Made by a program: the position numbers and the translations under genes. A stretch of DNA of 64,000 nucleotides from a candidate division FCPU426 bacterium (GTDB taxonomy: Bacteria > Oederibacteriota > Muellerivitia > Muellerivitales > Muellerivitaceae), in assembly GCA_027452205.1 (NCBI GenBank), contig DAIDGV010000003.1, positions 124,001 to 188,000 on the forward strand, in the 5' to 3' direction. Each line of letters starts with the position of its first letter. Within the stretch, counting starts at the first letter, position 1. The notes beneath the pieces are model-generated. The model had not been told where the DNA came from and made no database searches. It saw only the letters and a list, made by a program, of their open reading frames with translations. Below, one piece after another: positions 1-64,000 of the stretch.

Positions 1-457
1 CATGGCCGCCCTTCTTAATGGTATCGATAGCGTCCACTTCCAGGGCAAAATCGGCCTTTTTCAGGTTATAAAAACGACCGTAAACAATGATCTCGTCACC
101 TTTGGCCAATTGCTTAAGCTCGTCCAGATCGCCGGTTTGGTTGTGGAACATCAGAACTGGGAAGGTGTAGTGGTAGTTATCCATTTCACGAACGCAGAAT
201 TGGAGAAGGTTATATTTGTCCGAATCGAATCCGGCCAAGCGAAGGCGTTCTTTGTATGCGTAGGGATCCAGCCACTTGATGGACTCGAATTTGGCCTCAA
301 ATTGGATCGCACGACCATTATTGATCTCATAATAATGAGTTCGAAGGAAGTCTAAGTCGATAATTTCATAGTTTTGAAAGTAGTAATCTCCTGCTTTTTG
401 GGCGTGGGCAAGAGGGCTAATGAGAAGGAAAAGGGCCAAAAAATAAAGCTTTTTCAA
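1..457 (-). CDS. Secreted protein of unknown function, C-terminus cut by window edge
   Basis: A minus-strand frame starts at a TTG codon (455-457), preceded about 6 nt upstream by GAGGAG, and runs off the left edge (152 codons visible). The product begins with a Sec signal peptide (KKLYFLALFLLISPLAHA, cleavage after AHA), so it is exported. The visible mature part is a small mixed alpha/beta protein. Its last 40 residues (GDEIIVYGRFYNLKKADFAL region) alternate like an OB-fold strand pattern, but that is only an inference. I do not recognise the family. It has its own promoter at 494-521 and is separated from the upstream operon by a terminator. The opposite-strand open frame here is a shadow. 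Confidence 0.7.
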   Translation of the reverse strand, partial: MKKLYFLALFLLISPLAHAQKAGDYYFQNYEIIDLDFLRTHYYEINNGRAIQFEAKFESIKWLDPYAYKERLRLAGFDSDKYNLLQFCVREMDNYHYTFPVLMFHNQTGDLDELKQLAKGDEIIVYGRFYNLKKADFALEVDAIDTIKKGGH

Positions 458-486
458 GGAAGCTCCTCGCCAAGCGGGTGGTAAGA

Positions 487-505
487 GACGGCCATTATAG
501 CCGTC
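487..505. promoter_or_regulatory. Perfect inverted repeat bracketing a -10 box (candidate operator)
   Basis: GACGGC (487-492) and GCCGTC (500-505) form a perfect 6-bp inverted repeat around a 7-base centre that contains most of the TATAAT box. The position suits a repressor binding site for the secreted-protein gene, or a short hairpin around the transcript start. Confidence 0.4.
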
Positions 506-521
506 CACTCGGGCAAGGCAA
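494..521 (-). promoter_or_regulatory. Promoter of the left-edge secreted protein gene
   Basis: Minus strand TTGCCT (516-521), 16-nt spacer, TATAAT (494-499). The -10 is a perfect consensus. The predicted start near 487 gives a 5' leader of about 30 nt with the GAGGAG ribosome-binding site. Confidence 0.65.
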
Positions 522-553
522 ACGCTTTTTGCCCTAGGCGAGGCAAGACCTAA

Positions 554-587
554 TAAAAAAAGGCCCCCGCCCCAAGGACGAGAGCCT
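554..587 (-). terminator. Rho-independent terminator of the sppA operon
   Basis: On the minus strand an 11-bp GC-rich stem (G-U pairs included) with a short loop is followed by a run of seven T. It lies just after the stop of the membrane propeller gene. Confidence 0.85.
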
Positions 588-614
588 ATTAAATGGCGAC
601 TTATGCTGGGTTGG

Positions 615-2366
615 TTAACGTAAAACTGCCACCCAAACCCCCGAATCGATCGAGGGATACCAAAGACCCTCACTTCCCACAAAAGCGATCTTGATGCCAT
701 CCGGCGAGGTGGCAGGTGAATGAACGTTGATCTGCGACGGGACCAAGTTCTCCGAAATGCGAAGATTGGCGTTCAAAACAACAATCCCGTTGGTCTGACT
801 TCTAAAACCTAACTGTAGTCCACTGCGCTCGAAAACGATCTTTTGCCCGTCGGCGAGCCAAGAGATCTGGGTCAATTGATCATTGGTCTTATAAAGCTCA
901 TCCCGTTTGCTGCCATCCATCAACATGGTCCAAAGGGTGGTTTTGCCGCCTTTTTGACCAACACACAAATAACGAAAGTTATCCGGCGAAGGAATGACCT
1001 CGACCAAGGGATCGGTCTCGATCAATTCATCGATGGCCTTGTTCTCCACTTCATTCAAGATCGGTTCAGCGGTCTTCGCGCCTGGCGATAATAGGTAAGG
1101 AGTAGGATGGATGCCATCCACAAAAACGACTTGGTTTCCCTTCCAAACGGGGGACAAAATGGGTGTTGTCGAAGTATAGATCACTTTTATCTTCACGATT
1201 CCGGCGGTCCAGGCATCGAGAGAATAACCTTTATTGTCTTTGGTGACGAACAAGAAGGGTTGGCCAAAACTCATCCGAGTCACACCTTCATTGAGGGGCT
1301 CTACGCCACTTTTGACCACCACCGTTTGTGACCCACTTGTAGCGTCCACCTTCACTAATTGACGGTCAGCTCCTTTTAAGGCATCGATCAGGACCGCTTG
1401 GCTATCCGGCGTAAAAACGATATGGAAAGGGCCTTCAAGATCGCCCAATTTAATGGTGACCGGCGCTTTTTCTTCTGGACCGACGAACTGCAAGGCCCAC
1501 TTTTGGTCCCGTTTCTGGGCGAAAACGATCTTGTCACCATTGGGCGCGTAGGTTAGGTCGGTTATCTCACCCCTCAGGCCTTTGACCACGACAGTTGTGT
1601 CCAATGGTTCAGTCTGGGGTTTGAAAACATCCATCAAGTAATAACCCACAGCTCCCAACAAGGCGACCGCCGCGATCATCAAAAGATGCTTAAGCCAGTT
1701 CAACCTTTGGGCCACTGTGCCTTCGTAGGTCAGGCTATAGATGCCAGCAAACACACTTAAAAAGGCCATGATCAAACTGGGGATGATCATTTGATAGGCC
1801 GACCAAAGGATGAAAGAAAGTCCAGCCAATACAAAGGATGTCATGGCGATACGAAGCGAGGCCAAAGCTGGCAAACGATGCTTGAAATATTCGATCTGAT
1901 ACCAGAGCAGGTAAAAAAGAAAACAGGTAATAAAAAGAGCCAATCCCAGCATCCCTAAGGGCGGTACCACATTGAGGCCGAATAAAATGGCATACAGTCC
2001 CGTGGCATAAAGCAAGAAAACCTGCGTGCCGAGCAAAGAGACCTTCCAGCCATGGGGATAAAAGAAATCACCCTTTTGTTCTTTCACATAGCGCTCCCGC
2101 ATCAAACTACGGGCATGGGCCAGGCAAAAGAAACCAAAACCACAAACGAAGTAAGGCAAGTGTGGGATATGCAGGGCGAAGAAAGGTTCCCAACTAGCGG
2201 GCACGGGCCGTTTTATTTTACAAATAACACCCACGAACAAGAAAACGATGCCCACCGCCAACCAAGTAAAGACCCGCAGAAAGGATGAAACGCCCTCGAT
2301 CACCGCATTGGGCTTTTGTTGACCAGCTTTCTTTGATTTGGCAGCTGTGTTCGGTGTTTCGTCCAC
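615..2366 (-). CDS. Polytopic membrane protein with C-terminal TolB/WD40-like beta-propeller
   Basis: 583 residues from a GTG start with AGGAG 7 nt upstream. The first ~250 residues hold about seven hydrophobic segments (roughly 30-49, 68-84, 108-130, 131-155, 170-190, 192-213, 226-246). From ~257 to the end there are recurring propeller motifs of the TolB type (LTYAPNGDKIVFAQK, SPDNFRYLCVG, TSPDGIKIAFVG). The propeller probably sits outside the cytoplasm after the last membrane helix and binds a protein or ligand. It starts 25 nt after the sppA stop, so the two are co-transcribed and may share an envelope role. No specific family is recognised; the function is unknown. Confidence 0.75.
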   Translation of the reverse strand: MDETPNTAAKSKKAGQQKPNAVIEGVSSFLRVFTWLAVGIVFLFVGVICKIKRPVPASWEPFFALHIPHLPYFVCGFGFFCLAHARSLMRERYVKEQKGDFFYPHGWKVSLLGTQVFLLYATGLYAILFGLNVVPPLGMLGLALFITCFLFYLLWYQIEYFKHRLPALASLRIAMTSFVLAGLSFILWSAYQMIIPSLIMAFLSVFAGIYSLTYEGTVAQRLNWLKHLLMIAAVALLGAVGYYLMDVFKPQTEPLDTTVVVKGLRGEITDLTYAPNGDKIVFAQKRDQKWALQFVGPEEKAPVTIKLGDLEGPFHIVFTPDSQAVLIDALKGADRQLVKVDATSGSQTVVVKSGVEPLNEGVTRMSFGQPFLFVTKDNKGYSLDAWTAGIVKIKVIYTSTTPILSPVWKGNQVVFVDGIHPTPYLLSPGAKTAEPILNEVENKAIDELIETDPLVEVIPSPDNFRYLCVGQKGGKTTLWTMLMDGSKRDELYKTNDQLTQISWLADGQKIVFERSGLQLGFRSQTNGIVVLNANLRISENLVPSQINVHSPATSPDGIKIAFVGSEGLWYPSIDSGVWVAVLR

Positions 2367-2391
2367 AAAAATCTCCTTGCGTGAATCCTGA

Positions 2392-3390
2392 TTAAAAAGC
2401 CCGATATTCCAACTGGAATGAACTGGATTGTTTGAGCTGGCTTACCAACGAGAAAGGCAGGATGCTATCCAGCAATTGGTCCAACTTGCCCGACTTATCT
2501 TCGTGCACTTCGGGCTCACCCTTAATGCCCGCCAAAGAAGCGGTCAATTTTACCGCGTCATCATAGTTGCCCAATTGATCGACAAAGCCCAGGACATAAG
2601 CTTTGTGGCCCGTAATAGCCCGGCCATCCGCATAAGGAAGGATGTAGTTCTTCACTTGTTCGTCTTTAATGGCACTGGCTTTCACTTTAAGGCGAGAGGC
2701 CAAGATATCTTTAATAGCTCCTTTACGCCCGTCAACAACCGCATCCAAGAACTGATGGAATACATCATCAACGGTATCTTGCAGATAAGCCCGTTCTTCT
2801 AGGTTCATGGGCCGGCTAAAAGAGCCGGTATCTTTGAACTTTCCGCTTTTGATCGTTTGAAAATCGACACCAACTTTTTTAAGTAACCCAGAGGCTTCCG
2901 GGAATTCGGCAATAACACCAATTGAACCGGTCAGGGTGCCGGGATTAGCGACGATCTTGTCGCAAGCCGCGGCAATGTAATAAGCCCCCGAGGCGGCCAA
3001 ACTGGACATGCTGGCAACGACGATCTTCTTTTCATCCTGTCGAGCACTCAATATTTCCGAATATATCTCCTGAGAAGGCGCTACTGCCCCGCCGGGGCTG
3101 TTCAGGCGCAGGATGAGCGCCTTTTGGTCCCCCTTCTTGAAACGGCGGATCTTTCGGACAATATCGTCGCTTTGGTAAATGGGCCCGTCGATCTCGATCA
3201 GGTCAATGTCCCCAGACCCTGTCAAAAAAGAGTGGTGATTAGTTCCACCGCCAGCTTGTTTGACCAAGTTGTGGATCGAGAAAAAGATGAGGATGAAACA
3301 GAGCAAAAAGAAGCCAATAAACCCCAGTAAAACGTAAAAAAAGGTCTTATTGGAACTGGTGGAAGAGGACGACAAAGGTTGGTTTTTCAT
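2392..3390 (-). CDS. sppA: Signal peptide peptidase SppA, short (36K) type
   Basis: 332 residues. One N-terminal membrane helix (17-40) anchors a ClpP/crotonase-fold serine protease that digests cleaved signal peptides at the membrane. Visible features are LNSPGG (96-101), the serine nucleophile in LAASGAYYIA (S134), and the general-base lysine within KSGKFKD (181-187). Length matches the single-domain form rather than the ~600-residue E. coli form. A promoter-like sequence ends 8 nt before the ATG and no Shine-Dalgarno is visible, so the mRNA may be leaderless. The gene is followed by the membrane propeller gene. Confidence 0.9.
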   Translation of the reverse strand: MKNQPLSSSSTSSNKTFFYVLLGFIGFFLLCFILIFFSIHNLVKQAGGGTNHHSFLTGSGDIDLIEIDGPIYQSDDIVRKIRRFKKGDQKALILRLNSPGGAVAPSQEIYSEILSARQDEKKIVVASMSSLAASGAYYIAAACDKIVANPGTLTGSIGVIAEFPEASGLLKKVGVDFQTIKSGKFKDTGSFSRPMNLEERAYLQDTVDDVFHQFLDAVVDGRKGAIKDILASRLKVKASAIKDEQVKNYILPYADGRAITGHKAYVLGFVDQLGNYDDAVKLTASLAGIKGEPEVHEDKSGKLDQLLDSILPFSLVSQLKQSSSFQLEYRAF

Positions 3391-3398
3391 GGGAAATC

Positions 3399-3427
3399 AT
3401 GGTAACAGAGCCCCTAGGCCTATTCAA
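3399..3427 (-). promoter_or_regulatory. sppA promoter, nearly leaderless geometry
   Basis: Minus strand TTGAAT (3422-3427), 17-nt spacer ending in TGT (extended -10), TACCAT (3399-3404). Only 8 nt separate the -10 box from the sppA ATG (3388-3390), and no ribosome-binding site is visible. Confidence 0.5.
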
Positions 3428-3441
3428 CCTGAACCCGCCGC

Positions 3442-3885
3442 CTAATCGTGCCAGCGATTGCCCAAATAGCGGCAGCCCTGTACCCATTGGTGCGCAATGC
3501 CCTCTAAAATCTCTTTTTTGACGTCCGGATTGACCGGCATATTGCCGAATTCGGCCAGATCGTAGAAGGCCGCGTCCCGCAGGACCGCATCGGGCGTGAC
3601 ATGGATATTGGTATGGGCCGCCGTTACCGTAAAGTAGAGGTTGAGCACCTGACGGTGCCGGTTAGGCGGGATGGAGTCATGCACCAACACTAAGGGCCCT
3701 ACCTGAATAGGCAAACCCACTTCTTCTTGGAATTCACGGATCAAGGCCGCTTCGGCGCTTTCGCCAAAATCCACTCCCCCGCCGGGGATCAGCCAATAGC
3801 TTTTGTCGTTCTTCTCATGTCGGACCAAGAGGATCTTGCCATCTTGGACCAAAATACCGGCCACACGGATACGAATGCTTTGCAA
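3442..3885 (-). CDS. NUDIX hydrolase
   Basis: 147 residues. The Nudix box is complete: GGGVDFGESAEAALIREFQE followed by EVGL, matching GX5EX7REUXEEXGU, which binds the metal and hydrolyses nucleoside-diphosphate-X bonds. The substrate cannot be deduced; the family covers (d)NTP, ADP-ribose and NDP-sugar pyrophosphatases. The start is TTG at 3883-3885 with GAGGTGAT upstream. It lies 8 nt after miaA and is probably co-transcribed with mutL-miaA, which would suit nucleotide housekeeping. Confidence 0.85.
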   Translation of the reverse strand: MQSIRIRVAGILVQDGKILLVRHEKNDKSYWLIPGGGVDFGESAEAALIREFQEEVGLPIQVGPLVLVHDSIPPNRHRQVLNLYFTVTAAHTNIHVTPDAVLRDAAFYDLAEFGNMPVNPDVKKEILEGIAHQWVQGCRYLGNRWHD

Positions 3886-3893
3886 AGATCACC

Positions 3894-4817
3894 TCAAGAA
3901 AGTTTTTGCTCCAATACCCCGACCGCATCATCCAGGGTCGAAAAGTCATCCAGGTTCAACCATTCTACCTCATGTTGGTGTTTGAACCAGGTCCATTGAC
4001 GTTTGGCGTATTGACGGGTCCTGCGAAAAATACGTTCCAAAGCCTCAGCCTGGGTCATTTCTTTACGAAGATAAGCGAGTGCTTCAGCATAACCAATGGC
4101 CGCCAAGACCGGATGGTCTGGAGGCAAGCCCTTTTTCTCCAGTTGGACCGCTTCAAGTAAAAGACCTCGATCCCACATGGTCTGGGTTCGATGTCGCAAC
4201 AATTGGTCTAGGTTTTCCCGGGACCTCTCGACGCCAATGAAGCAGACATTCTCAGAGCCCAAAGATTGGTATTCGGCTGGGTTTGCGGGTCCCTCAAAGG
4301 TTTTTTCCAAAGCCCGGCAAACTCGCCGAAGGTCATTGGGATTCAATCGTTTTGCCGCCGCTTCATTCCGGCTAGCCAGCCAAGCATGGGTCTTTTCGGG
4401 TCCTAAGGACTCCATTTTTTGAAGAACCATTGAACGGATCTCCGGACTGGGTGAACCGCCTTCTGGCGCACCCTCGACCAGTGCCCGCAGATAAAAACCT
4501 GCCCCACCCACCAAAAGAAACCTTTTTCCGGTCGCAAGTCCTTGCTCCAGTATCCGCGAAGCCTCAACGGCGAAGCGAACAGAGCTCCAGGCTTCTTTGG
4601 GATTCCGCACACCAACCAAATGATGTGGAACTTTCTTTTGGTATTCCAGGGATGGTTGCGCCGTGCCCATCGCCATGCCTTTGAAAACTTGAAAGGCATC
4701 GGCGGAAATGATCTCAAATCCGTGTTTGAGCGCGAAGCGATAGGCCAACTCAGATTTACCAACCCCGGTCGGACCCACCAAAATAGGGATTTTGGATGCC
4801 TTAGTTAAAGAATCCAT
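3894..4817 (-). CDS. miaA: tRNA dimethylallyltransferase
   Basis: 307 residues. It transfers a dimethylallyl group from DMAPP to A37 of tRNAs reading UNN codons. The P-loop GPTGVGKS is near the N-terminus, followed by SADAFQVFKGM (equivalent to the usual SADSRQVYRGM) and the C-terminal RRTRQYAKRQWTWF motif. The ATG at 4815-4817 was chosen because a longer frame would run 65 nt into mutL and its extra residues have no family counterpart. That places the start 4 nt after the mutL stop. mutL-miaA adjacency is a widely conserved arrangement. Confidence 0.93.
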   Translation of the reverse strand: MDSLTKASKIPILVGPTGVGKSELAYRFALKHGFEIISADAFQVFKGMAMGTAQPSLEYQKKVPHHLVGVRNPKEAWSSVRFAVEASRILEQGLATGKRFLLVGGAGFYLRALVEGAPEGGSPSPEIRSMVLQKMESLGPEKTHAWLASRNEAAAKRLNPNDLRRVCRALEKTFEGPANPAEYQSLGSENVCFIGVERSRENLDQLLRHRTQTMWDRGLLLEAVQLEKKGLPPDHPVLAAIGYAEALAYLRKEMTQAEALERIFRRTRQYAKRQWTWFKHQHEVEWLNLDDFSTLDDAVGVLEQKLS

Positions 4818-4821
4818 TGAA

Positions 4822-6666
4822 CTAGTGTCTGTCGAAACGACGATAGAGTTCGGAAAGCGGGATCGAAAGGATGGTCGGGCGGCCATGCGGGCAGGTAAAA
4901 GGTAGGTTAGCGGCCCGCATTTGATCGACCATGCCCTTCATTTGCTCCTCGTTCAACCGGTCCCCCGCCATGACCGCACTACGGCAAGACATGAAGGTAG
5001 CGGCCCTTTCCCGCAGTTGATCCAAGCGGTTGGTGGATTTGACCCCTGAGCTGTCTTGGGCGGTCAGATCGTCCAAAAGGTCTTTCATCAGGGGCACCAC
5101 GTTCTTCCCTGCCAGGTCAGCGGGTACGCTTCGCACTAAAAAGGTATTGCCGCCAAAGGGCGCCACTTCCATGCCCAATTCCATCAAGACATCGAGGCTA
5201 TTCTTGAGGACTTGAGCTTCTTTCGAGCTCACTTCAACGGTCGCAGGTACCAGCAAAGGCTGAACTTCCAACTTCTTTTCACGGACACCCTTCATCAGCC
5301 GCTCATAGTTGAGCCGCTCGTGGACCGTATGCTGGTCAGCGATGAACATTTCCGAATCGGATTGGAAGACGATGAAGGTGTTGAAGAGCTGGCTGAAGTT
5401 ATAAAGCGGAACATCGGGATCGATGCGCTTGGCCTGAAGTCCTCCTTTTGACAAGTTGAAGTCCTCAAAGCTGTTCAGGTGGGAGGGCACGAGTGTAGGC
5501 GTTGAAAAGGGCCGGTTCTGGGCGATCTTATCGTAAAGATCGGGGGTCGAAGATGCGGTCGTGAATAAAGAACCCGCGGCGGATTCGGCCACCTCTGTCG
5601 GGACTAACCGGGCCGCTTGATAGGGGCTCATTTCCCGGGACGCCGCTTCAACAACCGGAACCGGCGCCTGGATCGAGCCGGTCGCGTTGAGCAAGGCCCC
5701 CCGTACCGCTTTGACGATGACATCGAATATCTCCCGGTCCCGGGAGAACTTAACTTCTTTCTTGGTCGGGTGAACATTTACATCCACTTGGTCCTCGGGG
5801 ATATTGATAAAAAGTACCGTGACCGGGAACCGACGGGTCGGGAGCAGCGTATGGAAGGCGGTCATGACCGCGTAACCCAAAGAAGGGTTCGATATCCACC
5901 GGCGGTTCACGAAGAAAAGCATGTTCTCCCGGGTAGCCTTGGTCACCGTTGGAGCGCTGACCATACCCCAAACATGGATGTCATTGATCGTCAGGTCCAG
6001 GGGAAGAAGCGACTTGGCCGTTTCTTTACCGAAGACCGAAGAGACCCGTCCTGGGAAATCCGAGGCGCTCACCCGCAAGGCTTCCCGGCCATCGATGGTC
6101 AATTTGAAGCCTACATGAGGAAAGGCCAAGGCGTAATTGGTGACAACTGAAACGATATGGTTCTCTTCAGTCGACTCTTTTTTCATGAACTTCAACCGAG
6201 CTGGCGTGTTGAAGAACAAGTTGGAAATGGAGATGGTCGTCCCCTCAGGTCGTCCCGTTTCAGTGATCTTGGCCGCTTCCCCGCCCCGGATCTTGACCGA
6301 AGTGCCTGACAAGGCGCCCTTGAGTCGGGTGGTCAGCTCGAAATGGGACACCGAAGCGATACTGGAAAGGGCCTCACCCCGGAAACCGAAGGTATGCAGT
6401 TTGGAAAGATCATCGACCGTATAGACCTTGCTGGTAGCGTGTTTCAAGACGGCCAACTTGGCGTCTTCTGGGGACATGCCCTCGCCGTCATCGGAGACCT
6501 TCAACAACTTACGGCCCCCTTGTTCAACTTCCACCTCGACCCAAGAGGCCTTGGCGTCCAAGGAATTCTCGATCAATTCTTTAACGACCGACGAGGGTCT
6601 TTCGACCACTTCACCGGCGGCGATCTGATTAACGACCTTCTCGGGCAAAACTTTGATCTTGCTCAT
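4822..6666 (-). CDS. mutL: DNA mismatch repair protein MutL, endonuclease type
   Basis: 614 residues. The N-terminal GHKL ATPase shows ENSLDA (34-39), DDGEGM (59-64), GFRGEAL (94-100) and NTPARLKF (153-160). The C-terminal dimerisation domain carries D444-Q-H-x3-E450-x4-E455, the metal-binding endonuclease motif. SCRSAV and CPHGRPT near the C-terminus match its accessory motifs. It should therefore nick the nascent strand itself, as in bacteria without MutH. AAGGAATG precedes the ATG. A variable linker spans about 330-420. Confidence 0.95.
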   Translation of the reverse strand: MSKIKVLPEKVVNQIAAGEVVERPSSVVKELIENSLDAKASWVEVEVEQGGRKLLKVSDDGEGMSPEDAKLAVLKHATSKVYTVDDLSKLHTFGFRGEALSSIASVSHFELTTRLKGALSGTSVKIRGGEAAKITETGRPEGTTISISNLFFNTPARLKFMKKESTEENHIVSVVTNYALAFPHVGFKLTIDGREALRVSASDFPGRVSSVFGKETAKSLLPLDLTINDIHVWGMVSAPTVTKATRENMLFFVNRRWISNPSLGYAVMTAFHTLLPTRRFPVTVLFINIPEDQVDVNVHPTKKEVKFSRDREIFDVIVKAVRGALLNATGSIQAPVPVVEAASREMSPYQAARLVPTEVAESAAGSLFTTASSTPDLYDKIAQNRPFSTPTLVPSHLNSFEDFNLSKGGLQAKRIDPDVPLYNFSQLFNTFIVFQSDSEMFIADQHTVHERLNYERLMKGVREKKLEVQPLLVPATVEVSSKEAQVLKNSLDVLMELGMEVAPFGGNTFLVRSVPADLAGKNVVPLMKDLLDDLTAQDSSGVKSTNRLDQLRERAATFMSCRSAVMAGDRLNEEQMKGMVDQMRAANLPFTCPHGRPTILSIPLSELYRRFDRH

Positions 6667-6723
6667 GACATTCCTTGCGTCGGGATGGAGAAAGGGTAGG
6701 CTTTTACGAAGGCGGGTTCAAGG

Positions 6724-8289
6724 TCAGGTCGCGAGACCGGTGACCTCATAGATCTGCACGGAATTACTTTTGCCCTTGAGCTTGACCGGGGCCAATTTCT
6801 TGGCGACCACCCGATTCCCCAGGGATTTATAGGCCTCTTCGGTGATGAAGATCTGATTGTCGCCGGTCTCGCCCTCGATGCGGGAGGCTACGTTGACCAT
6901 GTCACCGATAGCGGTGTATTCCATACGACGCTCGCTGCCGATATTTCCCACGATGCATTCACCCGTATTGATACCGTATCCCACTTTGATCTGGGGCCTG
7001 TTCTGGGTCTTCCATTTTTCATTCAAGTGGACCAGCTTTTGACGCATTTCAAGAGCCGTCTTGACGCATTCAAAAGTGCTGTCTTTGGACTCCAGTGGAG
7101 CTCCATAAATAGCCATGATGGCGTCGCCGATGAACTTATCCAAAGTGCCGTGGTTGGCAAAAATGACCTCGGACATAGCGCTGAAATATTCGTTCAACAG
7201 CGAGACCACTGTCTCGACGGGCTCTTTTTCGGTCAGGGTCGTAAAGCCTCGGATGTCGGAAAAAAGGATGGTGACCCGTTTTTTGGCCCCGCCCAAAGCC
7301 ATATCTGCCGAGCTGTTCTGGACCATGTCGTCGACCAAATTAGGCGAAAGATACCGTTGTAAGGAGGTGCGCAAACGCTCTTCTCGTCTTACGTCATCGA
7401 ACAATTTAGCATTGGTGATAGCTACCGCCGCTTGGTTGGCAAAAGCTGAAAGGAAGTACATGTCCTCTTCACTGAAGGTGCTGGTTCCCTCCGCTTTATC
7501 AACATAAATAACGCCCACGATGATGTCCCGGTCCCAGATGGGAACGCAAATGACCGACGAAAGAGGCAGGGCCTTCAAGCTGTCGCGATTAGCGAAACGG
7601 ATATCTTCGGCAGCATCCAAGACCAAGACTGGCACCCGTTCTTTAAGGACCGTATCGACAATGGTCTGGCTATAGGGGGCTTGGGCTTCTTTAGGGGTCA
7701 AGGCATGGGTGGCAACAGGCTTCATTTCGCCGTTCTTTTCACGAAGCAGCAGGAATCCGCGGTTGGCTTGCATGACCTTGATGGCCATGGCCATGATGAT
7801 GCTTAAAAGGGTCTTGAGTTCGAGGACCGAATTGACGATGTTCCCCACTTCGTAAAGGGTCATCAGCTTCTTGTGGGCGATCTCGTCGATCTTGACGATC
7901 TTGGAATCTAAAGTTTCCTTGGCCACTTCCACGGCGAAACGAAGACGGGTCCCGCCTACCGAAATGACATCCTGGTTGCGGAGGGGGTTCTCGGTCACGC
8001 GTACGCCATTGAGCATGCTACCGTTGGTGCTGCCCATGTCCTTCAGATTGATACCGCCCATGCCCAAGACGATCTGGGCGTGCTGACGGGAGACCAAAGG
8101 ATCGGTCAGGACAATTTCACAGGTGTTCGAGCGGCCGATGGTGGTCGTTGGCCGGGATATCTTGAAGATCTGTCCCTGCTCCGGGCCGGCCAATACAGTC
8201 ACGGTGATCTGAGGCTTCCCCGATGTCTTGGGCGGCGTCAGGACGATTCGGTTCGTAGGGATCGATTCGTTCTTAGCGGGCGTTTCCAT
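6724..8289 (-). CDS. FHA-GAF-class III adenylate cyclase
   Basis: 521 residues with no membrane segment. An FHA phosphothreonine-binding domain lies at about 30-120 (GRS 52-54, SRQH 67-70, GSTNG 86-90). A GAF domain spans about 140-295, followed by a short coiled linker and a class III nucleotide cyclase at 330-521. Both metal-binding aspartates are present (FSDIRGFT, D345; KFIGDA, D389). K385 and the later EYTAIGDMVN segment fit adenylate rather than guanylate specificity. The product is probably cAMP, controlled by phosphoprotein docking and a GAF ligand. It follows the Ser/Thr kinase gene by 8 nt, so the kinase is its likely regulator. Confidence 0.9.
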   Translation of the reverse strand: METPAKNESIPTNRIVLTPPKTSGKPQITVTVLAGPEQGQIFKISRPTTTIGRSNTCEIVLTDPLVSRQHAQIVLGMGGINLKDMGSTNGSMLNGVRVTENPLRNQDVISVGGTRLRFAVEVAKETLDSKIVKIDEIAHKKLMTLYEVGNIVNSVLELKTLLSIIMAMAIKVMQANRGFLLLREKNGEMKPVATHALTPKEAQAPYSQTIVDTVLKERVPVLVLDAAEDIRFANRDSLKALPLSSVICVPIWDRDIIVGVIYVDKAEGTSTFSEEDMYFLSAFANQAAVAITNAKLFDDVRREERLRTSLQRYLSPNLVDDMVQNSSADMALGGAKKRVTILFSDIRGFTTLTEKEPVETVVSLLNEYFSAMSEVIFANHGTLDKFIGDAIMAIYGAPLESKDSTFECVKTALEMRQKLVHLNEKWKTQNRPQIKVGYGINTGECIVGNIGSERRMEYTAIGDMVNVASRIEGETGDNQIFITEEAYKSLGNRVVAKKLAPVKLKGKSNSVQIYEVTGLAT

Positions 8290-8297
8290 TCAGTCTC

Positions 8298-10103
8298 TCA
8301 CTTCTTCAGTTCGTAAACGAGCACCGAGCAATTTCCGATGTCCGTGGCATAAAGTCGGTTCTCAGCGTCAATGGCGACCCCATAATACTTCGGGGCGATC
8401 TTATAGTTGCCCTGGGGTAAACCGAATTCCGTAATATAGTAACCCTCTGGATCAAAAATTTGGATACGGGAATCACGGTCGGTCACGAAGATGTTGCGTT
8501 TCGAGTCAGTGACGATACCCATGGGCGACAAGAACTCTCCACGTCCCGTTCCACGTTTACCGAACTTGTTCTTAAATACCCCTTTTTGCGTGAATATTTG
8601 GACCCGATAGTTCTTCTCATCTACCACCATCAAATTGGACTCATTGTCGAGGGTCAAGCAAGCTGGGCTGTTGAATTCGCCCAAGCGGGCACCCTGAATG
8701 CCGAACTTATTGAGGACTTTACCAGCCGAATTGAAGACACGGACCCGGTGGTTACCGGTGTCCGAAATATAGATATTGTCATTCTCGTCCAAAGTCAGTG
8801 CTTGGGGATGGAAGAAGCCACCCATGCCGATCTCAAGACGTCCGGTTGCCGGTGACGCCGGTTCCCCGAACCGGGTAATGACCTGTCCCATCCTACCAAT
8901 GATCTGGACCGAGGACGTTTTAGCGTCCAAGACCACCAAATTACCGCCCTGGTCGACCGCCACGGAAACAGGCATGGAAAAGTTAGCTTCTTTCGATAAA
9001 CGGTCATTTGGGCCGAACTTCCCGACCGCGTAAAGGTATTTGCCCTCGTTGTCAAATACCTGGACATTGCATTTCAAGGAGTCACAGACGTAGATCCGCT
9101 TTTCTTTATCGACCGCCACCGAAATAGGTGAAATGAAATTACCGTCTTCCTTACCCCGGGTTCCAATGGTCCGGATCAATTTGTATTGATAACCCTGGTA
9201 ACGAAGAGAGTTGATGTCGGCTGTTTCTTTGGATGGTTTCTTGATCGATTCTTGGACAACCGTATGTGTGATGATGTCCTGTGTCTCGTTGCCTACGCCA
9301 ATTGGTTTTTCCAGCAGAAGGGTGGGTAACCGTTCCAGGTCATTTCGCATTTCAAGAGCGGACTTATAGCGTTTCGGGGTCTCTTTTTGCAAAGCCCTGA
9401 TGATGATGGCTTCCAGTTCCTTAGGGATACTCGCGTTGTATTTGCTCGGCGGTTCCGGTTCGTCTTTCAATATTTTGTTAAGTACCGTCATAGGCACTTC
9501 ATCGAAAAAGGGCAATTTGCCCGTGACCATCTCATAAAGAATAACACCGACCGAATAAACATCCGAAGCCGGAATGGGATGCCCCAAGACCTGTTCTTTG
9601 GCCATATAAAAAAGTGTACCGCCAATGCCAGCGCCACCCTGACCGACCTGCACCACCGCCGTGCCAAAATCGGTAATCTTAACTTTGCGCTCGGAAGTCA
9701 TCAGGATATTGCCGGGTTTTAGGTCGCGGTGAATGACGTTCTTCTCATGCGCGTACTGCAGGCCGGTCAACATCTGCAGGATGATGTCTACCGCCTCTTT
9801 GTACGTCATAGGGGCTTCTTGCATGGTCTGGGCCAAGCTCTTGCCATCCACGTATTCCATGACCATGAAGAAGATGTTCTCGGCTTTATCGACGGTAAGG
9901 ATCTGGACGATGTTAGGGTGATCCAAGGCTGCCAAGAGCTTGGGTTCGGCGATGAGCTTTGTCAGTTCTTCTTTTTGATTGTGCGGGATCTTGAGGGCGA
10001 CCCTTTTACCGATCCAGGTATCCTCGGCCAGCCAAACCGTGCCAAAGGTACCGCTTCCTTTGATCTCAATGAGCTTATATTTGTCGATGTTGCCTTGGAG
10101 CAT
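8298..10103 (-). CDS. Soluble Hanks-type Ser/Thr protein kinase with C-terminal NHL propeller
   Basis: 601 residues. The kinase domain (about 8-260) has the glycine loop GSGTFGTVW, K38, HRDLKPGN with catalytic D127, and DFG (145-147). The usual APE motif reads AKE (168-170). From about 300 to 600 there are six or so NHL repeats (SPISVAVDKEKRIYVCD and SPMGIVTDSKRNIFVTD style), forming a propeller. No transmembrane segment separates the two, unlike PknD-type receptors, so the propeller should be cytoplasmic. GAGGG precedes the ATG. It is co-transcribed with the FHA-cyclase gene, a plausible substrate. Confidence 0.9.
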   Translation of the reverse strand: MLQGNIDKYKLIEIKGSGTFGTVWLAEDTWIGKRVALKIPHNQKEELTKLIAEPKLLAALDHPNIVQILTVDKAENIFFMVMEYVDGKSLAQTMQEAPMTYKEAVDIILQMLTGLQYAHEKNVIHRDLKPGNILMTSERKVKITDFGTAVVQVGQGGAGIGGTLFYMAKEQVLGHPIPASDVYSVGVILYEMVTGKLPFFDEVPMTVLNKILKDEPEPPSKYNASIPKELEAIIIRALQKETPKRYKSALEMRNDLERLPTLLLEKPIGVGNETQDIITHTVVQESIKKPSKETADINSLRYQGYQYKLIRTIGTRGKEDGNFISPISVAVDKEKRIYVCDSLKCNVQVFDNEGKYLYAVGKFGPNDRLSKEANFSMPVSVAVDQGGNLVVLDAKTSSVQIIGRMGQVITRFGEPASPATGRLEIGMGGFFHPQALTLDENDNIYISDTGNHRVRVFNSAGKVLNKFGIQGARLGEFNSPACLTLDNESNLMVVDEKNYRVQIFTQKGVFKNKFGKRGTGRGEFLSPMGIVTDSKRNIFVTDRDSRIQIFDPEGYYITEFGLPQGNYKIAPKYYGVAIDAENRLYATDIGNCSVLVYELKK

Positions 10104-10174
10104 GGAACCCTCATGCCAGGACTCAAGCGCCCCGACAGGTGATGTACGGCAAACCTTAAAGCCCGGTTATTTTA

Positions 10175-10738
10175 TCAAAGCATTGAGACCTTGTAACTAC
10201 CATCCGAACGTGACAGAAGTCTGACTTTCTCTGCTTTTAACAGCCTAATCTTCCAATCCAGTTCCCCACCATACCCACCCAACCGGTTACCGCTCGCGAT
10301 CACCCGATGACACGGAATGAGCAAGAAAACGGGATTACGGTTCAATGCCTGTCCCGCCGCGCGAAACCCCCGGGGCGAACCTGCCTGTCGAGCGACCCAA
10401 CCGTAGGTCCGCACCTCGCCCCACGGGATACTGGAGGTCGCTTCCAGCACCCTGGACTGAAATGGTGTTAGGAAAAAAAGATCGGTTTTGACCGATGTGT
10501 ATCTTTTGCCGGCCAGGGCCTTTTTGACCTCTTTTTGTGTCCGCGCATCCACTTTTGCCATGGGACTATCCCAAAACTTCCTGGGTAGCGGTGGCAAGTG
10601 GTTACTCAACTGTCGGAACGCTTGTTCTTGAGTCTTATAAGGCAAAACCAATGCTGACAACCCTTTAGTCGTCCACGCCGCCGCGACCCAGCCTTGGGGC
10701 GTCTTGAAAAGGCCCCTTTTCAAGACAGGAACTTTCAC
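10175..10738 (-). CDS. ogt: Methylated-DNA-protein cysteine methyltransferase
   Basis: 187 residues. It repairs O6-alkylguanine by irreversible transfer to its own cysteine. The active-site PCHRVI is present, followed by the GGYGGELDWK region and preceded by the helix-turn-helix arginine-finger segment (GSPRGFRAAGQALNRNP). I take the GTG at 10736-10738, whose last bases overlap the murJ stop (GTGA). An ATG 30 nt further upstream, inside murJ, is possible. Translational coupling to murJ is likely. Confidence 0.88.
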   Translation of the reverse strand: MKVPVLKRGLFKTPQGWVAAAWTTKGLSALVLPYKTQEQAFRQLSNHLPPLPRKFWDSPMAKVDARTQKEVKKALAGKRYTSVKTDLFFLTPFQSRVLEATSSIPWGEVRTYGWVARQAGSPRGFRAAGQALNRNPVFLLIPCHRVIASGNRLGGYGGELDWKIRLLKAEKVRLLSRSDGSYKVSML

Positions 10739-12363
10739 ACTTTCTTCTTTCGACGGGCGATGACCCATTCGAAACTTTCGCAGCGGATCAATTTAGCCAT
10801 GACAAAATAAACAAGCGCCCCAATTGAAATAGGAATGAAAACCTCGAGCACTTTGCCGTATGGCACTTGGGTATCCTGCAGTAATCGCAGGCTATACCAA
10901 GCCGCGAATCCCATGATCATACTCGCCGCCAGAACCTTGGCTATCTCTTTGATCAAAAAGCCATATTCCAATTTCACATCATATCGTTGAAGTCCCAGAC
11001 ACAAAAAAGCGAAGGTCGCGAAAACCCCTACTGTAGTCGCCAAAGGCAAAGCCAAGAACTTTTGATCAGGGTCGGTCAAAAATAACAAGGCTGACAAATT
11101 CAAGGTCGCTGTCGAAATCATGCTGATGACCGCCGCCCAAAAAGGCCATTTTGGTCTTTGCAGGGGATAAAAAGCTTGGGCCGTTATCTTGATGCCCGAA
11201 TGGGCAAAGAGCCCTAAGGCATAAAAACGAGTCGCGTTCGCTACCATGATCGTGGATGTTTCTGAAACTTGGCCATGTTGGAAGGCCAAACGACATATGG
11301 GAAAACTGACCACGCAAAGCCCCACCGTGCTGGGGATCATGATAAAGGCCGAGGCACCAATAGCGTGGGACAAAGTGTCCCCGAACCCCTTTTTGTCCCC
11401 GTCAGCGAACTGCCGCGACATCATCGGCAGTACCACCGTTGCAATGGATACGCCAAATACGCCATAAGGCAACTGCATCAAGCGATTTCCATAGTTCAAG
11501 CAAGTGATGCTCCCTGTTTGAAGGAACGAGGCGAATATCTGGTTCAAAAGAAAATCGACCTGGGTCACCGAAAGGCTGACCACCGCCGGAGCAAGCAAAA
11601 TAAGCATTTCGCCGATACCCGGATGGTTCGGCGGCCACATGAGCCTGATCTTTCCACCTAAGCGGCTCCCTGCCGGCACCTGGACCAGCCATTGAAAAAG
11701 GAACCCCACGGTCGTTGCCAAGGTCCAAATATGGATCTTTTTGATCTCGTCCATAGCCGGATCCCCGGAAGTACCATAGAACAAATAAAGACCCGCCAGG
11801 ATCAAGGTCAAATTCATGGCGACAGGAGCAAAGGCCGGGGCCAGGAACTTATCATGAGAGTTCAAAATGCCCATCCAAAGGGCCGCCATCGAGACAAAGA
11901 GAAGCACCGGAAAAAGGAATCGGGTCAAATTGACAGTCAGTTCGAACTTGGCCGGGTCGGTCATAAAGCCCGGCGCCACGACCCGAACGATCCAAGGCGC
12001 GGCCAAAACACCCATCGCTACGACCAATCCCACGATCAAAAGGAGCAAGGTAAAGACCTGGGAGATGAGCTTCCAGGTTTCCTCCACCTTTTCCTTTTCC
12101 AAGCTTTTGGACAAGGTCGGGATAAATGAGGAGGATAAAGCACCTTCGGCAAAGAGGTCCCTGAGTAAATTGGGAATGCGCAGGGCGGCAAAGTAAGAAT
12201 CCGATACTAGCCCGGCCCCAAAGGTCCAGAAATTGAGCTGGTCCCGGAAAAAGCCGGTCACCCGGCTAATGGAGGTCGCAATGGATACAACCCGGAAATG
12301 CCCAGCCACTTGGCGGGCTGTCTTACCGGTGCCTTTCGGTTGAGAATCCGTGTTTTGAACCAT
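10735..12363 (-). CDS. murJ: Lipid II flippase MurJ
   Basis: 542 residues, an MVF/MATE-fold inner-membrane protein with about 14 hydrophobic segments. It moves lipid II across the membrane for peptidoglycan synthesis. The N-terminal ISRVTGFFRD, LLRDLFAEGALSSSFIPTLS and the central LMQLPYGVFGVSIATVVLP are hallmark MurJ segments. It is divergent from rpsT, with its promoter overlapping the rpsT leader. ogt follows with a 4-nt overlap. Confidence 0.95.
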   Translation of the reverse strand: MVQNTDSQPKGTGKTARQVAGHFRVVSIATSISRVTGFFRDQLNFWTFGAGLVSDSYFAALRIPNLLRDLFAEGALSSSFIPTLSKSLEKEKVEETWKLISQVFTLLLLIVGLVVAMGVLAAPWIVRVVAPGFMTDPAKFELTVNLTRFLFPVLLFVSMAALWMGILNSHDKFLAPAFAPVAMNLTLILAGLYLFYGTSGDPAMDEIKKIHIWTLATTVGFLFQWLVQVPAGSRLGGKIRLMWPPNHPGIGEMLILLAPAVVSLSVTQVDFLLNQIFASFLQTGSITCLNYGNRLMQLPYGVFGVSIATVVLPMMSRQFADGDKKGFGDTLSHAIGASAFIMIPSTVGLCVVSFPICRLAFQHGQVSETSTIMVANATRFYALGLFAHSGIKITAQAFYPLQRPKWPFWAAVISMISTATLNLSALLFLTDPDQKFLALPLATTVGVFATFAFLCLGLQRYDVKLEYGFLIKEIAKVLAASMIMGFAAWYSLRLLQDTQVPYGKVLEVFIPISIGALVYFVMAKLIRCESFEWVIARRKKKV

Positions 12364-12365
12364 TC

Positions 12366-12394
12366 TTGACAGTACCCCTTGCTTCGCTTACGAT
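12366..12394 (+). promoter_or_regulatory. rpsT promoter
   Basis: TTGACA (12366-12371), 17-nt spacer, TACGAT (12389-12394). The predicted start is near 12401, giving a leader of about 45 nt that contains a CCCC/GGGG hairpin (12411-12427) and GGAGG before the ATG. Confidence 0.75.
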
Positions 12395-12402
12395 ATGCCT
12401 CC

Positions 12403-12431
12403 GTTTTAGCCCCCTTTTTAAAGGGGTTCAA
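12403..12431 (-). promoter_or_regulatory. murJ promoter
   Basis: Minus strand TTGAAC (12426-12431), 17-nt spacer, TAAAAC (12403-12408). It overlaps the rpsT leader, so the two divergent transcription units interleave. Confidence 0.55.
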
Positions 12432-12445
12432 TCACTGGAGGATTC

Positions 12446-12712
12446 ATGCCGATCATTAAGTCGTCGATCAAAGACGTTCGCCGCACCAAGACCCGTACCG
12501 CTCGTAATTCCGCGGAAAAGAACAAGATCCGTACCGCCATGAAGGCCGTCCGTTCCGCCAAGACGGCCGAAGAAGCCAAGGCCGCCCTCAAGGTCGCCAT
12601 GAAGGTCATGGACAAGGCCCACAGCCACGGCATCTTGAAGAAACAAACCGCTTCCCGCAACGTGGCCCGTTTGTCCTCTTTCGTTCACAAGCAGTTCGGC
12701 GCCAAGAAGTAA
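12446..12712 (+). CDS. rpsT: 30S ribosomal protein S20
   Basis: 88 residues, very basic and alanine-rich, typical of S20, which binds 16S rRNA during early 30S assembly. The recognisable stretches are SSIKDVRRTKTRTARN near the N-terminus and the conserved KGILKK-like segment (HGILKKQTASRNVARLS). GGAGG lies 7 nt before the ATG. It is one of only two plus-strand genes. It has its own promoter and a strong terminator. Confidence 0.96.
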   Translation: MPIIKSSIKDVRRTKTRTARNSAEKNKIRTAMKAVRSAKTAEEAKAALKVAMKVMDKAHSHGILKKQTASRNVARLSSFVHKQFGAKK

Positions 12713-12726
12713 GTCAGTCGTCTTTC

Positions 12727-12762
12727 AACACCCGGCGGACCTGATCCGCCGGGTGTTTTTTT
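12727..12762 (+). terminator. rpsT terminator
   Basis: A perfect 12-bp stem (ACACCCGGCGGA and its complement) with a 5-nt loop is followed by a run of eight T on the plus strand. There is no T run on the minus side, so it serves rpsT rather than holA. Confidence 0.93.
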
Positions 12763-12768
12763 ATGTCC

Positions 12769-13815
12769 TCAGCGCCGTGAAGCGGCCGAAGCGGCCAGTT
12801 TGTTCCTGCCCCACTTCAAGACCCACCATTCTAATAGCACCACCGGGACCGTTTTGGTCAGCCGCCCAGTGACCACCCCGGCTTGGATATGGATCAGGTC
12901 CTTCATCGCTTGTTTGAGTTCATCCACCGTGAATTGTCCCGATTGGTCCCATAGATTCTTCAGCCGAAAGGGATGCAGGCCCAGCTTTTCCGCCGCCTCG
13001 CTTTGGCTCATGCCCGCGGCCTTGGCCGCCGCAATCGACAGCAGTTCCTTCATACGCCCATAAAGCATCATGGTCGTTCCCGTGTCGACCCCATCCTGAA
13101 GTCGACCCATCATTTGGAGCGCCTTGTCCGTTTGGCGCATGCAAACAGCGTCTATGAATGGAAAAATTTCGGATTCAACACCCGGGACGGACAATTCTTT
13201 GACCTGTTCCGGAAGGATCGCCTTGGAGGGATAGATGTAATCGGCTAATTGTTCCAACGAACGTTGTAAATAGGCGATATCGGTTCCGACCTTTTGGATG
13301 AGCCATTGGACCGATTCTTCCGAAATAGACAGACCCAAACCTTGGGCCTGTTGTTTGACCCAAGCCGTCAATTTCCATTCGGGCATGTCTCCGCACTGGA
13401 CCGCCCAGCCATTCTTTTCAGCGGCTTTCACCGCGCCAACGGTCTTCTTCATCCCCGGGGCGAGGAAAACCATGTAGGAATCCATATTGGGGTTTTGGAA
13501 ATAGTCCTTCAACTTTTCTTGGGCCTTTTCGGACCTGCCACCCAAACAGGTATCTTTTTGAGCATTCTTGAAGACCAACAATTGGGTCGTGCTAAAAAGC
13601 CCGGAGCTTTGGGCGGCGGTCAGGATGTCATCGATATTGTGTTCCAAACCATCGAACACCTGCACAAGGCCATCCGTGTGAGCGGTCTTGAACTTTTCTT
13701 TGAGAAGTCGCAATCCTTCCGAAATGACGCTCTCGGAGTCGCCAAACAGCAGGATCAAGTTGGCGAAATCGCCCTTGTCCTTTTTGAGCTTCCCCACAAA
13801 ATCGTCAAAATACAT
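12769..13815 (-). CDS. holA: DNA polymerase III delta subunit
   Basis: 348 residues. The delta subunit opens the sliding clamp within the clamp loader. The start (MYFDDFVGKLKK...LILLFGDSESVISEGL), the middle SSGLFSTTQLLVFKNA and the C-terminal HPFRLKNLWDQSGQFT are characteristic. The position downstream of leuS and lptE matches the conserved leuS-lptE-holA order. An additional periplasmic protein gene lies between lptE and holA here. It ends convergently with rpsT. Confidence 0.9.
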   Translation of the reverse strand: MYFDDFVGKLKKDKGDFANLILLFGDSESVISEGLRLLKEKFKTAHTDGLVQVFDGLEHNIDDILTAAQSSGLFSTTQLLVFKNAQKDTCLGGRSEKAQEKLKDYFQNPNMDSYMVFLAPGMKKTVGAVKAAEKNGWAVQCGDMPEWKLTAWVKQQAQGLGLSISEESVQWLIQKVGTDIAYLQRSLEQLADYIYPSKAILPEQVKELSVPGVESEIFPFIDAVCMRQTDKALQMMGRLQDGVDTGTTMMLYGRMKELLSIAAAKAAGMSQSEAAEKLGLHPFRLKNLWDQSGQFTVDELKQAMKDLIHIQAGVVTGRLTKTVPVVLLEWWVLKWGRNKLAASAASRR

Positions 13816-13833
13816 GTTCTATCCGTGATCGCG

Positions 13834-14547
13834 TTATTGGATCGTCTTGGGGATCGGCACTTTCGACATGGGGGTGCTCATTGGCAGCGGACTGTTGACG
13901 CCAGGCGCTTCGGATGTGACCGTCGAGTGAGGGACCGGAGTGGCCACCGGCGAAGAAGGCGCCGTTTCACCCGGTTTTACATAAAAAAAGCTGTTCCCTA
14001 CGATTTGTCCGTCGATGCTTAAACGGATTGTATAAAGCCCCAGGTCCCGAGGTAACCCGGTCTGGCCCGCCTGGGGTATCAAGTGGTCCATACCCACGGT
14101 CATGTCCAATAGGAACCATTGATAAGTTTCGTTCTGGATGGTCAAAAGCCGGTCCACAAAGCTGACCCGGTAATCTTTTTCATACTTAGCGATCAGGACA
14201 TTCGACGGCGAATACCACTCCACCGTCGCGGTATGAATACGACTCGAGGGTTTGATAAGGAAATAAGCGTAATAGGATATCTGTTTGTTCTTACCCAGAT
14301 AAAAGTAGTTCACGCTGTCCGCGGGATAATTGTTCACCAAGTTGGTACAAGTGGTCAGGATACTGACGACCACGTCCTGGTTCCCGGTTGTCACATTGTG
14401 TTCTGATTCACTGGGAGCGTCCCGAACCACCGCTGAAGCTGGTTTTTCATTGGTGGCTTTAGGAGCCTCACCGGTGATCCACTCCAGGTCGGCCCAAACC
14501 GGCGTCGCTAAGGCGAACAACATCGATAAAACGATGATCCTTTTCAT
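13834..14547 (-). CDS. Periplasmic protein of unknown function
   Basis: 237 residues from the ATG at 14545-14547, which overlaps the lptE stop (TGATG). GGAGGG lies 6 nt upstream. A signal peptide (MKRIIVLSMLFALATPVWA) is clear. The mature part has a beta-rich region (YYAYFLIKPSSRIHTATVEWYSP, then DLGLYTIRLSIDGQIVGNSFFYV) resembling an immunoglobulin-like sandwich, and a proline/threonine/serine-rich tail. I do not recognise the family. Tight coupling to lptE suggests an envelope role, but that is inference. Confidence 0.75.
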   Translation of the reverse strand: MKRIIVLSMLFALATPVWADLEWITGEAPKATNEKPASAVVRDAPSESEHNVTTGNQDVVVSILTTCTNLVNNYPADSVNYFYLGKNKQISYYAYFLIKPSSRIHTATVEWYSPSNVLIAKYEKDYRVSFVDRLLTIQNETYQWFLLDMTVGMDHLIPQAGQTGLPRDLGLYTIRLSIDGQIVGNSFFYVKPGETAPSSPVATPVPHSTVTSEAPGVNSPLPMSTPMSKVPIPKTIQ

Positions 14548-15059
14548 CAAAAACCCTCCATGACCCGTTGAACGATCAACTGGGCCGTTTCTTGCATCAT
14601 TTGATTCGTCGCTTGGTCCAAAGTTTGATTGATGGCGCCCGTGTATTGGGGTGTGTAGTAATAAACGCTGTGCTGTCGCCCCTTGTCCTCAATGAAGATC
14701 TTGTTTTCTTTGTTGTCGAATACGCTCAGGTCGTAGGTCAATGTCAGCTGTTCCTGCAGCACATTGTTGGTCTTGGGATCGAAAAAGATCGGAGTGATGA
14801 GATACTGGGTGATGACCAATTTCACGACCAGATCGGCCTTGTCCGGGTCCGCCAGTGGGATACGGCCATCGAACTGGAATTGCTGGATGGTGTTCTGTGT
14901 CAGGCTGGTCTCCAGACCATAATAACTGGTCCGGTTCTCAGCCGTTTGAACACCAATACTCTGGATATAGGAAGGCACGACCACCACTGCCGGATGGCAA
15001 CCCACAAGCCCAAATAATAGAACAGAGAAAGAAAGGAAGCGGACGATGAACTTTTTCAA
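14547..15059 (-). CDS. lptE: LPS-assembly lipoprotein, LptE-like
   Basis: 170 residues. The start is TTG at 15057-15059, with AGGAG overlapping the leuS stop. A frame running further upstream into leuS would put the lipoprotein signal out of place. The N-terminus MKKFIVRFLSFSVLLFGLVGC is a lipoprotein signal with lipobox LVGC. The SIGVQTAENRTSYYGLETSLTQ segment and C-terminal helix match the LptE/RlpB pattern. LptE plugs the LptD barrel that inserts LPS at the cell surface. The call rests on features plus leuS-lptE-holA synteny; similarity alone is weak. Confidence 0.8.
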   Translation of the reverse strand: MKKFIVRFLSFSVLLFGLVGCHPAVVVVPSYIQSIGVQTAENRTSYYGLETSLTQNTIQQFQFDGRIPLADPDKADLVVKLVITQYLITPIFFDPKTNNVLQEQLTLTYDLSVFDNKENKIFIEDKGRQHSVYYYTPQYTGAINQTLDQATNQMMQETAQLIVQRVMEGF

Positions 15060-15067
15060 AAAGACTC

Positions 15068-17569
15068 CTAATCCTTTACGATGAAATTCGCCAGTTTGTC
15101 CTTGATCCAAATGACCTTTTGCAGCTTATCCGCCGGAACGAACTTTTGGAGACTTGCGTCAGTTCGGACTAGGGTGAAAATATCCTTTTCTTCCAATCCA
15201 GCGGCGACGGTGATCCGAGTCTTGACCTTCCCGTTCACCTGAACCGGGATTTCCAGCCTATCCATCTTCAAAAGCGCCGGATCAAAGGTGGGCCAGCCCG
15301 CCTCTAATATAGACGTCCCTGGACCCAAGCGGCTCCACATTTCATCGGCTACATGGGGCGTAAAGGGGCCCATTAAACGGACCAAAGCCTCGATGGACTC
15401 GCGCAGGATAGCGGTTTGAGCCCCCGGCTTCTCTTTGTAGTCATAAAGGCTGTTGATAAGTTCCATCATGGCACTGACGGCCGTATTGAACTTGAAGCCA
15501 CTGGTCAGGTCATGAGTGATCTTTTGGATGGTTTGATGGGTCTTTCGCCGCACTTCTTTGTCATCTTCCGTGATCGCGTTAGGCTTCCCTGCCGCCTTGA
15601 GATCAGGCTTTTCCAATATCTCTTGGAAGAGCTTCCAGACCCGGTTCAGGAAGCGGAATCCACCTTCAACGGCCCGGTCATCCCATTCGGCGTCCCGTTC
15701 CGGAGGCCCAATGAACAAGGTATATAGACGGTAAGTGTCGGATCCATAACGGGCGATCAGTTCATCCGGTTGTACCGAATTGCCTTTGCTTTTAGACATC
15801 TTCACACCATTCTTGGTAATCATGCCTTGGGTGAAAAGCCGGGCAAAGGGCTCGTCAAAGTTGATAGCGCCCAGGTCCTTGAGGACCTTCGTGATGAACC
15901 TTGAATAGAGCAGATGTAGGATGGCGTGCTCGACCCCACCGATATATTGGTCCACCGGCAGCCAATCATTGGCCGTCTTGGTATCAAAGGCTGCCTTGTC
16001 GTTCTTTGAGGACGTATAACGTAGGAAATACCAGCTGGAATCCACGAAAGTATCCATGGTGTCCGTTTCGCGTTTAGCCGGGCCCGCACATTTGGGGCAT
16101 TTCGTGTTCACAAAATCCGGCACGCTCTTTAATGGTGACTCGCCTGTCGGCTTGAATTCCACAGCTCGAGGTAATTGGACCGGCAGGTCCTTTTCAGGCA
16201 CCGGCACCCAACCACACTTTTCACAGTTAATCATCGGAATGGGGGCTCCCCAGTAGCGCTGACGAGAGATGAGCCAGTCCCGCAGACGATAGGTGACCGC
16301 AGTCTTTCCCAGGTTCTTTTCTACAAGCCACTTGGACATCTTGGCTTTAGCGGACTCGACGTCCAGCCCGTTCAGGAACTCCGAATTGATGAGTTTTCCG
16401 TCATCGGTATAAGGTTCTTCCTGCGGATCATAACTATGGTTCGAAGCCTTCCAGGCGTGTTTCACTTCCTCCGCTGGATCGATGACTTGAATGATCTTGA
16501 TGCCATATTTTTGGGCGAACTCGAAATCCCGGATGTCATGGGCCGGCACCGCCATGATGGCTCCCGTTCCGTAATCCATCAGGACATAGTTAGCGATATA
16601 GATGGGAATCGTCTTGCCGTTCACCGGATTAATGGCCTCAAGACCCGTATCCATGCCGACCTTTTCCGCGTCCACCCCTACCCGATCCTGGGCGCTTTGC
16701 CGCTTGATCTTGTCGATAAAGGTCTTCACTTCGGCTTCTTTGGGGGTGCCTTTGACCAATTGAAGGATAAGGGGATGTTCCGGGGCCAGGACCATATAAG
16801 TCGCGCCAAAAAGGGTGTCCGGACGGGTCGTAAAGACGGTCACGGTCTCGTTGCTGTTCTGAAGCTTGAATTGGACCTCAGCCCCTTCGCTCTTCCCTAT
16901 CCAGTTGCGCTGCATGGTCTTCACGCGGTCTGGCCAGTTCTCCAGCCGGTCGATATCGGTCAATAAACGGTCTGCGTAAGCTGTGATCTTGAAGAACCAT
17001 TGTTCCAGATCCTTCTGCACGACTTCGGTGCCGCAGCGCTCGCAAGCTCCATCCACAACCTGCTCATTGGCCAAAACGGTCATATCGGTCGGGCACCAGT
17101 TCACATAGGCCTTTTTGCGGTAGGCCAAGCCTTTTTCATAAAGTTTCAGGAATATCCACTGGGTCCAACGATAATAGTCCGGCAGGCAGGAAACGACCTC
17201 TTTGTCCCAGTCATAACCCATACCCCAGTCATAGAACTGACCCTTCATCCGCTGGATATTGTTCAGCGTCCAATCCTCGGGGTGGACCCCTTTCTTGATG
17301 GCGGCATTCTCGGCGGGTAACCCAAAGGCATCAAAACCCATGGGATTGAGCACGTTATGGCCCAATGCCTTGAAATAACGGTAAACAGCGTCACCAATGA
17401 TGTAATTGCGGCCATGACCGGCGTGCAAAAAATCGCCAGAGGGATAAGGGAACATCACGAGGGTGTAATACTTCTTATCGGTCTTGGAGAGGTCGGTCGA
17501 AAAAACGTTCTTTTCTTTCCATATCTTCTTCCAGCGTTGTTCGATCTCCGTGAAGTTATAGGCTTCCAT
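15068..17569 (-). CDS. leuS: Leucyl-tRNA synthetase
   Basis: 833 residues, the usual bacterial length. Class I signature motifs are PSGDFLHAGHGRN (HIGH equivalent) and KMSKSKGNS. The editing domain (TTRPDTLFGATY, VPAHDIRDFEFA) and zinc-type cysteine pairs (CPTDMTVLANEQVVDGACERC; CEKCGWVPV) are visible. GGAAAGG lies 5 nt before the ATG. It has a good promoter upstream and heads the leuS-lptE-(unknown)-holA operon. Confidence 0.97.
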   Translation of the reverse strand: MEAYNFTEIEQRWKKIWKEKNVFSTDLSKTDKKYYTLVMFPYPSGDFLHAGHGRNYIIGDAVYRYFKALGHNVLNPMGFDAFGLPAENAAIKKGVHPEDWTLNNIQRMKGQFYDWGMGYDWDKEVVSCLPDYYRWTQWIFLKLYEKGLAYRKKAYVNWCPTDMTVLANEQVVDGACERCGTEVVQKDLEQWFFKITAYADRLLTDIDRLENWPDRVKTMQRNWIGKSEGAEVQFKLQNSNETVTVFTTRPDTLFGATYMVLAPEHPLILQLVKGTPKEAEVKTFIDKIKRQSAQDRVGVDAEKVGMDTGLEAINPVNGKTIPIYIANYVLMDYGTGAIMAVPAHDIRDFEFAQKYGIKIIQVIDPAEEVKHAWKASNHSYDPQEEPYTDDGKLINSEFLNGLDVESAKAKMSKWLVEKNLGKTAVTYRLRDWLISRQRYWGAPIPMINCEKCGWVPVPEKDLPVQLPRAVEFKPTGESPLKSVPDFVNTKCPKCAGPAKRETDTMDTFVDSSWYFLRYTSSKNDKAAFDTKTANDWLPVDQYIGGVEHAILHLLYSRFITKVLKDLGAINFDEPFARLFTQGMITKNGVKMSKSKGNSVQPDELIARYGSDTYRLYTLFIGPPERDAEWDDRAVEGGFRFLNRVWKLFQEILEKPDLKAAGKPNAITEDDKEVRRKTHQTIQKITHDLTSGFKFNTAVSAMMELINSLYDYKEKPGAQTAILRESIEALVRLMGPFTPHVADEMWSRLGPGTSILEAGWPTFDPALLKMDRLEIPVQVNGKVKTRITVAAGLEEKDIFTLVRTDASLQKFVPADKLQKVIWIKDKLANFIVKD

Positions 17570-17600
17570 AACGACCTTTCCATGGGCTTAAGAAGTCAAA

Positions 17601-17628
17601 ATTATAGGGAATTTTGGGCAAAAACCAA
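17601..17628 (-). promoter_or_regulatory. leuS promoter
   Basis: Minus strand TTGGTT (17623-17628), 16-nt spacer, perfect TATAAT (17601-17606). The predicted start near 17594 gives a 25-nt leader, too short for a T-box. Confidence 0.75.
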
Positions 17629-17651
17629 GGATTACAGCCAGGCTATGGGGC

Positions 17652-18383
17652 TTAATTGACCAAATGCTTGCGGGAAAAAGAAAGGACAACAAGGACGAAC
17701 AGGGTCCAAAGCCCAAAGAACTGCAAAAAGAAAAGGGGTTGGGTCTTCGCCAGATGAATGACCACGCTCCAAACCCAGGGAGTATAAAAAAGATCGTTCT
17801 GCATGAGGTCTTTCCAAACTGAATAACTTCTAAAGAAATCCAGGGCTAAAACGCCATGCACGATGGGAACCAGCACTAGCGCCGCCTTGCAGCCGTTGAG
17901 CAGATAACCGCTGCAAACAAAGAACCCACAGCCGACGACCGCCCAATAGAACAAAGTATATTCAGGCGGCAAGACGAAACCACCTACCACTGCTTTTCCA
18001 ACGAAGGTCCAACCACAGAAAAAGAGAAAAGCCAGGGTCAATTCCACGACACCCGCCATCAATAAGAAACCGTTCAGTTTCAATTTTGGGTGGATCACTT
18101 GGATATCCGCCACCACCTGGCTGGAAGCCGAGGTCATATAGCGGATCCCCAAGCTATATTCCCCCACGGTCGGCACCAATCGGTCCCGGCACCAAAAAAG
18201 CTCGGCGACCCACAAGAACAGGGTGATGGTCAACCAATAGGTCTGCCAGGCAAAAGTGAAACAGATCAACCAGGCAATAAAGCCACAGATCAATATATCC
18301 AAGTATTTACTGGCCAGGACCCGGGCCACAGAAGGCCGGGGTGTTTGTTTTCGTTCAGGGGCGGTCGAAGTAGTCGTGCTCAT
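17652..18383 (-). CDS. Polytopic membrane protein, RDD-like
   Basis: 243 residues with five or six hydrophobic segments. An early arginine, a later aspartate pair and the segment VGEYSLGIRYM resemble the RDD membrane family (SLGKRLLGLRV region). That similarity is weak. The function is unknown. Its ATG overlaps the end of the acetyltransferase gene by 4 nt, so the two are translated together. A second possibility is an unrelated small transporter-like protein. Confidence 0.6.
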   Translation of the reverse strand: MSTTTSTAPERKQTPRPSVARVLASKYLDILICGFIAWLICFTFAWQTYWLTITLFLWVAELFWCRDRLVPTVGEYSLGIRYMTSASSQVVADIQVIHPKLKLNGFLLMAGVVELTLAFLFFCGWTFVGKAVVGGFVLPPEYTLFYWAVVGCGFFVCSGYLLNGCKAALVLVPIVHGVLALDFFRSYSVWKDLMQNDLFYTPWVWSVVIHLAKTQPLFFLQFFGLWTLFVLVVLSFSRKHLVN

Positions 18384-18856
18384 GACTTATCCAAGTTCAA
18401 TAACATGGCAATCTCATCACAATCCGAGAATTTGGCACAATGAACGCAATCACCCCATATTTTTTGGGGCAAGGTCAGTTTTTCGACCTTGGAAAAACCC
18501 AATTTCGTGAAAAAGTCCGTTTGATAGGTCAAAGCGAAAACTCTCTGCAATTGCAGTTCCTTTGCGTCCTTCAGGCAAACTTCCAGCATCTTGCGGCCAA
18601 AGCCCTTACCTTGACTGGCCTCCTCCACCGCCAGGGACCGGATCTCAGCCAAGTCTTCCCCTACCACATGAAGTGCCACAATTCCCTTTAGGACACCACT
18701 TCTCTCTTCGGTGGCCACCACGAAGTCCCTTATTTTCTCGACGACTTGGGCATAAGGCCGGGGCAACATGACCCCCTTTGCCGAATAATGGTTGATAAGC
18801 TGAACGATAGCACGGGCATCGGTCGGCCTGGCCCGACGGTAAATAATGGGTTCCAT
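18380..18856 (-). CDS. GNAT N-acetyltransferase, short ArgA-like
   Basis: 158 residues. The GNAT fold is shown by EIRSLAVEEASQGKGFGRKML, which holds the acetyl-CoA loop (QGKGFG). The C-terminal PQKIWGDCVHCAKFSDCDEIAM is typical of short N-acetyltransferases annotated as N-acetylglutamate synthase, the first arginine step. With argDFGH elsewhere in the window, the glutamate role is plausible but not proven. The promoter appears embedded in the preceding terminator, ending 8 nt before the ATG. AGGGG is also present there. Confidence 0.75.
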   Translation of the reverse strand: MEPIIYRRARPTDARAIVQLINHYSAKGVMLPRPYAQVVEKIRDFVVATEERSGVLKGIVALHVVGEDLAEIRSLAVEEASQGKGFGRKMLEVCLKDAKELQLQRVFALTYQTDFFTKLGFSKVEKLTLPQKIWGDCVHCAKFSDCDEIAMLLNLDKS

Positions 18857-18864
18857 AGGCCCCT

Positions 18865-18893
18865 ATAATAAAAAAGCCGGTCCCTCAAACCAA
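18865..18893 (-). promoter_or_regulatory. Promoter overlapping a terminator, upstream of the acetyltransferase
   Basis: Minus strand TTGGTT (18888-18893), 17-nt spacer, TATTAT (18865-18870). The -35 falls in the loop and the spacer in the 3' arm of the terminator stem, with the -10 just after its T run. The start codon is 8 nt away. Confidence 0.45.
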
Positions 18894-18908
18894 GAGGAAC
18901 CGGCTTTT
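18868..18908 (-). terminator. Terminator of the beta-barrel protein gene
   Basis: On the minus strand, AAAGCCGGT and ACCGGCTTT form the base of a stem extended by CCTC/GAGG with a short loop, followed by T6. It ends 12 nt before the next start codon. Confidence 0.88.
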
Positions 18909-18921
18909 AATTTGAGACGAA

Positions 18922-19770
18922 TTATTCCGAAAGAAGCGCCGCGCTGCCACCTATGAGGAGCCCGACCGTACCACCAAAATCTGGACCGGCAAAAGCTTGC
19001 AATTGGACATTGTCAAAGGTCTTGCGCACGCCCCCGACGAGCGGCGTGACACCGCTACCCCCGCCATTGATGCCCAATTCGGCCATACCAGTCAGCTTGT
19101 CCGGGAAAGGATAAGAAACACCCAGATTGCACTGGACAACGGCCGAAGGGGTCACTGTGATGGTGCCAATCTTATAACCGGTCACCGGGATAAAGACGCC
19201 CAATTGGCCGTTCAATTGCAAACCATCGACAAAGCTGTAAGTAACGACGCCATAGGGGTCCATGCTGAAATAACTATAAGGGCTGTTATTCAAAGGCCCG
19301 ATCGACAGATCCAATCCACCGGCAAAGTTCAAGCGTTCCACTTTGCTGACGAAGTGATACTTGCCGCCTACCGTCAAGGAGCTCAAGCCGCTGATACCCG
19401 AACCGGTGTAGAAGCTCGTGTTGGCCGAAAGTTGCAGATCCGGCGTCACGCCGTAAGCGCCACCCACCGGAATATAAAAGAAGCTTCCCGCAGTGTTGAA
19501 CTGAAGACCCGCCGCGCCCATCGCTTGTCCTTTGTTCGGCGTCGAAGCCGTATCGCTGAAGAAATAACCCGGGCGGCCATTCGTATTGACCCCGATCGTG
19601 GAGTCGGTCACGACGGCTTTATGATGGTGTTCGACCTTCTTGGCCTCTGTCTTCTTGGTGTCTTTTTTCTTTTTCTTCTTTTTTGAATCGGCGTGAGCGG
19701 TTCCCAAAGCCAGTCCGGTCACGAACAAGAAAGTCAAAGCTGTTACAGCCCAACGGTTCAAACTCTTCAT
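18922..19770 (-). CDS. Outer-membrane beta-barrel-like protein with lysine-rich linker
   Basis: 282 residues from the ATG at 19768-19770, which has GGAGGT 7 nt upstream; a longer frame would lose the signal peptide. The signal peptide (MKSLNRWAVTALTFLFVTGLALGTAHA) is followed by an unusual lysine-rich stretch (DSKKKKKKKDTKKTEAKK, then HHH). After that come alternating amphipathic strands rich in glycine and aromatics (LSANTSFYTGSG, LNFAGGLDLSIGP, LNGQLGVFIPVTGYKIG), as in a small porin-like barrel. No family is recognised. The lysine stretch may contact lipopolysaccharide or peptidoglycan; that is inference. It follows recN by 34 nt. Confidence 0.7.
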   Translation of the reverse strand: MKSLNRWAVTALTFLFVTGLALGTAHADSKKKKKKKDTKKTEAKKVEHHHKAVVTDSTIGVNTNGRPGYFFSDTASTPNKGQAMGAAGLQFNTAGSFFYIPVGGAYGVTPDLQLSANTSFYTGSGISGLSSLTVGGKYHFVSKVERLNFAGGLDLSIGPLNNSPYSYFSMDPYGVVTYSFVDGLQLNGQLGVFIPVTGYKIGTITVTPSAVVQCNLGVSYPFPDKLTGMAELGINGGGSGVTPLVGGVRKTFDNVQLQAFAGPDFGGTVGLLIGGSAALLSE

Positions 19771-19804
19771 GGGTGCTACCTCCGAGTGTTTAATGTCCAA
19801 CTCG

Positions 19805-21520
19805 TCATTGCATCCGCATCTTAACATACAACTCCCGGGCGTAAACCCGAGAGGCATCCGAAACCGGCTCACCACCCAGCATTTTAGCCAGCTCGTCGAT
19901 CCGTTCGGTCTCAGTTAACGGTTTAACTTGTATAAAAGTCTTGCCACCCGACACATCTTTGGACACTTTGAAGTGGTGATCTCCCAACCCCGCGATCGGG
20001 GCCAAGTGGGAAATGGAAAGCACTTGCTTCGTTTTCGTTAATTTGGAAAGCAAAGAGGCTACCGCGCCGGAGGTCCGAGCTCCAACGCCTGTATCGATCT
20101 CATCAAAGACCATGGTGCCAACTTCATCGTTCTCGGCCAGAACGGTCTTAAGTCCCAGCATCACCCGGGAGGCTTCCCCGCCCGACGCGACTTTAGCCAA
20201 AGGCCGCAGTGGTTCACCTGGATTGGCTGAGAACAAGAATTCCACCTGGTCCCACCCCAGGGGTGACATTTGCAACGTCTTACCCTTTTCAAGAACAGGA
20301 CTTCCCGATTCTTCGATCGAGGTCACCTGAACACCCATTTGAGCGTGGGTAAGGCCTAATTCTTTGAGGGTTCCAACCACTTGGTCGGCCAGTTCCTCGC
20401 CCGCTTTGAGACGCTTTGTACTCAACTGGGCTGAGACCTGACGATATTTTTCTGAAGCCTCTTCGATCTCGCTGCCAAGCGTTTTCAAACGTTCTTCACG
20501 GCTGGAAAGCGCCTTGAGTTCTTCACGGCTTTGTTCCAGGAACCGCAGGATCTCCGTGATCGAGCTTCCGTATTTTTTCTTCAACTTATTCAATGCGTCG
20601 ATCTGATCGGATAGTTCATCGAATTCGACCGAGCTGAAAACGTAACTTTCGATCTTTTTGGAAACGTCGAAAGAAAGTTGATTGAGGCCTTCCTGGAGCA
20701 ATTGCGCGCTTTCGACCAATTTGCCCAATTCAGGATCCACTTTCGAAGCATCCTGCAAACGGCCTACCGCGGTCGAGAACAACCCAACGGCACCACCATT
20801 ACCATCTTCGTCGAGAGCCCTTTGGGCTTCAGCGACTAATTTACTGATCTTTTCAGCGTGCCGCATGATCTGGAACCGGCTCAGTAATTCCTCTTCGTTC
20901 AAATTCTCAACACCCGAATCCTCGATCTCTTGGATCTGGAACTGGAGCAGATCTACTCGCCGGGCAAATTCTCGCGAATCACCGCCCAGATTGGCCTGTT
21001 CGTTCAAAAGGACCGAAAGTTCCTCATAAGCACGTTGGGTCTTTTCCAGCAAGGGTGCTAAATGTCCGAAAGAATCGATCAATTGGCGGTGTTTTCCAAT
21101 GTTAAAAATCGCTTGATGCTCATGCTGACCATGAACGTCAATGAGCGATTCCCCCAATTCGGCGATCATTGCCGCAGTGGCCATTTCACCATTGATGAGA
21201 CTGCGGGTCTTGCCTGAAGACCGGGTATATTCACGTTTGATCAGAAGTTCGCCGTCATGATCGTCGATACCCCATTCCGCCAGTTTTTTGACCACGTTGG
21301 ACTTGGGGGTTACTTGGAAAAGGGCCTCCACGACCGCCCTTTCTTCTCCGGCCCGGATCATGTCGGTGTTGATCCTGTCACCTAAGAGAAAGTAGAGGGC
21401 ATCCACGATCAGGGATTTTCCCGCACCCGTTTCACCCGTCAGTACATTGAACCCCGGGCCAAATTCCATGGTCACGGACTCAACAATGGCAAAATTCTTG
21501 ATGGAGAGCTGTCGAAGCAT
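19805..21520 (-). CDS. recN: DNA repair ATPase RecN
   Basis: 571 residues, an SMC-like ATPase used in double-strand break repair. The N-terminal LRQLSIKNFAIVESV and Walker A GETGAGKS start the ATPase. A central coiled coil follows (about 150-380), then the ABC signature LAKVASGGEASRVMLGLK and Walker B TMVFDEIDTGVG. There is no Shine-Dalgarno. A -10 box lies exactly 6 nt before the ATG, so the mRNA is probably leaderless. Confidence 0.95.
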   Translation of the reverse strand: MLRQLSIKNFAIVESVTMEFGPGFNVLTGETGAGKSLIVDALYFLLGDRINTDMIRAGEERAVVEALFQVTPKSNVVKKLAEWGIDDHDGELLIKREYTRSSGKTRSLINGEMATAAMIAELGESLIDVHGQHEHQAIFNIGKHRQLIDSFGHLAPLLEKTQRAYEELSVLLNEQANLGGDSREFARRVDLLQFQIQEIEDSGVENLNEEELLSRFQIMRHAEKISKLVAEAQRALDEDGNGGAVGLFSTAVGRLQDASKVDPELGKLVESAQLLQEGLNQLSFDVSKKIESYVFSSVEFDELSDQIDALNKLKKKYGSSITEILRFLEQSREELKALSSREERLKTLGSEIEEASEKYRQVSAQLSTKRLKAGEELADQVVGTLKELGLTHAQMGVQVTSIEESGSPVLEKGKTLQMSPLGWDQVEFLFSANPGEPLRPLAKVASGGEASRVMLGLKTVLAENDEVGTMVFDEIDTGVGARTSGAVASLLSKLTKTKQVLSISHLAPIAGLGDHHFKVSKDVSGGKTFIQVKPLTETERIDELAKMLGGEPVSDASRVYARELYVKMRMQ

Positions 21521-21526
21521 GGGACC

Positions 21527-21555
21527 AATTTAGTGGGGCCCACACCATTTATCAA
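21527..21555 (-). promoter_or_regulatory. recN promoter, leaderless geometry
   Basis: Minus strand TTGATA (21550-21555), 17-nt spacer, TAAATT (21527-21532), then 6 nt to the ATG. This would put +1 at the A of the start codon. No LexA box was recognised. Confidence 0.6.
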
Positions 21556-21593
21556 TCAGAACGGCCCCTTTTTGTCCCATCGGGAGCCCATCC

Positions 21594-21602
21594 TGTTAAG
21601 AT
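21594..21602 (+). promoter_or_regulatory. Extended -10 promoter of the flavoprotein gene, leaderless geometry
   Basis: TGT followed directly by TAAGAT (21597-21602), then 7 nt to the ATG at 21610. The -35 region is poor, but the TGn extension compensates in known sigma-70 promoters. No ribosome-binding site is visible. Confidence 0.5.
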
Positions 21603-21609
21603 ACGGCCC

Positions 21610-22797
21610 ATGCACGACTATGACGTTATCGTTATTGGTGCCGGCGGCGCGGGAATGATGTGCGCCATCCAAGCCGGCAAAAAAGGACGCCGGGTAGCCC
21701 TGCTGGACCACGGGCTCAAGATCGGCGCCAAGATCCTTATTTCGGGCGGCGGACGCTGCAATTTCACTAATTTAGGTACGGGCCCAGAAAACTACGTTTC
21801 CAATAATCCTCACTTTGCCAAATCCGCTTTGTCCCGCTTTGGTCCCCAGGACTTCCTCCGTCTCATCAAAGAACACAGTATTCCCTACCACGAAAAGAAG
21901 CTCGGGCAGCTCTTTTGCGATCATTCAGCCCAGGACATCGTCAATCTGCTCCAGGCGGAATGCGAACAAGCGGGAGCAAAATTCTTTTTAGAACAAAACA
22001 TCACCGCTATCGAGAAGAACGATCGTTTTGCGGTCAAGACCCTCAACGAAACCTTCACCTGCCGGTCCCTTGTCATCGCGACTGGCGGGTTATCCATCCC
22101 TAAAGTGGGCGCCACCGACTTTGGCTATCGGGTCGCGAAACAATTCGGACTTTCCATCGTCGAGACCCATCCGGCTTTGGATGGGTTCCGTTTCAAACCC
22201 GCCGACTTGAAGCGTTTTGGCGATCTACAAGGGGTGGCCACCGATAGTATCGTTACCTGTAACGATGCCTCTTTTCGCGAGAACATTCTTTTCACCCATA
22301 TGGGATTAAGCGGGCCCGCCGCATTACAAGCCTCGCTTTACTGGCACAAGGACAACCCGATCCAGATCAATTTTGTCCCCAAATTGCCAAAGGACAAACT
22401 TGAGAAATGGTTCTTGGACTGTAAAAAGCAAGGGTCCAAATCGGAAATGAAAACGTTGTTGAAAGAATGGCTCCCAGCCCGTCTCGCGGACAAGCTTTGC
22501 GCGCTTGAACTGCCTGAAAAGGCCAATATCCACACTATGCAGGACAAAAAGATAAAGGACTTCTGTGAGAAGATCCAAAAATATGAATTGAGTCCTGAAT
22601 CGACGGTTGGATACAGCAAAGCCGAAGTTACCCGGGGCGGGATCAACACTGACGAGCTGTCCTCCCGGACGATGGAATGCAAAAAGATACCCGGTCTTTA
22701 TTTCATCGGTGAGGTCGTGGATGTGACCGGTTGGCTCGGAGGCTACAACTTTCAATGGGCCTGGGCCTCGGGACACGCGGCCGGCGAAGCGGTTTGA
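21610..22797 (+). CDS. HI0933/BaiN-family flavoprotein (NAD(P)/FAD-dependent oxidoreductase)
   Basis: 395 residues. The FAD-binding Rossmann motif VIGAGGAGMMCAIQAGKKG opens the protein, followed by the family-specific KILISGGGRCNFTN, ATGGLSIPKVGATDFGYR, LFTHMGLSGPAALQ, TRGGINTDELSSRTME and the C-terminal GGYNFQWAWASG. The family is conserved but its physiological substrate is uncertain. The gene is on the plus strand, divergent from recN and convergent with the next gene (3-nt gap, no visible terminator). Confidence 0.9.
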   Translation: MHDYDVIVIGAGGAGMMCAIQAGKKGRRVALLDHGLKIGAKILISGGGRCNFTNLGTGPENYVSNNPHFAKSALSRFGPQDFLRLIKEHSIPYHEKKLGQLFCDHSAQDIVNLLQAECEQAGAKFFLEQNITAIEKNDRFAVKTLNETFTCRSLVIATGGLSIPKVGATDFGYRVAKQFGLSIVETHPALDGFRFKPADLKRFGDLQGVATDSIVTCNDASFRENILFTHMGLSGPAALQASLYWHKDNPIQINFVPKLPKDKLEKWFLDCKKQGSKSEMKTLLKEWLPARLADKLCALELPEKANIHTMQDKKIKDFCEKIQKYELSPESTVGYSKAEVTRGGINTDELSSRTMECKKIPGLYFIGEVVDVTGWLGGYNFQWAWASGHAAGEAV

Positions 22798-22800
22798 TCC

Positions 22801-23592
22801 CTACATCCCCTCTTTGACCATCTCTAAAATACCCATTCTTTGATAACCCGACGGAGGCTCAAAGGCTGAAAGTTCCAGGGCTTTGAAACGTATCTTATGA
22901 ACCACCAGCCGGCAGGATTCCTTTCCATCCACATAAAGGGCGATCAAAGCGGGTAATTGGGGTTCGGCTTCACCCGATGGATAAGCGGCCACATTGACCC
23001 CAAAATCCTTCAAAAGAGGCCCTCCCAGATCAAAAGCAAGGCTCCGAAGGCTTCGCAAGGTCTCGTAATCATCCGGGCTCAAGGTCGATGCTTTCGGCGT
23101 CACCAGCCAAACCTTCCGGCTGGCGTTGTCCCCTGCTTTAGTTTGATAAAGATCGCAGGTGAACCCGTTCACATGGGACCTTTTTTCCGTTAAGACCGGG
23201 CTGCCATTTAACAAAGCGCAAAGATTGGAGACAACAAGATTGTAAGCCAGTTTCACGCTGGGTAAGGACTTCTCCATCTCATCCTGCAGCCGGGAAGCAC
23301 CGATGGCGCCCATAAATTTCAGGGCCATTTGATCCGTCCGAGTGATCGGAATGGCGGTCTTTCCGAAACCATCCAATAAGATCAGGTCCGATGTCCTCTT
23401 TTCGTAAATGAGAGCGCCATTGGCCAAGGGACCGGTGAAATTTATCCGCACGTGCCCATCGCCCACCAAAAGATCCAGGTCCACCCAAGATTGCTTGTAA
23501 AAAGTGCTCTCCAACCGGGCGGTGACCTCCGTTCCCGCCCAAAGTTGGGAAGAATAACCGGTTAATAGGACGAAAAGGACGAACTTAATCAT
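22801..23592 (-). CDS. Exported protein of unknown function
   Basis: 263 residues with a Sec signal peptide (MIKFVLFVLLTGYSSQLWA, cleavage after LWA). The layout (GDGHVRINF, SDLILLDGFGKT, HVNGFTCDLYQTKA, KVWLVTP) recalls periplasmic proteins of the DUF4412/LolA-like barrel type, but I would not assign it. Its ATG overlaps the DUF342 gene stop (ATGA), so the two are coupled. It ends convergently against the flavoprotein gene. Confidence 0.65.
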   Translation of the reverse strand: MIKFVLFVLLTGYSSQLWAGTEVTARLESTFYKQSWVDLDLLVGDGHVRINFTGPLANGALIYEKRTSDLILLDGFGKTAIPITRTDQMALKFMGAIGASRLQDEMEKSLPSVKLAYNLVVSNLCALLNGSPVLTEKRSHVNGFTCDLYQTKAGDNASRKVWLVTPKASTLSPDDYETLRSLRSLAFDLGGPLLKDFGVNVAAYPSGEAEPQLPALIALYVDGKESCRLVVHKIRFKALELSAFEPPSGYQRMGILEMVKEGM

Positions 23593-25130
23593 TGGTCTTT
23601 TTTGATCTTTGTTCGGCTGCTCGATAGGGCGCTAACGCTGACTTCGCCCTCCCGTTCGATCAAGGTGCAGTATTTTTGCTCTTCCGAAAAAGCCGTGTAA
23701 GCTTTATTGATGGTCACCTTGACCCCGGGATAGATCTTATAGCTGCAATTGACCCGAGGAACGGGCTTTTCGGCCATGAATTCTTTCTGTTTGAACTCCA
23801 ACTCGACCTTCCGCAAGGCCAAGGTCTTCGTTTCGGATGTCATTTTGATCAAGGCCCTGGAAAGCCATTTATAAAGTTCTTTTTTGTCCGGTGGCAAATG
23901 ATCACCACCCAGTTCATAAAGTTTCTTCAAATGGGCAATGGCCTTGTTCGTCTTGTCCAAATTCTTTTCAAGTTCTTTCATTTTTACTTCGATGCGGAGG
24001 ATCTGTTCACGCAATTCGACTTGATGGCCGACGACGATCTCGGTCGGAGTTGCGAAATGGGTACCCATGATGGCCGCGCTTACTTCCCGACGAGCGATGA
24101 CCTGGCCGCCGGCAACCATGCCTTTCGGGTCCATCACCCGGATGTAATGATCGCAGGTGACCTTGGAATGCATGATGGATTGTTTGACCGTCAAATTGCC
24201 ATCCACCTCGACCGTCGCGTTCTGGATATTACGGATTGTCGCGTCACCCTTGCAAACGATGTGGGCTTTGTCATTACCCGAAATACCACCATAAACCGTC
24301 AAGTTCCCTTCCACTTGAACATCCGCCCCCTCGATCGCGCCCCGCACGACCAAGTCCGCTCCGGCATGGATCTTGAACCCATCCTTCACGTCGCCATAAA
24401 TGATGACAGTCCCGAAGAAGATAATGTGACCTATCGACATATCAACGTCACCATGAACTTCGTGGACCGGCTGGACCGTGATCCTTCCTTCTTTGATGAC
24501 CACCCGACCGTTCTCGTCAGCGTAAAAGTCATTGGGGCTTTCAGGATAGGTCATCACACCATGACCGACGGAAAATACGATATCCTTGCCAGGCGGCGGA
24601 TAAATAGGACGTCCGGTCACGGTGCGACCCGGCGTCCCGGCAGTTGCAGGCGTCTTGCGTATCAGAAGGCTACCCCGGACAACGTTATCCATTTTCCGGC
24701 CCGCCTTGAAATCGACCCGGCCATCTTCCATTTCTGGCAAACCCTCTTCTAAAGACGGTTCATCGTCAGCCTTGTAGAAATATTCCACTTCGGCGTCCGT
24801 ACCGGGGATGGGCGGCTGGCCAAAAGCGATGTCAACACTGATCATGTCGGTCAAATTCTTCGTCCGACCATACTCCATGATCTTTTGCGTCACTTCATTA
24901 AGGGCTTTTTGATCGATGCCATAGACCACGTTATGCCATTCCAGGGCTTCGTTCAGGTCTTGAACGGTCACGAACTTATCGTTCTCAGATGCGGGAGGAA
25001 GAACAGTGATCTTGGCGGACATTTCATCCACCGGCATTTCAACAAAAAGTAGTTTTCCCTCTTCCGATGGCAAATTCGTCGGCAGGGCTGAATTATTGGT
25101 CGTGTCTTTTTTCGAAGGCGTTTTGCTCAT
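23589..25130 (-). CDS. DUF342 (FapA-type) polymer-forming protein
   Basis: 513 residues from the ATG at 25128-25130; GGAAAG lies 4 nt upstream. A TTG 12 nt earlier is possible. The N-terminal part (to ~150) is followed by GTPGRTVTGRPIYPPPGKDI, the DUF342 signature. Next comes a right-handed beta-helix with repeating GDV/GNL turns (VHGDVDMSIGHIIFFGTVIIYGDV, VEGNLTVYGGISG), and a C-terminal coiled coil (about 380-450). Family members are cytoplasmic and are linked to polysaccharide or cell-shape control; the exact role here is unknown. Confidence 0.85.
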   Translation of the reverse strand: MSKTPSKKDTTNNSALPTNLPSEEGKLLFVEMPVDEMSAKITVLPPASENDKFVTVQDLNEALEWHNVVYGIDQKALNEVTQKIMEYGRTKNLTDMISVDIAFGQPPIPGTDAEVEYFYKADDEPSLEEGLPEMEDGRVDFKAGRKMDNVVRGSLLIRKTPATAGTPGRTVTGRPIYPPPGKDIVFSVGHGVMTYPESPNDFYADENGRVVIKEGRITVQPVHEVHGDVDMSIGHIIFFGTVIIYGDVKDGFKIHAGADLVVRGAIEGADVQVEGNLTVYGGISGNDKAHIVCKGDATIRNIQNATVEVDGNLTVKQSIMHSKVTCDHYIRVMDPKGMVAGGQVIARREVSAAIMGTHFATPTEIVVGHQVELREQILRIEVKMKELEKNLDKTNKAIAHLKKLYELGGDHLPPDKKELYKWLSRALIKMTSETKTLALRKVELEFKQKEFMAEKPVPRVNCSYKIYPGVKVTINKAYTAFSEEQKYCTLIEREGEVSVSALSSSRTKIKKDQ

Positions 25131-25235
25131 AGGGCTTTCCAAAACAAGGTGTCCCTAGTTTACCCTTTTTCCTTATTTTCCCGACCCAGAATTAACACCT
25201 AAACCCCTATCGCCGTCGTAAAAACAGGTCTTTAA

Positions 25236-25272
25236 AATAAAAAAGCCCCCAGGGCGGACCCTGGAGGCTTTC
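25236..25272 (-). terminator. cspA terminator
   Basis: On the minus strand a stem (AAAGCC TCC AGGG with CCCT GGG GGCTTT) with a short loop leads into a T6 run, just past the cold-shock gene stop. Confidence 0.85.
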
Positions 25273-25291
25273 ATTAAAGTGAGAAACTGGA

Positions 25292-25492
25292 TTAGATCTT
25301 ACGAACGTTTTCCGCTTTCAATCCCTTGTCCCCTTTAGCGACTTCAAATTCAACGCGGTCGCCTTCGTTCAAGGTCTTGAAACCGTCCGATTGGATAGCA
25401 GAGAAGTGAACGAACACATCCTCGCCTCCATCTTGGGAGATGAAACCAAAACCTTTTTCATTCTTGAACCACTTCACGGTACCTTGTGCCAT
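25292..25492 (-). CDS. Cold-shock domain protein (CspA family)
   Basis: 66 residues, a single cold-shock domain. RNP1 (KGFGFI) and RNP2 (VFVHF) are intact, with the usual start [15 protein letters not shown]. It binds single-stranded RNA and melts secondary structure. AGAGG lies 11 nt upstream of the ATG. The 118-nt stretch between it and the preceding gene contains two perfect hairpins and an alternative pairing that could occlude translation start, as listed separately. Confidence 0.95.
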
Positions 25493-25496
25493 ATGC

Positions 25497-25548
25497 CGCC
25501 AAACCTCTTCTAAAATAATTTAACAACATCGCCAAAGCGAGTTTGGCG
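25497..25548 (-). promoter_or_regulatory. cspA leader hairpin with alternative pairing to the start region
   Basis: On the minus strand TCGCCAAA and TTTGGCGA (within 25529-25548) form a perfect 8-bp hairpin. The same 5' arm, CGCCAAAC (25541-25548), is also perfectly complementary to GTTTGGCG (25497-25504), just after the AGAGG site and before the ATG. The two structures exclude each other, which is the layout of a thermo- or translation-controlled switch. Function is inferred. Confidence 0.4.
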
Positions 25549-25584
25549 ACAACTATCGGCTGCCCGAGGGAAGCCGATAGTTGT
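25549..25584. repeat. Perfect 13-bp inverted repeat between the indolepyruvate oxidoreductase and cspA genes
   Basis: ACAACTATCGGCT (25549-25561) and its exact complement (25572-25584) flank a 10-nt loop. There is no T run on either side, so it is not a standard terminator. It may protect the 3' end of the upstream mRNA or form the 5' hairpin of the cspA leader. Confidence 0.7.
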
Positions 25585-25610
25585 TGAGACCGACGCATGA
25601 TACCCGAAAA

Positions 25611-28600
25611 TTACCGCCGGGAATACTCTTTCATCACTAAAGTGACCTTGTTCGCCTTCTCTTCGCCGGACAGGATACGGGCCGCCAATTGCTGGGCTTG
25701 TTCCATTTTAGGGTAGCGAACGGTTCGATAGCCCCGCACCTCTTCAGGAACGCTCAAAACCCTCACCCATCGATCATATTCCTCGGCATTTTGATAAGCA
25801 AAGCGGTCCACCAACTCGCCATACCATTGCCGAAAAGCCTTTTCCCTGGCGTGCCACTGGGGCAACAAAACCCTCAAGAACTTCATGTGTTTCATGATCC
25901 TGAGCATCCAATCCCGGCTTTTGAGGTCGAATTGGATATGTAGTCCCAAGAAGTCAAATTGTGGCCGGTTGAAATGACGGTACTCGATCCGGTCCCCACC
26001 TTTGAGGTCAAGCTTATAACGTTTTGCGTCCTTTTCATATTTCTCGGGACTGGTCAAAAGATGGGCCACATAGACCTCGTCCTTGATCTCCATCACTTTA
26101 TGCAGGTACTTCACCACCGCCTTAGTAGCTTCAAAACCCTTTTCCTTGGAATCTTTCTTGAGCGTTGCCAGGACACGGTCCAGATATTTTTGAGCGTAAG
26201 AAAGACCGTCGAATTGAATCAGGTCATAGATCCGGCTGACGAATTGGGCTCGGGTATCCTCATCACCCTCCCAGGCTTTAAGGAATTGGGCAACCATAGC
26301 CTTGTAATCCGCTTTCTTGCCCGTGGCCAGGATACGTGCTTTGCGCTCCATCATTTCTTGAAATCCCTCGCGGACCTCAACATTGTATTTTTCGGGGTGC
26401 AGGACCACATGGCGGCCCAAATGGAAAGCTTGGATATTATGCGCCGCGGCCCGAGGCTCGAAATTATCCTGGATCGCCTCGGTCATGTCCCGCAGACTGA
26501 GAGGCAAAAGCCCCTTCTGGAAGGCTGCGCCCAAAAGCATGATGTTCACGAATACTTTATTGCCCAGGTAATCTTCCGCGATCTGGCTCAGGTCCCCGCC
26601 GAAATAATCGGTCGTGTATTTTTTGAATAGCTCGGTCAGTTTGGACGGGTCAAAATCATCCTTGCCCATTAGGGTTAAGATAGTATGTGTTTTATGGGTA
26701 TTGACCACTGAGTGCGTGTATTCCTTGGAGCCAATACGAAAATTGAAACGCGGATCGATCCCGCGAACCGCCTCGAGGATATCGAGACCCAAAAGTAAAT
26801 TGGTCTTACCCTGGGGCATGAGTGGTGAGACTACCTTCGGCTTCTTCGAAAAAGTCAATTGTGAATAAACACCCCCGTTACGGATGGCTATCCCCTTTTT
26901 GTCGCAGAAGGTCACGTGGTATCCATGCTTCCGGGCCGCGGTTACCAAGACCGCGGTCGAACTTCCAATACCCATACCGCCGACACCGGCGATATAACCC
27001 CGCCAATCATCCTCGAATTGGAACATCTCCGGTTCCGGCAAAGCCGAGGGATCCGGGACGACAGGCTTGGTCGGTTTGTGGGCACGCACAATGACCAACT
27101 CCTCAAAAGCCGGGCAGGCCTTGATGCGGGTGCAAGCCATATCCGACACACAATAGGAAATGTCCGTCGACATTTTTTTGCCGTAAAGGGTCTCTTCAAT
27201 AGCCAAACCCGGGCAACCCGTCAAACGGGTACATTCCAAACAAAACTCACAGGTGTGATCGTTCACATTGATGCGGGTCTGTTTTGGTAAATAGCCTTTT
27301 TTGACCTTCTGTTTGGCCAGGTCATGGCGCTTGCGGCGCTGATAGGTGATGCCACATTCCTTATCGGCGATGATGAACTTAACACCATCCTCCAGCAGCA
27401 TGTCCTCGATCACTTCCCGGTAATCCTCACGACGCTCCGGATTGATCCGGGCAATGGAGACCTCTTCCCCATTTGTCAGTCCCGCTAGGACCTTTTCAAT
27501 ATCCTGCGCAAAGGTTGGATTGCCCATCAAGTCCGCACCCATGCCCGGATGAGGTTGGTGACCCGTCATGGCTGTCGTTTTATTGTCCAGGATGACATAG
27601 AGCACGTCTTGATTATTCTTAATGGAGTCGGAGACTTCAGCCAAACCCGAATGAAAGAAAGTGGAATCACCCACAAAACAAACCGACTTATTCGTGGAAA
27701 AAGGCGAGATTCCCGCGCCCGTACCGCCACCCAGACCCATGCCGATATAGTTGTGCATCAAGGGTCCGTTCGGTGGCATGAACAGAAGGACGTAACAACC
27801 AGCGTCCCCATGGAAAAGCACATCGATAGGTTCGCGTTTGTATTTCTTCTTCATGTATTGCGGATTTTTAAAATCGGCCACCAATTCAAGGAAGACCGAG
27901 GACGAATCTCGATGAGGACATCCCGGACAGAAGGAGGGTGTCCGGTTCGGGATACTAACCTCTAATTGGCTTAAACTTTCGATGAACTTCACTTCTTTTT
28001 CGACCTTAGGACTTGATACTTCGAAGGTCTTGAAAAGGGGTGCCAAGGTGGTCATCACCAACGATGGATTCAATCCCTGGTCGGTCGGGAAGGGTTTGAG
28101 GCTATCCGGAAAATCCTTACCCCACACAGTGGGCATTTCTTTGACCTTGCCCGTTTGATAAAGGTCCATCGCGATATTACGGACTTGGCTTTCGATGAAA
28201 CGTCGTTTTTCCTCGACCACCACCAGCGTATTGGAATATTTCAGGATCTCAGCGATGGACTCCGGATCGACCGGATAGGTCATCCCCAGTTTGAGGATAG
28301 GAAACTTCCCCTCCATACCGAATTCACGTAGAGCTTGGACTAAATAGGTATAAGAAGCGCCCGCGGTGATAAAGGCGAGCGTGCCCTTTTCGGTTCCTGG
28401 GAAAATTTGATTGATCCCCTGTTTGCGGACTTCCTTCAACAACGTCGGGAACTTGACCTCAAGAGCCTCTTTCTCCATCGGCACCGTGAAAGGCGGGAGC
28501 ATGATCGTGTGGGAAACATCGATCTTGGAACTGTCGATGGTCGCCTTGTTGATCGTGGAAAAACCCTTCGGCGGTTGATTGGGATAAACACTGACGCTTC

Positions 28601-29150
28601 CGCCGCCTTCGGCGGTATAGGTGATCAGGAGATAAGAAATGAAAAGATCAGCCGCTTCGGACAACTCGAAAGCAACCCGCATCCAATCTTTCACTTCTTG
28701 AAAGGTAGCCGGCTCGATTACCGGGATGAACAAATGGTCGGACAAACGGCGGGAATCGACCGGAACCTGAGTTGTATCGCTCCAGGGATCGTCCCCGATA
28801 ACAATGACCCCGGCACCTTGATGATCCTTTTTAAGAAGGCTACCGGAAATAAGCGCGTCCGCGGCCACATGGAAACCAACAGATTTCATGACCGTGACAG
28901 CCCTAAGTCCTGCCATCTGGGCACCATTGAGCCGAGCGGCGGAAAGAGCTTCGTTGTTAGCGATCTGAGCGAGAATACCGTGTTCTTTGAGGTAGGGAGC
29001 GGCATTGGCAGCCGCTTCGAAAACATCTGCGACAGGAGATCCGGGATACCCCGTCAAAAGGGCCATTCCAGCTTCCAATCCACCCTTTAGGATCAACTCA
29101 TTGCCGGAATAGGTCTCAACACCTTGGTCTTTTACAAATCGAGGATCCAT
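25611..29150 (-). CDS. Indolepyruvate ferredoxin oxidoreductase, alpha-beta fusion
   Basis: 1179 residues. The enzyme oxidatively decarboxylates aryl 2-oxo acids to aryl-CoA with ferredoxin. The N-terminal half is IorA-like (pyrimidine domain, then a TPP-binding domain with GDAGCYVLLFMPPNGP and GDSTFFHSG). A cysteine cluster at ~630-690 reads CEFCLECTRLTGCP, then CVSDMACTRIKACP, so the second set has three cysteines rather than four. The C-terminal half is IorB-like (GVGGMGIGSSTAVLVTAARKHG). Fused single-chain forms of this size are known mainly in proteobacteria. A promoter lies just upstream, with no close ribosome-binding site. Confidence 0.88.
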   Translation of the reverse strand: MDPRFVKDQGVETYSGNELILKGGLEAGMALLTGYPGSPVADVFEAAANAAPYLKEHGILAQIANNEALSAARLNGAQMAGLRAVTVMKSVGFHVAADALISGSLLKKDHQGAGVIVIGDDPWSDTTQVPVDSRRLSDHLFIPVIEPATFQEVKDWMRVAFELSEAADLFISYLLITYTAEGGGSVSVYPNQPPKGFSTINKATIDSSKIDVSHTIMLPPFTVPMEKEALEVKFPTLLKEVRKQGINQIFPGTEKGTLAFITAGASYTYLVQALREFGMEGKFPILKLGMTYPVDPESIAEILKYSNTLVVVEEKRRFIESQVRNIAMDLYQTGKVKEMPTVWGKDFPDSLKPFPTDQGLNPSLVMTTLAPLFKTFEVSSPKVEKEVKFIESLSQLEVSIPNRTPSFCPGCPHRDSSSVFLELVADFKNPQYMKKKYKREPIDVLFHGDAGCYVLLFMPPNGPLMHNYIGMGLGGGTGAGISPFSTNKSVCFVGDSTFFHSGLAEVSDSIKNNQDVLYVILDNKTTAMTGHQPHPGMGADLMGNPTFAQDIEKVLAGLTNGEEVSIARINPERREDYREVIEDMLLEDGVKFIIADKECGITYQRRKRHDLAKQKVKKGYLPKQTRINVNDHTCEFCLECTRLTGCPGLAIEETLYGKKMSTDISYCVSDMACTRIKACPAFEELVIVRAHKPTKPVVPDPSALPEPEMFQFEDDWRGYIAGVGGMGIGSSTAVLVTAARKHGYHVTFCDKKGIAIRNGGVYSQLTFSKKPKVVSPLMPQGKTNLLLGLDILEAVRGIDPRFNFRIGSKEYTHSVVNTHKTHTILTLMGKDDFDPSKLTELFKKYTTDYFGGDLSQIAEDYLGNKVFVNIMLLGAAFQKGLLPLSLRDMTEAIQDNFEPRAAAHNIQAFHLGRHVVLHPEKYNVEVREGFQEMMERKARILATGKKADYKAMVAQFLKAWEGDEDTRAQFVSRIYDLIQFDGLSYAQKYLDRVLATLKKDSKEKGFEATKAVVKYLHKVMEIKDEVYVAHLLTSPEKYEKDAKRYKLDLKGGDRIEYRHFNRPQFDFLGLHIQFDLKSRDWMLRIMKHMKFLRVLLPQWHAREKAFRQWYGELVDRFAYQNAEEYDRWVRVLSVPEEVRGYRTVRYPKMEQAQQLAARILSGEEKANKVTLVMKEYSRR

Positions 29151-29159
29151 CGTTTTATT

Positions 29160-29188
29160 AACATACCTTCAATGATTTTGGAATGCAA
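29160..29188 (-). promoter_or_regulatory. Promoter of the indolepyruvate oxidoreductase gene
   Basis: Minus strand TTGCAT (29183-29188), 17-nt spacer, TATGTT (29160-29165). The ATG is 9 nt beyond the -10, implying a leader of about 3 nt. The only purine-rich site (GAAGG) is 15 nt from the start. Confidence 0.5.
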
Positions 29189-29228
29189 CCGAACAAAGCT
29201 ATCGCTGTCGGCCCATCTAAGCACTTTT

Positions 29229-30272
29229 TCATATGAATTGGAGCGGGTCTAAAGGTTTTCCCTTTTGACGGATCTCAAAATGCAAATGAGGTCCTGTTAC
29301 CCGTCCTGTCGCACCCACCCGTCCGATCAAGGTGCCCCGCCGGACCTTCTCTCCCATATGAGCGTATATCTTGGAAAGATGTCCATAATAGGTGACATAA
29401 CCATGGGAATGAGCGATCTGGATCAAGTTTCCATACCCGCCCGCCACACCTGTAAAGATAACCTTGCCGGGAGCCGAAGCATAGACCGCATCACCATATT
29501 TAGCGCGCAGGTCCACTCCCGTATGTTCCCGATGTTTCCCCGTAAAGGGATCAACCCGAAGGCCAAAACCCGATGTCCAAGTCGCCCACCGAGAAAAAGG
29601 AACACCGAATATGCCTCTTTTGCTGAAATAATCTTTCCACTCTTGGGTCATCAGAACAGGTCGCACGTCTGGGATGAAAAGAACATCCCCGGTCCGGGCC
29701 GGACGCCACCAATGTAGTTCGTTTACCTCGGCGATGACCTTTTCGGTGGTCCTATATCTTTCAGCGATCTTGGATAAACTATCCGACGCGCGGACCGTAT
29801 GAAGCACGCCTTTTTTGGAGAGCAGAAGGATGTTCTGACGATAAGCCGCTTTGAATGGTAGGTTCGGGTTGGCCCCAATGAGCGTGTTGATGTCAATGTG
29901 CGCTCTTTTAGCAATGGTCCAATAATTCTCACCCTGTTCGATCCGGTGGACCTGAACGGTCACTGCGGAAGAGCGTATCTTGTTGATGTCGATGTTATCC
30001 GCCAGGGTCGCCATGTCCACTTGGGTCGGTTCGGGTGTTTCAGTGACTTGCTTGACGCCTGATTGTGTGACTAGCGAGGGCACATTCGGAGGAGGGGTAT
30101 CGGTCAACACCGGGGTGACCACCGACGATATTTCAATATCCGCCGTGGCCGAAGGAACTAACGTGGCATCCGAGAGGGGATTCGAAGAATGACGGGTCAA
30201 GACAAAAAGCACCAGACCTGTCAACACCAGCAAAAGAAGGACGCCTGAACGCCGACTGAAAGAAAAAGGCAT
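29229..30272 (-). CDS. LysM-M23 peptidoglycan endopeptidase
   Basis: 347 residues. An N-terminal membrane anchor (11-25) and a low-complexity linker come first. Two LysM-type peptidoglycan-binding modules follow (HRIEQGENYWTIAKRA; HTVRASDSLSKIAERY), then a C-terminal M23 zinc peptidase (SGFGLRVDPFTGKHREHTGVD, GHLSKI, GPHLHFEI). The zinc ligands H..D and H.H are present, so it should be active. It probably cuts peptidoglycan cross-links. The ATG directly abuts the dxs stop. Confidence 0.92.
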   Translation of the reverse strand: MPFSFSRRSGVLLLLVLTGLVLFVLTRHSSNPLSDATLVPSATADIEISSVVTPVLTDTPPPNVPSLVTQSGVKQVTETPEPTQVDMATLADNIDINKIRSSAVTVQVHRIEQGENYWTIAKRAHIDINTLIGANPNLPFKAAYRQNILLLSKKGVLHTVRASDSLSKIAERYRTTEKVIAEVNELHWWRPARTGDVLFIPDVRPVLMTQEWKDYFSKRGIFGVPFSRWATWTSGFGLRVDPFTGKHREHTGVDLRAKYGDAVYASAPGKVIFTGVAGGYGNLIQIAHSHGYVTYYGHLSKIYAHMGEKVRRGTLIGRVGATGRVTGPHLHFEIRQKGKPLDPLQFI

Positions 30273-32189
30273 TTAAGAGACGATCCCGAGGACCGGTTCT
30301 CGGTTCTGCAGGATGGATTTTACGACTGAAACGACTTGTGGCGCTTCGAGTCCACACATCTCCCGTTGTAGTTGCGGCTTCCCGTGCTCGATAAAGGCAT
30401 CTGGAATGGCGATCTGCTTGACCACACAATCAGAAATGCCGTTCTTTTGTAGGGCTTCCATAATGGCGCTACCGAACCCGCCCATCCCCACATTCTCTTC
30501 CAAGGTCAAGATCACCTTCGTCTTGGAGGCAATGGAAAGCAGTAATTTTTCATCCAAGGGCTTCACAAAACGCATGTTGGCAACCGTACCCTGCACACCC
30601 TCTTTTTTCAAGGTCGCGTGCGCGGCCTTGGCAACACCAACCATACGTCCAATGGCGAGTAGGGCATATTGGGAACCCTCTTCTAGTATCTCACCCTTTC
30701 CGATCTCCATTTTCTGGAAGGTTTTGTCCAAAGACACGCCTTCGCCATTCCCACGGGGATAACGCAAGGCTACCGGCCCATCATGTTCAACGGCGGTATA
30801 AAGCATGTTCCGCAGTTCGTTTTCATTCGAAGGCGCCATCACCACCAAATTGGGGATACAGCGTAAATAAGAAAGGTCATAGACTCCCTGGTGGGTCTCA
30901 CCGTCCTCGCCTACCAACCCGCCACGATCAAGCGCGAAAACCACAGGCAGTTTTTGCAAACAAACATCATGGATGATCTGATCGTAAGCGCGTTGAAGAA
31001 AAGTGGAATAAATAGCCACTACCGGCTTGATACCCTCACAAGCCATTCCAGCCGCCATGCAGACGGCATGGCCCTCGGCAATGCCAACATCCACATAACG
31101 ATCAGGGAATTCTTTGCCGAACTGGCTCAGACCCGTTCCACCAGGCATGGCCGCCGTGATTCCGACCAATTCATCCTTCATCTTCGCCAATTCGATCATG
31201 GTGTCGCCGAAGACCTTTGTGTAAGCCGGAGGTGCCGACGGCGAGGAAGCCGCCACCAATTTGCCGGTCTCTTTATCGAACACGGTCACACCGTGGTATT
31301 TTTCAGGATTCTCCTCAGCGGGAGCGTAACCTTTCCCTTTTTGTGTAACCACATGGAGCATGATGGGGCCCTTGAGCTGCTTGACCCTTTTAAAGATCTC
31401 CACCAAGGTAAGGATATTGTGACCGTCGATCGGACCGTAATACCGAAGGCCCAGTTCCTCAAACAGGGTACCCGGCGTCATAAAGCCCTTCAGTGCTTCT
31501 TCGGCGTGATGAGCCATGTGCAACATTTGTTTGCCGACGTTGGGAATGCTATTGATAAAACTTTCAACCCGGTTCTTGGTCTCGTTATAGGACTTACCCG
31601 CCAAGATCTTGTTGAGATAAGAAGTCATCGCACCAACGCTGGGCGAAATAGACATTTCGTTGTCGTTCAAGATGACCGTCATGTTCAGGTCCGGATGATC
31701 ACCGATATTGTTGAGTGCTTCCATGGAAAGACCGTTGGAAATGGCCGCGTCGCCGACGATGGAAACCACATGAAATTTCTTTTTTTGCATGTCCCGGGCC
31801 ATGGCCATCCCAAAGCCAGCCGATAAGGCCGTGCCCGCGTGTCCTACGGCGAAGGTGTCATACTCGCTCTCGTTCCGTTTCGGAAAACCACAAAGACCCT
31901 CGAATTGACGCAAGGTCGGGAACTTGTCACGGCGGCCCGTAATGGCTTTGTGACCATAAGCTTGATGACCCACATCCCAAACAATGCGGTCTTGGGGGGT
32001 GTCGTAAACATAATGAAGCGCTAGGGTGAGTTCCACCGCGCCCAAACTAGAGCCCAAGTGGCCGCCTGTGGCGGACACCGAGGTCACTAAAAAATCCCGT
32101 AGTTCTTGGGCTACTTTAGGAAGAGCTTCCACCGGCAAAGCGCGCAGTTGGTCAGGGGTTTGGATCTTATCAAGATATTCGTAAGCCAC
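30273..32189 (-). CDS. dxs: 1-deoxy-D-xylulose-5-phosphate synthase
   Basis: 638 residues. It condenses pyruvate and glyceraldehyde 3-phosphate, the first step of the MEP isoprenoid pathway. Visible features are HLGSSLGAVELT, the thiamine-diphosphate motif GDAAISNGLSMEALNN, YYGPIDGHN, DRGGLVGEDGETHQG and the C-terminal EENVGMGGFGS. The start is GTG, with GAAGGAT upstream. It shares an operon with ispA and a DUF212 protein. Confidence 0.96.
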   Translation of the reverse strand: MAYEYLDKIQTPDQLRALPVEALPKVAQELRDFLVTSVSATGGHLGSSLGAVELTLALHYVYDTPQDRIVWDVGHQAYGHKAITGRRDKFPTLRQFEGLCGFPKRNESEYDTFAVGHAGTALSAGFGMAMARDMQKKKFHVVSIVGDAAISNGLSMEALNNIGDHPDLNMTVILNDNEMSISPSVGAMTSYLNKILAGKSYNETKNRVESFINSIPNVGKQMLHMAHHAEEALKGFMTPGTLFEELGLRYYGPIDGHNILTLVEIFKRVKQLKGPIMLHVVTQKGKGYAPAEENPEKYHGVTVFDKETGKLVAASSPSAPPAYTKVFGDTMIELAKMKDELVGITAAMPGGTGLSQFGKEFPDRYVDVGIAEGHAVCMAAGMACEGIKPVVAIYSTFLQRAYDQIIHDVCLQKLPVVFALDRGGLVGEDGETHQGVYDLSYLRCIPNLVVMAPSNENELRNMLYTAVEHDGPVALRYPRGNGEGVSLDKTFQKMEIGKGEILEEGSQYALLAIGRMVGVAKAAHATLKKEGVQGTVANMRFVKPLDEKLLLSIASKTKVILTLEENVGMGGFGSAIMEALQKNGISDCVVKQIAIPDAFIEHGKPQLQREMCGLEAPQVVSVVKSILQNREPVLGIVS

Positions 32190-32203
32190 GGATCATCCTT
32201 CAT

Positions 32204-32641
32204 TCAAAGCTGATGCACCAAAAAAGCTACCACAATGCCGATAAAAGCGCCCACGAACACCTGAACGGGCGTGTGTCCCAGCAATTCCTTCAAGCGGGTA
32301 TGAGGAAATGGTTTAGACCGGTTTAGGTCATCCAGGATCTGGTTCAGGATCTGGGCTTGCTGGCCTGCCGCCCGGCGAACACCTGCCGCGTCGGACATAA
32401 TGACCAAGGCCATGCCCAGGGAAAGAATAAAGGCCGGCGAATTCCAGCCCGCTTCTAACCCAATGGCAGCCGACAAACTCGACACAAAAGACGAATGAGA
32501 ACTCGGCATCCCACCCGTACCCACAAAAAGACGGAAGTCGATTTTATGGTGCCGATACCAATAAATCAACACCTTAAGCCCCTGAGCTACGAACCACCCC
32601 AACACCATGGATAAAAAGATTTTAGAGGAAAAAAGGTCCAT
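32204..32641 (-). CDS. DUF212/YuiD-family PAP2-like membrane protein
   Basis: 145 residues with four hydrophobic segments. The central GTGGMPSSHSSFVSSL resembles the PAP2 phosphatase motif (PSSHS), followed by MSDAAGVRRAAGQQAQ and a C-terminal GHTPVQVFVGAFIGIVV, both typical of DUF212. These suggest an acid-phosphatase-like activity at the membrane. Position between ispA and dxs hints at a prenyl-phosphate substrate, as inference. No Shine-Dalgarno is obvious. It starts 5 nt after the ispA stop. Confidence 0.85.
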   Translation of the reverse strand: MDLFSSKIFLSMVLGWFVAQGLKVLIYWYRHHKIDFRLFVGTGGMPSSHSSFVSSLSAAIGLEAGWNSPAFILSLGMALVIMSDAAGVRRAAGQQAQILNQILDDLNRSKPFPHTRLKELLGHTPVQVFVGAFIGIVVAFLVHQL

Positions 32642-32646
32642 AAGAC

Positions 32647-33543
32647 TTAGTAAGTTCTTTCTGCCATGTGAAGAACCAAGGCTTTGAGTGGTTCCCCTTT
32701 GGCACCGAAAATGGTCAGAGCACGGACCGCTTGGCCGGTCAATTCCTTGACCTCCTTCTTGGAAGCGGCCAGCCCGATAGCTGCCGGGTAGGTCATCTTC
32801 CCCCTTGCGCGATCACTGCCCGCGGACTTGCCTAACTGTTTGCTATCCGCCGTCTCGTTCAAAATGTCATCGACGATCTGAAAAGCCAATCCGGCGGCTT
32901 TTCCGTAATCGGTCAAAGCTTTCACCTTCACATTAGAGACGCCGGCCAAAAGGGCCGGCAGTCGAGTGCTGGCCAGAAGCAACGCACCTGTTTTGCGACG
33001 ATGGATCGAATAGACCTTGGAAAGGACTGGGCGTTTTCTTTCGGACAAAACGTCATCCACTTGTCCGCCGACCATACCCGGATAGCCCGCGTTCCAGGCC
33101 AATTCATGGGCGACCTGAGCAACATTCTTGCGAAAGCTCGCGGGATAGGACTCAGCATCCGATATCCATTGAAAAGCCAATGTCAAAAGACCATCCCCCG
33201 CTAGGATAGCCATGGCTTCACCGTAGACCTTGTGATTAGTCTTACGGCCCCGGCGATAATCGTCATTGTCCAAGGCAGGAAGATCATCGTGGATGAGACT
33301 ATAGGTATGGATCAATTCGAGCGAACAAGCGATCCTCAAAGCCGCCGTTTCTGAAAGTCCAACGGCTTCTCCCGCGGCAAGACAAAGAACCGGCCGCAAT
33401 CTTTTGCCACCGGCAAAAATACTGTACTTCATGCTATCCCAAAGGGTTTTAGGACAATCTCCCGGGTTCTTGAAAACGGTTTTAAGGCCATTTTCGATCT
33501 TTGCTCTTTTGTTGTTGAGATACTTGGATAAAGAAAAACTCAT
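32647..33543 (-). CDS. ispA: Farnesyl diphosphate synthase-type polyprenyl synthetase
   Basis: 298 residues. It elongates DMAPP/GPP with IPP to farnesyl diphosphate. The first aspartate-rich motif (DDLPALDNDDYRRG) and the second region (FQIVDDILNETADSKQLGKSAGSD) are clear. The second motif reads DDILN where DDxxD is usual, so its last aspartate is asparagine. The KMTYPAA segment follows. It overlaps xseB by 4 nt. The xseA-xseB-ispA-dxs order is widely conserved. Confidence 0.93.
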   Translation of the reverse strand: MSFSLSKYLNNKRAKIENGLKTVFKNPGDCPKTLWDSMKYSIFAGGKRLRPVLCLAAGEAVGLSETAALRIACSLELIHTYSLIHDDLPALDNDDYRRGRKTNHKVYGEAMAILAGDGLLTLAFQWISDAESYPASFRKNVAQVAHELAWNAGYPGMVGGQVDDVLSERKRPVLSKVYSIHRRKTGALLLASTRLPALLAGVSNVKVKALTDYGKAAGLAFQIVDDILNETADSKQLGKSAGSDRARGKMTYPAAIGLAASKKEVKELTGQAVRALTIFGAKGEPLKALVLHMAERTY

Positions 33544-33773
33544 TCGTCTTTGCTCTTCGAGGTTTTCACCTCTTCTTTTGCGGAAGCCGTCTTAAGGAGC
33601 TGTTTGACTTTCTTTTCGATCTCCGTCAAACGTTGATTACAATCCTTTGTCAACCTCATCCCCTCTTCGAACAACTTCAGGGAATCCTCTAATTTCAGGT
33701 CGCCCGACTCCATTTTTTCGACGATCTGCTCGAGTTTCGCCAAAGAATCCTCGAACGACGGTTGGTTGGCCAT
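33540..33773 (-). CDS. xseB: Exodeoxyribonuclease VII small subunit
   Basis: 77 residues, matching the family length. The pattern FEDSLAKLEQIVEKMESGDLKLEDSLKLFEEGMRLTKDCNQRL is diagnostic. The C-terminal tail is lysine-rich. It forms the small subunit that assembles on XseA. It starts 27 nt after the xseA stop and overlaps ispA (ATGA). Confidence 0.96.
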   Translation of the reverse strand: MANQPSFEDSLAKLEQIVEKMESGDLKLEDSLKLFEEGMRLTKDCNQRLTEIEKKVKQLLKTASAKEEVKTSKSKDE

Positions 33774-33800
33774 AAACGCTCCTCAAAGAATGACGGTATT

Positions 33801-35087
33801 TTATTCGGTTTCATCCTGGGTTGAAACAACTTCCGATTCTACCCGGCCCTTTTGCAGTTCGATCTCAAGCCGTTCACCCTTTTTAAGCTTTTGGCTCGAA
33901 CGAAGGATATCGCCCGTTCCCTTTCGGGTCACGATCGCATAGCCCCTTTTAAGGGGGCCACGGGGATGATAGGCCATCAGTTGGGCTTCAAGCCCCTTCA
34001 GCTTTTCTTGGAAGGGTTTCAAGCGCTGGAGCGGGTTGATACGGGATAAAAGCTCGATTGACCGTCGCAACCGCGATTCTTGCTCCTTCAATTGGTCTTC
34101 CAACGCCGACTTCAATTCTTCCGCGCGGTAATCCAAATTTTGTTTGGCTTGGTCCAAAAGCAGGTCCGGACGTCGGTCCCTCAAGGTCTTCAATAGTTGC
34201 TGCAAGTCCCGTTTTTTATCATCGATCAGGTTTTCAAAGGACTCTTTCAACCGATGTTCCAATTGTTCCAACTGTTGTTCGATCTCATCCCGCCCCGGAG
34301 CCAAATGGGCCGCGGCCGCGGTCGGAGTCGGTTCTCTTCGATCCGCCACAAAGTCACACAAGGTAAAATCCACCTCGTGACCAATAGCGCTGACAGTAGG
34401 AACGGAACAATCGGCCAGCGCCCTCACGACACCCTCGTCATTGAACGCGGCTAGGTCCTGTAAACTTCCACCGCCGCGGGTAACAACCAGCACATCATGA
34501 CAGTTTTGCCGCGAAACCGACTCGATCGCTTCCCGCACTTCCTGAGGAGCTTCTTCGCCCTGGACCTTGACCGGGAAAAGATCCACTGATTCGATCCCAA
34601 CCCGGGTTTCGAGGATCTTCATGAAGTCCTGTATGGCCGCGCCCGAGGGCGAGGTAATCAGGGCGATGTGTTTGGGATATTCTGGTACCGCTTTTTTTCG
34701 GGCTTCATCGAACAAGCCTTCCAGCATCATTTTTCGTTTCAGTTGCTCAAAAGCCAATTGCAGGCTACCCACTCCCTTCGGTTCCATGCTTCGCACGTTC
34801 ATCTGGAACTGGCCCCGGGCTTCGTAGAGGGTCAAGACACCCCCGACAATGACATGCATTCCCTGTTCGGGTTGAAAAGCCAGGGCTTGGTTTGCGTTCC
34901 TGAAGAAAGCGCAGGAAACGAGAGATCTCCCATCTTTCAGATCAAAATACATATGGCCTGAAGGATGTTTGGTGAAGCGTCCTATCTCACCCTGCACCAG
35001 GACAGATGAAAATTTGCTTTCCAACAGAGCCCTGGCCGTTTGGACCAATTCGGTCACCGAATAAACGGGTTTGGTATCTCCGTTCAT
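33801..35087 (-). CDS. xseA: Exodeoxyribonuclease VII large subunit
   Basis: 428 residues. An N-terminal OB domain (SVTELVQTARALLESKFSSVLVQGEI) precedes the catalytic region (SPSGAAIQDFM, VTRGGGSLQDLAAFNDE, SAIGHEVDFTLCDFVADRREPTPTAAA). A long coiled coil follows at about 265-370. The enzyme degrades single-stranded DNA to short oligonucleotides. Its start overlaps the PfkB-kinase stop (ATGA). Confidence 0.96.
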   Translation of the reverse strand: MNGDTKPVYSVTELVQTARALLESKFSSVLVQGEIGRFTKHPSGHMYFDLKDGRSLVSCAFFRNANQALAFQPEQGMHVIVGGVLTLYEARGQFQMNVRSMEPKGVGSLQLAFEQLKRKMMLEGLFDEARKKAVPEYPKHIALITSPSGAAIQDFMKILETRVGIESVDLFPVKVQGEEAPQEVREAIESVSRQNCHDVLVVTRGGGSLQDLAAFNDEGVVRALADCSVPTVSAIGHEVDFTLCDFVADRREPTPTAAAAHLAPGRDEIEQQLEQLEHRLKESFENLIDDKKRDLQQLLKTLRDRRPDLLLDQAKQNLDYRAEELKSALEDQLKEQESRLRRSIELLSRINPLQRLKPFQEKLKGLEAQLMAYHPRGPLKRGYAIVTRKGTGDILRSSQKLKKGERLEIELQKGRVESEVVSTQDETE

Positions 35088-36007
35088 GGGATCCTCCTGA
35101 TTCGAACCGACTTCAGGTGTCTTTGGACATCAACCTTTGAAAAATCCTGGATACCAACCGCCGCCACCGTCGAGCCAAAGCCGGCCGCCAACCGCACGGA
35201 CTCTTTAAAGGATTTACCGGAATGGAAGCCGCTCAAGTAGCCCGCCAAAAAGCCATCCCCTGCACCTACTACCAGAGATCTTTTCACGTAGGGCCCACGG
35301 ACCCAATAAGCTTCTGGATAACGCCAGCAGATCGCCCCTGAAGCGCCATCCGTAATGGCGCCATGACCGAATCCCTTTTTGATCCAGTTGGTTTTGACCC
35401 AAGCGATCATGGATTTAGGGTTTTTCAGTTTTTTAGGGACGACATCGGATATTTCGTGGCGATTAACTTTAAAGAACCACGGTTTCGACTTAAGCGCCAA
35501 CGCCAAAGGCACACCCGAAGTATCTACGATCGTTCTGACGCCTTTTCGGTTAAAAACATCGATCCAAGAAGCATACAAAAACTCGTCGACTCCTTGCGGT
35601 AGCCGTCCGGTCAGGACAAGCAGATCCCCTTTTTTAACCGCTTTCAAAAGCTGGGCAAAATGTGAAAAATGAGTTTCAAAGCCTGGATGGTTGAATTTTT
35701 TACTTTTGGACTTTTCATGAAGGACCACATTGAAACGGATCGGTGTTTTATCGCTTAGGAAGCGTACTTTTAGTTTTTCTTTGGCCAAAAGGGTACGATA
35801 AAGAACGTGGGTCGGATGGGTCCCCGCGCCCGTTCCCAACCAGATCGTCAGCGGAACCTTCGCGGCCCTGAGGAACCGGGCTACATTAAGCGCCTTTCCC
35901 CCAGGAGCAATCGACGCCTCTATAACTTTACCGATCTTTCCGGCGGAAGGGTTTTCAAGCTCGAGATCAAGATCCAAAGCCGGGTTCAGTGTGACCAAAT
36001 GGATCAC
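35084..36007 (-). CDS. PfkB-family sugar kinase, 1-phosphofructokinase-like
   Basis: 307 residues. The start MIHLVTLNPALDLDLEL, the APGGKALNVARFL motif and the C-terminal GAGDGFLAGYLSG with catalytic Asp place it in the FruK/LacC/PfkB subgroup, which phosphorylates sugar phosphates or tagatose/fructose derivatives. The true substrate is uncertain. No PTS genes are nearby. It overlaps both the TPR gene and xseA by 4 nt, so it lies inside a tightly coupled operon. Confidence 0.8.
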   Translation of the reverse strand: MIHLVTLNPALDLDLELENPSAGKIGKVIEASIAPGGKALNVARFLRAAKVPLTIWLGTGAGTHPTHVLYRTLLAKEKLKVRFLSDKTPIRFNVVLHEKSKSKKFNHPGFETHFSHFAQLLKAVKKGDLLVLTGRLPQGVDEFLYASWIDVFNRKGVRTIVDTSGVPLALALKSKPWFFKVNRHEISDVVPKKLKNPKSMIAWVKTNWIKKGFGHGAITDGASGAICWRYPEAYWVRGPYVKRSLVVGAGDGFLAGYLSGFHSGKSFKESVRLAAGFGSTVAAVGIQDFSKVDVQRHLKSVRIRRIP

Positions 36008-36729
36008 GGTTTGGTCGCCTCATCCACTTTTTTCACTTTAGTAATGGCGTAAAGTTCTTTTAACTTTTTAGCCGCTTCGTCTTTGGTGACGTCCGAATCG
36101 GTCGTCGCCAGAATATGCCTCCAAAGCCGAATGGCATCCTCGTTCCGGCCAACTTTCATATAAGTATTCGCCAGGATATTGACCATCATCGTAGGCGCGT
36201 TCCCCTGAGCGATCTGCGTTTCCAGGAACGGTATCTCTTTTTTGTAATCTGAATGACCATGATAGGTGAGAGCGGCGTACATCAACTTGAGACTGGCATC
36301 CTGGGGATTGGCCTGCACACCCTTTTGTAGCAGCTTAAAAGCCTCGTCTTCACGGTTCAATTGATAAGCCAATGCTGCCGCACCGTAGCTATAGACCGAT
36401 ATAAATTGCGGGTTCAGATCCGAAGCCAAGCGACAATAATCGTAAAGCTTTGAGTAGTGGTCCGCTCCATTCTCGGCATCCCCGTAATATTGGATAACCC
36501 GGATCCAAAACACATGACCGATGAGGACCTTGTAGCCGGTCAAAAACGCCACAGCCCGCAGCGAAGATACGATCCGGGGGTCTAGTGTGCCAGACTGGGA
36601 ACTTTCAAACGGTTCGGGATGGACCCAGTGATCCAAACGAGATGACAACCAGGCCTGCGCCAGAAAAAAAACAGCCAAAAGCACTGCTGGCCATTTCAAA
36701 GAACGGTCCATGGCCAAGAGCGGTCTCAT
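36004..36729 (-). CDS. Membrane-anchored TPR protein
   Basis: 241 residues. A single N-terminal hydrophobic helix (about 13-28) is followed by TPR-like helical repeats (YCRLASDLNPQFISVYSYGAAALAY, EAFKLLQKGVQANPQDASLKLMY, LANTYMKVGRNEDAIRLWRHIL). It is probably a periplasmic scaffold. Its ATG overlaps the ABC permease stop, so it may assemble with the transporter. Confidence 0.75.
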   Translation of the reverse strand: MRPLLAMDRSLKWPAVLLAVFFLAQAWLSSRLDHWVHPEPFESSQSGTLDPRIVSSLRAVAFLTGYKVLIGHVFWIRVIQYYGDAENGADHYSKLYDYCRLASDLNPQFISVYSYGAAALAYQLNREDEAFKLLQKGVQANPQDASLKLMYAALTYHGHSDYKKEIPFLETQIAQGNAPTMMVNILANTYMKVGRNEDAIRLWRHILATTDSDVTKDEAAKKLKELYAITKVKKVDEATKP

Positions 36730-37502
36730 TCGAATTGCCTCTTCTCAAGATTGATCCATCCGATCAGGAAAACAACAAAGGAATAAGCAAAAGCATAAAG
36801 AAACGCCTCCCGCCATTGAACCCATCCCAACACCAAATCCGGATCATAAATGCGGTCCTTCAAGTTGAAGGCTTCCAGATTGGGCAGGAAAAAATGGACC
36901 ACGCGGAGTATCATCTTGACCGTATTCGAGAGCTTTTGGCTCAGCAACCATTCCACTTGGCCGATACAATGCCCCAAGAAAATAGTGAACATGGAATAAA
37001 GAACGACCCCGACCATCGAAGTACCGATCATTTGAAAAGCCAATCCCAACGTGGTCAAGACCAGCATTTCGAGCAGCAAAAAGATAGTGCTGTCGACAAA
37101 AAGAAGGCCAACCTTGCCACCGCCAATGAATACGACCAAACCACCAATGACCAGGCCCATACTGATAATGACCAAAGAAATGATCAAAAAGAAACCTAAA
37201 ACCCGACCCAACAAATATTCGCCTCGGGTCAAGGGTTTACACAACTGAAGATAGATCGCCTTTTGGTCGAACTCGGTGTTGTAAGTGACTGCTAAGCTCA
37301 AAATGAGCACCAATAAACCTGAGAATTCCATCCCGACCAGGCCCAAATCCATGAAGATCTTGTGGACCTCTCCAAAACTCAAAATGGACAAAAGGAAAGC
37401 CAAGGCACAAAAGACCACACAACTAATGACCCAGATATAAAGCATCCGGCTTCGGATCAGTTCCCGGAAAGTAAATTGTGCGACGCGGAAGAGGCGGTAC
37501 AT
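36726..37502 (-). CDS. ABC-2 type transporter permease
   Basis: 258 residues with six hydrophobic segments, starting MYRLFRVAQFTFRELIRSRMLYIW, the common NosY/ABC-2 N-terminus. FDQKAIYLQLCKPLTRGEYLLGRVLGF is the conserved coupling region. It starts directly after the ATPase gene stop (37503). The substrate is not evident; NosY-like permeases serve varied envelope export roles. Confidence 0.85.
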   Translation of the reverse strand: MYRLFRVAQFTFRELIRSRMLYIWVISCVVFCALAFLLSILSFGEVHKIFMDLGLVGMEFSGLLVLILSLAVTYNTEFDQKAIYLQLCKPLTRGEYLLGRVLGFFLIISLVIISMGLVIGGLVVFIGGGKVGLLFVDSTIFLLLEMLVLTTLGLAFQMIGTSMVGVVLYSMFTIFLGHCIGQVEWLLSQKLSNTVKMILRVVHFFLPNLEAFNLKDRIYDPDLVLGWVQWREAFLYAFAYSFVVFLIGWINLEKRQFE

Positions 37503-38453
37503 TCAACCCCTCCCTGGAACCATAGCTTGTGCGCCGATGGTCTTTAAAAAATAAGCTTCCATTACTGAAGATAGTGCTCGGATGCCCTTAGTCTTGATAT
37601 TCTTTTGATTGAGCGTCGCTAGGGTTTCGGGCAATTCATTGCCCCTGATATGAAACCCGCCTTTTTCCGCCACTGTAGCCTGAAAAGGCATTCCGATGAA
37701 TTTGGGAGCATCTTGTGGGTCCACATCCACCCAATAATCCACTTCCACCGAAGAACGAAGAATGTTCGACACCAAGGCCACTTTTTTCAATTCCCCGCCA
37801 TGCAAGATACCGATACGGTCGCAAACCCTTTCGACCTCGTCCATGATGTGTGTGTTCAAGAAAAGCGTCGTGCCACGCTTTTTAAGGTCAATGAAGATGT
37901 CTCGCATTTCTTTGTAACCGACCGGGTCCAAACCGCTCATCGGTTCATCACAGATCAGTAACTTTGGATTCCCGATCAAGGCTTGTCCAATGCCGATGCG
38001 TTGCAGCATGCCCTTGGAATAGCCGGAGACTTTTTCATTGGCGGCTTTGGTCATCCGAACCAATTCCAGGACCTCATCGACCTTGTAACGGAGATCTTTG
38101 CCGGAAAAATTATGTAAGGAACCAAAGTATTCCAGAAGCTCCCGTCCTGTATGCTGACGGGAAAAATAAGGAAGTTCCGAAAGATAACCGATCTGTTGGC
38201 GGATATTTTGATCGGATATCCTGCCATTCAATATCTTGACCGCTCCTGACGTGGGGCTCAGAAATCCTAGCATGATCTTGATGGTCGTCGTTTTTCCGGC
38301 ACCATTTAGCCCCAAAAGCCCGAAGGCCTCTTTTTCGCGCACGTCGAGGCTCAGGTTCTTTAAGGCCTGGGTCACCTTGGGCGCCAACCAAAAACCCGTC
38401 TTATAGGTCTTGGAAAGCCCTTCGATCTGGATCGCTAAGGTTGGATCGGTCAT
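37503..38453 (-). CDS. ABC transporter ATP-binding protein
   Basis: 316 residues. Walker A is GLNGAGKTT, Walker B LLICDEP, and the signature SGYSKGMLQR is the variant common in ABC-2 exporters. The C-terminal ~80 residues form an extra domain (HIRGNELPETLATLNQKNIK). It pairs with the adjacent permease. The ATG overlaps the nadX stop by one base (TAATG). Confidence 0.92.
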   Translation of the reverse strand: MTDPTLAIQIEGLSKTYKTGFWLAPKVTQALKNLSLDVREKEAFGLLGLNGAGKTTTIKIMLGFLSPTSGAVKILNGRISDQNIRQQIGYLSELPYFSRQHTGRELLEYFGSLHNFSGKDLRYKVDEVLELVRMTKAANEKVSGYSKGMLQRIGIGQALIGNPKLLICDEPMSGLDPVGYKEMRDIFIDLKKRGTTLFLNTHIMDEVERVCDRIGILHGGELKKVALVSNILRSSVEVDYWVDVDPQDAPKFIGMPFQATVAEKGGFHIRGNELPETLATLNQKNIKTKGIRALSSVMEAYFLKTIGAQAMVPGRG

Positions 38454-39286
38454 TAACTACCCACCTCAACATAGTTTTCAAGACGTTCGAACAATGCCAG
38501 GGCCGATTGGATCGCCAAAGCGCTCGTCTTTGGGTTCATCGTCGATGGCCTATTTCGGGTCACTGTCATCAATTCACCGAATTGCCCAACCACCCGTATC
38601 TCGTGCTGGTTCAGCGTGGCTGTAGGGTCTGCCACGACCCGCACCTTCAATCGACCAGGCATTTGGGACGCGATGGCGGTGGTCGCCGCGACATTAACAT
38701 TGGCCGGGAACCTCTGAATAGCTCCTTTGACCCCGCCTTGATAAAGATAAAAGGCCGATTTCGATTTTTCAAGTTTCCCTTTCTGTTTGGCCGTCAGCCC
38801 AGGGGCACCGAAAAATCCTTTGGGTGGTTTGGTAGATGTAATTGATATGCTTTCGATCGAACCGATCTGTCGGGCCGCCTTGACCCCGTCCAAGCCACAA
38901 AGAGCGCCTGACGGCAAATAGAGCTTGGTCGTTTGTTTTTGGGCCAACTGGGTCAATTTTTTTTGGTTCAGTAGAAAAGCCCCGGTGCTCATCATGATGA
39001 TGGGTTTACGGTTCTTAAGAGATGCCTCGGCGGTCACAAGAGCAGCCTTGACCGAAGCCGCCTCTAAGACCCAGTCGCATTTTGGAAAGACTTGGCGAAG
39101 TTCTTTACAGACGACCGGATGGGACTTGAGTTTTTTGGAGAGTTGTTGCGCGGCTTCGACATTCACGTCAAATAGAGCCGTGACCTTAAAAGAAGACTTC
39201 CGTTTTTCAAGCAGGGACGCAACCAGGGATCCGATGGCGCCGCAACCTACCAGCGCCAGTCTTCGACCGGGCCGGGAGGACCTCAC
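38453..39286 (-). CDS. nadX: L-aspartate dehydrogenase
   Basis: 277 residues. It oxidises aspartate to iminoaspartate with NAD(P)+, replacing the oxygen-dependent NadB in NAD synthesis. The Rossmann motif LALVGCGAIGSLVA, the central YLPSGALCGLDGVKAARQIG and the C-terminal FPANVNVAATTAIAS followed by RVVADPT identify the family. The start is GTG, overlapping the nadA stop (GTGA), which supports the pathway assignment. Confidence 0.92.
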   Translation of the reverse strand: MRSSRPGRRLALVGCGAIGSLVASLLEKRKSSFKVTALFDVNVEAAQQLSKKLKSHPVVCKELRQVFPKCDWVLEAASVKAALVTAEASLKNRKPIIMMSTGAFLLNQKKLTQLAQKQTTKLYLPSGALCGLDGVKAARQIGSIESISITSTKPPKGFFGAPGLTAKQKGKLEKSKSAFYLYQGGVKGAIQRFPANVNVAATTAIASQMPGRLKVRVVADPTATLNQHEIRVVGQFGELMTVTRNRPSTMNPKTSALAIQSALALFERLENYVEVGS

Positions 39287-40218
39287 TTGGTCGGTACCGC
39301 CGCCAACATTCCGTTCAAGGACGCCAACGCTTTGATGCGGATGGGTTCAGGGATCTCGATGGGATTCTTGAGCTCTTTAAGCGCCTCGTACACATCTTCT
39401 AATTGAGTCATCTTCATATTCGGACAGATCAAGCCCTTGCTGGGTTGCAGGAAGGTCTTGTCCGGCATCGCCGTGCGCAACCGGTGTAACATGCCCATTT
39501 CAGTCCCGATGATAAATGTCTTCGCCGATGAAGCTTGGCAATAGCGCAACATCTGCGAGGTCGAAAGGATCGCGTCCGCAAGGTTACAGATATCTTCGTT
39601 GCTTTCAGGGTGAACGACCACTTCACAGCCAGGGTGTTCTTTTTTCAGTTCCAAGATATCCTTGGCTTTCATGCGCTGGTGGGTCGGGCAGCAACCAGCC
39701 CAGAGAATCATTTTTTTGTTGGTTTGGGTCTGGACCCAGCGGCCTAAATGCTGGTCCGGCACGAAAAGGATCTCGTCCTGGGGCATCGCATCGACCACTT
39801 GAACGGCATTGGCCGAGGTACAGCACACATCCGCCATGGCCTTGATCTCTGCCGAACAATTCACATAAGCCACGACCGCGGCATTCGGGTGCTTGGCCTT
39901 TTCAACTTCTAACTGGGCCGGGGTGATCATATCGGCCAAGGGACAGCCAGCCTCAGCGGCCGGCAGCAGAACGGTCTTTTGAGGCGAAAGGATCTTGGCA
40001 GTCTCGGCCATGAAATGAACGCTGCAGAAAACAATGACATCCGCGTCCGTCTTAGCGGCTAAACGGGAAAGCTCAAGGGAATCGCCCACGTAATCCGCGA
40101 TGTCTTGAACTTCCGGGCGTTCATAGCTATGGGCCAGGATAATGGCGTTACGTTCTTTTTTGAGGTCTTTGATCCGGGCGATCAGTTCGTTGTCATCCAA
40201 AAAGATATCCAGTGACAT
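39283..40218 (-). CDS. nadA: Quinolinate synthase
   Basis: 311 residues. It condenses iminoaspartate with dihydroxyacetone phosphate to quinolinate using a [4Fe-4S] cluster. Cluster cysteines lie in FCSVHFMAETA, CCTSANAVQ and CPNMKMTQLEDV. Other motifs are AHSYERPEVQDIADYVGDS and HPESNEDI. It lies 2 nt after panD and overlaps nadX. nadC is not in the window. Confidence 0.96.
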   Translation of the reverse strand: MSLDIFLDDNELIARIKDLKKERNAIILAHSYERPEVQDIADYVGDSLELSRLAAKTDADVIVFCSVHFMAETAKILSPQKTVLLPAAEAGCPLADMITPAQLEVEKAKHPNAAVVAYVNCSAEIKAMADVCCTSANAVQVVDAMPQDEILFVPDQHLGRWVQTQTNKKMILWAGCCPTHQRMKAKDILELKKEHPGCEVVVHPESNEDICNLADAILSTSQMLRYCQASSAKTFIIGTEMGMLHRLRTAMPDKTFLQPSKGLICPNMKMTQLEDVYEALKELKNPIEIPEPIRIKALASLNGMLAAVPTK

Positions 40219-40220
40219 GA

Positions 40221-40586
40221 TCAGCCTCCCTTTTTCACTTTGGTGATCTTGTTCTTAGCGTTCACATGGACCACCGTCGGGGCGTAATCCTTCGGCGGCA
40301 GGTGCGCGAAGCTCTCATAGGTTAGGACGATCACTTGATCCCCCGCCTCCGCATGGCGGGCGGCGGCGCCATTAAGGCAAACCACCCCCGAATTGGCCTT
40401 GCCCACAATGGCATAGGTCTCTAAACGGTTCCCGTTGTTCAAATTAAGAACGTGTACTTGTTCGTAGGGCAAAATGTCAGCCGCCGTCATCAACTTGGGG
40501 TCCAGGGTAATGGACCCTTCATAACGCAGATCCGTCTGGGTGACGGTGGCCTGATGTATCTTAGACTTAACGAAAGTCCGGGCCAT
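40221..40586 (-). CDS. panD: Aspartate 1-decarboxylase
   Basis: 121 residues from the ATG at 40584-40586 with AAGGAG 9 nt upstream; this matches the family N-terminus. It makes beta-alanine for pantothenate. The self-cleavage site lies in RYEGSITLD (Gly-Ser), which generates the pyruvoyl group. NGNRLETYAI and NGAAARHAEAGDQVIVLTY are also conserved. It sits between panC and nadA. Confidence 0.96.
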   Translation of the reverse strand: MARTFVKSKIHQATVTQTDLRYEGSITLDPKLMTAADILPYEQVHVLNLNNGNRLETYAIVGKANSGVVCLNGAAARHAEAGDQVIVLTYESFAHLPPKDYAPTVVHVNAKNKITKVKKGG

Positions 40587-40692
40587 GTTGATTGTCTCCT
40601 TCAAATGTGCCAAAAGCGATGGCGAATAGTGGGCTAGTTTAGCGGAACGATCCCTTGAAAAAAAGGGTATTTAACGAGCAGTTAACAAGGTT

Positions 40693-41535
40693 TTAGAGAA
40701 GGATATTATCGATCAGGCGAACTTCATCAATAAAGGCCGCCACCGCGATCATGGACCCCTTTTCAATGCGGTCCACCGGCTGGAGCGTCCGGGCGTTCAC
40801 CGCTTCCAGATACTGCAGTTTGACCGACTTTTCTTCCTGAATGATCTTCTTGATCTCGAGCAGCACTTTTGAGGTCTTCACTTCCCCCAGATCAAAAAGA
40901 CTCTTTCCCACCTTCAATGCCTTATACAAGATCGGTGCGGTACGACGCCCCGTCAAGGTGAGCCGTTTATTTCGGGAACTCATGGCCAGACCGTCATATT
41001 CCCGCACGATGGGACAAATAACGGTTTGAATTGGCATATTCAGGTCCAGAATCATTTGGCGGAGGATGGCCGCCTGCTGGGCGTCTTTTTGACCCAGGTA
41101 AAGTTTGCTCGGCTGGACGACACCCAAAAGCTTGGCTACCACTGTCGTGACCCCATCAAAATGCCCGGGCCTGTAAACAGCGCACAGACCCTGTAAAAGG
41201 GTACCGGTCATCTTGACCTGGGTTGCGAAACCTTCGGGGTACATCTCTTTGTCCGACGGGGTGAAGACCAAAGCCACTTTTTCTTTTTTTAATAAAGCCA
41301 GATCAGCGGCCAACGTTCGGGGATATTTAGAAAAATCCTCCTTCGGCCCGAACTGAAGAGGATTCACATAGATCGAGGCGACCACATGGTCGTTCTCTTT
41401 CCGAGCACGACGTACCAGTTCTAAGTGTCCTTCGTGAAGAGCTCCCATGGTCGGGACAAACCCGATCGTCTTTTTAGCTTGAACCCATTGTCGTATTTGT
41501 TTTTGAACAAGGATAGGTTCGGCGAAGACCTTCAA
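40693..41535 (-). CDS. panC: Pantothenate synthetase
   Basis: 280 residues. It joins pantoate and beta-alanine using ATP. PTMGALHEGHLELVRRAR (HxGH class) and SSRNKRLT are the signature motifs. The start is TTG at 41533-41535, 4 nt after panB, with AAAGG about 8 nt upstream. It places the PTMG motif at the family's usual distance from the N-terminus; longer frames run into panB. A 106-nt gap separates it from panD. Confidence 0.94.
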   Translation of the reverse strand: MKVFAEPILVQKQIRQWVQAKKTIGFVPTMGALHEGHLELVRRARKENDHVVASIYVNPLQFGPKEDFSKYPRTLAADLALLKKEKVALVFTPSDKEMYPEGFATQVKMTGTLLQGLCAVYRPGHFDGVTTVVAKLLGVVQPSKLYLGQKDAQQAAILRQMILDLNMPIQTVICPIVREYDGLAMSSRNKRLTLTGRRTAPILYKALKVGKSLFDLGEVKTSKVLLEIKKIIQEEKSVKLQYLEAVNARTLQPVDRIEKGSMIAVAAFIDEVRLIDNILL

Positions 41536-41539
41536 AGTT

Positions 41540-42331
41540 TTAACCTTTAGGCGGGAACTTGCCCCCGCGGACTTCTTTAACGTATTCAGCGACGGCATCA
41601 CGAATAGCTTCGTGCAATTTCAAATAAGCTTTAGCGTGCTTGGGATGAAAATCGGGCATCAGGCCCAAAAGATCGTGTAAGACTTGTACTTGCCCGCCGC
41701 AATGGGGCCCTGCTCCGATCCCGATAGTCGGGATATTCACGCTAGCGGTTATCTTCTTGGCCAGATCCGAGGGGATAAGTTCCAAAACGATACCAAAGGC
41801 ACCTGCTTTTTCGAGGGCTTTAGCTTCTCTCAGCAGCAACGCGGCGGAAGATTTGTCTTTTCCCTGTTGATGATATCCGCCAAAACGATGTAACTGCTGG
41901 GGCGTAAAGCCCAAATGCCCCATCACTGGCACACCATTTTCCACCAAAAACTGAGTGATCTCGGTCGCCCGGGGACACCATTCCAATTTCACTGCTTGGG
42001 CACCAGCTTCCGTCAAAAAAGCTCCAGCATTCTCTAATGCTTGTTCAGGACCCAATTGGTACGACAAAAAGGGCATGTCGCCGATGACCATCGCGTTCTT
42101 GACACCCTTAGCGACCGCGGCGGTGTGATGCAACATCTCATCCATACTGGCCGAAAGAGTGTCTTCCCTTCCCAACATGGTCATATTCAGGCTGTCACCC
42201 ACCAGGACCGCGTCAACCCCAGCGGCGTCCACCGCCAGGCCCATGGCATAGTCATAAGCCGTCACAACAGTGATCTTTTCGTTCTTGTTGAATTTGGCTT
42301 GGAAGTCGAGGACGGTCACGCGTTTGGACAT
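41540..42331 (-). CDS. panB: 3-methyl-2-oxobutanoate hydroxymethyltransferase
   Basis: 263 residues. It makes ketopantoate from 2-oxoisovalerate with methylene-THF. VTAYDYAMGLAVDAAGVDAVLVGDSLNMTMLG, VMGHLGFTPQ and NIPTIGIGAGPHCGGQVQVLHDLLG are diagnostic. It lies 5 nt after the deoxynucleoside kinase gene and 4 nt before panC. Confidence 0.96.
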   Translation of the reverse strand: MSKRVTVLDFQAKFNKNEKITVVTAYDYAMGLAVDAAGVDAVLVGDSLNMTMLGREDTLSASMDEMLHHTAAVAKGVKNAMVIGDMPFLSYQLGPEQALENAGAFLTEAGAQAVKLEWCPRATEITQFLVENGVPVMGHLGFTPQQLHRFGGYHQQGKDKSSAALLLREAKALEKAGAFGIVLELIPSDLAKKITASVNIPTIGIGAGPHCGGQVQVLHDLLGLMPDFHPKHAKAYLKLHEAIRDAVAEYVKEVRGGKFPPKG

Positions 42332-42336
42332 GGCTT

Positions 42337-42981
42337 TTACCTTTTCACGCTGACCGGCTGGTAATAGACCGTACCCTTAGTGGCTTTTTCCATATGGCTC
42401 AAGAGGTCGTCCAGGTCGGCGTCCCGGTGGACAAAGTCGATCTCGCTGGTATTAACCACCATCAAAGGCGTGTCTTGGTAATGAAAGAAGTAATAGTTAT
42501 AAGCTTGGTTCAATTCGGCCAGGTAATCGCCTGTGATATGGTTCTCGAACTTACGCCCCCGCATGGCGATCCGTTTCAAAAGAACATCCGTGGAAGCCTG
42601 AAGATAGATCACAAAATCCGGCTTGAGGATATTGCCGGTCAAAATCGAGTGGATCTGCTCATAAAGTTTGAGCTCATTATCGTCCAAGGTCAGGTTGGCG
42701 AAAATGCGGTCCTTGGCGAAAACATAGTCGCTGATGATGCCCTGTTGAAAAAGATCGTTCTGAACCAATTCTTGTTGCTGGCGGAACCGGGACAGGAGGA
42801 AGAACATTTGGGTCTGGAACGCGTACTTTCCCATGTCTTTATAGAAATCATGGATAAAGGGATTGTCGACAACGCCTTCAAGCACCAACCGGGCGTTGAG
42901 TTTTTTGGAGAGGATTTCGGCCAAACTGGTCTTGCCGACACCGATCGGCCCTTCGATGGCGATATATTTATGTTGGAGCAT
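42337..42981 (-). CDS. Deoxynucleoside kinase (dGK/dCK family)
   Basis: 214 residues. The P-loop GPIGVGKT and the DYVFAKDRIF motif place it in the deoxynucleoside-kinase family, which phosphorylates deoxynucleosides in salvage. IAMRGRKFENHITGDYLAELNQAY is the LID region. Specificity cannot be read. It overlaps folK by 14 nt. A dGTPase lies 10 kb away in the window, so dG salvage is one option. Confidence 0.88.
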   Translation of the reverse strand: MLQHKYIAIEGPIGVGKTSLAEILSKKLNARLVLEGVVDNPFIHDFYKDMGKYAFQTQMFFLLSRFRQQQELVQNDLFQQGIISDYVFAKDRIFANLTLDDNELKLYEQIHSILTGNILKPDFVIYLQASTDVLLKRIAMRGRKFENHITGDYLAELNQAYNYYFFHYQDTPLMVVNTSEIDFVHRDADLDDLLSHMEKATKGTVYYQPVSVKR

Positions 42982-43453
42982 AAGGCTTTACCTGTGACCT
43001 GTCTTTCACCTGGTCCAGCGCCTGCCGGATGGTTTGATAGCTCAACGGATATTCTTTGTTCGGCGCCAGTTCCGCCAGGGGCACTAATACATGCCGCCGA
43101 TTGAGCAGTTCTGGATGAGGCAGAGTTAGCTTTTCCCCGGCCAGGATTTTTTGGTCGTAGAGAAGGATGTCGATGTCGAGCGTCCGGGGCCCTTTAGGGA
43201 TTTCCCTTTGCCGTCCCAAACGGCGTTCCAAAGATTGCGCCCATTCTAACAAACTTTCCGGCTGCAAGTCCGTCTCAATTTCAGCCACTTGATTCAAGAA
43301 CCAGGGCTGGTCCAAATAGTCCACCGGCTCGGTCTCATAAATCTTGGAAAAGCGAACCGAAGTAAAGGAGCCCCGGATCGCCTCACGAGCTTGGGAAAGA
43401 TAGCCCACACGGTCGCCCATATTCCCGCCTAAAGAAAGATAGACCGTTGCCAT
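42968..43453 (-). CDS. folK: 6-hydroxymethyl-7,8-dihydropterin pyrophosphokinase
   Basis: 161 residues. It transfers pyrophosphate from ATP in folate synthesis. YLSLGGNMGDRVGYL, the central WFLNQVAEIET and RTLDIDILLYD are the family motifs. folP and folB are absent nearby. Confidence 0.95.
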   Translation of the reverse strand: MATVYLSLGGNMGDRVGYLSQAREAIRGSFTSVRFSKIYETEPVDYLDQPWFLNQVAEIETDLQPESLLEWAQSLERRLGRQREIPKGPRTLDIDILLYDQKILAGEKLTLPHPELLNRRHVLVPLAELAPNKEYPLSYQTIRQALDQVKDRSQVKPYAPT

Positions 43454-43512
43454 GAGCTCCCATACCCTTCCGCTTTCAAGATAGGAAGCCAGCCCCCAAA
43501 AGCTATTCTCTA

Positions 43513-44274
43513 CTAGGAAACACCGTTCCTCAAGATACCGATACCTTCGATCTCCACTTCAACACTATCCCCGGCTTTGATCGGGCCTACGCCCGCGGGC
43601 GTACCGGTCGTCAAGATATCCATCGGTTCCAATGTCATCACATGCGAAACAAAAGAAAGCAATTCAGCGGTATTCCAGATACGGTGCGCGATAGTGGATG
43701 ATTGTTTCTCTTCCCCATTCACTCGGCACTTGATGGCCTGGTCTTTTTCAACGAAATCCGTCACTAAATAGGGGCCCAGTGGACAAAAGGTATCGAAACT
43801 CTTGGCTCTCGCCCACTGACCGTCCACCTTTTGCAGATCACGAGCCGTCACATCGTTGCAACAGGTGAATCCCCATACGGCTTTGAGTGCATCCTTAGGC
43901 GACGCGTTCTTGAGCCGGCTTTTCAGTACCACCGCCAACTCGGCTTCATAATCCACACGGCTCGAGGAAGGAGGGCACACGATCTTTTCTTCAGGCCCGA
44001 TCAGGGATGAATTGGCCTTCAGGAAAATGACCGGATCCTTGGTATTTTCATGCTTCATTTCTTTGATGTGGTCTTGATAGTTGAGGCCTACCGCCACGAT
44101 CTTCGTGGGCAGGGCCGGGGCCAAAAGCTGGTTCGGCTTCAAGGTATAGGATTTGGAATCCAGGGTCTGGTCGTTCCAGGGTTCGTCGGACTCGAAATAA
44201 CGGTAAGTGTTCACGGATTCCAGCAACATCGCCCAACGGGGCCTGTTGTTGTGAAGTAAACGGGCGATCCTCAA
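43513..44274 (-). CDS. Fumarylacetoacetate hydrolase-family protein
   Basis: 253 residues. The C-terminal FAH fold shows VGLNYQDHIKEM, DPVIFLKANSSLIGP, DYEAELAVVL and LTTGTPAGVGPIKAGD, including the metal ligands (E, E, D). Family members include oxaloacetate tautomerases, acylpyruvases and hydratases. The substrate is not evident. The TTG at 44272-44274 gives the family N-terminus (MRIARL...). A better ribosome-binding site is lacking. It starts 4 nt after dapB. Confidence 0.85.
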   Translation of the reverse strand: MRIARLLHNNRPRWAMLLESVNTYRYFESDEPWNDQTLDSKSYTLKPNQLLAPALPTKIVAVGLNYQDHIKEMKHENTKDPVIFLKANSSLIGPEEKIVCPPSSSRVDYEAELAVVLKSRLKNASPKDALKAVWGFTCCNDVTARDLQKVDGQWARAKSFDTFCPLGPYLVTDFVEKDQAIKCRVNGEEKQSSTIAHRIWNTAELLSFVSHVMTLEPMDILTTGTPAGVGPIKAGDSVEVEIEGIGILRNGVS

Positions 44275-44278
44275 GGGT

Positions 44279-45103
44279 TTACTTGACCCCCGGCCGCAGT
44301 CCTAGAACATCTCCCATGTCGTAGAAACCGTTCTTCTTGTCAGCCAAGAACAACGCGGCCTTCAAAGAACCTTGGGCAAAAGCCTCGCGGCTGTGCGCCA
44401 CATGGGTCAATTCCAATCGTTCCCCAGGACCCGCGTAAAGGACCGTGTGGTCTCCAACGATATCGCCGCCACGGACCGCGTGAAACCCGATGGTCCCAGC
44501 CTTGCGTTCCCCCACGATACCTTCCCGTCCGTGGGTCGCTATATCTTTCAAATTCACCTTCCAGGCGCGGGCCACCGACTCACCCAGGCTCAGGGCCGAG
44601 CCCGAAGGCGCATCCTTCTTGAAATGATGATGGGCCTCGATGATCTCTACGTCGTAAGTTTGGCCCAATTTAGCCGCCGCTTCTTCGACCAGGGCAAAAA
44701 GCAAGTTCATGCCCAAGCTCATGTTGGAGGCCATCATGATGGGGATGTTTTTCGAAGCTTCGCGCATCTCCGCCTTTTGGGCATCCGAGCAACCGGTCGT
44801 GCCAATGACCAGAGCGATCCCTAAGGTTTGAGCTTCTTTTAAATAGGCCATCGTGGCCTCAGGTTGGGTGAAATCGATCAAGACTTGGGGCTTGTTGGCG
44901 ATCTTGGCCAAAGACGGTGAAATGACCGCTTTGGTCTTATCGCCGAGGCCCGGAACGGCTTCGGACAGGGACTTCCCTTGCCAAGGACTGGAAGGGTTCG
45001 CCAGGGCCCCCACGACCTCAAAGCGGGCATCCGCAGCCGCCAAACCCAAGATGGTATGTCCCATCCGTCCGGTCGCGCCGGAAACCGCTAAACGCAGGCT
45101 CAT
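44279..45103 (-). CDS. dapB: 4-hydroxy-tetrahydrodipicolinate reductase
   Basis: 274 residues. NAD(P)H-dependent step in diaminopimelate/lysine synthesis. LAVSGATGRMGHTILGL, the central GTTGCSDAQKAEMREASKNIPIMMASNMSLG and EAHHHFKKDAPSGSAL (catalytic His/Lys) are all present. It overlaps dapA by 4 nt. Confidence 0.96.
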   Translation of the reverse strand: MSLRLAVSGATGRMGHTILGLAAADARFEVVGALANPSSPWQGKSLSEAVPGLGDKTKAVISPSLAKIANKPQVLIDFTQPEATMAYLKEAQTLGIALVIGTTGCSDAQKAEMREASKNIPIMMASNMSLGMNLLFALVEEAAAKLGQTYDVEIIEAHHHFKKDAPSGSALSLGESVARAWKVNLKDIATHGREGIVGERKAGTIGFHAVRGGDIVGDHTVLYAGPGERLELTHVAHSREAFAQGSLKAALFLADKKNGFYDMGDVLGLRPGVK

Positions 45104-46005
45104 CGGGCGCTCCCTGCGGCCACGGGGGCCGACAAAAGGTTATGGATGTCGAGTTGTTTACGAATGGATTCTTTCGCTTCCGCTGTCGCAGGCACCAAAG
45201 GCAAGCGGTATTCTTCCGCGATCTGTTTGCGCAAAACCAAAGCAGTCTTGATACCGACCGGATTTACATCGGCACCCATCACTGTCTTGACCAAGTCGTT
45301 GTATTTGAAAAACAAGTTCTTCGATTCTTGGATCTTTCCATCCAAATAAGAATGAACGATCTTCGAGGTTTCTCCTGGTAACAAATGGCTAGTCACCGAA
45401 ATGACCCCCACGCCGCCAATAGAAAGGATGGGCAAGGTGATCGTGTCATCGCCCGAGATCAAGTCAAAATCCGCCGGACAAAGGGCCCGCACCTTGATCA
45501 TTTGTTCCAAATTGCCGCTGGCTTCTTTGATCCCGACGATATTGCGGTGTTTGGCCAATTCAGCGATGGTCTCAGGATTCATGTTGATGACCGAGCGGCC
45601 CGGGATGTTATAGAGGATCTGTGGGATATCGACCGCGTTGGCGATCGCTTCAAAATGAGCGATCAATCCCCTTTGATTGGGTTTGTTGTAATAAGGAGAG
45701 ACCAAAAGCGCGGCGTCCGCGCCCGCTTCTTTCGCGTGACGGGTACGGTCAATGGCTTCGGCCGTTGAATTGGAGCCGGTTCCCGCAATGACGGGTACCC
45801 TTTTACGGACCGTCTTCACCACAAAGGCAATGACCTCGTCATGTTCCTTGTCGGTCAGGGTCGGTGACTCGCCGGTGGTCCCGCAGGGCACCAGGCCGTC
45901 GATCCCTCCGGCGATCTGTTGCTCGACCAGGGCTTCCAAAGCGGCGTAATCGACCTTCCCGTTTTTAAAGGGGGTCACTAAAGCGGTATAGGCTCCACGG
46001 AACAT
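45100..46005 (-). CDS. dapA: 4-hydroxy-tetrahydrodipicolinate synthase
   Basis: 301 residues. It condenses pyruvate with aspartate semialdehyde. CGTTGESPTLT, YYNKPNQRGLIAHFEAIA, YNIPGRS and the Schiff-base lysine in GIKEASGN are clear. GAGGAG precedes the ATG. The leader carries a promoter and a hairpin that starts only a few bases after the predicted transcript start. Confidence 0.96.
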   Translation of the reverse strand: MFRGAYTALVTPFKNGKVDYAALEALVEQQIAGGIDGLVPCGTTGESPTLTDKEHDEVIAFVVKTVRKRVPVIAGTGSNSTAEAIDRTRHAKEAGADAALLVSPYYNKPNQRGLIAHFEAIANAVDIPQILYNIPGRSVINMNPETIAELAKHRNIVGIKEASGNLEQMIKVRALCPADFDLISGDDTITLPILSIGGVGVISVTSHLLPGETSKIVHSYLDGKIQESKNLFFKYNDLVKTVMGADVNPVGIKTALVLRKQIAEEYRLPLVPATAEAKESIRKQLDIHNLLSAPVAAGSAR

Positions 46006-46035
46006 GCGGCCTCCTCGGGCTACCTGGCTCTAATA

Positions 46036-46065
46036 CAACAAAACCCCCTGACGGAGGTTTGGTTG
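46036..46065 (-). terminator. Terminator-like hairpin in the lysA-dapA gap
   Basis: On the minus strand a 7-bp core (AACCTCC with GGGGGTT) extends to a 13-position stem with one mismatch; the 3' arm contains TTTTGTTGT. It may end lysA transcripts. It lies just downstream of the dapA promoter, so it is also the first feature of the dapA transcript. The T tract is imperfect. Confidence 0.55.
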
Positions 46066-46074
46066 AGGAAAGTT

Positions 46075-46103
46075 ATCTTAGGGAATTTCCACTAGTGTCG
46101 CAA
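46075..46103 (-). promoter_or_regulatory. dapA promoter
   Basis: Minus strand TTGCGA (46098-46103), 17-nt spacer, TAAGAT (46075-46080). Predicted +1 near 46068, about 3 nt before the hairpin. A 5-bp inverted repeat (46089-46107) spans the -35. Confidence 0.6.
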
Positions 46104-46117
46104 GTGGAGTCGTCCTT

Positions 46118-47365
46118 TTAGACGACAATCCGCTCGTTCTGCACCAGGTCTTCCCAAGTCTGGCGTTCACGGGCCACCGCGAAGCGGCTGCCGCGAACAA
46201 CGACCTCGGGCGGCAAAGGCCTGGCGTTGTAGGTGCTTCCCATCACGCTGCCGTAAGCCCCAGCGGAGAAAACCACCACCAAATCACCCCTTTTCATCAA
46301 AGGCAACTTGCGGCCTTTGGCGAAAAAGTCACCTGACTCGCAGATCGGCCCCACCACATCCACCACCTGCTTGGGCGCTTGAGGGCCCTGGGCTGGCGCG
46401 ATTCGATGATAAGCTTCGTAAAGGGACGGACGGATCAGTTCACCCATGCCTGAATCAAGGATATAAAAGGTCTTGCTGCCGCTTTGTTTCACATAGGTTA
46501 CCTTGGACAACAACACACCCGAATTGCCCGAAATGAACCGGCCCGGTTCCAACACCAAGGTAGCGTTCAACCGCTTGATGACCGGCAAGACCAAAGCCGC
46601 GTACTGGGAGGCCTTCGGGGGCTTTTCGCCCTTGTAGTCGATACCGTAGCCGCCACCCAGATTGACCGTATGGATCGGGAAACCTTCTTTACGGAGTTGG
46701 AGAACCAGCTTTTCAACGACTTTGGCCGCACGGCCCACCGGGGCCGTCTGGGTCATTTGACTGCCAATATGAGCATGCACCCCAGTCCATTGGATCGAGC
46801 GGGACTGACGGACTACCTTGATGACCTTATCCACATCGCCTAAAAAAACGCCGAACTTGGTCTCTTTTTTACCGGTCGTAATGTAGTGATGGGTATGGGG
46901 ATCCACATCCGGATTGAATCGGATAGCAATGGGAGCGGTTTTTTTCATCCGGGCCGCCACCTCGTTGATGGCCAATATCTCCGGAATGGATTCCACATTG
47001 AAATAACGGATGCCCTCGTGCAAAGCGTAAGCGATCTCTTCGTCGGTTTTGCCTACGCCGGCAAAGATGATCTTGCTGGCCGGCACGCCCGCCGAACGGG
47101 CTTTGAATAATTCCCCGCCCGAGACCACATCGGCACCGCAACCCAATTTGGCCAAGGCATTGACCACCGACAGGTTGCCATTGGCTTTCAGCGAATAGGC
47201 GACCAGATGCGGAACGGAGCGATAAGCTTGGTCGATCTCTTTGAACCGGTCCTCAAAAGCCGAAAGGCTGTAAACATAAGCGGGCGTACCCACCTTATCA
47301 GCGATCTTGGACAAAGCCACTCCATCCGCCATCCATTGGTTGTTCTTAAAGTGAAATCCGTTCAT
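46118..47365 (-). CDS. lysA: Diaminopimelate decarboxylase
   Basis: 415 residues. A PLP enzyme that makes lysine from meso-diaminopimelate. The PLP lysine is in VAYSLKANGN. HAHIGSQ, GGGYGIDY, EPGRFI and the substrate-binding CESGDFFAKGR are visible. It sits 7 nt after argH, so lysine and arginine genes share an operon. Confidence 0.96.
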   Translation of the reverse strand: MNGFHFKNNQWMADGVALSKIADKVGTPAYVYSLSAFEDRFKEIDQAYRSVPHLVAYSLKANGNLSVVNALAKLGCGADVVSGGELFKARSAGVPASKIIFAGVGKTDEEIAYALHEGIRYFNVESIPEILAINEVAARMKKTAPIAIRFNPDVDPHTHHYITTGKKETKFGVFLGDVDKVIKVVRQSRSIQWTGVHAHIGSQMTQTAPVGRAAKVVEKLVLQLRKEGFPIHTVNLGGGYGIDYKGEKPPKASQYAALVLPVIKRLNATLVLEPGRFISGNSGVLLSKVTYVKQSGSKTFYILDSGMGELIRPSLYEAYHRIAPAQGPQAPKQVVDVVGPICESGDFFAKGRKLPLMKRGDLVVVFSAGAYGSVMGSTYNARPLPPEVVVRGSRFAVARERQTWEDLVQNERIVV

Positions 47366-47372
47366 TATTCCC

Positions 47373-48776
47373 TCACAAATGTTTTAAGTGATGTTTGATC
47401 TCAGCGGATTGCTTCTTGATCAAGGTCGCTTGATCCACGACATTCTTCGGCGAAGTGCCGCCCACCGCTTTCTTTTGAGCCACCGAATGATGGACCGATA
47501 GGTTATCAGCCGTGCCCTTCGGGAAAGCTGGGGAGAACTTTTTGAATTCGTGATCGGTCAGGTCTTGCAATCTCTTGCCCCGCTCAATGCTATAGCACAC
47601 AACATTGCCAACGACTTCATGGGCCTGGCGGAAAGCCATACCCTCTTGGACCAAGATATCGGCCAAGTCGGTCGCTAAAAGGGTCAGGTCCATATCGGCT
47701 ACTTGAGCCATCTTTTCCCGTTGGAAGCGAACCGTCGACAAGAAACCCTTCATGGTCCGGAGCGAACCCACGACCGTATCCGTCGAGTCAAAAACAAAGT
47801 GTTTGTCTTCCTGCAGGTCGCGGTTATAAGCCAAGGGTAACCCCTTGAGGACCGTCAAAAGACCCATCAAGTTGCCGAAGACCCGTCCGGTCTTGCCACG
47901 GACCAATTCAGCCACATCGGGATTCTTCTTTTGAGGCATCAAACTGGATCCCGTCGCAAAAGCGTCGTCCATTTCGATAAAACCGAATTCGGTCGTCGCC
48001 CAAAGGATCAGGTCCTCGGAGATACGGGATAAATGCATTTGGGTGGTCGAGGCCGCAGCTAAAAAGTCCACATAAACGTCCCGGTCCGAGACCGCGTCTA
48101 AACTATTCTGTAACACTGAATGGAAACCCAATTGGCGGGCGGTAAATTCCCTATCAAAAGGATGATTGGTTCCCGCCAAAGCACCCGACCCCAAAGGTAG
48201 CGCGTCCGCGCGGTCCCAAGCGGTCAAGAAACGGTCCATGTCTCGGATCAGCATGAAGGCATAGGCTGACAAATGATGGCCTAGGGTTACCGGCATGGCC
48301 CTTTGCAAATGGGTATAGCCCGGCATGAGGGTATCTTTTTCTTTCGCGGCCAGATCGCAGATAACGTCGATCAATTCGATGCCTGCGGTTACCACTTCTT
48401 TAACAGCATGGCGCAGGTATAAACGGAAATCGGTTGCGACTTGGTCGTTACGGGAACGCCCGGTGTGGAGCTTCCCTCCCAAGGGGCCCACTAAGCGCAC
48501 CAAGGCTTTTTCCACAGCCGTATGGATATCTTCCAAGCTGGAATCCAAAGGCAACTTACCAGCCGCCAACATCTTTTTGATCTTTTGAAGGCCCGCGACC
48601 AGCTTTTTACCTTCAGCAGCGGTCAAAAGCTTGGCTTTCACTAAAGTGCGAACATGAGCGATGCTGCCATCAATATCGAAGGGACCTAAACGGTGATCGA
48701 ACGAGATCGACTCCGTAAAGGCTTCGACTTGCGGATCGGTGGACTTTTGAAATCTCCCGCCCCATGTCTTTTTCAT
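47373..48776 (-). CDS. argH: Argininosuccinate lyase
   Basis: 467 residues. It cleaves argininosuccinate to arginine and fumarate. The fumarase/aspartase signature [12 protein letters not shown] is intact, with [31 protein letters not shown] and [18 protein letters not shown]. The ATG overlaps the argG stop. Confidence 0.97.
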
Positions 48777-49981
48777 TTGGTTTTCCTTTTCATGCTGCCC
48801 ACCACCTTCATAGGCAAACCGAACAAACGAATGAACCCTTCAGCGTCCTTTTGGTTATAGACCTCGTCTTCGTTAAAGGTCGCGAGGTCTTCTTGGTATA
48901 AGGAATAAGGCGAACGGATACCGGTAGCTGTCACACGACCCGGATTGAATTCCACCCGAACGTCACCCGTCACGTTCTTTTGGGCTTCTTCAAAAAAAGC
49001 CTCGATGCTTTCACGCAGTGGCGCGAACCATTGCCCGTTATAGATCATCTCGGCATATTTGACCGACATGACCTGGCTGTAATGCAGGGTGTCTCGTTCG
49101 ACCGTCAAGGTCTGCAAGGCCCGATGGGCTTCATAAAGGACGGTCGCGCCCGGGGCTTCATAGACCCCACGGCTCTTCATGCCGACCAAGCGATTCTCGA
49201 CAATATCGATTCGGCCCACGCCATAGGCGGCGCCGAGCTTGTTCAACCTTTCGACCAAAGCGATAGCGCCCAGCTTTTTACCATTCAACCCGACTGGAAT
49301 ACCCTCTTTGAAATTTACGACAATGTTTGTCGGCTTCTTCGGGGCCTTTGCCGGATCTTTAGTCGTCAAGAACACATGTTCCGAAGGAGCGTTCCAGGGA
49401 TCTTCCAATTCCCCGCCTTCATGACTCAAGTGCCAGAGGTTCCCGTCCATGGAATAGGGCCTCTTCTTGGTCACTGGGATTTCGATACCATGACGCTCGG
49501 CATAGTCGATCGCTTCATCACGGGAACGAATATCCCACTCACGCCAGGGGGCAATGATCTTCAAGTGAGGGGCCAGGGCCATCACCGTCAATTCGAAACG
49601 AACTTGGTCGTTCCCTTTACCGGTGGCGCCGTGACAAATAGCGTCCGCGCCCTCTTTTAAAGCCACATCCACAAGCCCTTTAGCAATAGCTGGCCGGGCC
49701 AAAGAAGTACCCAACAGATAAATGTTCTCGTACTTAGCTTGCGCCCGAAGCGCCTTGAAGCAATAGTCTTCCAGAAAGGTTTTGCGTTGATCGGCCACAT
49801 AGGCCTTGATGGCCCCGGTCTTCAGGGCTTTTTTGCGGGCGGGCTCGACTTCTTTTCCTTGGCCGACGTCGGAGATGAAAGCTACCACTTGGCAGCCGTA
49901 GTTCTCCTTGAGCCAAGGAATGATGATGGAGGTATCCAGCCCTCCTGAATAAGCCAAAACGACCTTGTTCACTTGTGCCAT
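48773..49981 (-). CDS. argG: Argininosuccinate synthase
   Basis: 402 residues from the ATG at 49979-49981 with GGGAGAG upstream. It joins citrulline and aspartate using ATP. The ATP pyrophosphatase motif [32 protein letters not shown] and the C-terminal [15 protein letters not shown] are typical. It lies 17 nt after argF. Confidence 0.97.
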
Positions 49982-49998
49982 GGTTCTCTCCCGATTAT

Positions 49999-50919
49999 TC
50001 AAGCCATCATATGGATCAACAGTGCCTTTTGGGCATGAAGCCGATTTTCCGCCTGGTCAAAGACCAGGGAACGGTTTCCGTCCATCACTCCCGCTGAAAC
50101 TTCCTCGCCGCGATGCGCGGGCAGGCAATGCAAAAAGATCGCCTTAGGCGATTCGGCCATGAGCTTTTCATTGACCTCGAAGCCCTTGAAGGCGTTCAGG
50201 CGTTTGTTCTTTTCCGCTTCTTGGCCCATGCTGGTCCAAACATCAGTGTAGACCGCATCCGCGTTCTTCGCCGAACCGGTCACCGTATGGGTCACTTCGA
50301 TCCGGCTACCGTTCTTGACACCCTCAATTTGGGCCCGCTTCAGGATGGTCTTATCCGGTTCATAACCCGCCGGGCAGACCAATTTGAAATGCATGCCCGT
50401 CTTGGCCGCGCCGATCATCAGGCTATGCGCCACGTTGTTCCCATCGCCCACAAACACCAACCGCAAACCCTTGAGCTTGCCATAGTGTTCCTGCAAAGTT
50501 TGAAGGTCGGCCAGCGTCTGGCAGGGATGGTGGGCGTCCGAAAGACCATTGATGACCGGAATTGAGGCATTCGCCGCCAATTCTTCCACGGTCTTATGCG
50601 CGAAAGTACGGATCATAATGCCTTGAACGAACCGGGAAAGGACCTTGGCCGTATCGGCGATGGTTTCCCCCCGACCGATTTGGATATCGTTCCCGCTCAA
50701 GAAAAGGGCATGCCCACCCAACTGGTACATCCCCACTTCAAAGGAAACCCGGGTCCGGGTCGAACTTTTCTCAAAGATCATGCCGAGGCATTGACCCTTC
50801 AGCTCTTTCTTATATTTCGAAGGCTTTGCTTTCACCTTGGCGGCCAGATCCAGCAACCCAGCCAATTCTTTATTAGAAATCTCTTCAAGTGTCAGTAAAT
50901 GACGGACTTTTTTGGACAT
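49999..50919 (-). CDS. argF: Ornithine carbamoyltransferase
   Basis: 306 residues from the ATG at 50917-50919 with AGGGGAG upstream; a longer frame would overlap argD without homology. It makes citrulline from ornithine and carbamoyl phosphate. The STRTR carbamoyl-phosphate loop ([13 protein letters not shown]), HPCQTLAD and [15 protein letters not shown] (ornithine-binding) are clear. Confidence 0.96.
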
Positions 50920-50929
50920 AAGGCTCCCC

Positions 50930-52129
50930 TTAACCCTGCAGCTCGACGGCGATGGCCTTGCGCAGCTTTTCCATGGCAAGATTGATCTCTTCCTCGCCAA
51001 TGATCAAAGGCGGCAGGAACCGAAGGACCGTCGCATGGGCCGATCCGAGCAGCAGACCTTCCCTCACGCACTTTTGGACTAACGAAGAGGCATCACGGGT
51101 CATTTGCAAACCCTGAACCAGCCCCATTCCGCGGACTTCTGTAAAAAGCTGGGGAAACTCGACAATGAGCGCGGCCAGCTGCGACTTGAGATACTCGCCT
51201 TGTTTGGCGGAGTTAGCGACCACATCCTTCAGGATGATGGCCTCGATATTGGCGACCGCAGCGGCACTGACAATCGGGTTACCGCCAAAGGTCGAAGCAT
51301 GATCTCCTGGTTTGAACCCCTGAGCCACTTGGTTGGTCACCAACATAGCGCCCATGGGCAATCCGGCTCCTAAGGCCTTCGCTGAGGTCATGATGTCCGG
51401 TTCAATTCCATAGTGTTCATAGGCCCACATCTTGCCCGTACGGCCCAGACCTGTTTGCACTTCATCCAGAATGAGCAAAATACCGTTTTCGCGGGTCAAG
51501 TCCCTCAGTTCTTTAAGGAACTTTTGATCCGCCGGATGGATACCACCTTCGCACTGGATGGTTTCCAGAAGAACCGCGGCGGTCTTATCGCCGATGAGCT
51601 TTTTCACGCTTTCGATATCGTTATAGGTAGCGAACTTGATACCGGGCAACAGGGGTCCGCAGCCTTCCTGATATTTCTTTTGGCCCGTGACCGACAAGGC
51701 GCCATAAGTCCGCCCGTGGAAGGAATTATCAAAGCTAATGATCTCGAACCGGTCCTGACCGAGCCGGCTGAAATACTTCCGGGCCAGCTTGAGCGAGGCT
51801 TCGATGGCTTCCGCGCCCGAGTTACAGAAAAAGACCTTCTGGGCAAAGGATATCTCGCACAAAAGCTTCGCCAAACGGACATTGGGTTCGTTGTAGTAAT
51901 AGTTGGAAACATGACCGATCTTGCGGGCCGTATCGGCAATGGCGTTCACTACCTCTGGATAGGCCTGGCCCAACCCGTTGACCGCGATGCCGGAGAAAAA
52001 GTCGAGGTAAACGACCCTTTCAGAATCATAGATGTAATTGCCATCGCCTCGCATAAGGACGATCTTTTGCCGGTTATAGACCGGCAGTAGATAATCATCG
52101 CCGTTTTGGATGATCCGAAAGGTTTGCAT
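50930..52129 (-). CDS. argD: Acetylornithine aminotransferase
   Basis: 399 residues from the ATG at 52127-52129 with GAGGG 4 nt upstream. The longer frame would run through a terminator hairpin and was rejected. The PLP enzyme shows FFCNSGAEAIEASLKLARKY, LILDEVQTGLGRTGKMWA and the lysine in SAKALGAGLPMGAML. In several bacteria the same enzyme also serves as N-succinyl-diaminopimelate aminotransferase, which would fit the dap genes here. It heads the argDFGH-lysA operon. Confidence 0.94.
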   Translation of the reverse strand: MQTFRIIQNGDDYLLPVYNRQKIVLMRGDGNYIYDSERVVYLDFFSGIAVNGLGQAYPEVVNAIADTARKIGHVSNYYYNEPNVRLAKLLCEISFAQKVFFCNSGAEAIEASLKLARKYFSRLGQDRFEIISFDNSFHGRTYGALSVTGQKKYQEGCGPLLPGIKFATYNDIESVKKLIGDKTAAVLLETIQCEGGIHPADQKFLKELRDLTRENGILLILDEVQTGLGRTGKMWAYEHYGIEPDIMTSAKALGAGLPMGAMLVTNQVAQGFKPGDHASTFGGNPIVSAAAVANIEAIILKDVVANSAKQGEYLKSQLAALIVEFPQLFTEVRGMGLVQGLQMTRDASSLVQKCVREGLLLGSAHATVLRFLPPLIIGEEEINLAMEKLRKAIAVELQG

Positions 52130-52154
52130 GGCGCCCTCGTTTGTCCTCAAAATG

Positions 52155-52188
52155 AAAAAAGTCCCCGTGAAGGAATTCACGAAGACTT
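52155..52188 (-). terminator. Intrinsic terminator-like hairpin in the argD leader
   Basis: On the minus strand a 13-bp stem (two G-U pairs) with a 4-nt UUCC loop is followed by T6. It lies 25 nt before the argD start codon and 4-5 nt after the predicted argD transcript start. Confidence 0.85.
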
Positions 52189-52198
52189 GAGAGAAAGC

Positions 52199-52227
52199 AT
52201 CTTAATCGTTGGAAAAAGGCCTGTCAA
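52199..52227 (-). promoter_or_regulatory. Strong argD promoter
   Basis: Minus strand TTGACA (52222-52227), 17-nt spacer, TAAGAT (52199-52204): perfect -35 and optimal spacing. It lies just after the dgt stop codon and upstream of the hairpin, so argD transcripts must pass that hairpin. Confidence 0.8.
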
Positions 52228-52243
52228 CCGGCCCCAAAACGGC

Positions 52244-53389
52244 TCAAACCCGCATGGAAGGCTCGGTCAATTTCTCAAATTCCTCAATAGCATATCGGTC
52301 GGTCATGCCCGCGATATAGTCCGCGATGACCCGACGCGTCGGCTCGACCTTGTTCTTGATCTTGTCCCGAGGTGTGGCCGGCAGGATATCCGGGTTGGCT
52401 TCGTATAAATGGAAGAGTTCTTGGATGACCTTGGCCACCTTGGTTTCCATTCGAGTCACCCGGGGATGGCGGTACATATTGTCGAAGAGGTATTTCTTCA
52501 TGGTCAAAAAATCGACTCGGCAGGCATCGGAAAAGGCCGCCAGTTCCTCGGGACATTGACGGACGTCCTGGACGCTCATGACGTTGAACTTACCGATCCG
52601 TTCCATCGTGTGGTTCAAAATGTCCGTGACCAGTTCATCGATGATCTGGCGGACCGTTTGGTACTTGATCTTGTCCCGGGTCAAGTGCGGATAAAGCGAC
52701 TTCACCTTATCGAAATTGCGTTTCCACAAAGGGACTTCATTCAGCCCCTCAAAGTTCAAAAGTCCCGAGGTCAGGCCATCATCCAAGTCATGGGCCGTAT
52801 AAGCGGTTTCATCGGCCAGATCGACGATCTGGGCCTCTAAAGTGTACTGTTCCCCGGCGCCGCCCGGCCTGTCATAGCGGGTACGGTGTTTATCGATGCC
52901 TTCCAACACCTCGTAAGAAAGATTAAGGCCCTGGAACAAGGGATAGCGATCTTCTAAGTAGGTAACAATGCGGTAGCTCTGGGCGTTATGTTCGAAACCG
53001 CCGTCGTTCTTCATCAGTTCGTTTAACACCTTCTCGCCACTATGTCCAAAAGGCGTGTGCCCCAGGTCATGGGCCAAGGCCACTGCTTCGGTCAGGTCCT
53101 GGTTCAGCCGCAGCGCCCGGGCAATGGACCCGGCTATCTGCGCAACCTCTAAGGTATGAGTAATTCTCGTGCGGTAATAATCACCTTCATGATTCACGAA
53201 AACCTGGGTCTTATATTGAAGCCTGCGGAAAGCGGTCGAATGGATCACTCGGTCACGGTCGCGCTGAAAGATGGTCCGATAAGGATGGTCCGGTTCGGCG
53301 TAATGACGGCCTTGGCTGGTCTTGGATTGTTGGGCGTAAGGCGCTAAGACCTGCAATTCGATATTCTCAAGCTCTTCACGGGTTCTCAT
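52244..53389 (-). CDS. dgt: Deoxyguanosinetriphosphate triphosphohydrolase-like protein
   Basis: 381 residues, an HD-domain dNTPase. RVIHSTAFRRLQYKTQVF, RITHTLEVAQIAGSIARAL, AHDLGHTPFGHSGE (HD pair) and VDLADETAYTAHDLDDGL are diagnostic. It converts dGTP to deoxyguanosine and triphosphate, or acts on other dNTPs. A deoxynucleoside kinase lies 10 kb downstream. Confidence 0.92.
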   Translation of the reverse strand: MRTREELENIELQVLAPYAQQSKTSQGRHYAEPDHPYRTIFQRDRDRVIHSTAFRRLQYKTQVFVNHEGDYYRTRITHTLEVAQIAGSIARALRLNQDLTEAVALAHDLGHTPFGHSGEKVLNELMKNDGGFEHNAQSYRIVTYLEDRYPLFQGLNLSYEVLEGIDKHRTRYDRPGGAGEQYTLEAQIVDLADETAYTAHDLDDGLTSGLLNFEGLNEVPLWKRNFDKVKSLYPHLTRDKIKYQTVRQIIDELVTDILNHTMERIGKFNVMSVQDVRQCPEELAAFSDACRVDFLTMKKYLFDNMYRHPRVTRMETKVAKVIQELFHLYEANPDILPATPRDKIKNKVEPTRRVIADYIAGMTDRYAIEEFEKLTEPSMRV

Positions 53390-53399
53390 AGGTTCGCTT

Positions 53400-56015
53400 T
53401 CAATGGTTCGTTAGCAAGGACTGTAATTGTGCGAGGATCTTTCGGTCCTCATCTGAAGAAGGGGCTAATTTCACGGCCATGGCGGCTTCATCCAAGGCTT
53501 TCGCCAACTGTCTTTCATTATAATAAGCAAGCGTCAAATTTCTAGCGAGGTCCTCCCTTTCCGGAGAGAGAGCTTGGGCCTTCTCTAAAAACGGGACCGC
53601 TTGACGGAAATGCCCTTGCCGCAAGAGAACGTCACCTTGCAACGAAAGCCAGCTCGCATTATCACCGTTCCGCTCGTATCCCACTTTTCCCTTTTGAAGC
53701 ACTTGTCGTATCGAGACTTTCCCACCCGCTAGATCCGCCAAGGCAGATTGAAAACAAGGATAACCCAGTTCCAAATAATGGTTTGCGATCAGGTCATAGG
53801 ATTTAGTATAGACCTCCGGCGGAATATTCCGTCCTACGATCTGCGCCGTCTTTTTGAGGCCCATCAATTGGGCAATGGTGTCTAAATAAAAACGTTCAGT
53901 GCCCGGAAGGTATTCCGGCAAGGGCGAATACCCAGTCCGCGGCGTCAGTCGGTAAAGCGAATAGCCCCCAGCCACCGGCAAGGGCACTTTTTCCGTATAT
54001 TTCAAAAAGAACTGTTCGTAATTTCTCAATTTCGCGGGCGACCAGAAATAACGGTCCAGCCCCAGTTCTTCCAGACGCACCACTTGCCCCATCATCCCAT
54101 TCGAGTTGTAGAGGATATAGTCAAAGCCATTCTCTCGGAATTGACGGTATAGGTCTTCTGGAGTCGAAGACCTATCGGCCCACGACTTCAGCAAAGCGTG
54201 GCTATAGTCAAAGTCATAGGCGCTAGTTCGGTCGAGGTAATATCCGTTTTGCTGACCTAGAATGAGCACTTTAGCGTTGGCTGGCAGGGTTTGATTCAAA
54301 TACCGATTCACTTCCACATAACCGCTAGGTCGCATGATCTGTTCCAAGAACGCTTCCCGGGTTTGGAGCCCCAAAAAATGAGGAAATGGATCGGGCTGCG
54401 CGAGAAGGCCTTGAAAAAGATAAAGTCCCGAAAGTACCGCCAATGCCAAAGGAAAAAAAGTTAAAGAACGATCACGATCCGGCCAAAGCTGCAAAGCTTT
54501 TTCGAAACCAAGCGCTGCCAAAAAAGAGACAACCGCGATCACAGGGGTGATCAAACGCAGTTGGTGGCTAGTGACCAGCCAAGCCAAAAACGGTATTCCA
54601 GCAACAAACATCAATACAGGAACAGTTCTTTTGAAACTAGGTTTCAAGAACAAAAGCGGCATGAAAACTAACAAAGACAATCCGATCTCCTCGTTCGGCG
54701 CGCCGCTGTAATTGCTAAAAAAGATACCGAACAGAACGGATGGAAGTCGCAATATTCCCTTGAATCCTTCGACCGGGAACTTGATCCAGGACGCCTTTTG
54801 GTCGAATTCATTCCAATCAAAAGCGTGGAGCCAATCGGTCAAATAAGGGAAAAATGGATCATGAACATCGACCCAACTTTTGAGTGCCCAAGGCGCCCAA
54901 AAGAAAGTGGATAAAACGAATAACCAAATCACAAAGAATGCGCCTCCCTTTTTCTTCGAGCCCATCCAAATCCAAAGACTGATCGCGGTCAGCGCATAAA
55001 CAATGGCGTTATATTTGATCGCCCAAACCACCGAAAGCGACATCGCACCGAGGAACCACCGACCCTTGGTTGAACAGTCTTCATCGTTCAAGACAAGGTG
55101 GGTCAAAAGACTTAGACCCAAAACCGAGTAGAACCCGGCAAAAAGATCCACATAGCCCCGGGTCGAATAGATATTTAAGTAAGGGAATAACCCGTAAAAA
55201 GCACCGGCATACCATCCCGCTCTTGGCGTGCCCAAACGAGTGCCCAGCGCAACCAAGCAAAAGACAGTCGCCAAATGGGACCAAAAGCAAAAGAAGCGCG
55301 CGATGGAGTCGCTGCCCCAAATAAGTCCCCAGGAAAAAAACATTTGCCCCAATGAAGGCGAGTGGGACGGAACGATACCTTGGACTCCGTAGAATCCGTG
55401 ATGGTCAAGATAATAACGCGGCAAGACCAATTGATAGGTAATGGCATCCCAGCTCATTTCGGGTGCGAAAAGATTCGAAAAAGTCAGAAGAACAAAAGAA
55501 CCGACGACCCACTTCCAAAGCCAGGGCAACTTCTCTTCTTTTTCAAAGGGCCAACAACGTTGAAAGAACCAGGTCCGATCCACAAACACCAATACCACGA
55601 AAACAAAAACCACCAACATCTGAAGCAATTTAATATACAAAAGGCCGACCAATGCTAAAACCTCCGCAGTCAGACCCCAAAGGACCATACCGAGCGCGAA
55701 GGACCAAATCCACTTCTCCAGTTTTGTAAATTCTACATTGCCAAAAATTTTTAATGCCCTTTCGCCGATCGCAAGAAAAAGTGACAGGTAAGCAAAAGCA
55801 ATCAGCAAGGTCAGTGCATGGGAAAGCTGAATCGAAAGGACTTGGAGACCGTCCCAAGACGATGTTCGCAAAGCCGTCAGAAGACCGTTCAGATCGTTGA
55901 TCAATCGCAGGGGGATATTTAAGCAATAAAAACCGACACAAAGGATGAACCAAAAGATGAAAGACCAGAAGACAAAGGAAGATGCTTGAGAAGTTGGCCG
56001 GCTTGATCGCGCCAT
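53400..56015 (-). CDS. GT39-like polytopic glycosyltransferase with C-terminal TPR
   Basis: 871 residues from the ATG at 56013-56015 with GAGG upstream. The N-terminal ~540 residues hold a dozen or so membrane helices. A first extracytoplasmic loop carries EMSWDAITYQLVLPRYY, where the acidic residue sits as in dolichyl/undecaprenyl-phosphate-mannose-type (PMT/ArnT) enzymes. The C-terminal part has a soluble region, then TPR-like helices (LSLQGDVLLRQGHFRQAVPFLEKA). It probably glycosylates an envelope target, but the donor and acceptor are unknown. Confidence 0.75.
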   Translation of the reverse strand: MARSSRPTSQASSFVFWSFIFWFILCVGFYCLNIPLRLINDLNGLLTALRTSSWDGLQVLSIQLSHALTLLIAFAYLSLFLAIGERALKIFGNVEFTKLEKWIWSFALGMVLWGLTAEVLALVGLLYIKLLQMLVVFVFVVLVFVDRTWFFQRCWPFEKEEKLPWLWKWVVGSFVLLTFSNLFAPEMSWDAITYQLVLPRYYLDHHGFYGVQGIVPSHSPSLGQMFFSWGLIWGSDSIARFFCFWSHLATVFCLVALGTRLGTPRAGWYAGAFYGLFPYLNIYSTRGYVDLFAGFYSVLGLSLLTHLVLNDEDCSTKGRWFLGAMSLSVVWAIKYNAIVYALTAISLWIWMGSKKKGGAFFVIWLFVLSTFFWAPWALKSWVDVHDPFFPYLTDWLHAFDWNEFDQKASWIKFPVEGFKGILRLPSVLFGIFFSNYSGAPNEEIGLSLLVFMPLLFLKPSFKRTVPVLMFVAGIPFLAWLVTSHQLRLITPVIAVVSFLAALGFEKALQLWPDRDRSLTFFPLALAVLSGLYLFQGLLAQPDPFPHFLGLQTREAFLEQIMRPSGYVEVNRYLNQTLPANAKVLILGQQNGYYLDRTSAYDFDYSHALLKSWADRSSTPEDLYRQFRENGFDYILYNSNGMMGQVVRLEELGLDRYFWSPAKLRNYEQFFLKYTEKVPLPVAGGYSLYRLTPRTGYSPLPEYLPGTERFYLDTIAQLMGLKKTAQIVGRNIPPEVYTKSYDLIANHYLELGYPCFQSALADLAGGKVSIRQVLQKGKVGYERNGDNASWLSLQGDVLLRQGHFRQAVPFLEKAQALSPEREDLARNLTLAYYNERQLAKALDEAAMAVKLAPSSDEDRKILAQLQSLLTNH

Positions 56016-56034
56016 AGGGCCTCGGTGGAGAAAC

Positions 56035-56056
56035 AAAAAAGGCCCCAAAAGGGGCC
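56035..56056 (-). terminator. Terminator after tRNA-Ala
   Basis: Minus strand GGCCCC, TTTT loop, GGGGCC, then T6. It separates the tRNA-Val/Ala unit from the glycosyltransferase gene. Confidence 0.88.
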
Positions 56057-56081
56057 GAAGGGATCACGCATCGGTCAAATA

Positions 56082-56157
56082 TGGTGGAGACGATGGGGAT
56101 CGAACCCACGACCCCTTCCATGCCATGGAAGTGCTCTCCCAGCTGAGCTACGTCCCC
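56082..56157 (-). tRNA. tRNA-Ala (GGC)
   Basis: 76 nt including encoded CCA. The cloverleaf is complete: acceptor GGGGACG/CGTCTCC, D-arm GCTC/GAGC, anticodon stem CTTCC/GGAAG with loop ATGGCAT (anticodon GGC, reads GCC/GCU), T-arm with TTCGATC. Confidence 0.95.
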
Positions 56158-56285
56158 ATATCCAACCGACTGCCAAATGAACAACCAGGGAGGAAATTCT
56201 ATACAAAAAGTCAAAAAAAACAAGCCAAACTAAAAAAGGCTGCAAATTAAATTAAAACCTGCCCTGACCGCCCCCGCGCCGAACA

Positions 56286-56362
56286 TGGTGGGCGAAACAG
56301 GATTCGAACCTGTGACCCCCTGCGTGTAAAGCAGGTGCTCTAACCAACTGAGCTATTCGCCC
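56286..56362 (-). tRNA. tRNA-Val (TAC)
   Basis: 77 nt with encoded CCA. Acceptor GGGCGAA/TTCGCCC, anticodon stem CCTGC/GCAGG with loop TTTACAC (anticodon TAC), T-loop TTCGAAT. It starts 3 nt after the T run of the spoVS terminator. Confidence 0.95.
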
Positions 56363-56365
56363 CCT

Positions 56366-56401
56366 AAAAAAATAAACCCCAGCCCGTGATGGAGCCAGGG
56401 T
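56366..56401 (-). terminator. spoVS terminator
   Basis: Minus strand ACCCTGGCTC with a 6-nt loop and GGGCTGGGGT (10-bp stem with G-U pairs), then TTTATTTTTTT. The tRNA-Val gene begins almost immediately after. Confidence 0.8.
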
Positions 56402-56419
56402 CCACATGCTTTCAAGGAA

Positions 56420-56698
56420 CTAAGCGTTCTTTTCGACGTGGAGGAAAAATTTGATGGCGCTCTTTTTTTCGCCATCGATGGTCAAGTGAATGAACTCTGG
56501 TTTAAAATTTGCGTCCAATCCGTCCCCCTTGAGGAAACCCCGCGCGATCGCAATGGCCTTGACGGTATTGTTGATGCTTTCGGGCCCCATGGCCACGATC
56601 TCGACGCTTTTCCCATCACGAACGTTGTTCGCGATGGCTCCCGCGACCGTAGAGGGATTACTTTTGGCGGCGACTTTGAGCGTCATTATCCCAACCAC
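56420..56698 (-). CDS. spoVS: Stage V sporulation protein S homologue
   Basis: 92 residues, an Alba-like fold. LKVAAKSNPSTVAGAIANNV, the central GPESINNTVKAIAIARGFL and IHLTIDGEKKSAIKFFL match SpoVS throughout. It is a small nucleic-acid-binding regulator of sporulation or development in Gram-positives, with homologues in several Gram-negative phyla. The start is GTG with AAGGAG 6 nt upstream; an ATG four codons later would be too far from it. The promoter is strong. No sporulation genes are seen nearby. Confidence 0.92.
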   Translation of the reverse strand: MVGIMTLKVAAKSNPSTVAGAIANNVRDGKSVEIVAMGPESINNTVKAIAIARGFLKGDGLDANFKPEFIHLTIDGEKKSAIKFFLHVEKNA

Positions 56699-56743
56699 GT
56701 GCGGCTCCTTCTAACTCCACAGCTAAAAGACATCCACTTGGGT

Positions 56744-56772
56744 TTTATAACATGGGCCCCAAGTGCTGTCAA
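56744..56772 (-). promoter_or_regulatory. Strong spoVS promoter
   Basis: Minus strand TTGACA (56767-56772), 17-nt spacer, TATAAA (56744-56749). Predicted start near 56737, about 39 nt of leader with AAGGAG. Confidence 0.85.
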
Positions 56773-56891
56773 CCAAGGGGCATTTTCGCCCGGTTCCAGC
56801 GTGGAAGGTGTTGTCAAAGTGTCGTGAAGGCTCACCATCGAGACCAAAATCCTTTCGATCGATCCGGCCATTTGTCTCAGGGGGCAGAATT

Positions 56892-58049
56892 CTACCAGCT
56901 TTCCGCCCAGAGGAAACACCTAAATTTGAGACTGGCCCTCAAGCCCCCCAAAAATATCGACATATTGGAGCGATAACGGAGCCAACACCATAGGATGAAG
57001 TCGGACCAGGGTTGCACCTTAAGAACCGGCAGGAAATAACGAAAAGCGAAGAACCCAAACAAGGATAGGTCAAAAAGGGCCACATCCACATCCCAAGCCG
57101 TAGCGCCCCCCCGTCCCCAGGAACACATCCAAAGGGTTTTCCATAGGGCCGCAATCCCCCATAAATGAAGCCAATGAAAATCACCCCAAGCAATATCGAC
57201 GGATATTGGGAAGGGCATCACTAATTCATGTTCCCCTGCGAATTGAAGCCGAATACACAGGGCTGTATTCTTAGCGAATCGGCGCCAGACGGCTTGTTGG
57301 AAAGCTTTGTCGTTCATTTTTTCTGTCAGTTTTTTGCTGGTCATTACCGGACATCTCTCGACCATAGCGGCAGGTTCGAAGAAAAGCCGCATTTTTCGGT
57401 TCTCGATAGCGCCGATCTCTTCCCGCGTAAGGCCGGAATCCAAGGAATGAGACGCTTTGGATAGTGAAGCTAAGGCGTCGCCCGTTAACGCTAGATTGGT
57501 TGGCGTTAGCAAAGAAGCGATGGGGTCGATCGAAACATCGGCGGAATCGGCCCGCTTTTTGAGCGTTAAATAAACCGGAGAGTTAATGCCTAAATTCTGC
57601 CAAACCGAGTCGAGCCCTATTTGTTCGCAGTAATTCCCTATTTTGTCGCCCGACCCCGACGATCTCCATTGGACCTCACCCAAAACCATTCCAACCTCGC
57701 GGTTCTTCCGAAAGACCGAAACCATCTTTTGCGCCCATTGACGGCTAGGCCGACAATCCGACTGGGTAAAAAGAACAATGCTTCCTTGGGTCAATCGAGC
57801 CACATGAGGAAAGAAGGAACTTTTCGAACTGTGCGATATCGTTTTGACCGACTTGAATTTGAGTTTTCGGAGGATATCCAACGCCGGCATCCAACGGGTT
57901 TCTCCAATAAGCAAAAGCTCGATCTTGGACGCTGGATAAACTTGCTCGGTCAAGCTAAGGATAGGCGAGGAAATAACAAGTTTTTCTTTGAGCAGAACAA
58001 CAACGGTAATCAGAGGATTTTTAGAAGAAGATGAGGAATGGTTCGGCAT
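56892..58049 (-). CDS. Glycosyltransferase family 2-like protein
   Basis: 385 residues. The N-terminal ~220 residues resemble a GT-A fold (LITVVVLLKEK, YPASKIELLLIGETRW, GSIVLFTQSDCRPSRQW with SDC in the DxD position). The C-terminal third has hydrophobic segments (about 300-370) suggesting membrane attachment. AAGGA precedes the ATG. Similarity is weak and the catalytic base is not certain, so a degenerate or distant member is possible. It lies between the tRNA-Lys and spoVS genes. Confidence 0.65.
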   Translation of the reverse strand: MPNHSSSSSKNPLITVVVLLKEKLVISSPILSLTEQVYPASKIELLLIGETRWMPALDILRKLKFKSVKTISHSSKSSFFPHVARLTQGSIVLFTQSDCRPSRQWAQKMVSVFRKNREVGMVLGEVQWRSSGSGDKIGNYCEQIGLDSVWQNLGINSPVYLTLKKRADSADVSIDPIASLLTPTNLALTGDALASLSKASHSLDSGLTREEIGAIENRKMRLFFEPAAMVERCPVMTSKKLTEKMNDKAFQQAVWRRFAKNTALCIRLQFAGEHELVMPFPISVDIAWGDFHWLHLWGIAALWKTLWMCSWGRGGATAWDVDVALFDLSLFGFFAFRYFLPVLKVQPWSDFILWCWLRYRSNMSIFLGGLRASLKFRCFLWAESW

Positions 58050-58077
58050 GGGCTATTCCTTCATCAAATGGAAAAAA

Positions 58078-58153
<76 letters not shown>

Positions 58154-58177
58154 GTATCCAAATAACATATGCAATTA

Positions 58178-58254
58178 TGGTGCGCCTGAGAGGGCTCGAA
58201 CCTCTGACCTACAGATTCGGAATCTGTCGCTCTATCCAACTGAGCTACAGGCGC
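58178..58254 (-). tRNA. tRNA-Arg (CCG)
   Basis: 77 nt with encoded CCA. Acceptor GCGCCTG/CAGGCGC, anticodon stem ACAGA/TCTGT with loop TTCCGAA (anticodon CCG), T-loop TTCGAGC. Confidence 0.95.
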
Positions 58255-58290
58255 ATCCTCTCCACACCACATCAGCGCCATACCCGAAAA

Positions 58291-58368
58291 TGGGGTGAGA
58301 GACGGGAATCGAACCCGCAACCCCCAGATCCACAATCTGGTGCTCTAACCGATTGAGCTACTCCCACC
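58291..58368 (-). tRNA. tRNA-His (GTG)
   Basis: 78 nt with encoded CCA and the histidine-specific extra G at -1 opposite C73. Acceptor GTGGGAG/CTCTCAC, anticodon stem CCAGA/TCTGG with loop TTGTGGA (anticodon GTG). Confidence 0.95.
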
Positions 58369-58451
58369 ATTTACCGCGGACCACTTTTTCGAGGGGCCAA
58401 TGCCTTGTCCAAGGCCGTCAATATAACGAAAAGCCCCGGAAAAGTCCTAAG

Positions 58452-58480
58452 AGTGTATGAGGGGGGCCTAAAAATGTAAA
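58452..58480 (-). promoter_or_regulatory. Promoter of the tRNA-His/Arg/Lys unit
   Basis: Minus strand TTTACA (58475-58480), 17-nt spacer, TACACT (58452-58457). Predicted start near 58445, about 77 nt before tRNA-His. The stretch 58369-58568 holds no gene otherwise. Confidence 0.65.
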
Positions 58481-58568
58481 GTTTTTATTTGTTTTAAAGA
58501 GGTTGCTGCGCGCCTATTCACGGAAGCGAAAGTTCCTGGACCCTTCACTATCCAGAGTATGAAGAAAA

Positions 58569-58645
<77 letters not shown>

Positions 58646-58694
58646 AAAAGACCAAAAATGAATGACCAGGATCGGGATCCATCCATGTCCAGGG

Positions 58695-58766
58695 TCGGGG
58701 CGGTGAGATTCGAACTCACGGCCCCTTGGTCCCAAACCAAGTGCGCTACCGCTGCGCTACGCCCCG
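58695..58766 (-). tRNA. tRNA-Pro (TGG)
   Basis: Acceptor CGGGGCG/CGCCCCG, anticodon stem CTTGG/CCAAG with loop TTTGGGA (anticodon TGG), T-loop TTCGAAT. Unlike the other six tRNAs here, the 3' end reads ACCC, so the CCA tail is not encoded and must be added by CCA-adding enzyme. Confidence 0.94.
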
Positions 58767-58780
58767 GCTCTGAACACGGA

Positions 58781-58810
58781 TGAATAGGACCAAACCAACG
58801 GCTTGGTCAA
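58781..58810 (-). promoter_or_regulatory. Promoter of tRNA-Pro
   Basis: Minus strand TTGACC (58805-58810), 18-nt spacer, TATTCA (58781-58786), start predicted a few bases before the tRNA. Confidence 0.5.
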
Positions 58811-58837
58811 ATTGGCGGCATTCTAACCGATGCCCCT

Positions 58838-58861
58838 AAAAATAAGTATAAAGACTTATTT
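58838..58861 (-). terminator. A+T-rich terminator-like hairpin overlapping the rdgB stop
   Basis: Minus strand AAATAAGT and ACTTATTT (8-bp perfect stem, 6-nt loop) followed by a short T stretch; the 5' arm contains the rdgB TAA stop. Confidence 0.55.
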
Positions 58862-59446
58862 GGAGATCAGTAATTGACGGGCTTTTTGAAGCGCTCGGCC
58901 CCGGTGACTGATCTGATTCTTCTCTTCCAGGGTCATGAGCGCGAAAACCTTGGAAAAACCCTCGGGCATGAAAATAGGGTCGTATCCAAATCCCCCATTA
59001 CCCTGCACCGATCCCGTGATCTTACCTTCCACTTCCCCGCATACTTGCTGGGCGCCTTTAACGGGGTCATAGATCGTAACAATGGTTCGAAAGACCGCTC
59101 GGCGGGCCGAATCAGGCACTTTTTCCATCAATCTTAATACTTTTTGAACGTTATCCACGTAGGTGCACTTTTCACCGGCGTACCGGGCGGCATAAATTCC
59201 AGGTTCACCCTTCAATGCATCGATAAAAAGACCCGTATCATCGGAAAGAGTTGTCAACTTCGTGAATGCCCAAATCTCCTTGGCCTTTTTAAGCGAATTT
59301 TCTTCCAGGGTCACGCCGTCTTCCACCACTTCAGGCATACCCGGAAAATCAAAGGCAGCTTGAATGTCCCAACCGAGCCCGTCCAGCGCCTGTTTCATTT
59401 CCTTGAATTTATCCCGGTTGTGGGTGGCAAGGACCAGCTTTTTCAT
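58856..59446 (-). CDS. rdgB: dITP/XTP pyrophosphatase (non-canonical purine NTPase)
   Basis: 196 residues. It hydrolyses dITP and XTP to keep them out of [56 protein letters not shown] and SHRGRALQ are the family motifs. The ATG overlaps the rph stop (ATGA); rph-rdgB pairing is common. Confidence 0.96.
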
Positions 59447-60141
59447 GAACGCAACGCCCTCTGTTGGGCTTTCATGACCTGAGCAATTCCTTTTTCGGCC
59501 AATTTGAGGAGTTTATCCAGTTGTTTGCGGGAAAAGGGTTCTTTCTCAGCGGTACCCTGGATCTCCACAAAATGACCCGAAGCGGTCATGACCGTATTGA
59601 AATCCACATCCGCTTGGGAATCTTCCTCATAACAAAGGTCCATGACCGGTTTACCCTTTACGATACCGACACTCATCGCACCAATGGCTTCCCGCACCGG
59701 GATGCGGTCAAGCACGCCCTTCTTTTTCAACCCCAGTAAGGCATCCATTAGCGCCACATAAGCTCCGTTGATGGAGGCCGTGCGGGTACCGCCATCGGCT
59801 TGTAAGACATCGCAATCCAAAGTGATCTGCCGTTCGCCCAAGGCGGTCAGATCCACTACCGAGCGCAAGGAACGGCCTATCAGGCGTTGGATCTCGTGGG
59901 TCCGGCCATCGATCTTCCCTTTCACCGCCGCCCGGGGCGTTCGCTCCGCCGTGCTGCGAGGCAGCATGGAATACTCGGCTGTCACCCAACCTTTACCCTT
60001 GCCACGTAAAAAAGAAGGAACTTCTTCGGAAACTGTGGCATTACAAAGCACCTTCGTATTTCCCATCGAGACCAAGACCGAACCTTCGGCATACTTCGTA
60101 TAACCGCGCTGGAAACGGATAGGACGTATCTGTGTGGACAA
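59443..60141 (-). CDS. rph: Ribonuclease PH
   Basis: 232 residues. A phosphorolytic 3'-5' exoribonuclease that trims tRNA precursors. [65 protein letters not shown] and [17 protein letters not shown] are conserved. The start is TTG, with GAGGAG 7 nt upstream. Seven tRNA genes lie just downstream. Confidence 0.96.
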
Positions 60142-60199
60142 GCTTATCTCCTCGTCGATCTTTTGTTTGGGACTCCAAGAATTTAAACTGAAAAACAGA

Positions 60200-61051
60200 T
60201 CAGAGCAAGAAATTCGAAAGATGTTGCAGGACCCTTGGGTCGCTCTTGCCGGAACCTTCTTTTTTGCTTTCCATTTCGATCCATTTGCGGATCTGAGATT
60301 TTACTCGTCCACCGTACTCCGGCCCCAATCCCTTTTCCACCGCTTGTATACGAAGGTTGAACAAGAACAACAGAGCGTTGTCGACCATGACTTCGGCTTG
60401 CTTAGGGTCCAAAGCGTTCTTGTTGTCCAGCATCCGCTGCACATTCAAAGAACCATCCTCAAGTAAATTGCCGCTAGAGTCCCAGTTCGTGTTGCGAAGT
60501 ACATCCAAATGCCTTTCCCGGGCCGCCTCAAAGGTCTTCACGAACATATTCGATATTTTCCGGACGTCGATAGTGTTCTTAAGCTCTTCAAAGAAGATCG
60601 AACGGAAACGGTCATAAGCGTTGATGAAGTCCTCGAAAGTCGGTTCTTTACGGGCGCTGACTCCCGGCTTCATGACAAGGGAGGAACCGCTCACATTGAC
60701 CGGCTCATTTGTGCCAGAACCGCTGACACCCGGCTGAAGGAGCAAGGAGGAACCACTGACCTGGACCGAAGCCTTTTTAGGAGGCTCATCCTTAGCCAGC
60801 GTCTCGGTTTCAGCTTCTTTATCGTTGGTCCGGTGTACCTTGGAAATGACCGTGATGACCACCGGCTCTGAGATTGAGCTGCTGGTTTCGTCGTTGAATT
60901 TGATGTCCGTCCCCGGAACATCTTCAATGCTTTCCGGCAGGATTGAAGGAGGAGCCTCTGGCATGGTCGGCTCTGCCTCCGGCATTTTTGTCCAGTCGCC
61001 GCCGAATATCTCGTTAATATCCAGTTTTAGATCATCGTCAGGCTTCTTCAT
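60200..61051 (-). CDS. Cytoplasmic protein with a duplicated VSGSSL motif, unknown function
   Basis: 283 residues from the ATG at 61049-61051 (AAAGG 6 nt upstream; a TTG two codons earlier is possible). There is no signal peptide. Residues 1-95 are acidic and disordered. A motif V(Q/N)VSGSSL followed by two hydrophobic residues, (Q/K)PGVS, occurs twice (about 97-110 and 118-132). Then comes an all-helical C-terminal domain. I do not recognise the family. It is downstream of the outer-membrane barrel gene and may be part of that envelope operon. Confidence 0.65.
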
Positions 61052-61099
61052 AGCCAACCTTTCGGTGGATAAGACCCCTTCATCTTATCAGATAGAACC

Positions 61100-62188
61100 C
61101 TAAAAATTTTTGCGTAATTGTGCGGAAATAATGTCTTTTACATAAAAAGCGTCCGGCTGATCCGACTCGCTACGAATACGGCTTACGCCCAGGCTGCTTA
61201 CCCAACCACGCCCCATATCCCAATTAGCCTTCGCCGTCAAAAGATCCTGGCTATCCTCGTCAATGAAACCTAATTGCAGATCTTGATTGTTCAAGGGAGG
61301 TGCGTCATAGGTCTTCAAATAAAGTCGGAAGAGCAGTTGGAGGTAAAAATTGCTTGAGGGCCGAATAACCCCTGCCCAGGAGAAGCTTTCCACCGTGTTG
61401 GAGAACCCATAGCTGTTGGAATCGGTCCGTTGTCCCTCCAAGTTGATGTCTTGAAGGATGGAGAAGAAATACCAATGGGCGTTCAAATTGATTTTCCAAG
61501 TATTGTCATTCTGAAGGACCTGGGGAGAGATGGTCGCACCACTTTGCCCGACAGCATAACGGTTGAATTGGCGATTGGTATAGCTACCCGTCAGCTTGAG
61601 TGAGAAAAGATCATCAATCTCTCGCTGTATACTAAATACCCCCGATTGGTCCAGGAAATTCCGGGACCAAACCGTTGGATCGGTGTCGAAATACTGTCGG
61701 GCCAGGTTCCTGTATTGCGCCTCGTAACTCCAAACTCCCGGAGGCGCCCACCGGGCACCAGCCACACTGCCGACATCGAAGTAATTGAAATCAAAATACT
61801 GGCTGGACCGCAGGAAATAATCGAACTTGTAATAGAAGTCCCAATCTCCTGGCTCTACAGCCAGCAAAGCATTGATATCATTTTTCAGATTGTCCAAGCC
61901 CGTATAGATCATGTATTGATCGTCGCCCACGTGATAATTCACAAGGCCACGGAATACCTCATAGTTCAGTTTGGCTTCAGCACCCCAATCTGCACTGATG
62001 ATCTCGTCGGACAAGACACCCGTTTGGGTGACGGAACGATAGACGTTATCGTCCAAGCGAAATCCCGCGGTGGCCGGTTCCAAGGCAAAATCAAAAGTTG
62101 TTTTTGAGCTTTCAGGCGGGTTTTGAGCCCAGCCTGCCCAGGGGCTCAGCCAGCAACAAAAGATCAAAGCGATGGATAATTTTTTCAT
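61100..62188 (-). CDS. Outer-membrane beta-barrel protein
   Basis: 362 residues with a signal peptide ([21 protein letters not shown]). The mature part is beta-rich with alternating aromatic residues (YEVFRGLVNYHVGDDQYMIY, WDFYYKFDYFLRSSQYFDF, NLNAHWYFFSILQDINLEG) and ends in RKNF, the terminal phenylalanine used by the Bam machinery. It is therefore an outer-membrane barrel of about 16 strands by rough count. Family and substrate are unknown. Its ATG overlaps the coiled-coil gene stop. Confidence 0.8.
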   Translation of the reverse strand: MKKLSIALIFCCWLSPWAGWAQNPPESSKTTFDFALEPATAGFRLDDNVYRSVTQTGVLSDEIISADWGAEAKLNYEVFRGLVNYHVGDDQYMIYTGLDNLKNDINALLAVEPGDWDFYYKFDYFLRSSQYFDFNYFDVGSVAGARWAPPGVWSYEAQYRNLARQYFDTDPTVWSRNFLDQSGVFSIQREIDDLFSLKLTGSYTNRQFNRYAVGQSGATISPQVLQNDNTWKINLNAHWYFFSILQDINLEGQRTDSNSYGFSNTVESFSWAGVIRPSSNFYLQLLFRLYLKTYDAPPLNNQDLQLGFIDEDSQDLLTAKANWDMGRGWVSSLGVSRIRSESDQPDAFYVKDIISAQLRKNF

Positions 62189-63168
62189 AGCCGTTTGCCT
62201 TCGTTCATTCGATCCAAGCGCCCCTTGACCTTGGTCAACAAAAGGTCAATCTGGGCATCTTCTTTCTGGCCCTGTAATATCCGTTGCTGTACCTCATTTA
62301 GACGGTCATTAAGCTTTTTCTTATGGCTATCGGTGGATAAAAACTCGATATCATCCTGTTTCAAGTCGTTCTGGGGGAAATTCGAATCGGCGTTCATGGA
62401 GTGCACATCTTTGAGGAAATCCTTCATTTCCCCTTGAAGTTTGAGCTCGTTCCGGATGCTTTCCATCTCCAAGGTCCATTTCCCGATCTGTTCCTTGATG
62501 ATTTTTTGTCGGTCCTTGAAAAGATCCATGGTCAATTGCAACGTTTCCCGGTCATTGGTCTTGAGCACCTCCACAGCATTCAATTGCATCGGTTCGTCGA
62601 TCCGATCCTTTTGCCGATATTGGCTCAACAAGGTCTGGACGCGATTGCGTTTACGGGCCAAGTCGGTCACTTGGTTGACCTTCGCGTCCAGAGTGGTCGC
62701 CGATTCGGTGATGTCCCCCTGGGCCAAAAGCATTTCGATATGGCTGTTGTAAATGTCGGAAAGATTGATGCACTTCTGTTCGAATTCTTTTTGTTTGGCG
62801 TCCGCTTCCCGGGCCATTTTGGAGTTATCTTCCAGTTTGTCCTTCAATTCATTGAGAAGCTCTTTAAGACGGATCTCTTTGAAGACGTTGGAATCGGTCC
62901 TCAACTCGGAACGCAATTGAGTGGTTTTCGATTGCAGGTCGGCGATGTCGGATGCCAATACCGCCTTATTGGTCTGATAATCCTTCAGCCAGGTCAAAAG
63001 CGTCGAGATATCGGCCTCAAAGCGGGCTTGCACCGCCAGCCACTGGGCTTCGGTCAAAGTCGCGCCTGAGGACATCGCCGGGGCAGGCTGCGGCCACGCA
63101 GTCGCGGCAAACCCGCCGAACCACCCAGTCAACAGGATCAGAGTAAGAAAAGAAAGCTTCAGGTTCAT
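62185..63168 (-). CDS. Periplasmic coiled-coil protein
   Basis: 327 residues with a signal peptide (about 1-27, cleavage likely near ATAWPQ). Most of the mature chain is predicted helical coiled coil by heptad pattern (about 60-150 and 160-315; [30 protein letters not shown]). No family recognised. It overlaps both the sigma-54 activator and the barrel gene by 4 nt, so it likely spans the periplasm with the barrel or bundles with it. Confidence 0.75.
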
Positions 63169-64000
63169 TCTTCCGCCGCGACCTCCGCTTCCCCTTCGGA
63201 CAATAGACCGTACTTCTTCAACTTATAGATTAAGGCGGTCCGATTCACGTTCAGCAGCTTGGCCGCTTTGGTCTGTACCTGATTCGCCTTTTCCATGGCC
63301 TTGATGATCAGTTCTTTTTCGTAATTTTCGACCTTATCGGTCAATCCCGCATCTTCCCGAAGCAGGTTCAAGGCATCGTCCTTGTGATGGGTCTGGATAT
63401 CCAACGGAAGGTTCGATGGATAAATACTATCACCATCCGAAAGAACGACCGCCCTTTGGATGGCGTTCTCCAGTTCCCGCACATTTCCCGGCCAATGGTA
63501 TCGGGTCATCAGGTCGACGGCTTTTTTGTCGATCTTGGTGATCTTCTTGTTCGCCTCGGCGCTGTAACGGTTCAGGAAATGGAAGGCTAATCTTTCCACA
63601 TCCTCCCGGCGGTCCCGCAGGGGCGGCACCAGGATGGGCACCACGTTGAGACGGAAGAAAAGATCCTCCCGGAACTGACCTTTTTTGATGGCCTCTTCCA
63701 AATTCTTGTTCGTGGCCGCGATGACCCGCACATCGGACCGGATGATCTCTGTACCGCCGACCCTTTCGAACTCCTTTTCCTGCAAAACCCGTAATAACTT
63801 GACTTGGGTCGAAAGATTGATGTCCCCGATCTCATCCAAAAAGATGGAACCTCCATTCGCCAGCTCGAAACGACCTATCCGCTTGCCTGCCGCACCCGTA
63901 AAGGAGCCCTTTTCGTGCCCAAAAAGCTCACTTTCCAGCACTCCTTCCGCCAAGACCGCACAATTCACCTTGATGAAGGGTTTGTCCTTTCGGCGGCTAT
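63165..64000 (-). CDS. Sigma-54-dependent transcriptional activator, N-terminus cut by window edge
   Basis: The frame is open to the right edge. The visible part begins within the AAA+ domain ([20 protein letters not shown]) and includes the sigma-54 contact loop GSFTGA (GAFTGA variant), Walker B FLDEIGDI, and R-finger region [16 protein letters not shown]-terminal Fis-type helix-turn-helix follows ([21 protein letters not shown]). The sensor domain is missing, so its signal is unknown. Overlap with the coiled-coil gene suggests it controls, or is co-expressed with, the envelope operon. Confidence 0.9.

Follow-up and report, generated by a model that had tools for sequence, protein, structure and literature searches.

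Why should a strong promoter be followed at once, before the first gene of an arginine operon, by a hairpin of the kind that ends transcription? The argD locus of an uncultured bacterium of candidate division FCPU426 raises this question, and we have approached it by comparison within one order of that division. The window (that is, the whole stretch of 64,000 nucleotides that was analysed) carries an operon of the order argD-argF-argG-argH-lysA, conserved in relatives, the product names being given from protein similarity and gene order. A sequence-only reading of the window had described a promoter TTGACA-N17-TAAGAT after dgt and a 13-bp hairpin with T6, with argD 25 nt farther on. The promoter is indeed present at 52227-52199 and the other elements at 52188-52155 and 52129, all on the minus strand. 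The features of the locus are the following:

52244..53389, minus strand: dgt (dGTPase-like), the upstream neighbour on the same strand
52228..52235, minus strand: conserved flank GGGGCCGG adjacent to the -35, consensus GGNCYGR
52199..52227, minus strand: sigma-70-type promoter TTGACA-N17-TAAGAT of the argD operon
52227-52222, minus strand: -35 hexamer TTGACA
52204-52199, minus strand: -10 hexamer TAAGAT, with a 17-nt spacer to the -35
52189..52198, minus strand: gap GCTTTCTCTC between -10 and stem, holding the predicted transcription start
52188-52159, minus strand: 13-bp terminator-type hairpin AAGTCTTCGTGAA-TTCC-TTCACGGGGACTT, at the 5' extremity of the predicted transcript
52160-52155, minus strand: T6 run, 2 of its T pairing within the stem
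52149..52160, minus strand: T-tract TTTTTTCATTTT, in the form of the lineage's ordinary terminators
52129-52127, minus strand: argD ATG, 25 nt past the T run
50930..52129, minus strand: argD, acetylornithine aminotransferase, first gene of the operon (open reading frame, with order conserved in relatives)
46118..50922, minus strand: argF, argG, argH and lysA, the downstream genes of the operon
46060-46041, minus strand: terminator-like site after lysA

Read 5' to 3' on the minus strand, the leader thus runs from the dgt stop (52244) through GGGGCCGG, TTGACA-G, TAAGAT, GCTTTCTCTC and the hairpin to the argD ATG. The hairpin, which starts 10 nt after the -10 and has 13 pairs when G.U pairs are counted, has a folding energy of -16.5 kcal/mol (z = -5.6 relative to dinucleotide shuffles). 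From its distance to the -10, the transcription start is predicted at about 52190-52192, and the stretch from the hairpin (52159) to the argD ATG (52129) reads TTTTCATTTT.

Conservation of the leader across the order

The comparison set consists of the window genome (G000), seven other genomes of its family and one further genome of the same order, found via relatives of argD. The same leader, which the sequence-only reading had suggested seeking in related genomes, was found before argD in 9/9 genomes of the order: as promoter, hairpin and U-tract in all eight family genomes, and in a diverged form in the order-level relative, where the -10 is TATAAT and the stem lies about 30 nt farther downstream. 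Among the eight family genomes, mean pairwise identity is 100% for TTGACAG, 96% for the -10 hexamer and 45% for the spacer between -35 and -10 (17 nt, 18 in one genome). The gap from the -10 to the stem is 9-14 nt in the family, varying with where the stem is counted from, and the predicted start falls 2-8 nt before the stem, its position being deduced from the -10.

The hairpin is stable against shuffles in the eight family members (z from -3.9 to -6.3) and weaker in the order-level relative (z = -2.0), with energies spanning -16 to -36 kcal/mol. The sequence of the inner stems is replaced wholesale among relatives with pairing kept: two-sided changes were counted in 6 cells, as against 2.0 +/- 1.2 in shuffles and 2-4 with slid partners, a count taken on nine related sequences (MAGs) and so comprising few independent events. 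A covariance model built on promoter and hairpin together has its top match at argD in each of the nine order genomes, and gave no match at E <= 0.001 in 36 other genomes of the phylum. Its weaker matches are mostly ordinary terminators directly past stop codons. We also considered that the leader might be a dispersed repeat, and rejected this, the weaker matches (e.g. rplL) being such post-stop terminators devoid of a promoter. In G007 one weak match (C265:6604-6673) lies ahead of an ABC-transporter gene; it has a promoter, but its hairpin is poor.

The pattern GGNCYGR(N)TTGACAG marks argD in 7/9 genomes; three further matches lie inside open reading frames and look like chance. The flank GGGGCCGG also forms the left arm of an irregular inverted repeat round the -35; it may contribute to a strong (extended) promoter or be bound by a regulator. 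A hairpin formed by this repeat was discarded as a dgt terminator, being weak and irregular.

Motifs of this kind by themselves prove nothing, because scan matches do not exceed those in shuffles: the region holds 10 promoter matches (13.2 expected) and 24 terminator matches (25.4 expected). It is conservation in nine genomes that raises the argD leader above chance. In a wider count, over 1.12 Mb of stretches of the window genome (39% of it), a promoter-like site ends 0-25 nt upstream of 23 of the 2087 terminator-like sites, and 13-17 such pairs occur at four control offsets. Among the 23, argD alone combines a perfect TTGACA-N17, a compact canonical hairpin and a downstream protein gene. The nearest other case, outside the window (C24:180848-181000 in G000), has TTGACT-N16-TAGACT and then at once a terminator CCCTCGGGCCCCATTTCCCGGGGG-TTTTT; a tRNA gene, apparently tRNA-Asn, follows some 50 nt farther on.

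Does the leader belong to argD or to dgt?

In 6/8 family genomes the T-tract lies only about 17-35 nt from argD, which leaves no place for a promoter, so that all argDFGH-lysA transcripts, whatever their origin, must pass the hairpin there. The earlier claim that the whole operon reads through the hairpin thus holds in these six genomes. The gene dgt adjoins argD in 8/9 genomes. In the ninth, G007, it is about 2 kb away, and promoter and hairpin stay with argD; since the leader remains with argD there, the hairpin is not merely the terminator of dgt. The sequence-only reading had itself named a way in which it could fail, namely that the hairpin just ends dgt transcripts and argD starts downstream of it. 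The comparison speaks against this, given the G007 leader and, in the six genomes, the lack of space for a promoter below the hairpin. The 2 kb in G007 (L036, 3954-6001) contain membrane-protein-like reading frames and are peculiar to this genome.

Additional DNA separates dgt from the promoter in G002 and G003, and hairpin from argD in G002 and G006; in the family genomes there is none between promoter and hairpin. Because these insertions fall outside that pair, we consider promoter plus hairpin to be the conserved unit. Where dgt adjoins, the hairpin may also end dgt transcripts, as no other strong terminator is present there. Taken at the level of sequence, the comparison supports the view that the promoter is argD's own and that the hairpin is of terminator type.

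What kind of hairpin is it?

The T-tract is kept in all nine leaders. The form GGGRCTTTTT..TTT is enriched over the reversed control in family genomes, mostly several-fold, and rplL terminators resemble the 3' arm and T-tract of the argD leader. This match to the lineage's usual terminator form supports a function in termination and makes a special protein-binding foot less likely; the foot sequence was consequently abandoned as a protein-binding signature. Above AAG/CTT, a T.G or T.A pair is seen in few other terminator-like sites (13/212), a contrast drawn on a leader sample of nine related sequences. The foot could be conserved partly by descent. The hairpin was likewise rejected as a DNA operator, its arms being separated by loops of widely differing length.

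The 5' arm of the argD leader is C-rich (AAGUCCCC..GGGGGCUU). As a separate observation, pyrimidines (CCTCC, CCCTCTTT) often dominate the predicted first transcribed bases at promoter-like sites of the window genome (for example window position 12366, C24:440573 and C1:11447) as well as at the argD and argC promoters, and this is perhaps a feature of strong promoters in the lineage.

Sensors and regulators

No protein of the ArgR family (PF01316) was detected in the nine order genomes, seven of which are >90% complete, while the same search found the family in 9/14 control genomes. With no ArgR-family protein detected no ARG box is expected, which explains why the sequence-only reading had failed to see one. 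That reading had also held that the leader has no room for a T-box or leader peptide, and we concur: no more than about 10 nt lie ahead of the stem, and Rfam finds only tRNAs in the window at the gathering threshold, with no match to a T-box or riboswitch. Nor was an antiterminator found in this space, single-sequence folds giving the hairpin and weak pairings alone. A second structure, in which the 5' end pairs weakly with the ribosome site, was dismissed, since its pairing is not kept in relatives. As for a leader peptide, the sole ATG near the stem sits in the -10, and a ribosome-binding site would not fit. The sequence before the stem holds no purine-rich site, and the predicted starts (GCTTTCTCTC, GCCTTCCTC, ACTTGAAAG, GAAACCC) have no conserved homopolymer. 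With room for neither a further RNA structure nor a T-box or leader peptide, any regulation must act directly on the polymerase or the hairpin.

At argC, the second arginine locus, the promoter is a different one and a leader of the argD type is absent (loci L234-L237, L239 and L238, the last at C3 ~196815-198047 of the window genome, outside the window). A tRNA-Glu(UUC) gene precedes argC in 6/6 family genomes under a shared promoter TTGACTTCC-N-CCCTA[GA]AAT, and a link between glutamate tRNA and the synthesis of arginine from glutamate is possible. Because argC has this different promoter and the tRNA upstream, the leader is not an element shared by an arginine regulon. Together with the lack of an alternative structure, this argues against a shared arginine-sensing RNA element, as far as can be judged from the loci compared.

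Comparison with known leaders

The closest known counterpart is the rimP-leader of rimP-nusA-infB, a conserved terminator 4-130 nt before the gene with no antiterminator (PMC2965389); in S. agalactiae it terminates transcription 31 nt after the start, and feedback by NusA has been proposed (PMC4448216). The argD leader has the sequence features of this type, a hairpin and U-tract between promoter and first gene in 9/9 genomes and no alternative structure, and in both leaders the terminator hairpin is short and the foot of its stem conserved. They differ in the gene concerned and in the 5' arm, which is G-rich in rimP (GGGc..gCCC) and C-rich in argD; the rimP stem motif GGGc(...)gCCC is absent from the argD leader. 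A link of the argD leader to NusA would be conjectural. In the genomes studied here, rimP loci (L254-L261; C24 ~72034-72300 in G000) carry a strong terminator AAAGTGGGCCC..GGCCCACTTTTTTTTT upstream of rimP, and in 7/8 genomes examined rimP is also preceded by another hairpin, GGCCGAAAGGCC, whose tail is T-rich, as in the known rimP-leader. The rimP-type form in these genomes, GGCCgaaaGGCC-T-rich, differs from the argD hairpin; the presence of terminator hairpins upstream of rimP in the same genomes suggests that premature-terminator leaders are in use in the lineage.

The greA leader GraL similarly has its terminator near the start, beginning about 19 nt after it and stopping about two thirds of transcripts; read-through is determined by a transcription factor and, in cis, by the leader itself (PMC6829880). 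There, however, the leader regulates greA itself, and conserved antiterminators have been reported for greA leaders (PMC2965389), whereas none is possible in the argD leader. The pyrG leader of B. subtilis (cited in PMC4448216) has a terminator very near the promoter, reiterative transcription and no riboswitch; it requires the polymerase to slip on a homopolymer where transcription begins, and the predicted argD starts have no conserved homopolymer. Control by ArgR and ARG boxes has the same target pathway, but here no ArgR-family protein was found and any control would come after initiation. In the E. coli ampC attenuator, too, the leader is short and a terminator separates promoter from gene, with growth-rate-dependent read-through. 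The ampC model requires a ribosome-binding site before the hairpin, for which the argD leader has no room.

A proposed read-through gate and its alternatives

We lean, somewhat beyond even balance, towards the view that the leader is a promoter-coupled premature terminator, a read-through gate or minimal attenuator, of argDFGH-lysA. Promoter, hairpin, U-tract, obligatory passage and conservation are read from the sequence, and from them we infer start site, termination and regulation as follows. RNA polymerase would start at the TTGACA/TAAGAT promoter and make a strong hairpin and U-tract within about 35-70 nt; it would then either terminate, releasing a tiny RNA, or continue into argD. The enzymes would come from read-through only, so that operon output might be set by the strength of hairpin and U-tract and by the state of the early elongation complex. 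Candidate inputs are factors of the NusA/NusG/GreA type, effects of nucleotides or of growth rate, or some protein yet to be named, in line with proposals made for the rimP-nusA and greA leaders. The "compact attenuator" of the sequence-only reading is the leading hypothesis: promoter, terminator-type hairpin, obligatory passage and conservation in 9/9 genomes fit it, and regulation of termination, by arginine or otherwise, is hypothetical. For a hairpin that polymerase has to pass, energies from -16 to -36 kcal/mol look strong (published 5'-UTR terminators average -16.5 kcal/mol; PMC2965389), and the weaker hairpin and longer gap of the order-level relative also speak against a gate. A position close to the 5' end is not in itself enough to abolish termination, since in E. 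coli terminators within the first 100 bp of the coding region work efficiently (PMC4824070).

The promoter-stem distance, kept at 9-14 nt while surrounding lengths vary by tens to hundreds of nt, would also be expected of a one-way valve or insulator. The hairpin would then block polymerase coming from dgt or farther upstream and let fresh polymerase from the argD promoter pass, owing to its very short RNA or to bound sigma, and so shield the operon. Early transcribed sequence can alter termination efficiency, according to older work. A same-strand gene always lies upstream, and the dgt-argD interval of the compact genomes has no other strong terminator. Such a valve requires a terminator blind to its nearest promoter, yet termination 31 nt after the start is seen elsewhere (PMC4448216), and we think this reading unlikely. 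We are still more doubtful of an arginine-responsive attenuator with no sensor RNA, in which, in a lineage with no ArgR, an unknown protein or the early polymerase complex would read arginine or nitrogen status and so decide on read-through at a hairpin that begins only a few nucleotides past the transcription start; the argD-specific flank GGNCYGR-TTGACAG would perhaps load the factor at the promoter.

In every family member the stem lies only a few nt from the predicted start, free in sequence and kept in pairing, and it could instead guard the operon mRNA against 5'-end-dependent decay, as ompA and papA leaders do; mRNA-stabilising 5'-terminal stem-loops are established (reviewed in PMC3997798). 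A stabiliser of the ompA type would have its stem about 2-4 nt from the 5' end, and the predicted distance here is 2-8 nt. Stabilisation leaves unexplained the terminator-form T-tract in 9/9 genomes and the 30-nt longer gap of the order-level relative, and we hold it quite improbable as the main function. Least probable, to our mind, are two further readings. That the hairpin is just the terminator of dgt or another upstream gene, with the argD promoter happening to lie between gene and terminator, would suit the genomes, the majority, in which dgt adjoins and no other strong terminator is present; it is hard to reconcile with G007, with a promoter-hairpin spacing that is constrained while the gene-promoter spacing is not, and with the lack of an argD promoter downstream of the hairpin. 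That the pair mainly yields a trans-acting RNA of 35-70 nt, argD read-through being a by-product, is equally improbable: the terminated RNA could be abundant, and the greA-leader RNA GraL has a role in trans (PMC6829880), but the exposed loop and inner stem are conserved neither in sequence nor in length, and just a few unpaired nt precede the stem at the 5' end, which resembles the start regions of several other promoters of the genome.

If the premature-terminator reading is right, the argD leader is a minimal one, with a strong promoter, a terminator that begins within about a DNA turn of it and no alternative structure, kept across an order that apparently lacks ArgR. Should termination be regulated, the regulator would act on RNA polymerase or on the hairpin, and the leader would be a simple system in which to find it; should it be constitutive, a fixed terminator coupled to a promoter could set the output of an operon. 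Either way, this leader type would be extended from genes for transcription factors (rimP-nusA, greA) to amino-acid biosynthesis. As far as the openly accessible literature shows, a premature-terminator leader with no alternative structure is new for an arginine operon; arginine genes are not mentioned in PMC2965389.

A last observation concerns the operon itself. In G002 (L035, 8216-9406) argG is 41% identical to the argG of the window, while its neighbours are 71-80% identical, which suggests that argG was replaced by a distant homologue in that genome.
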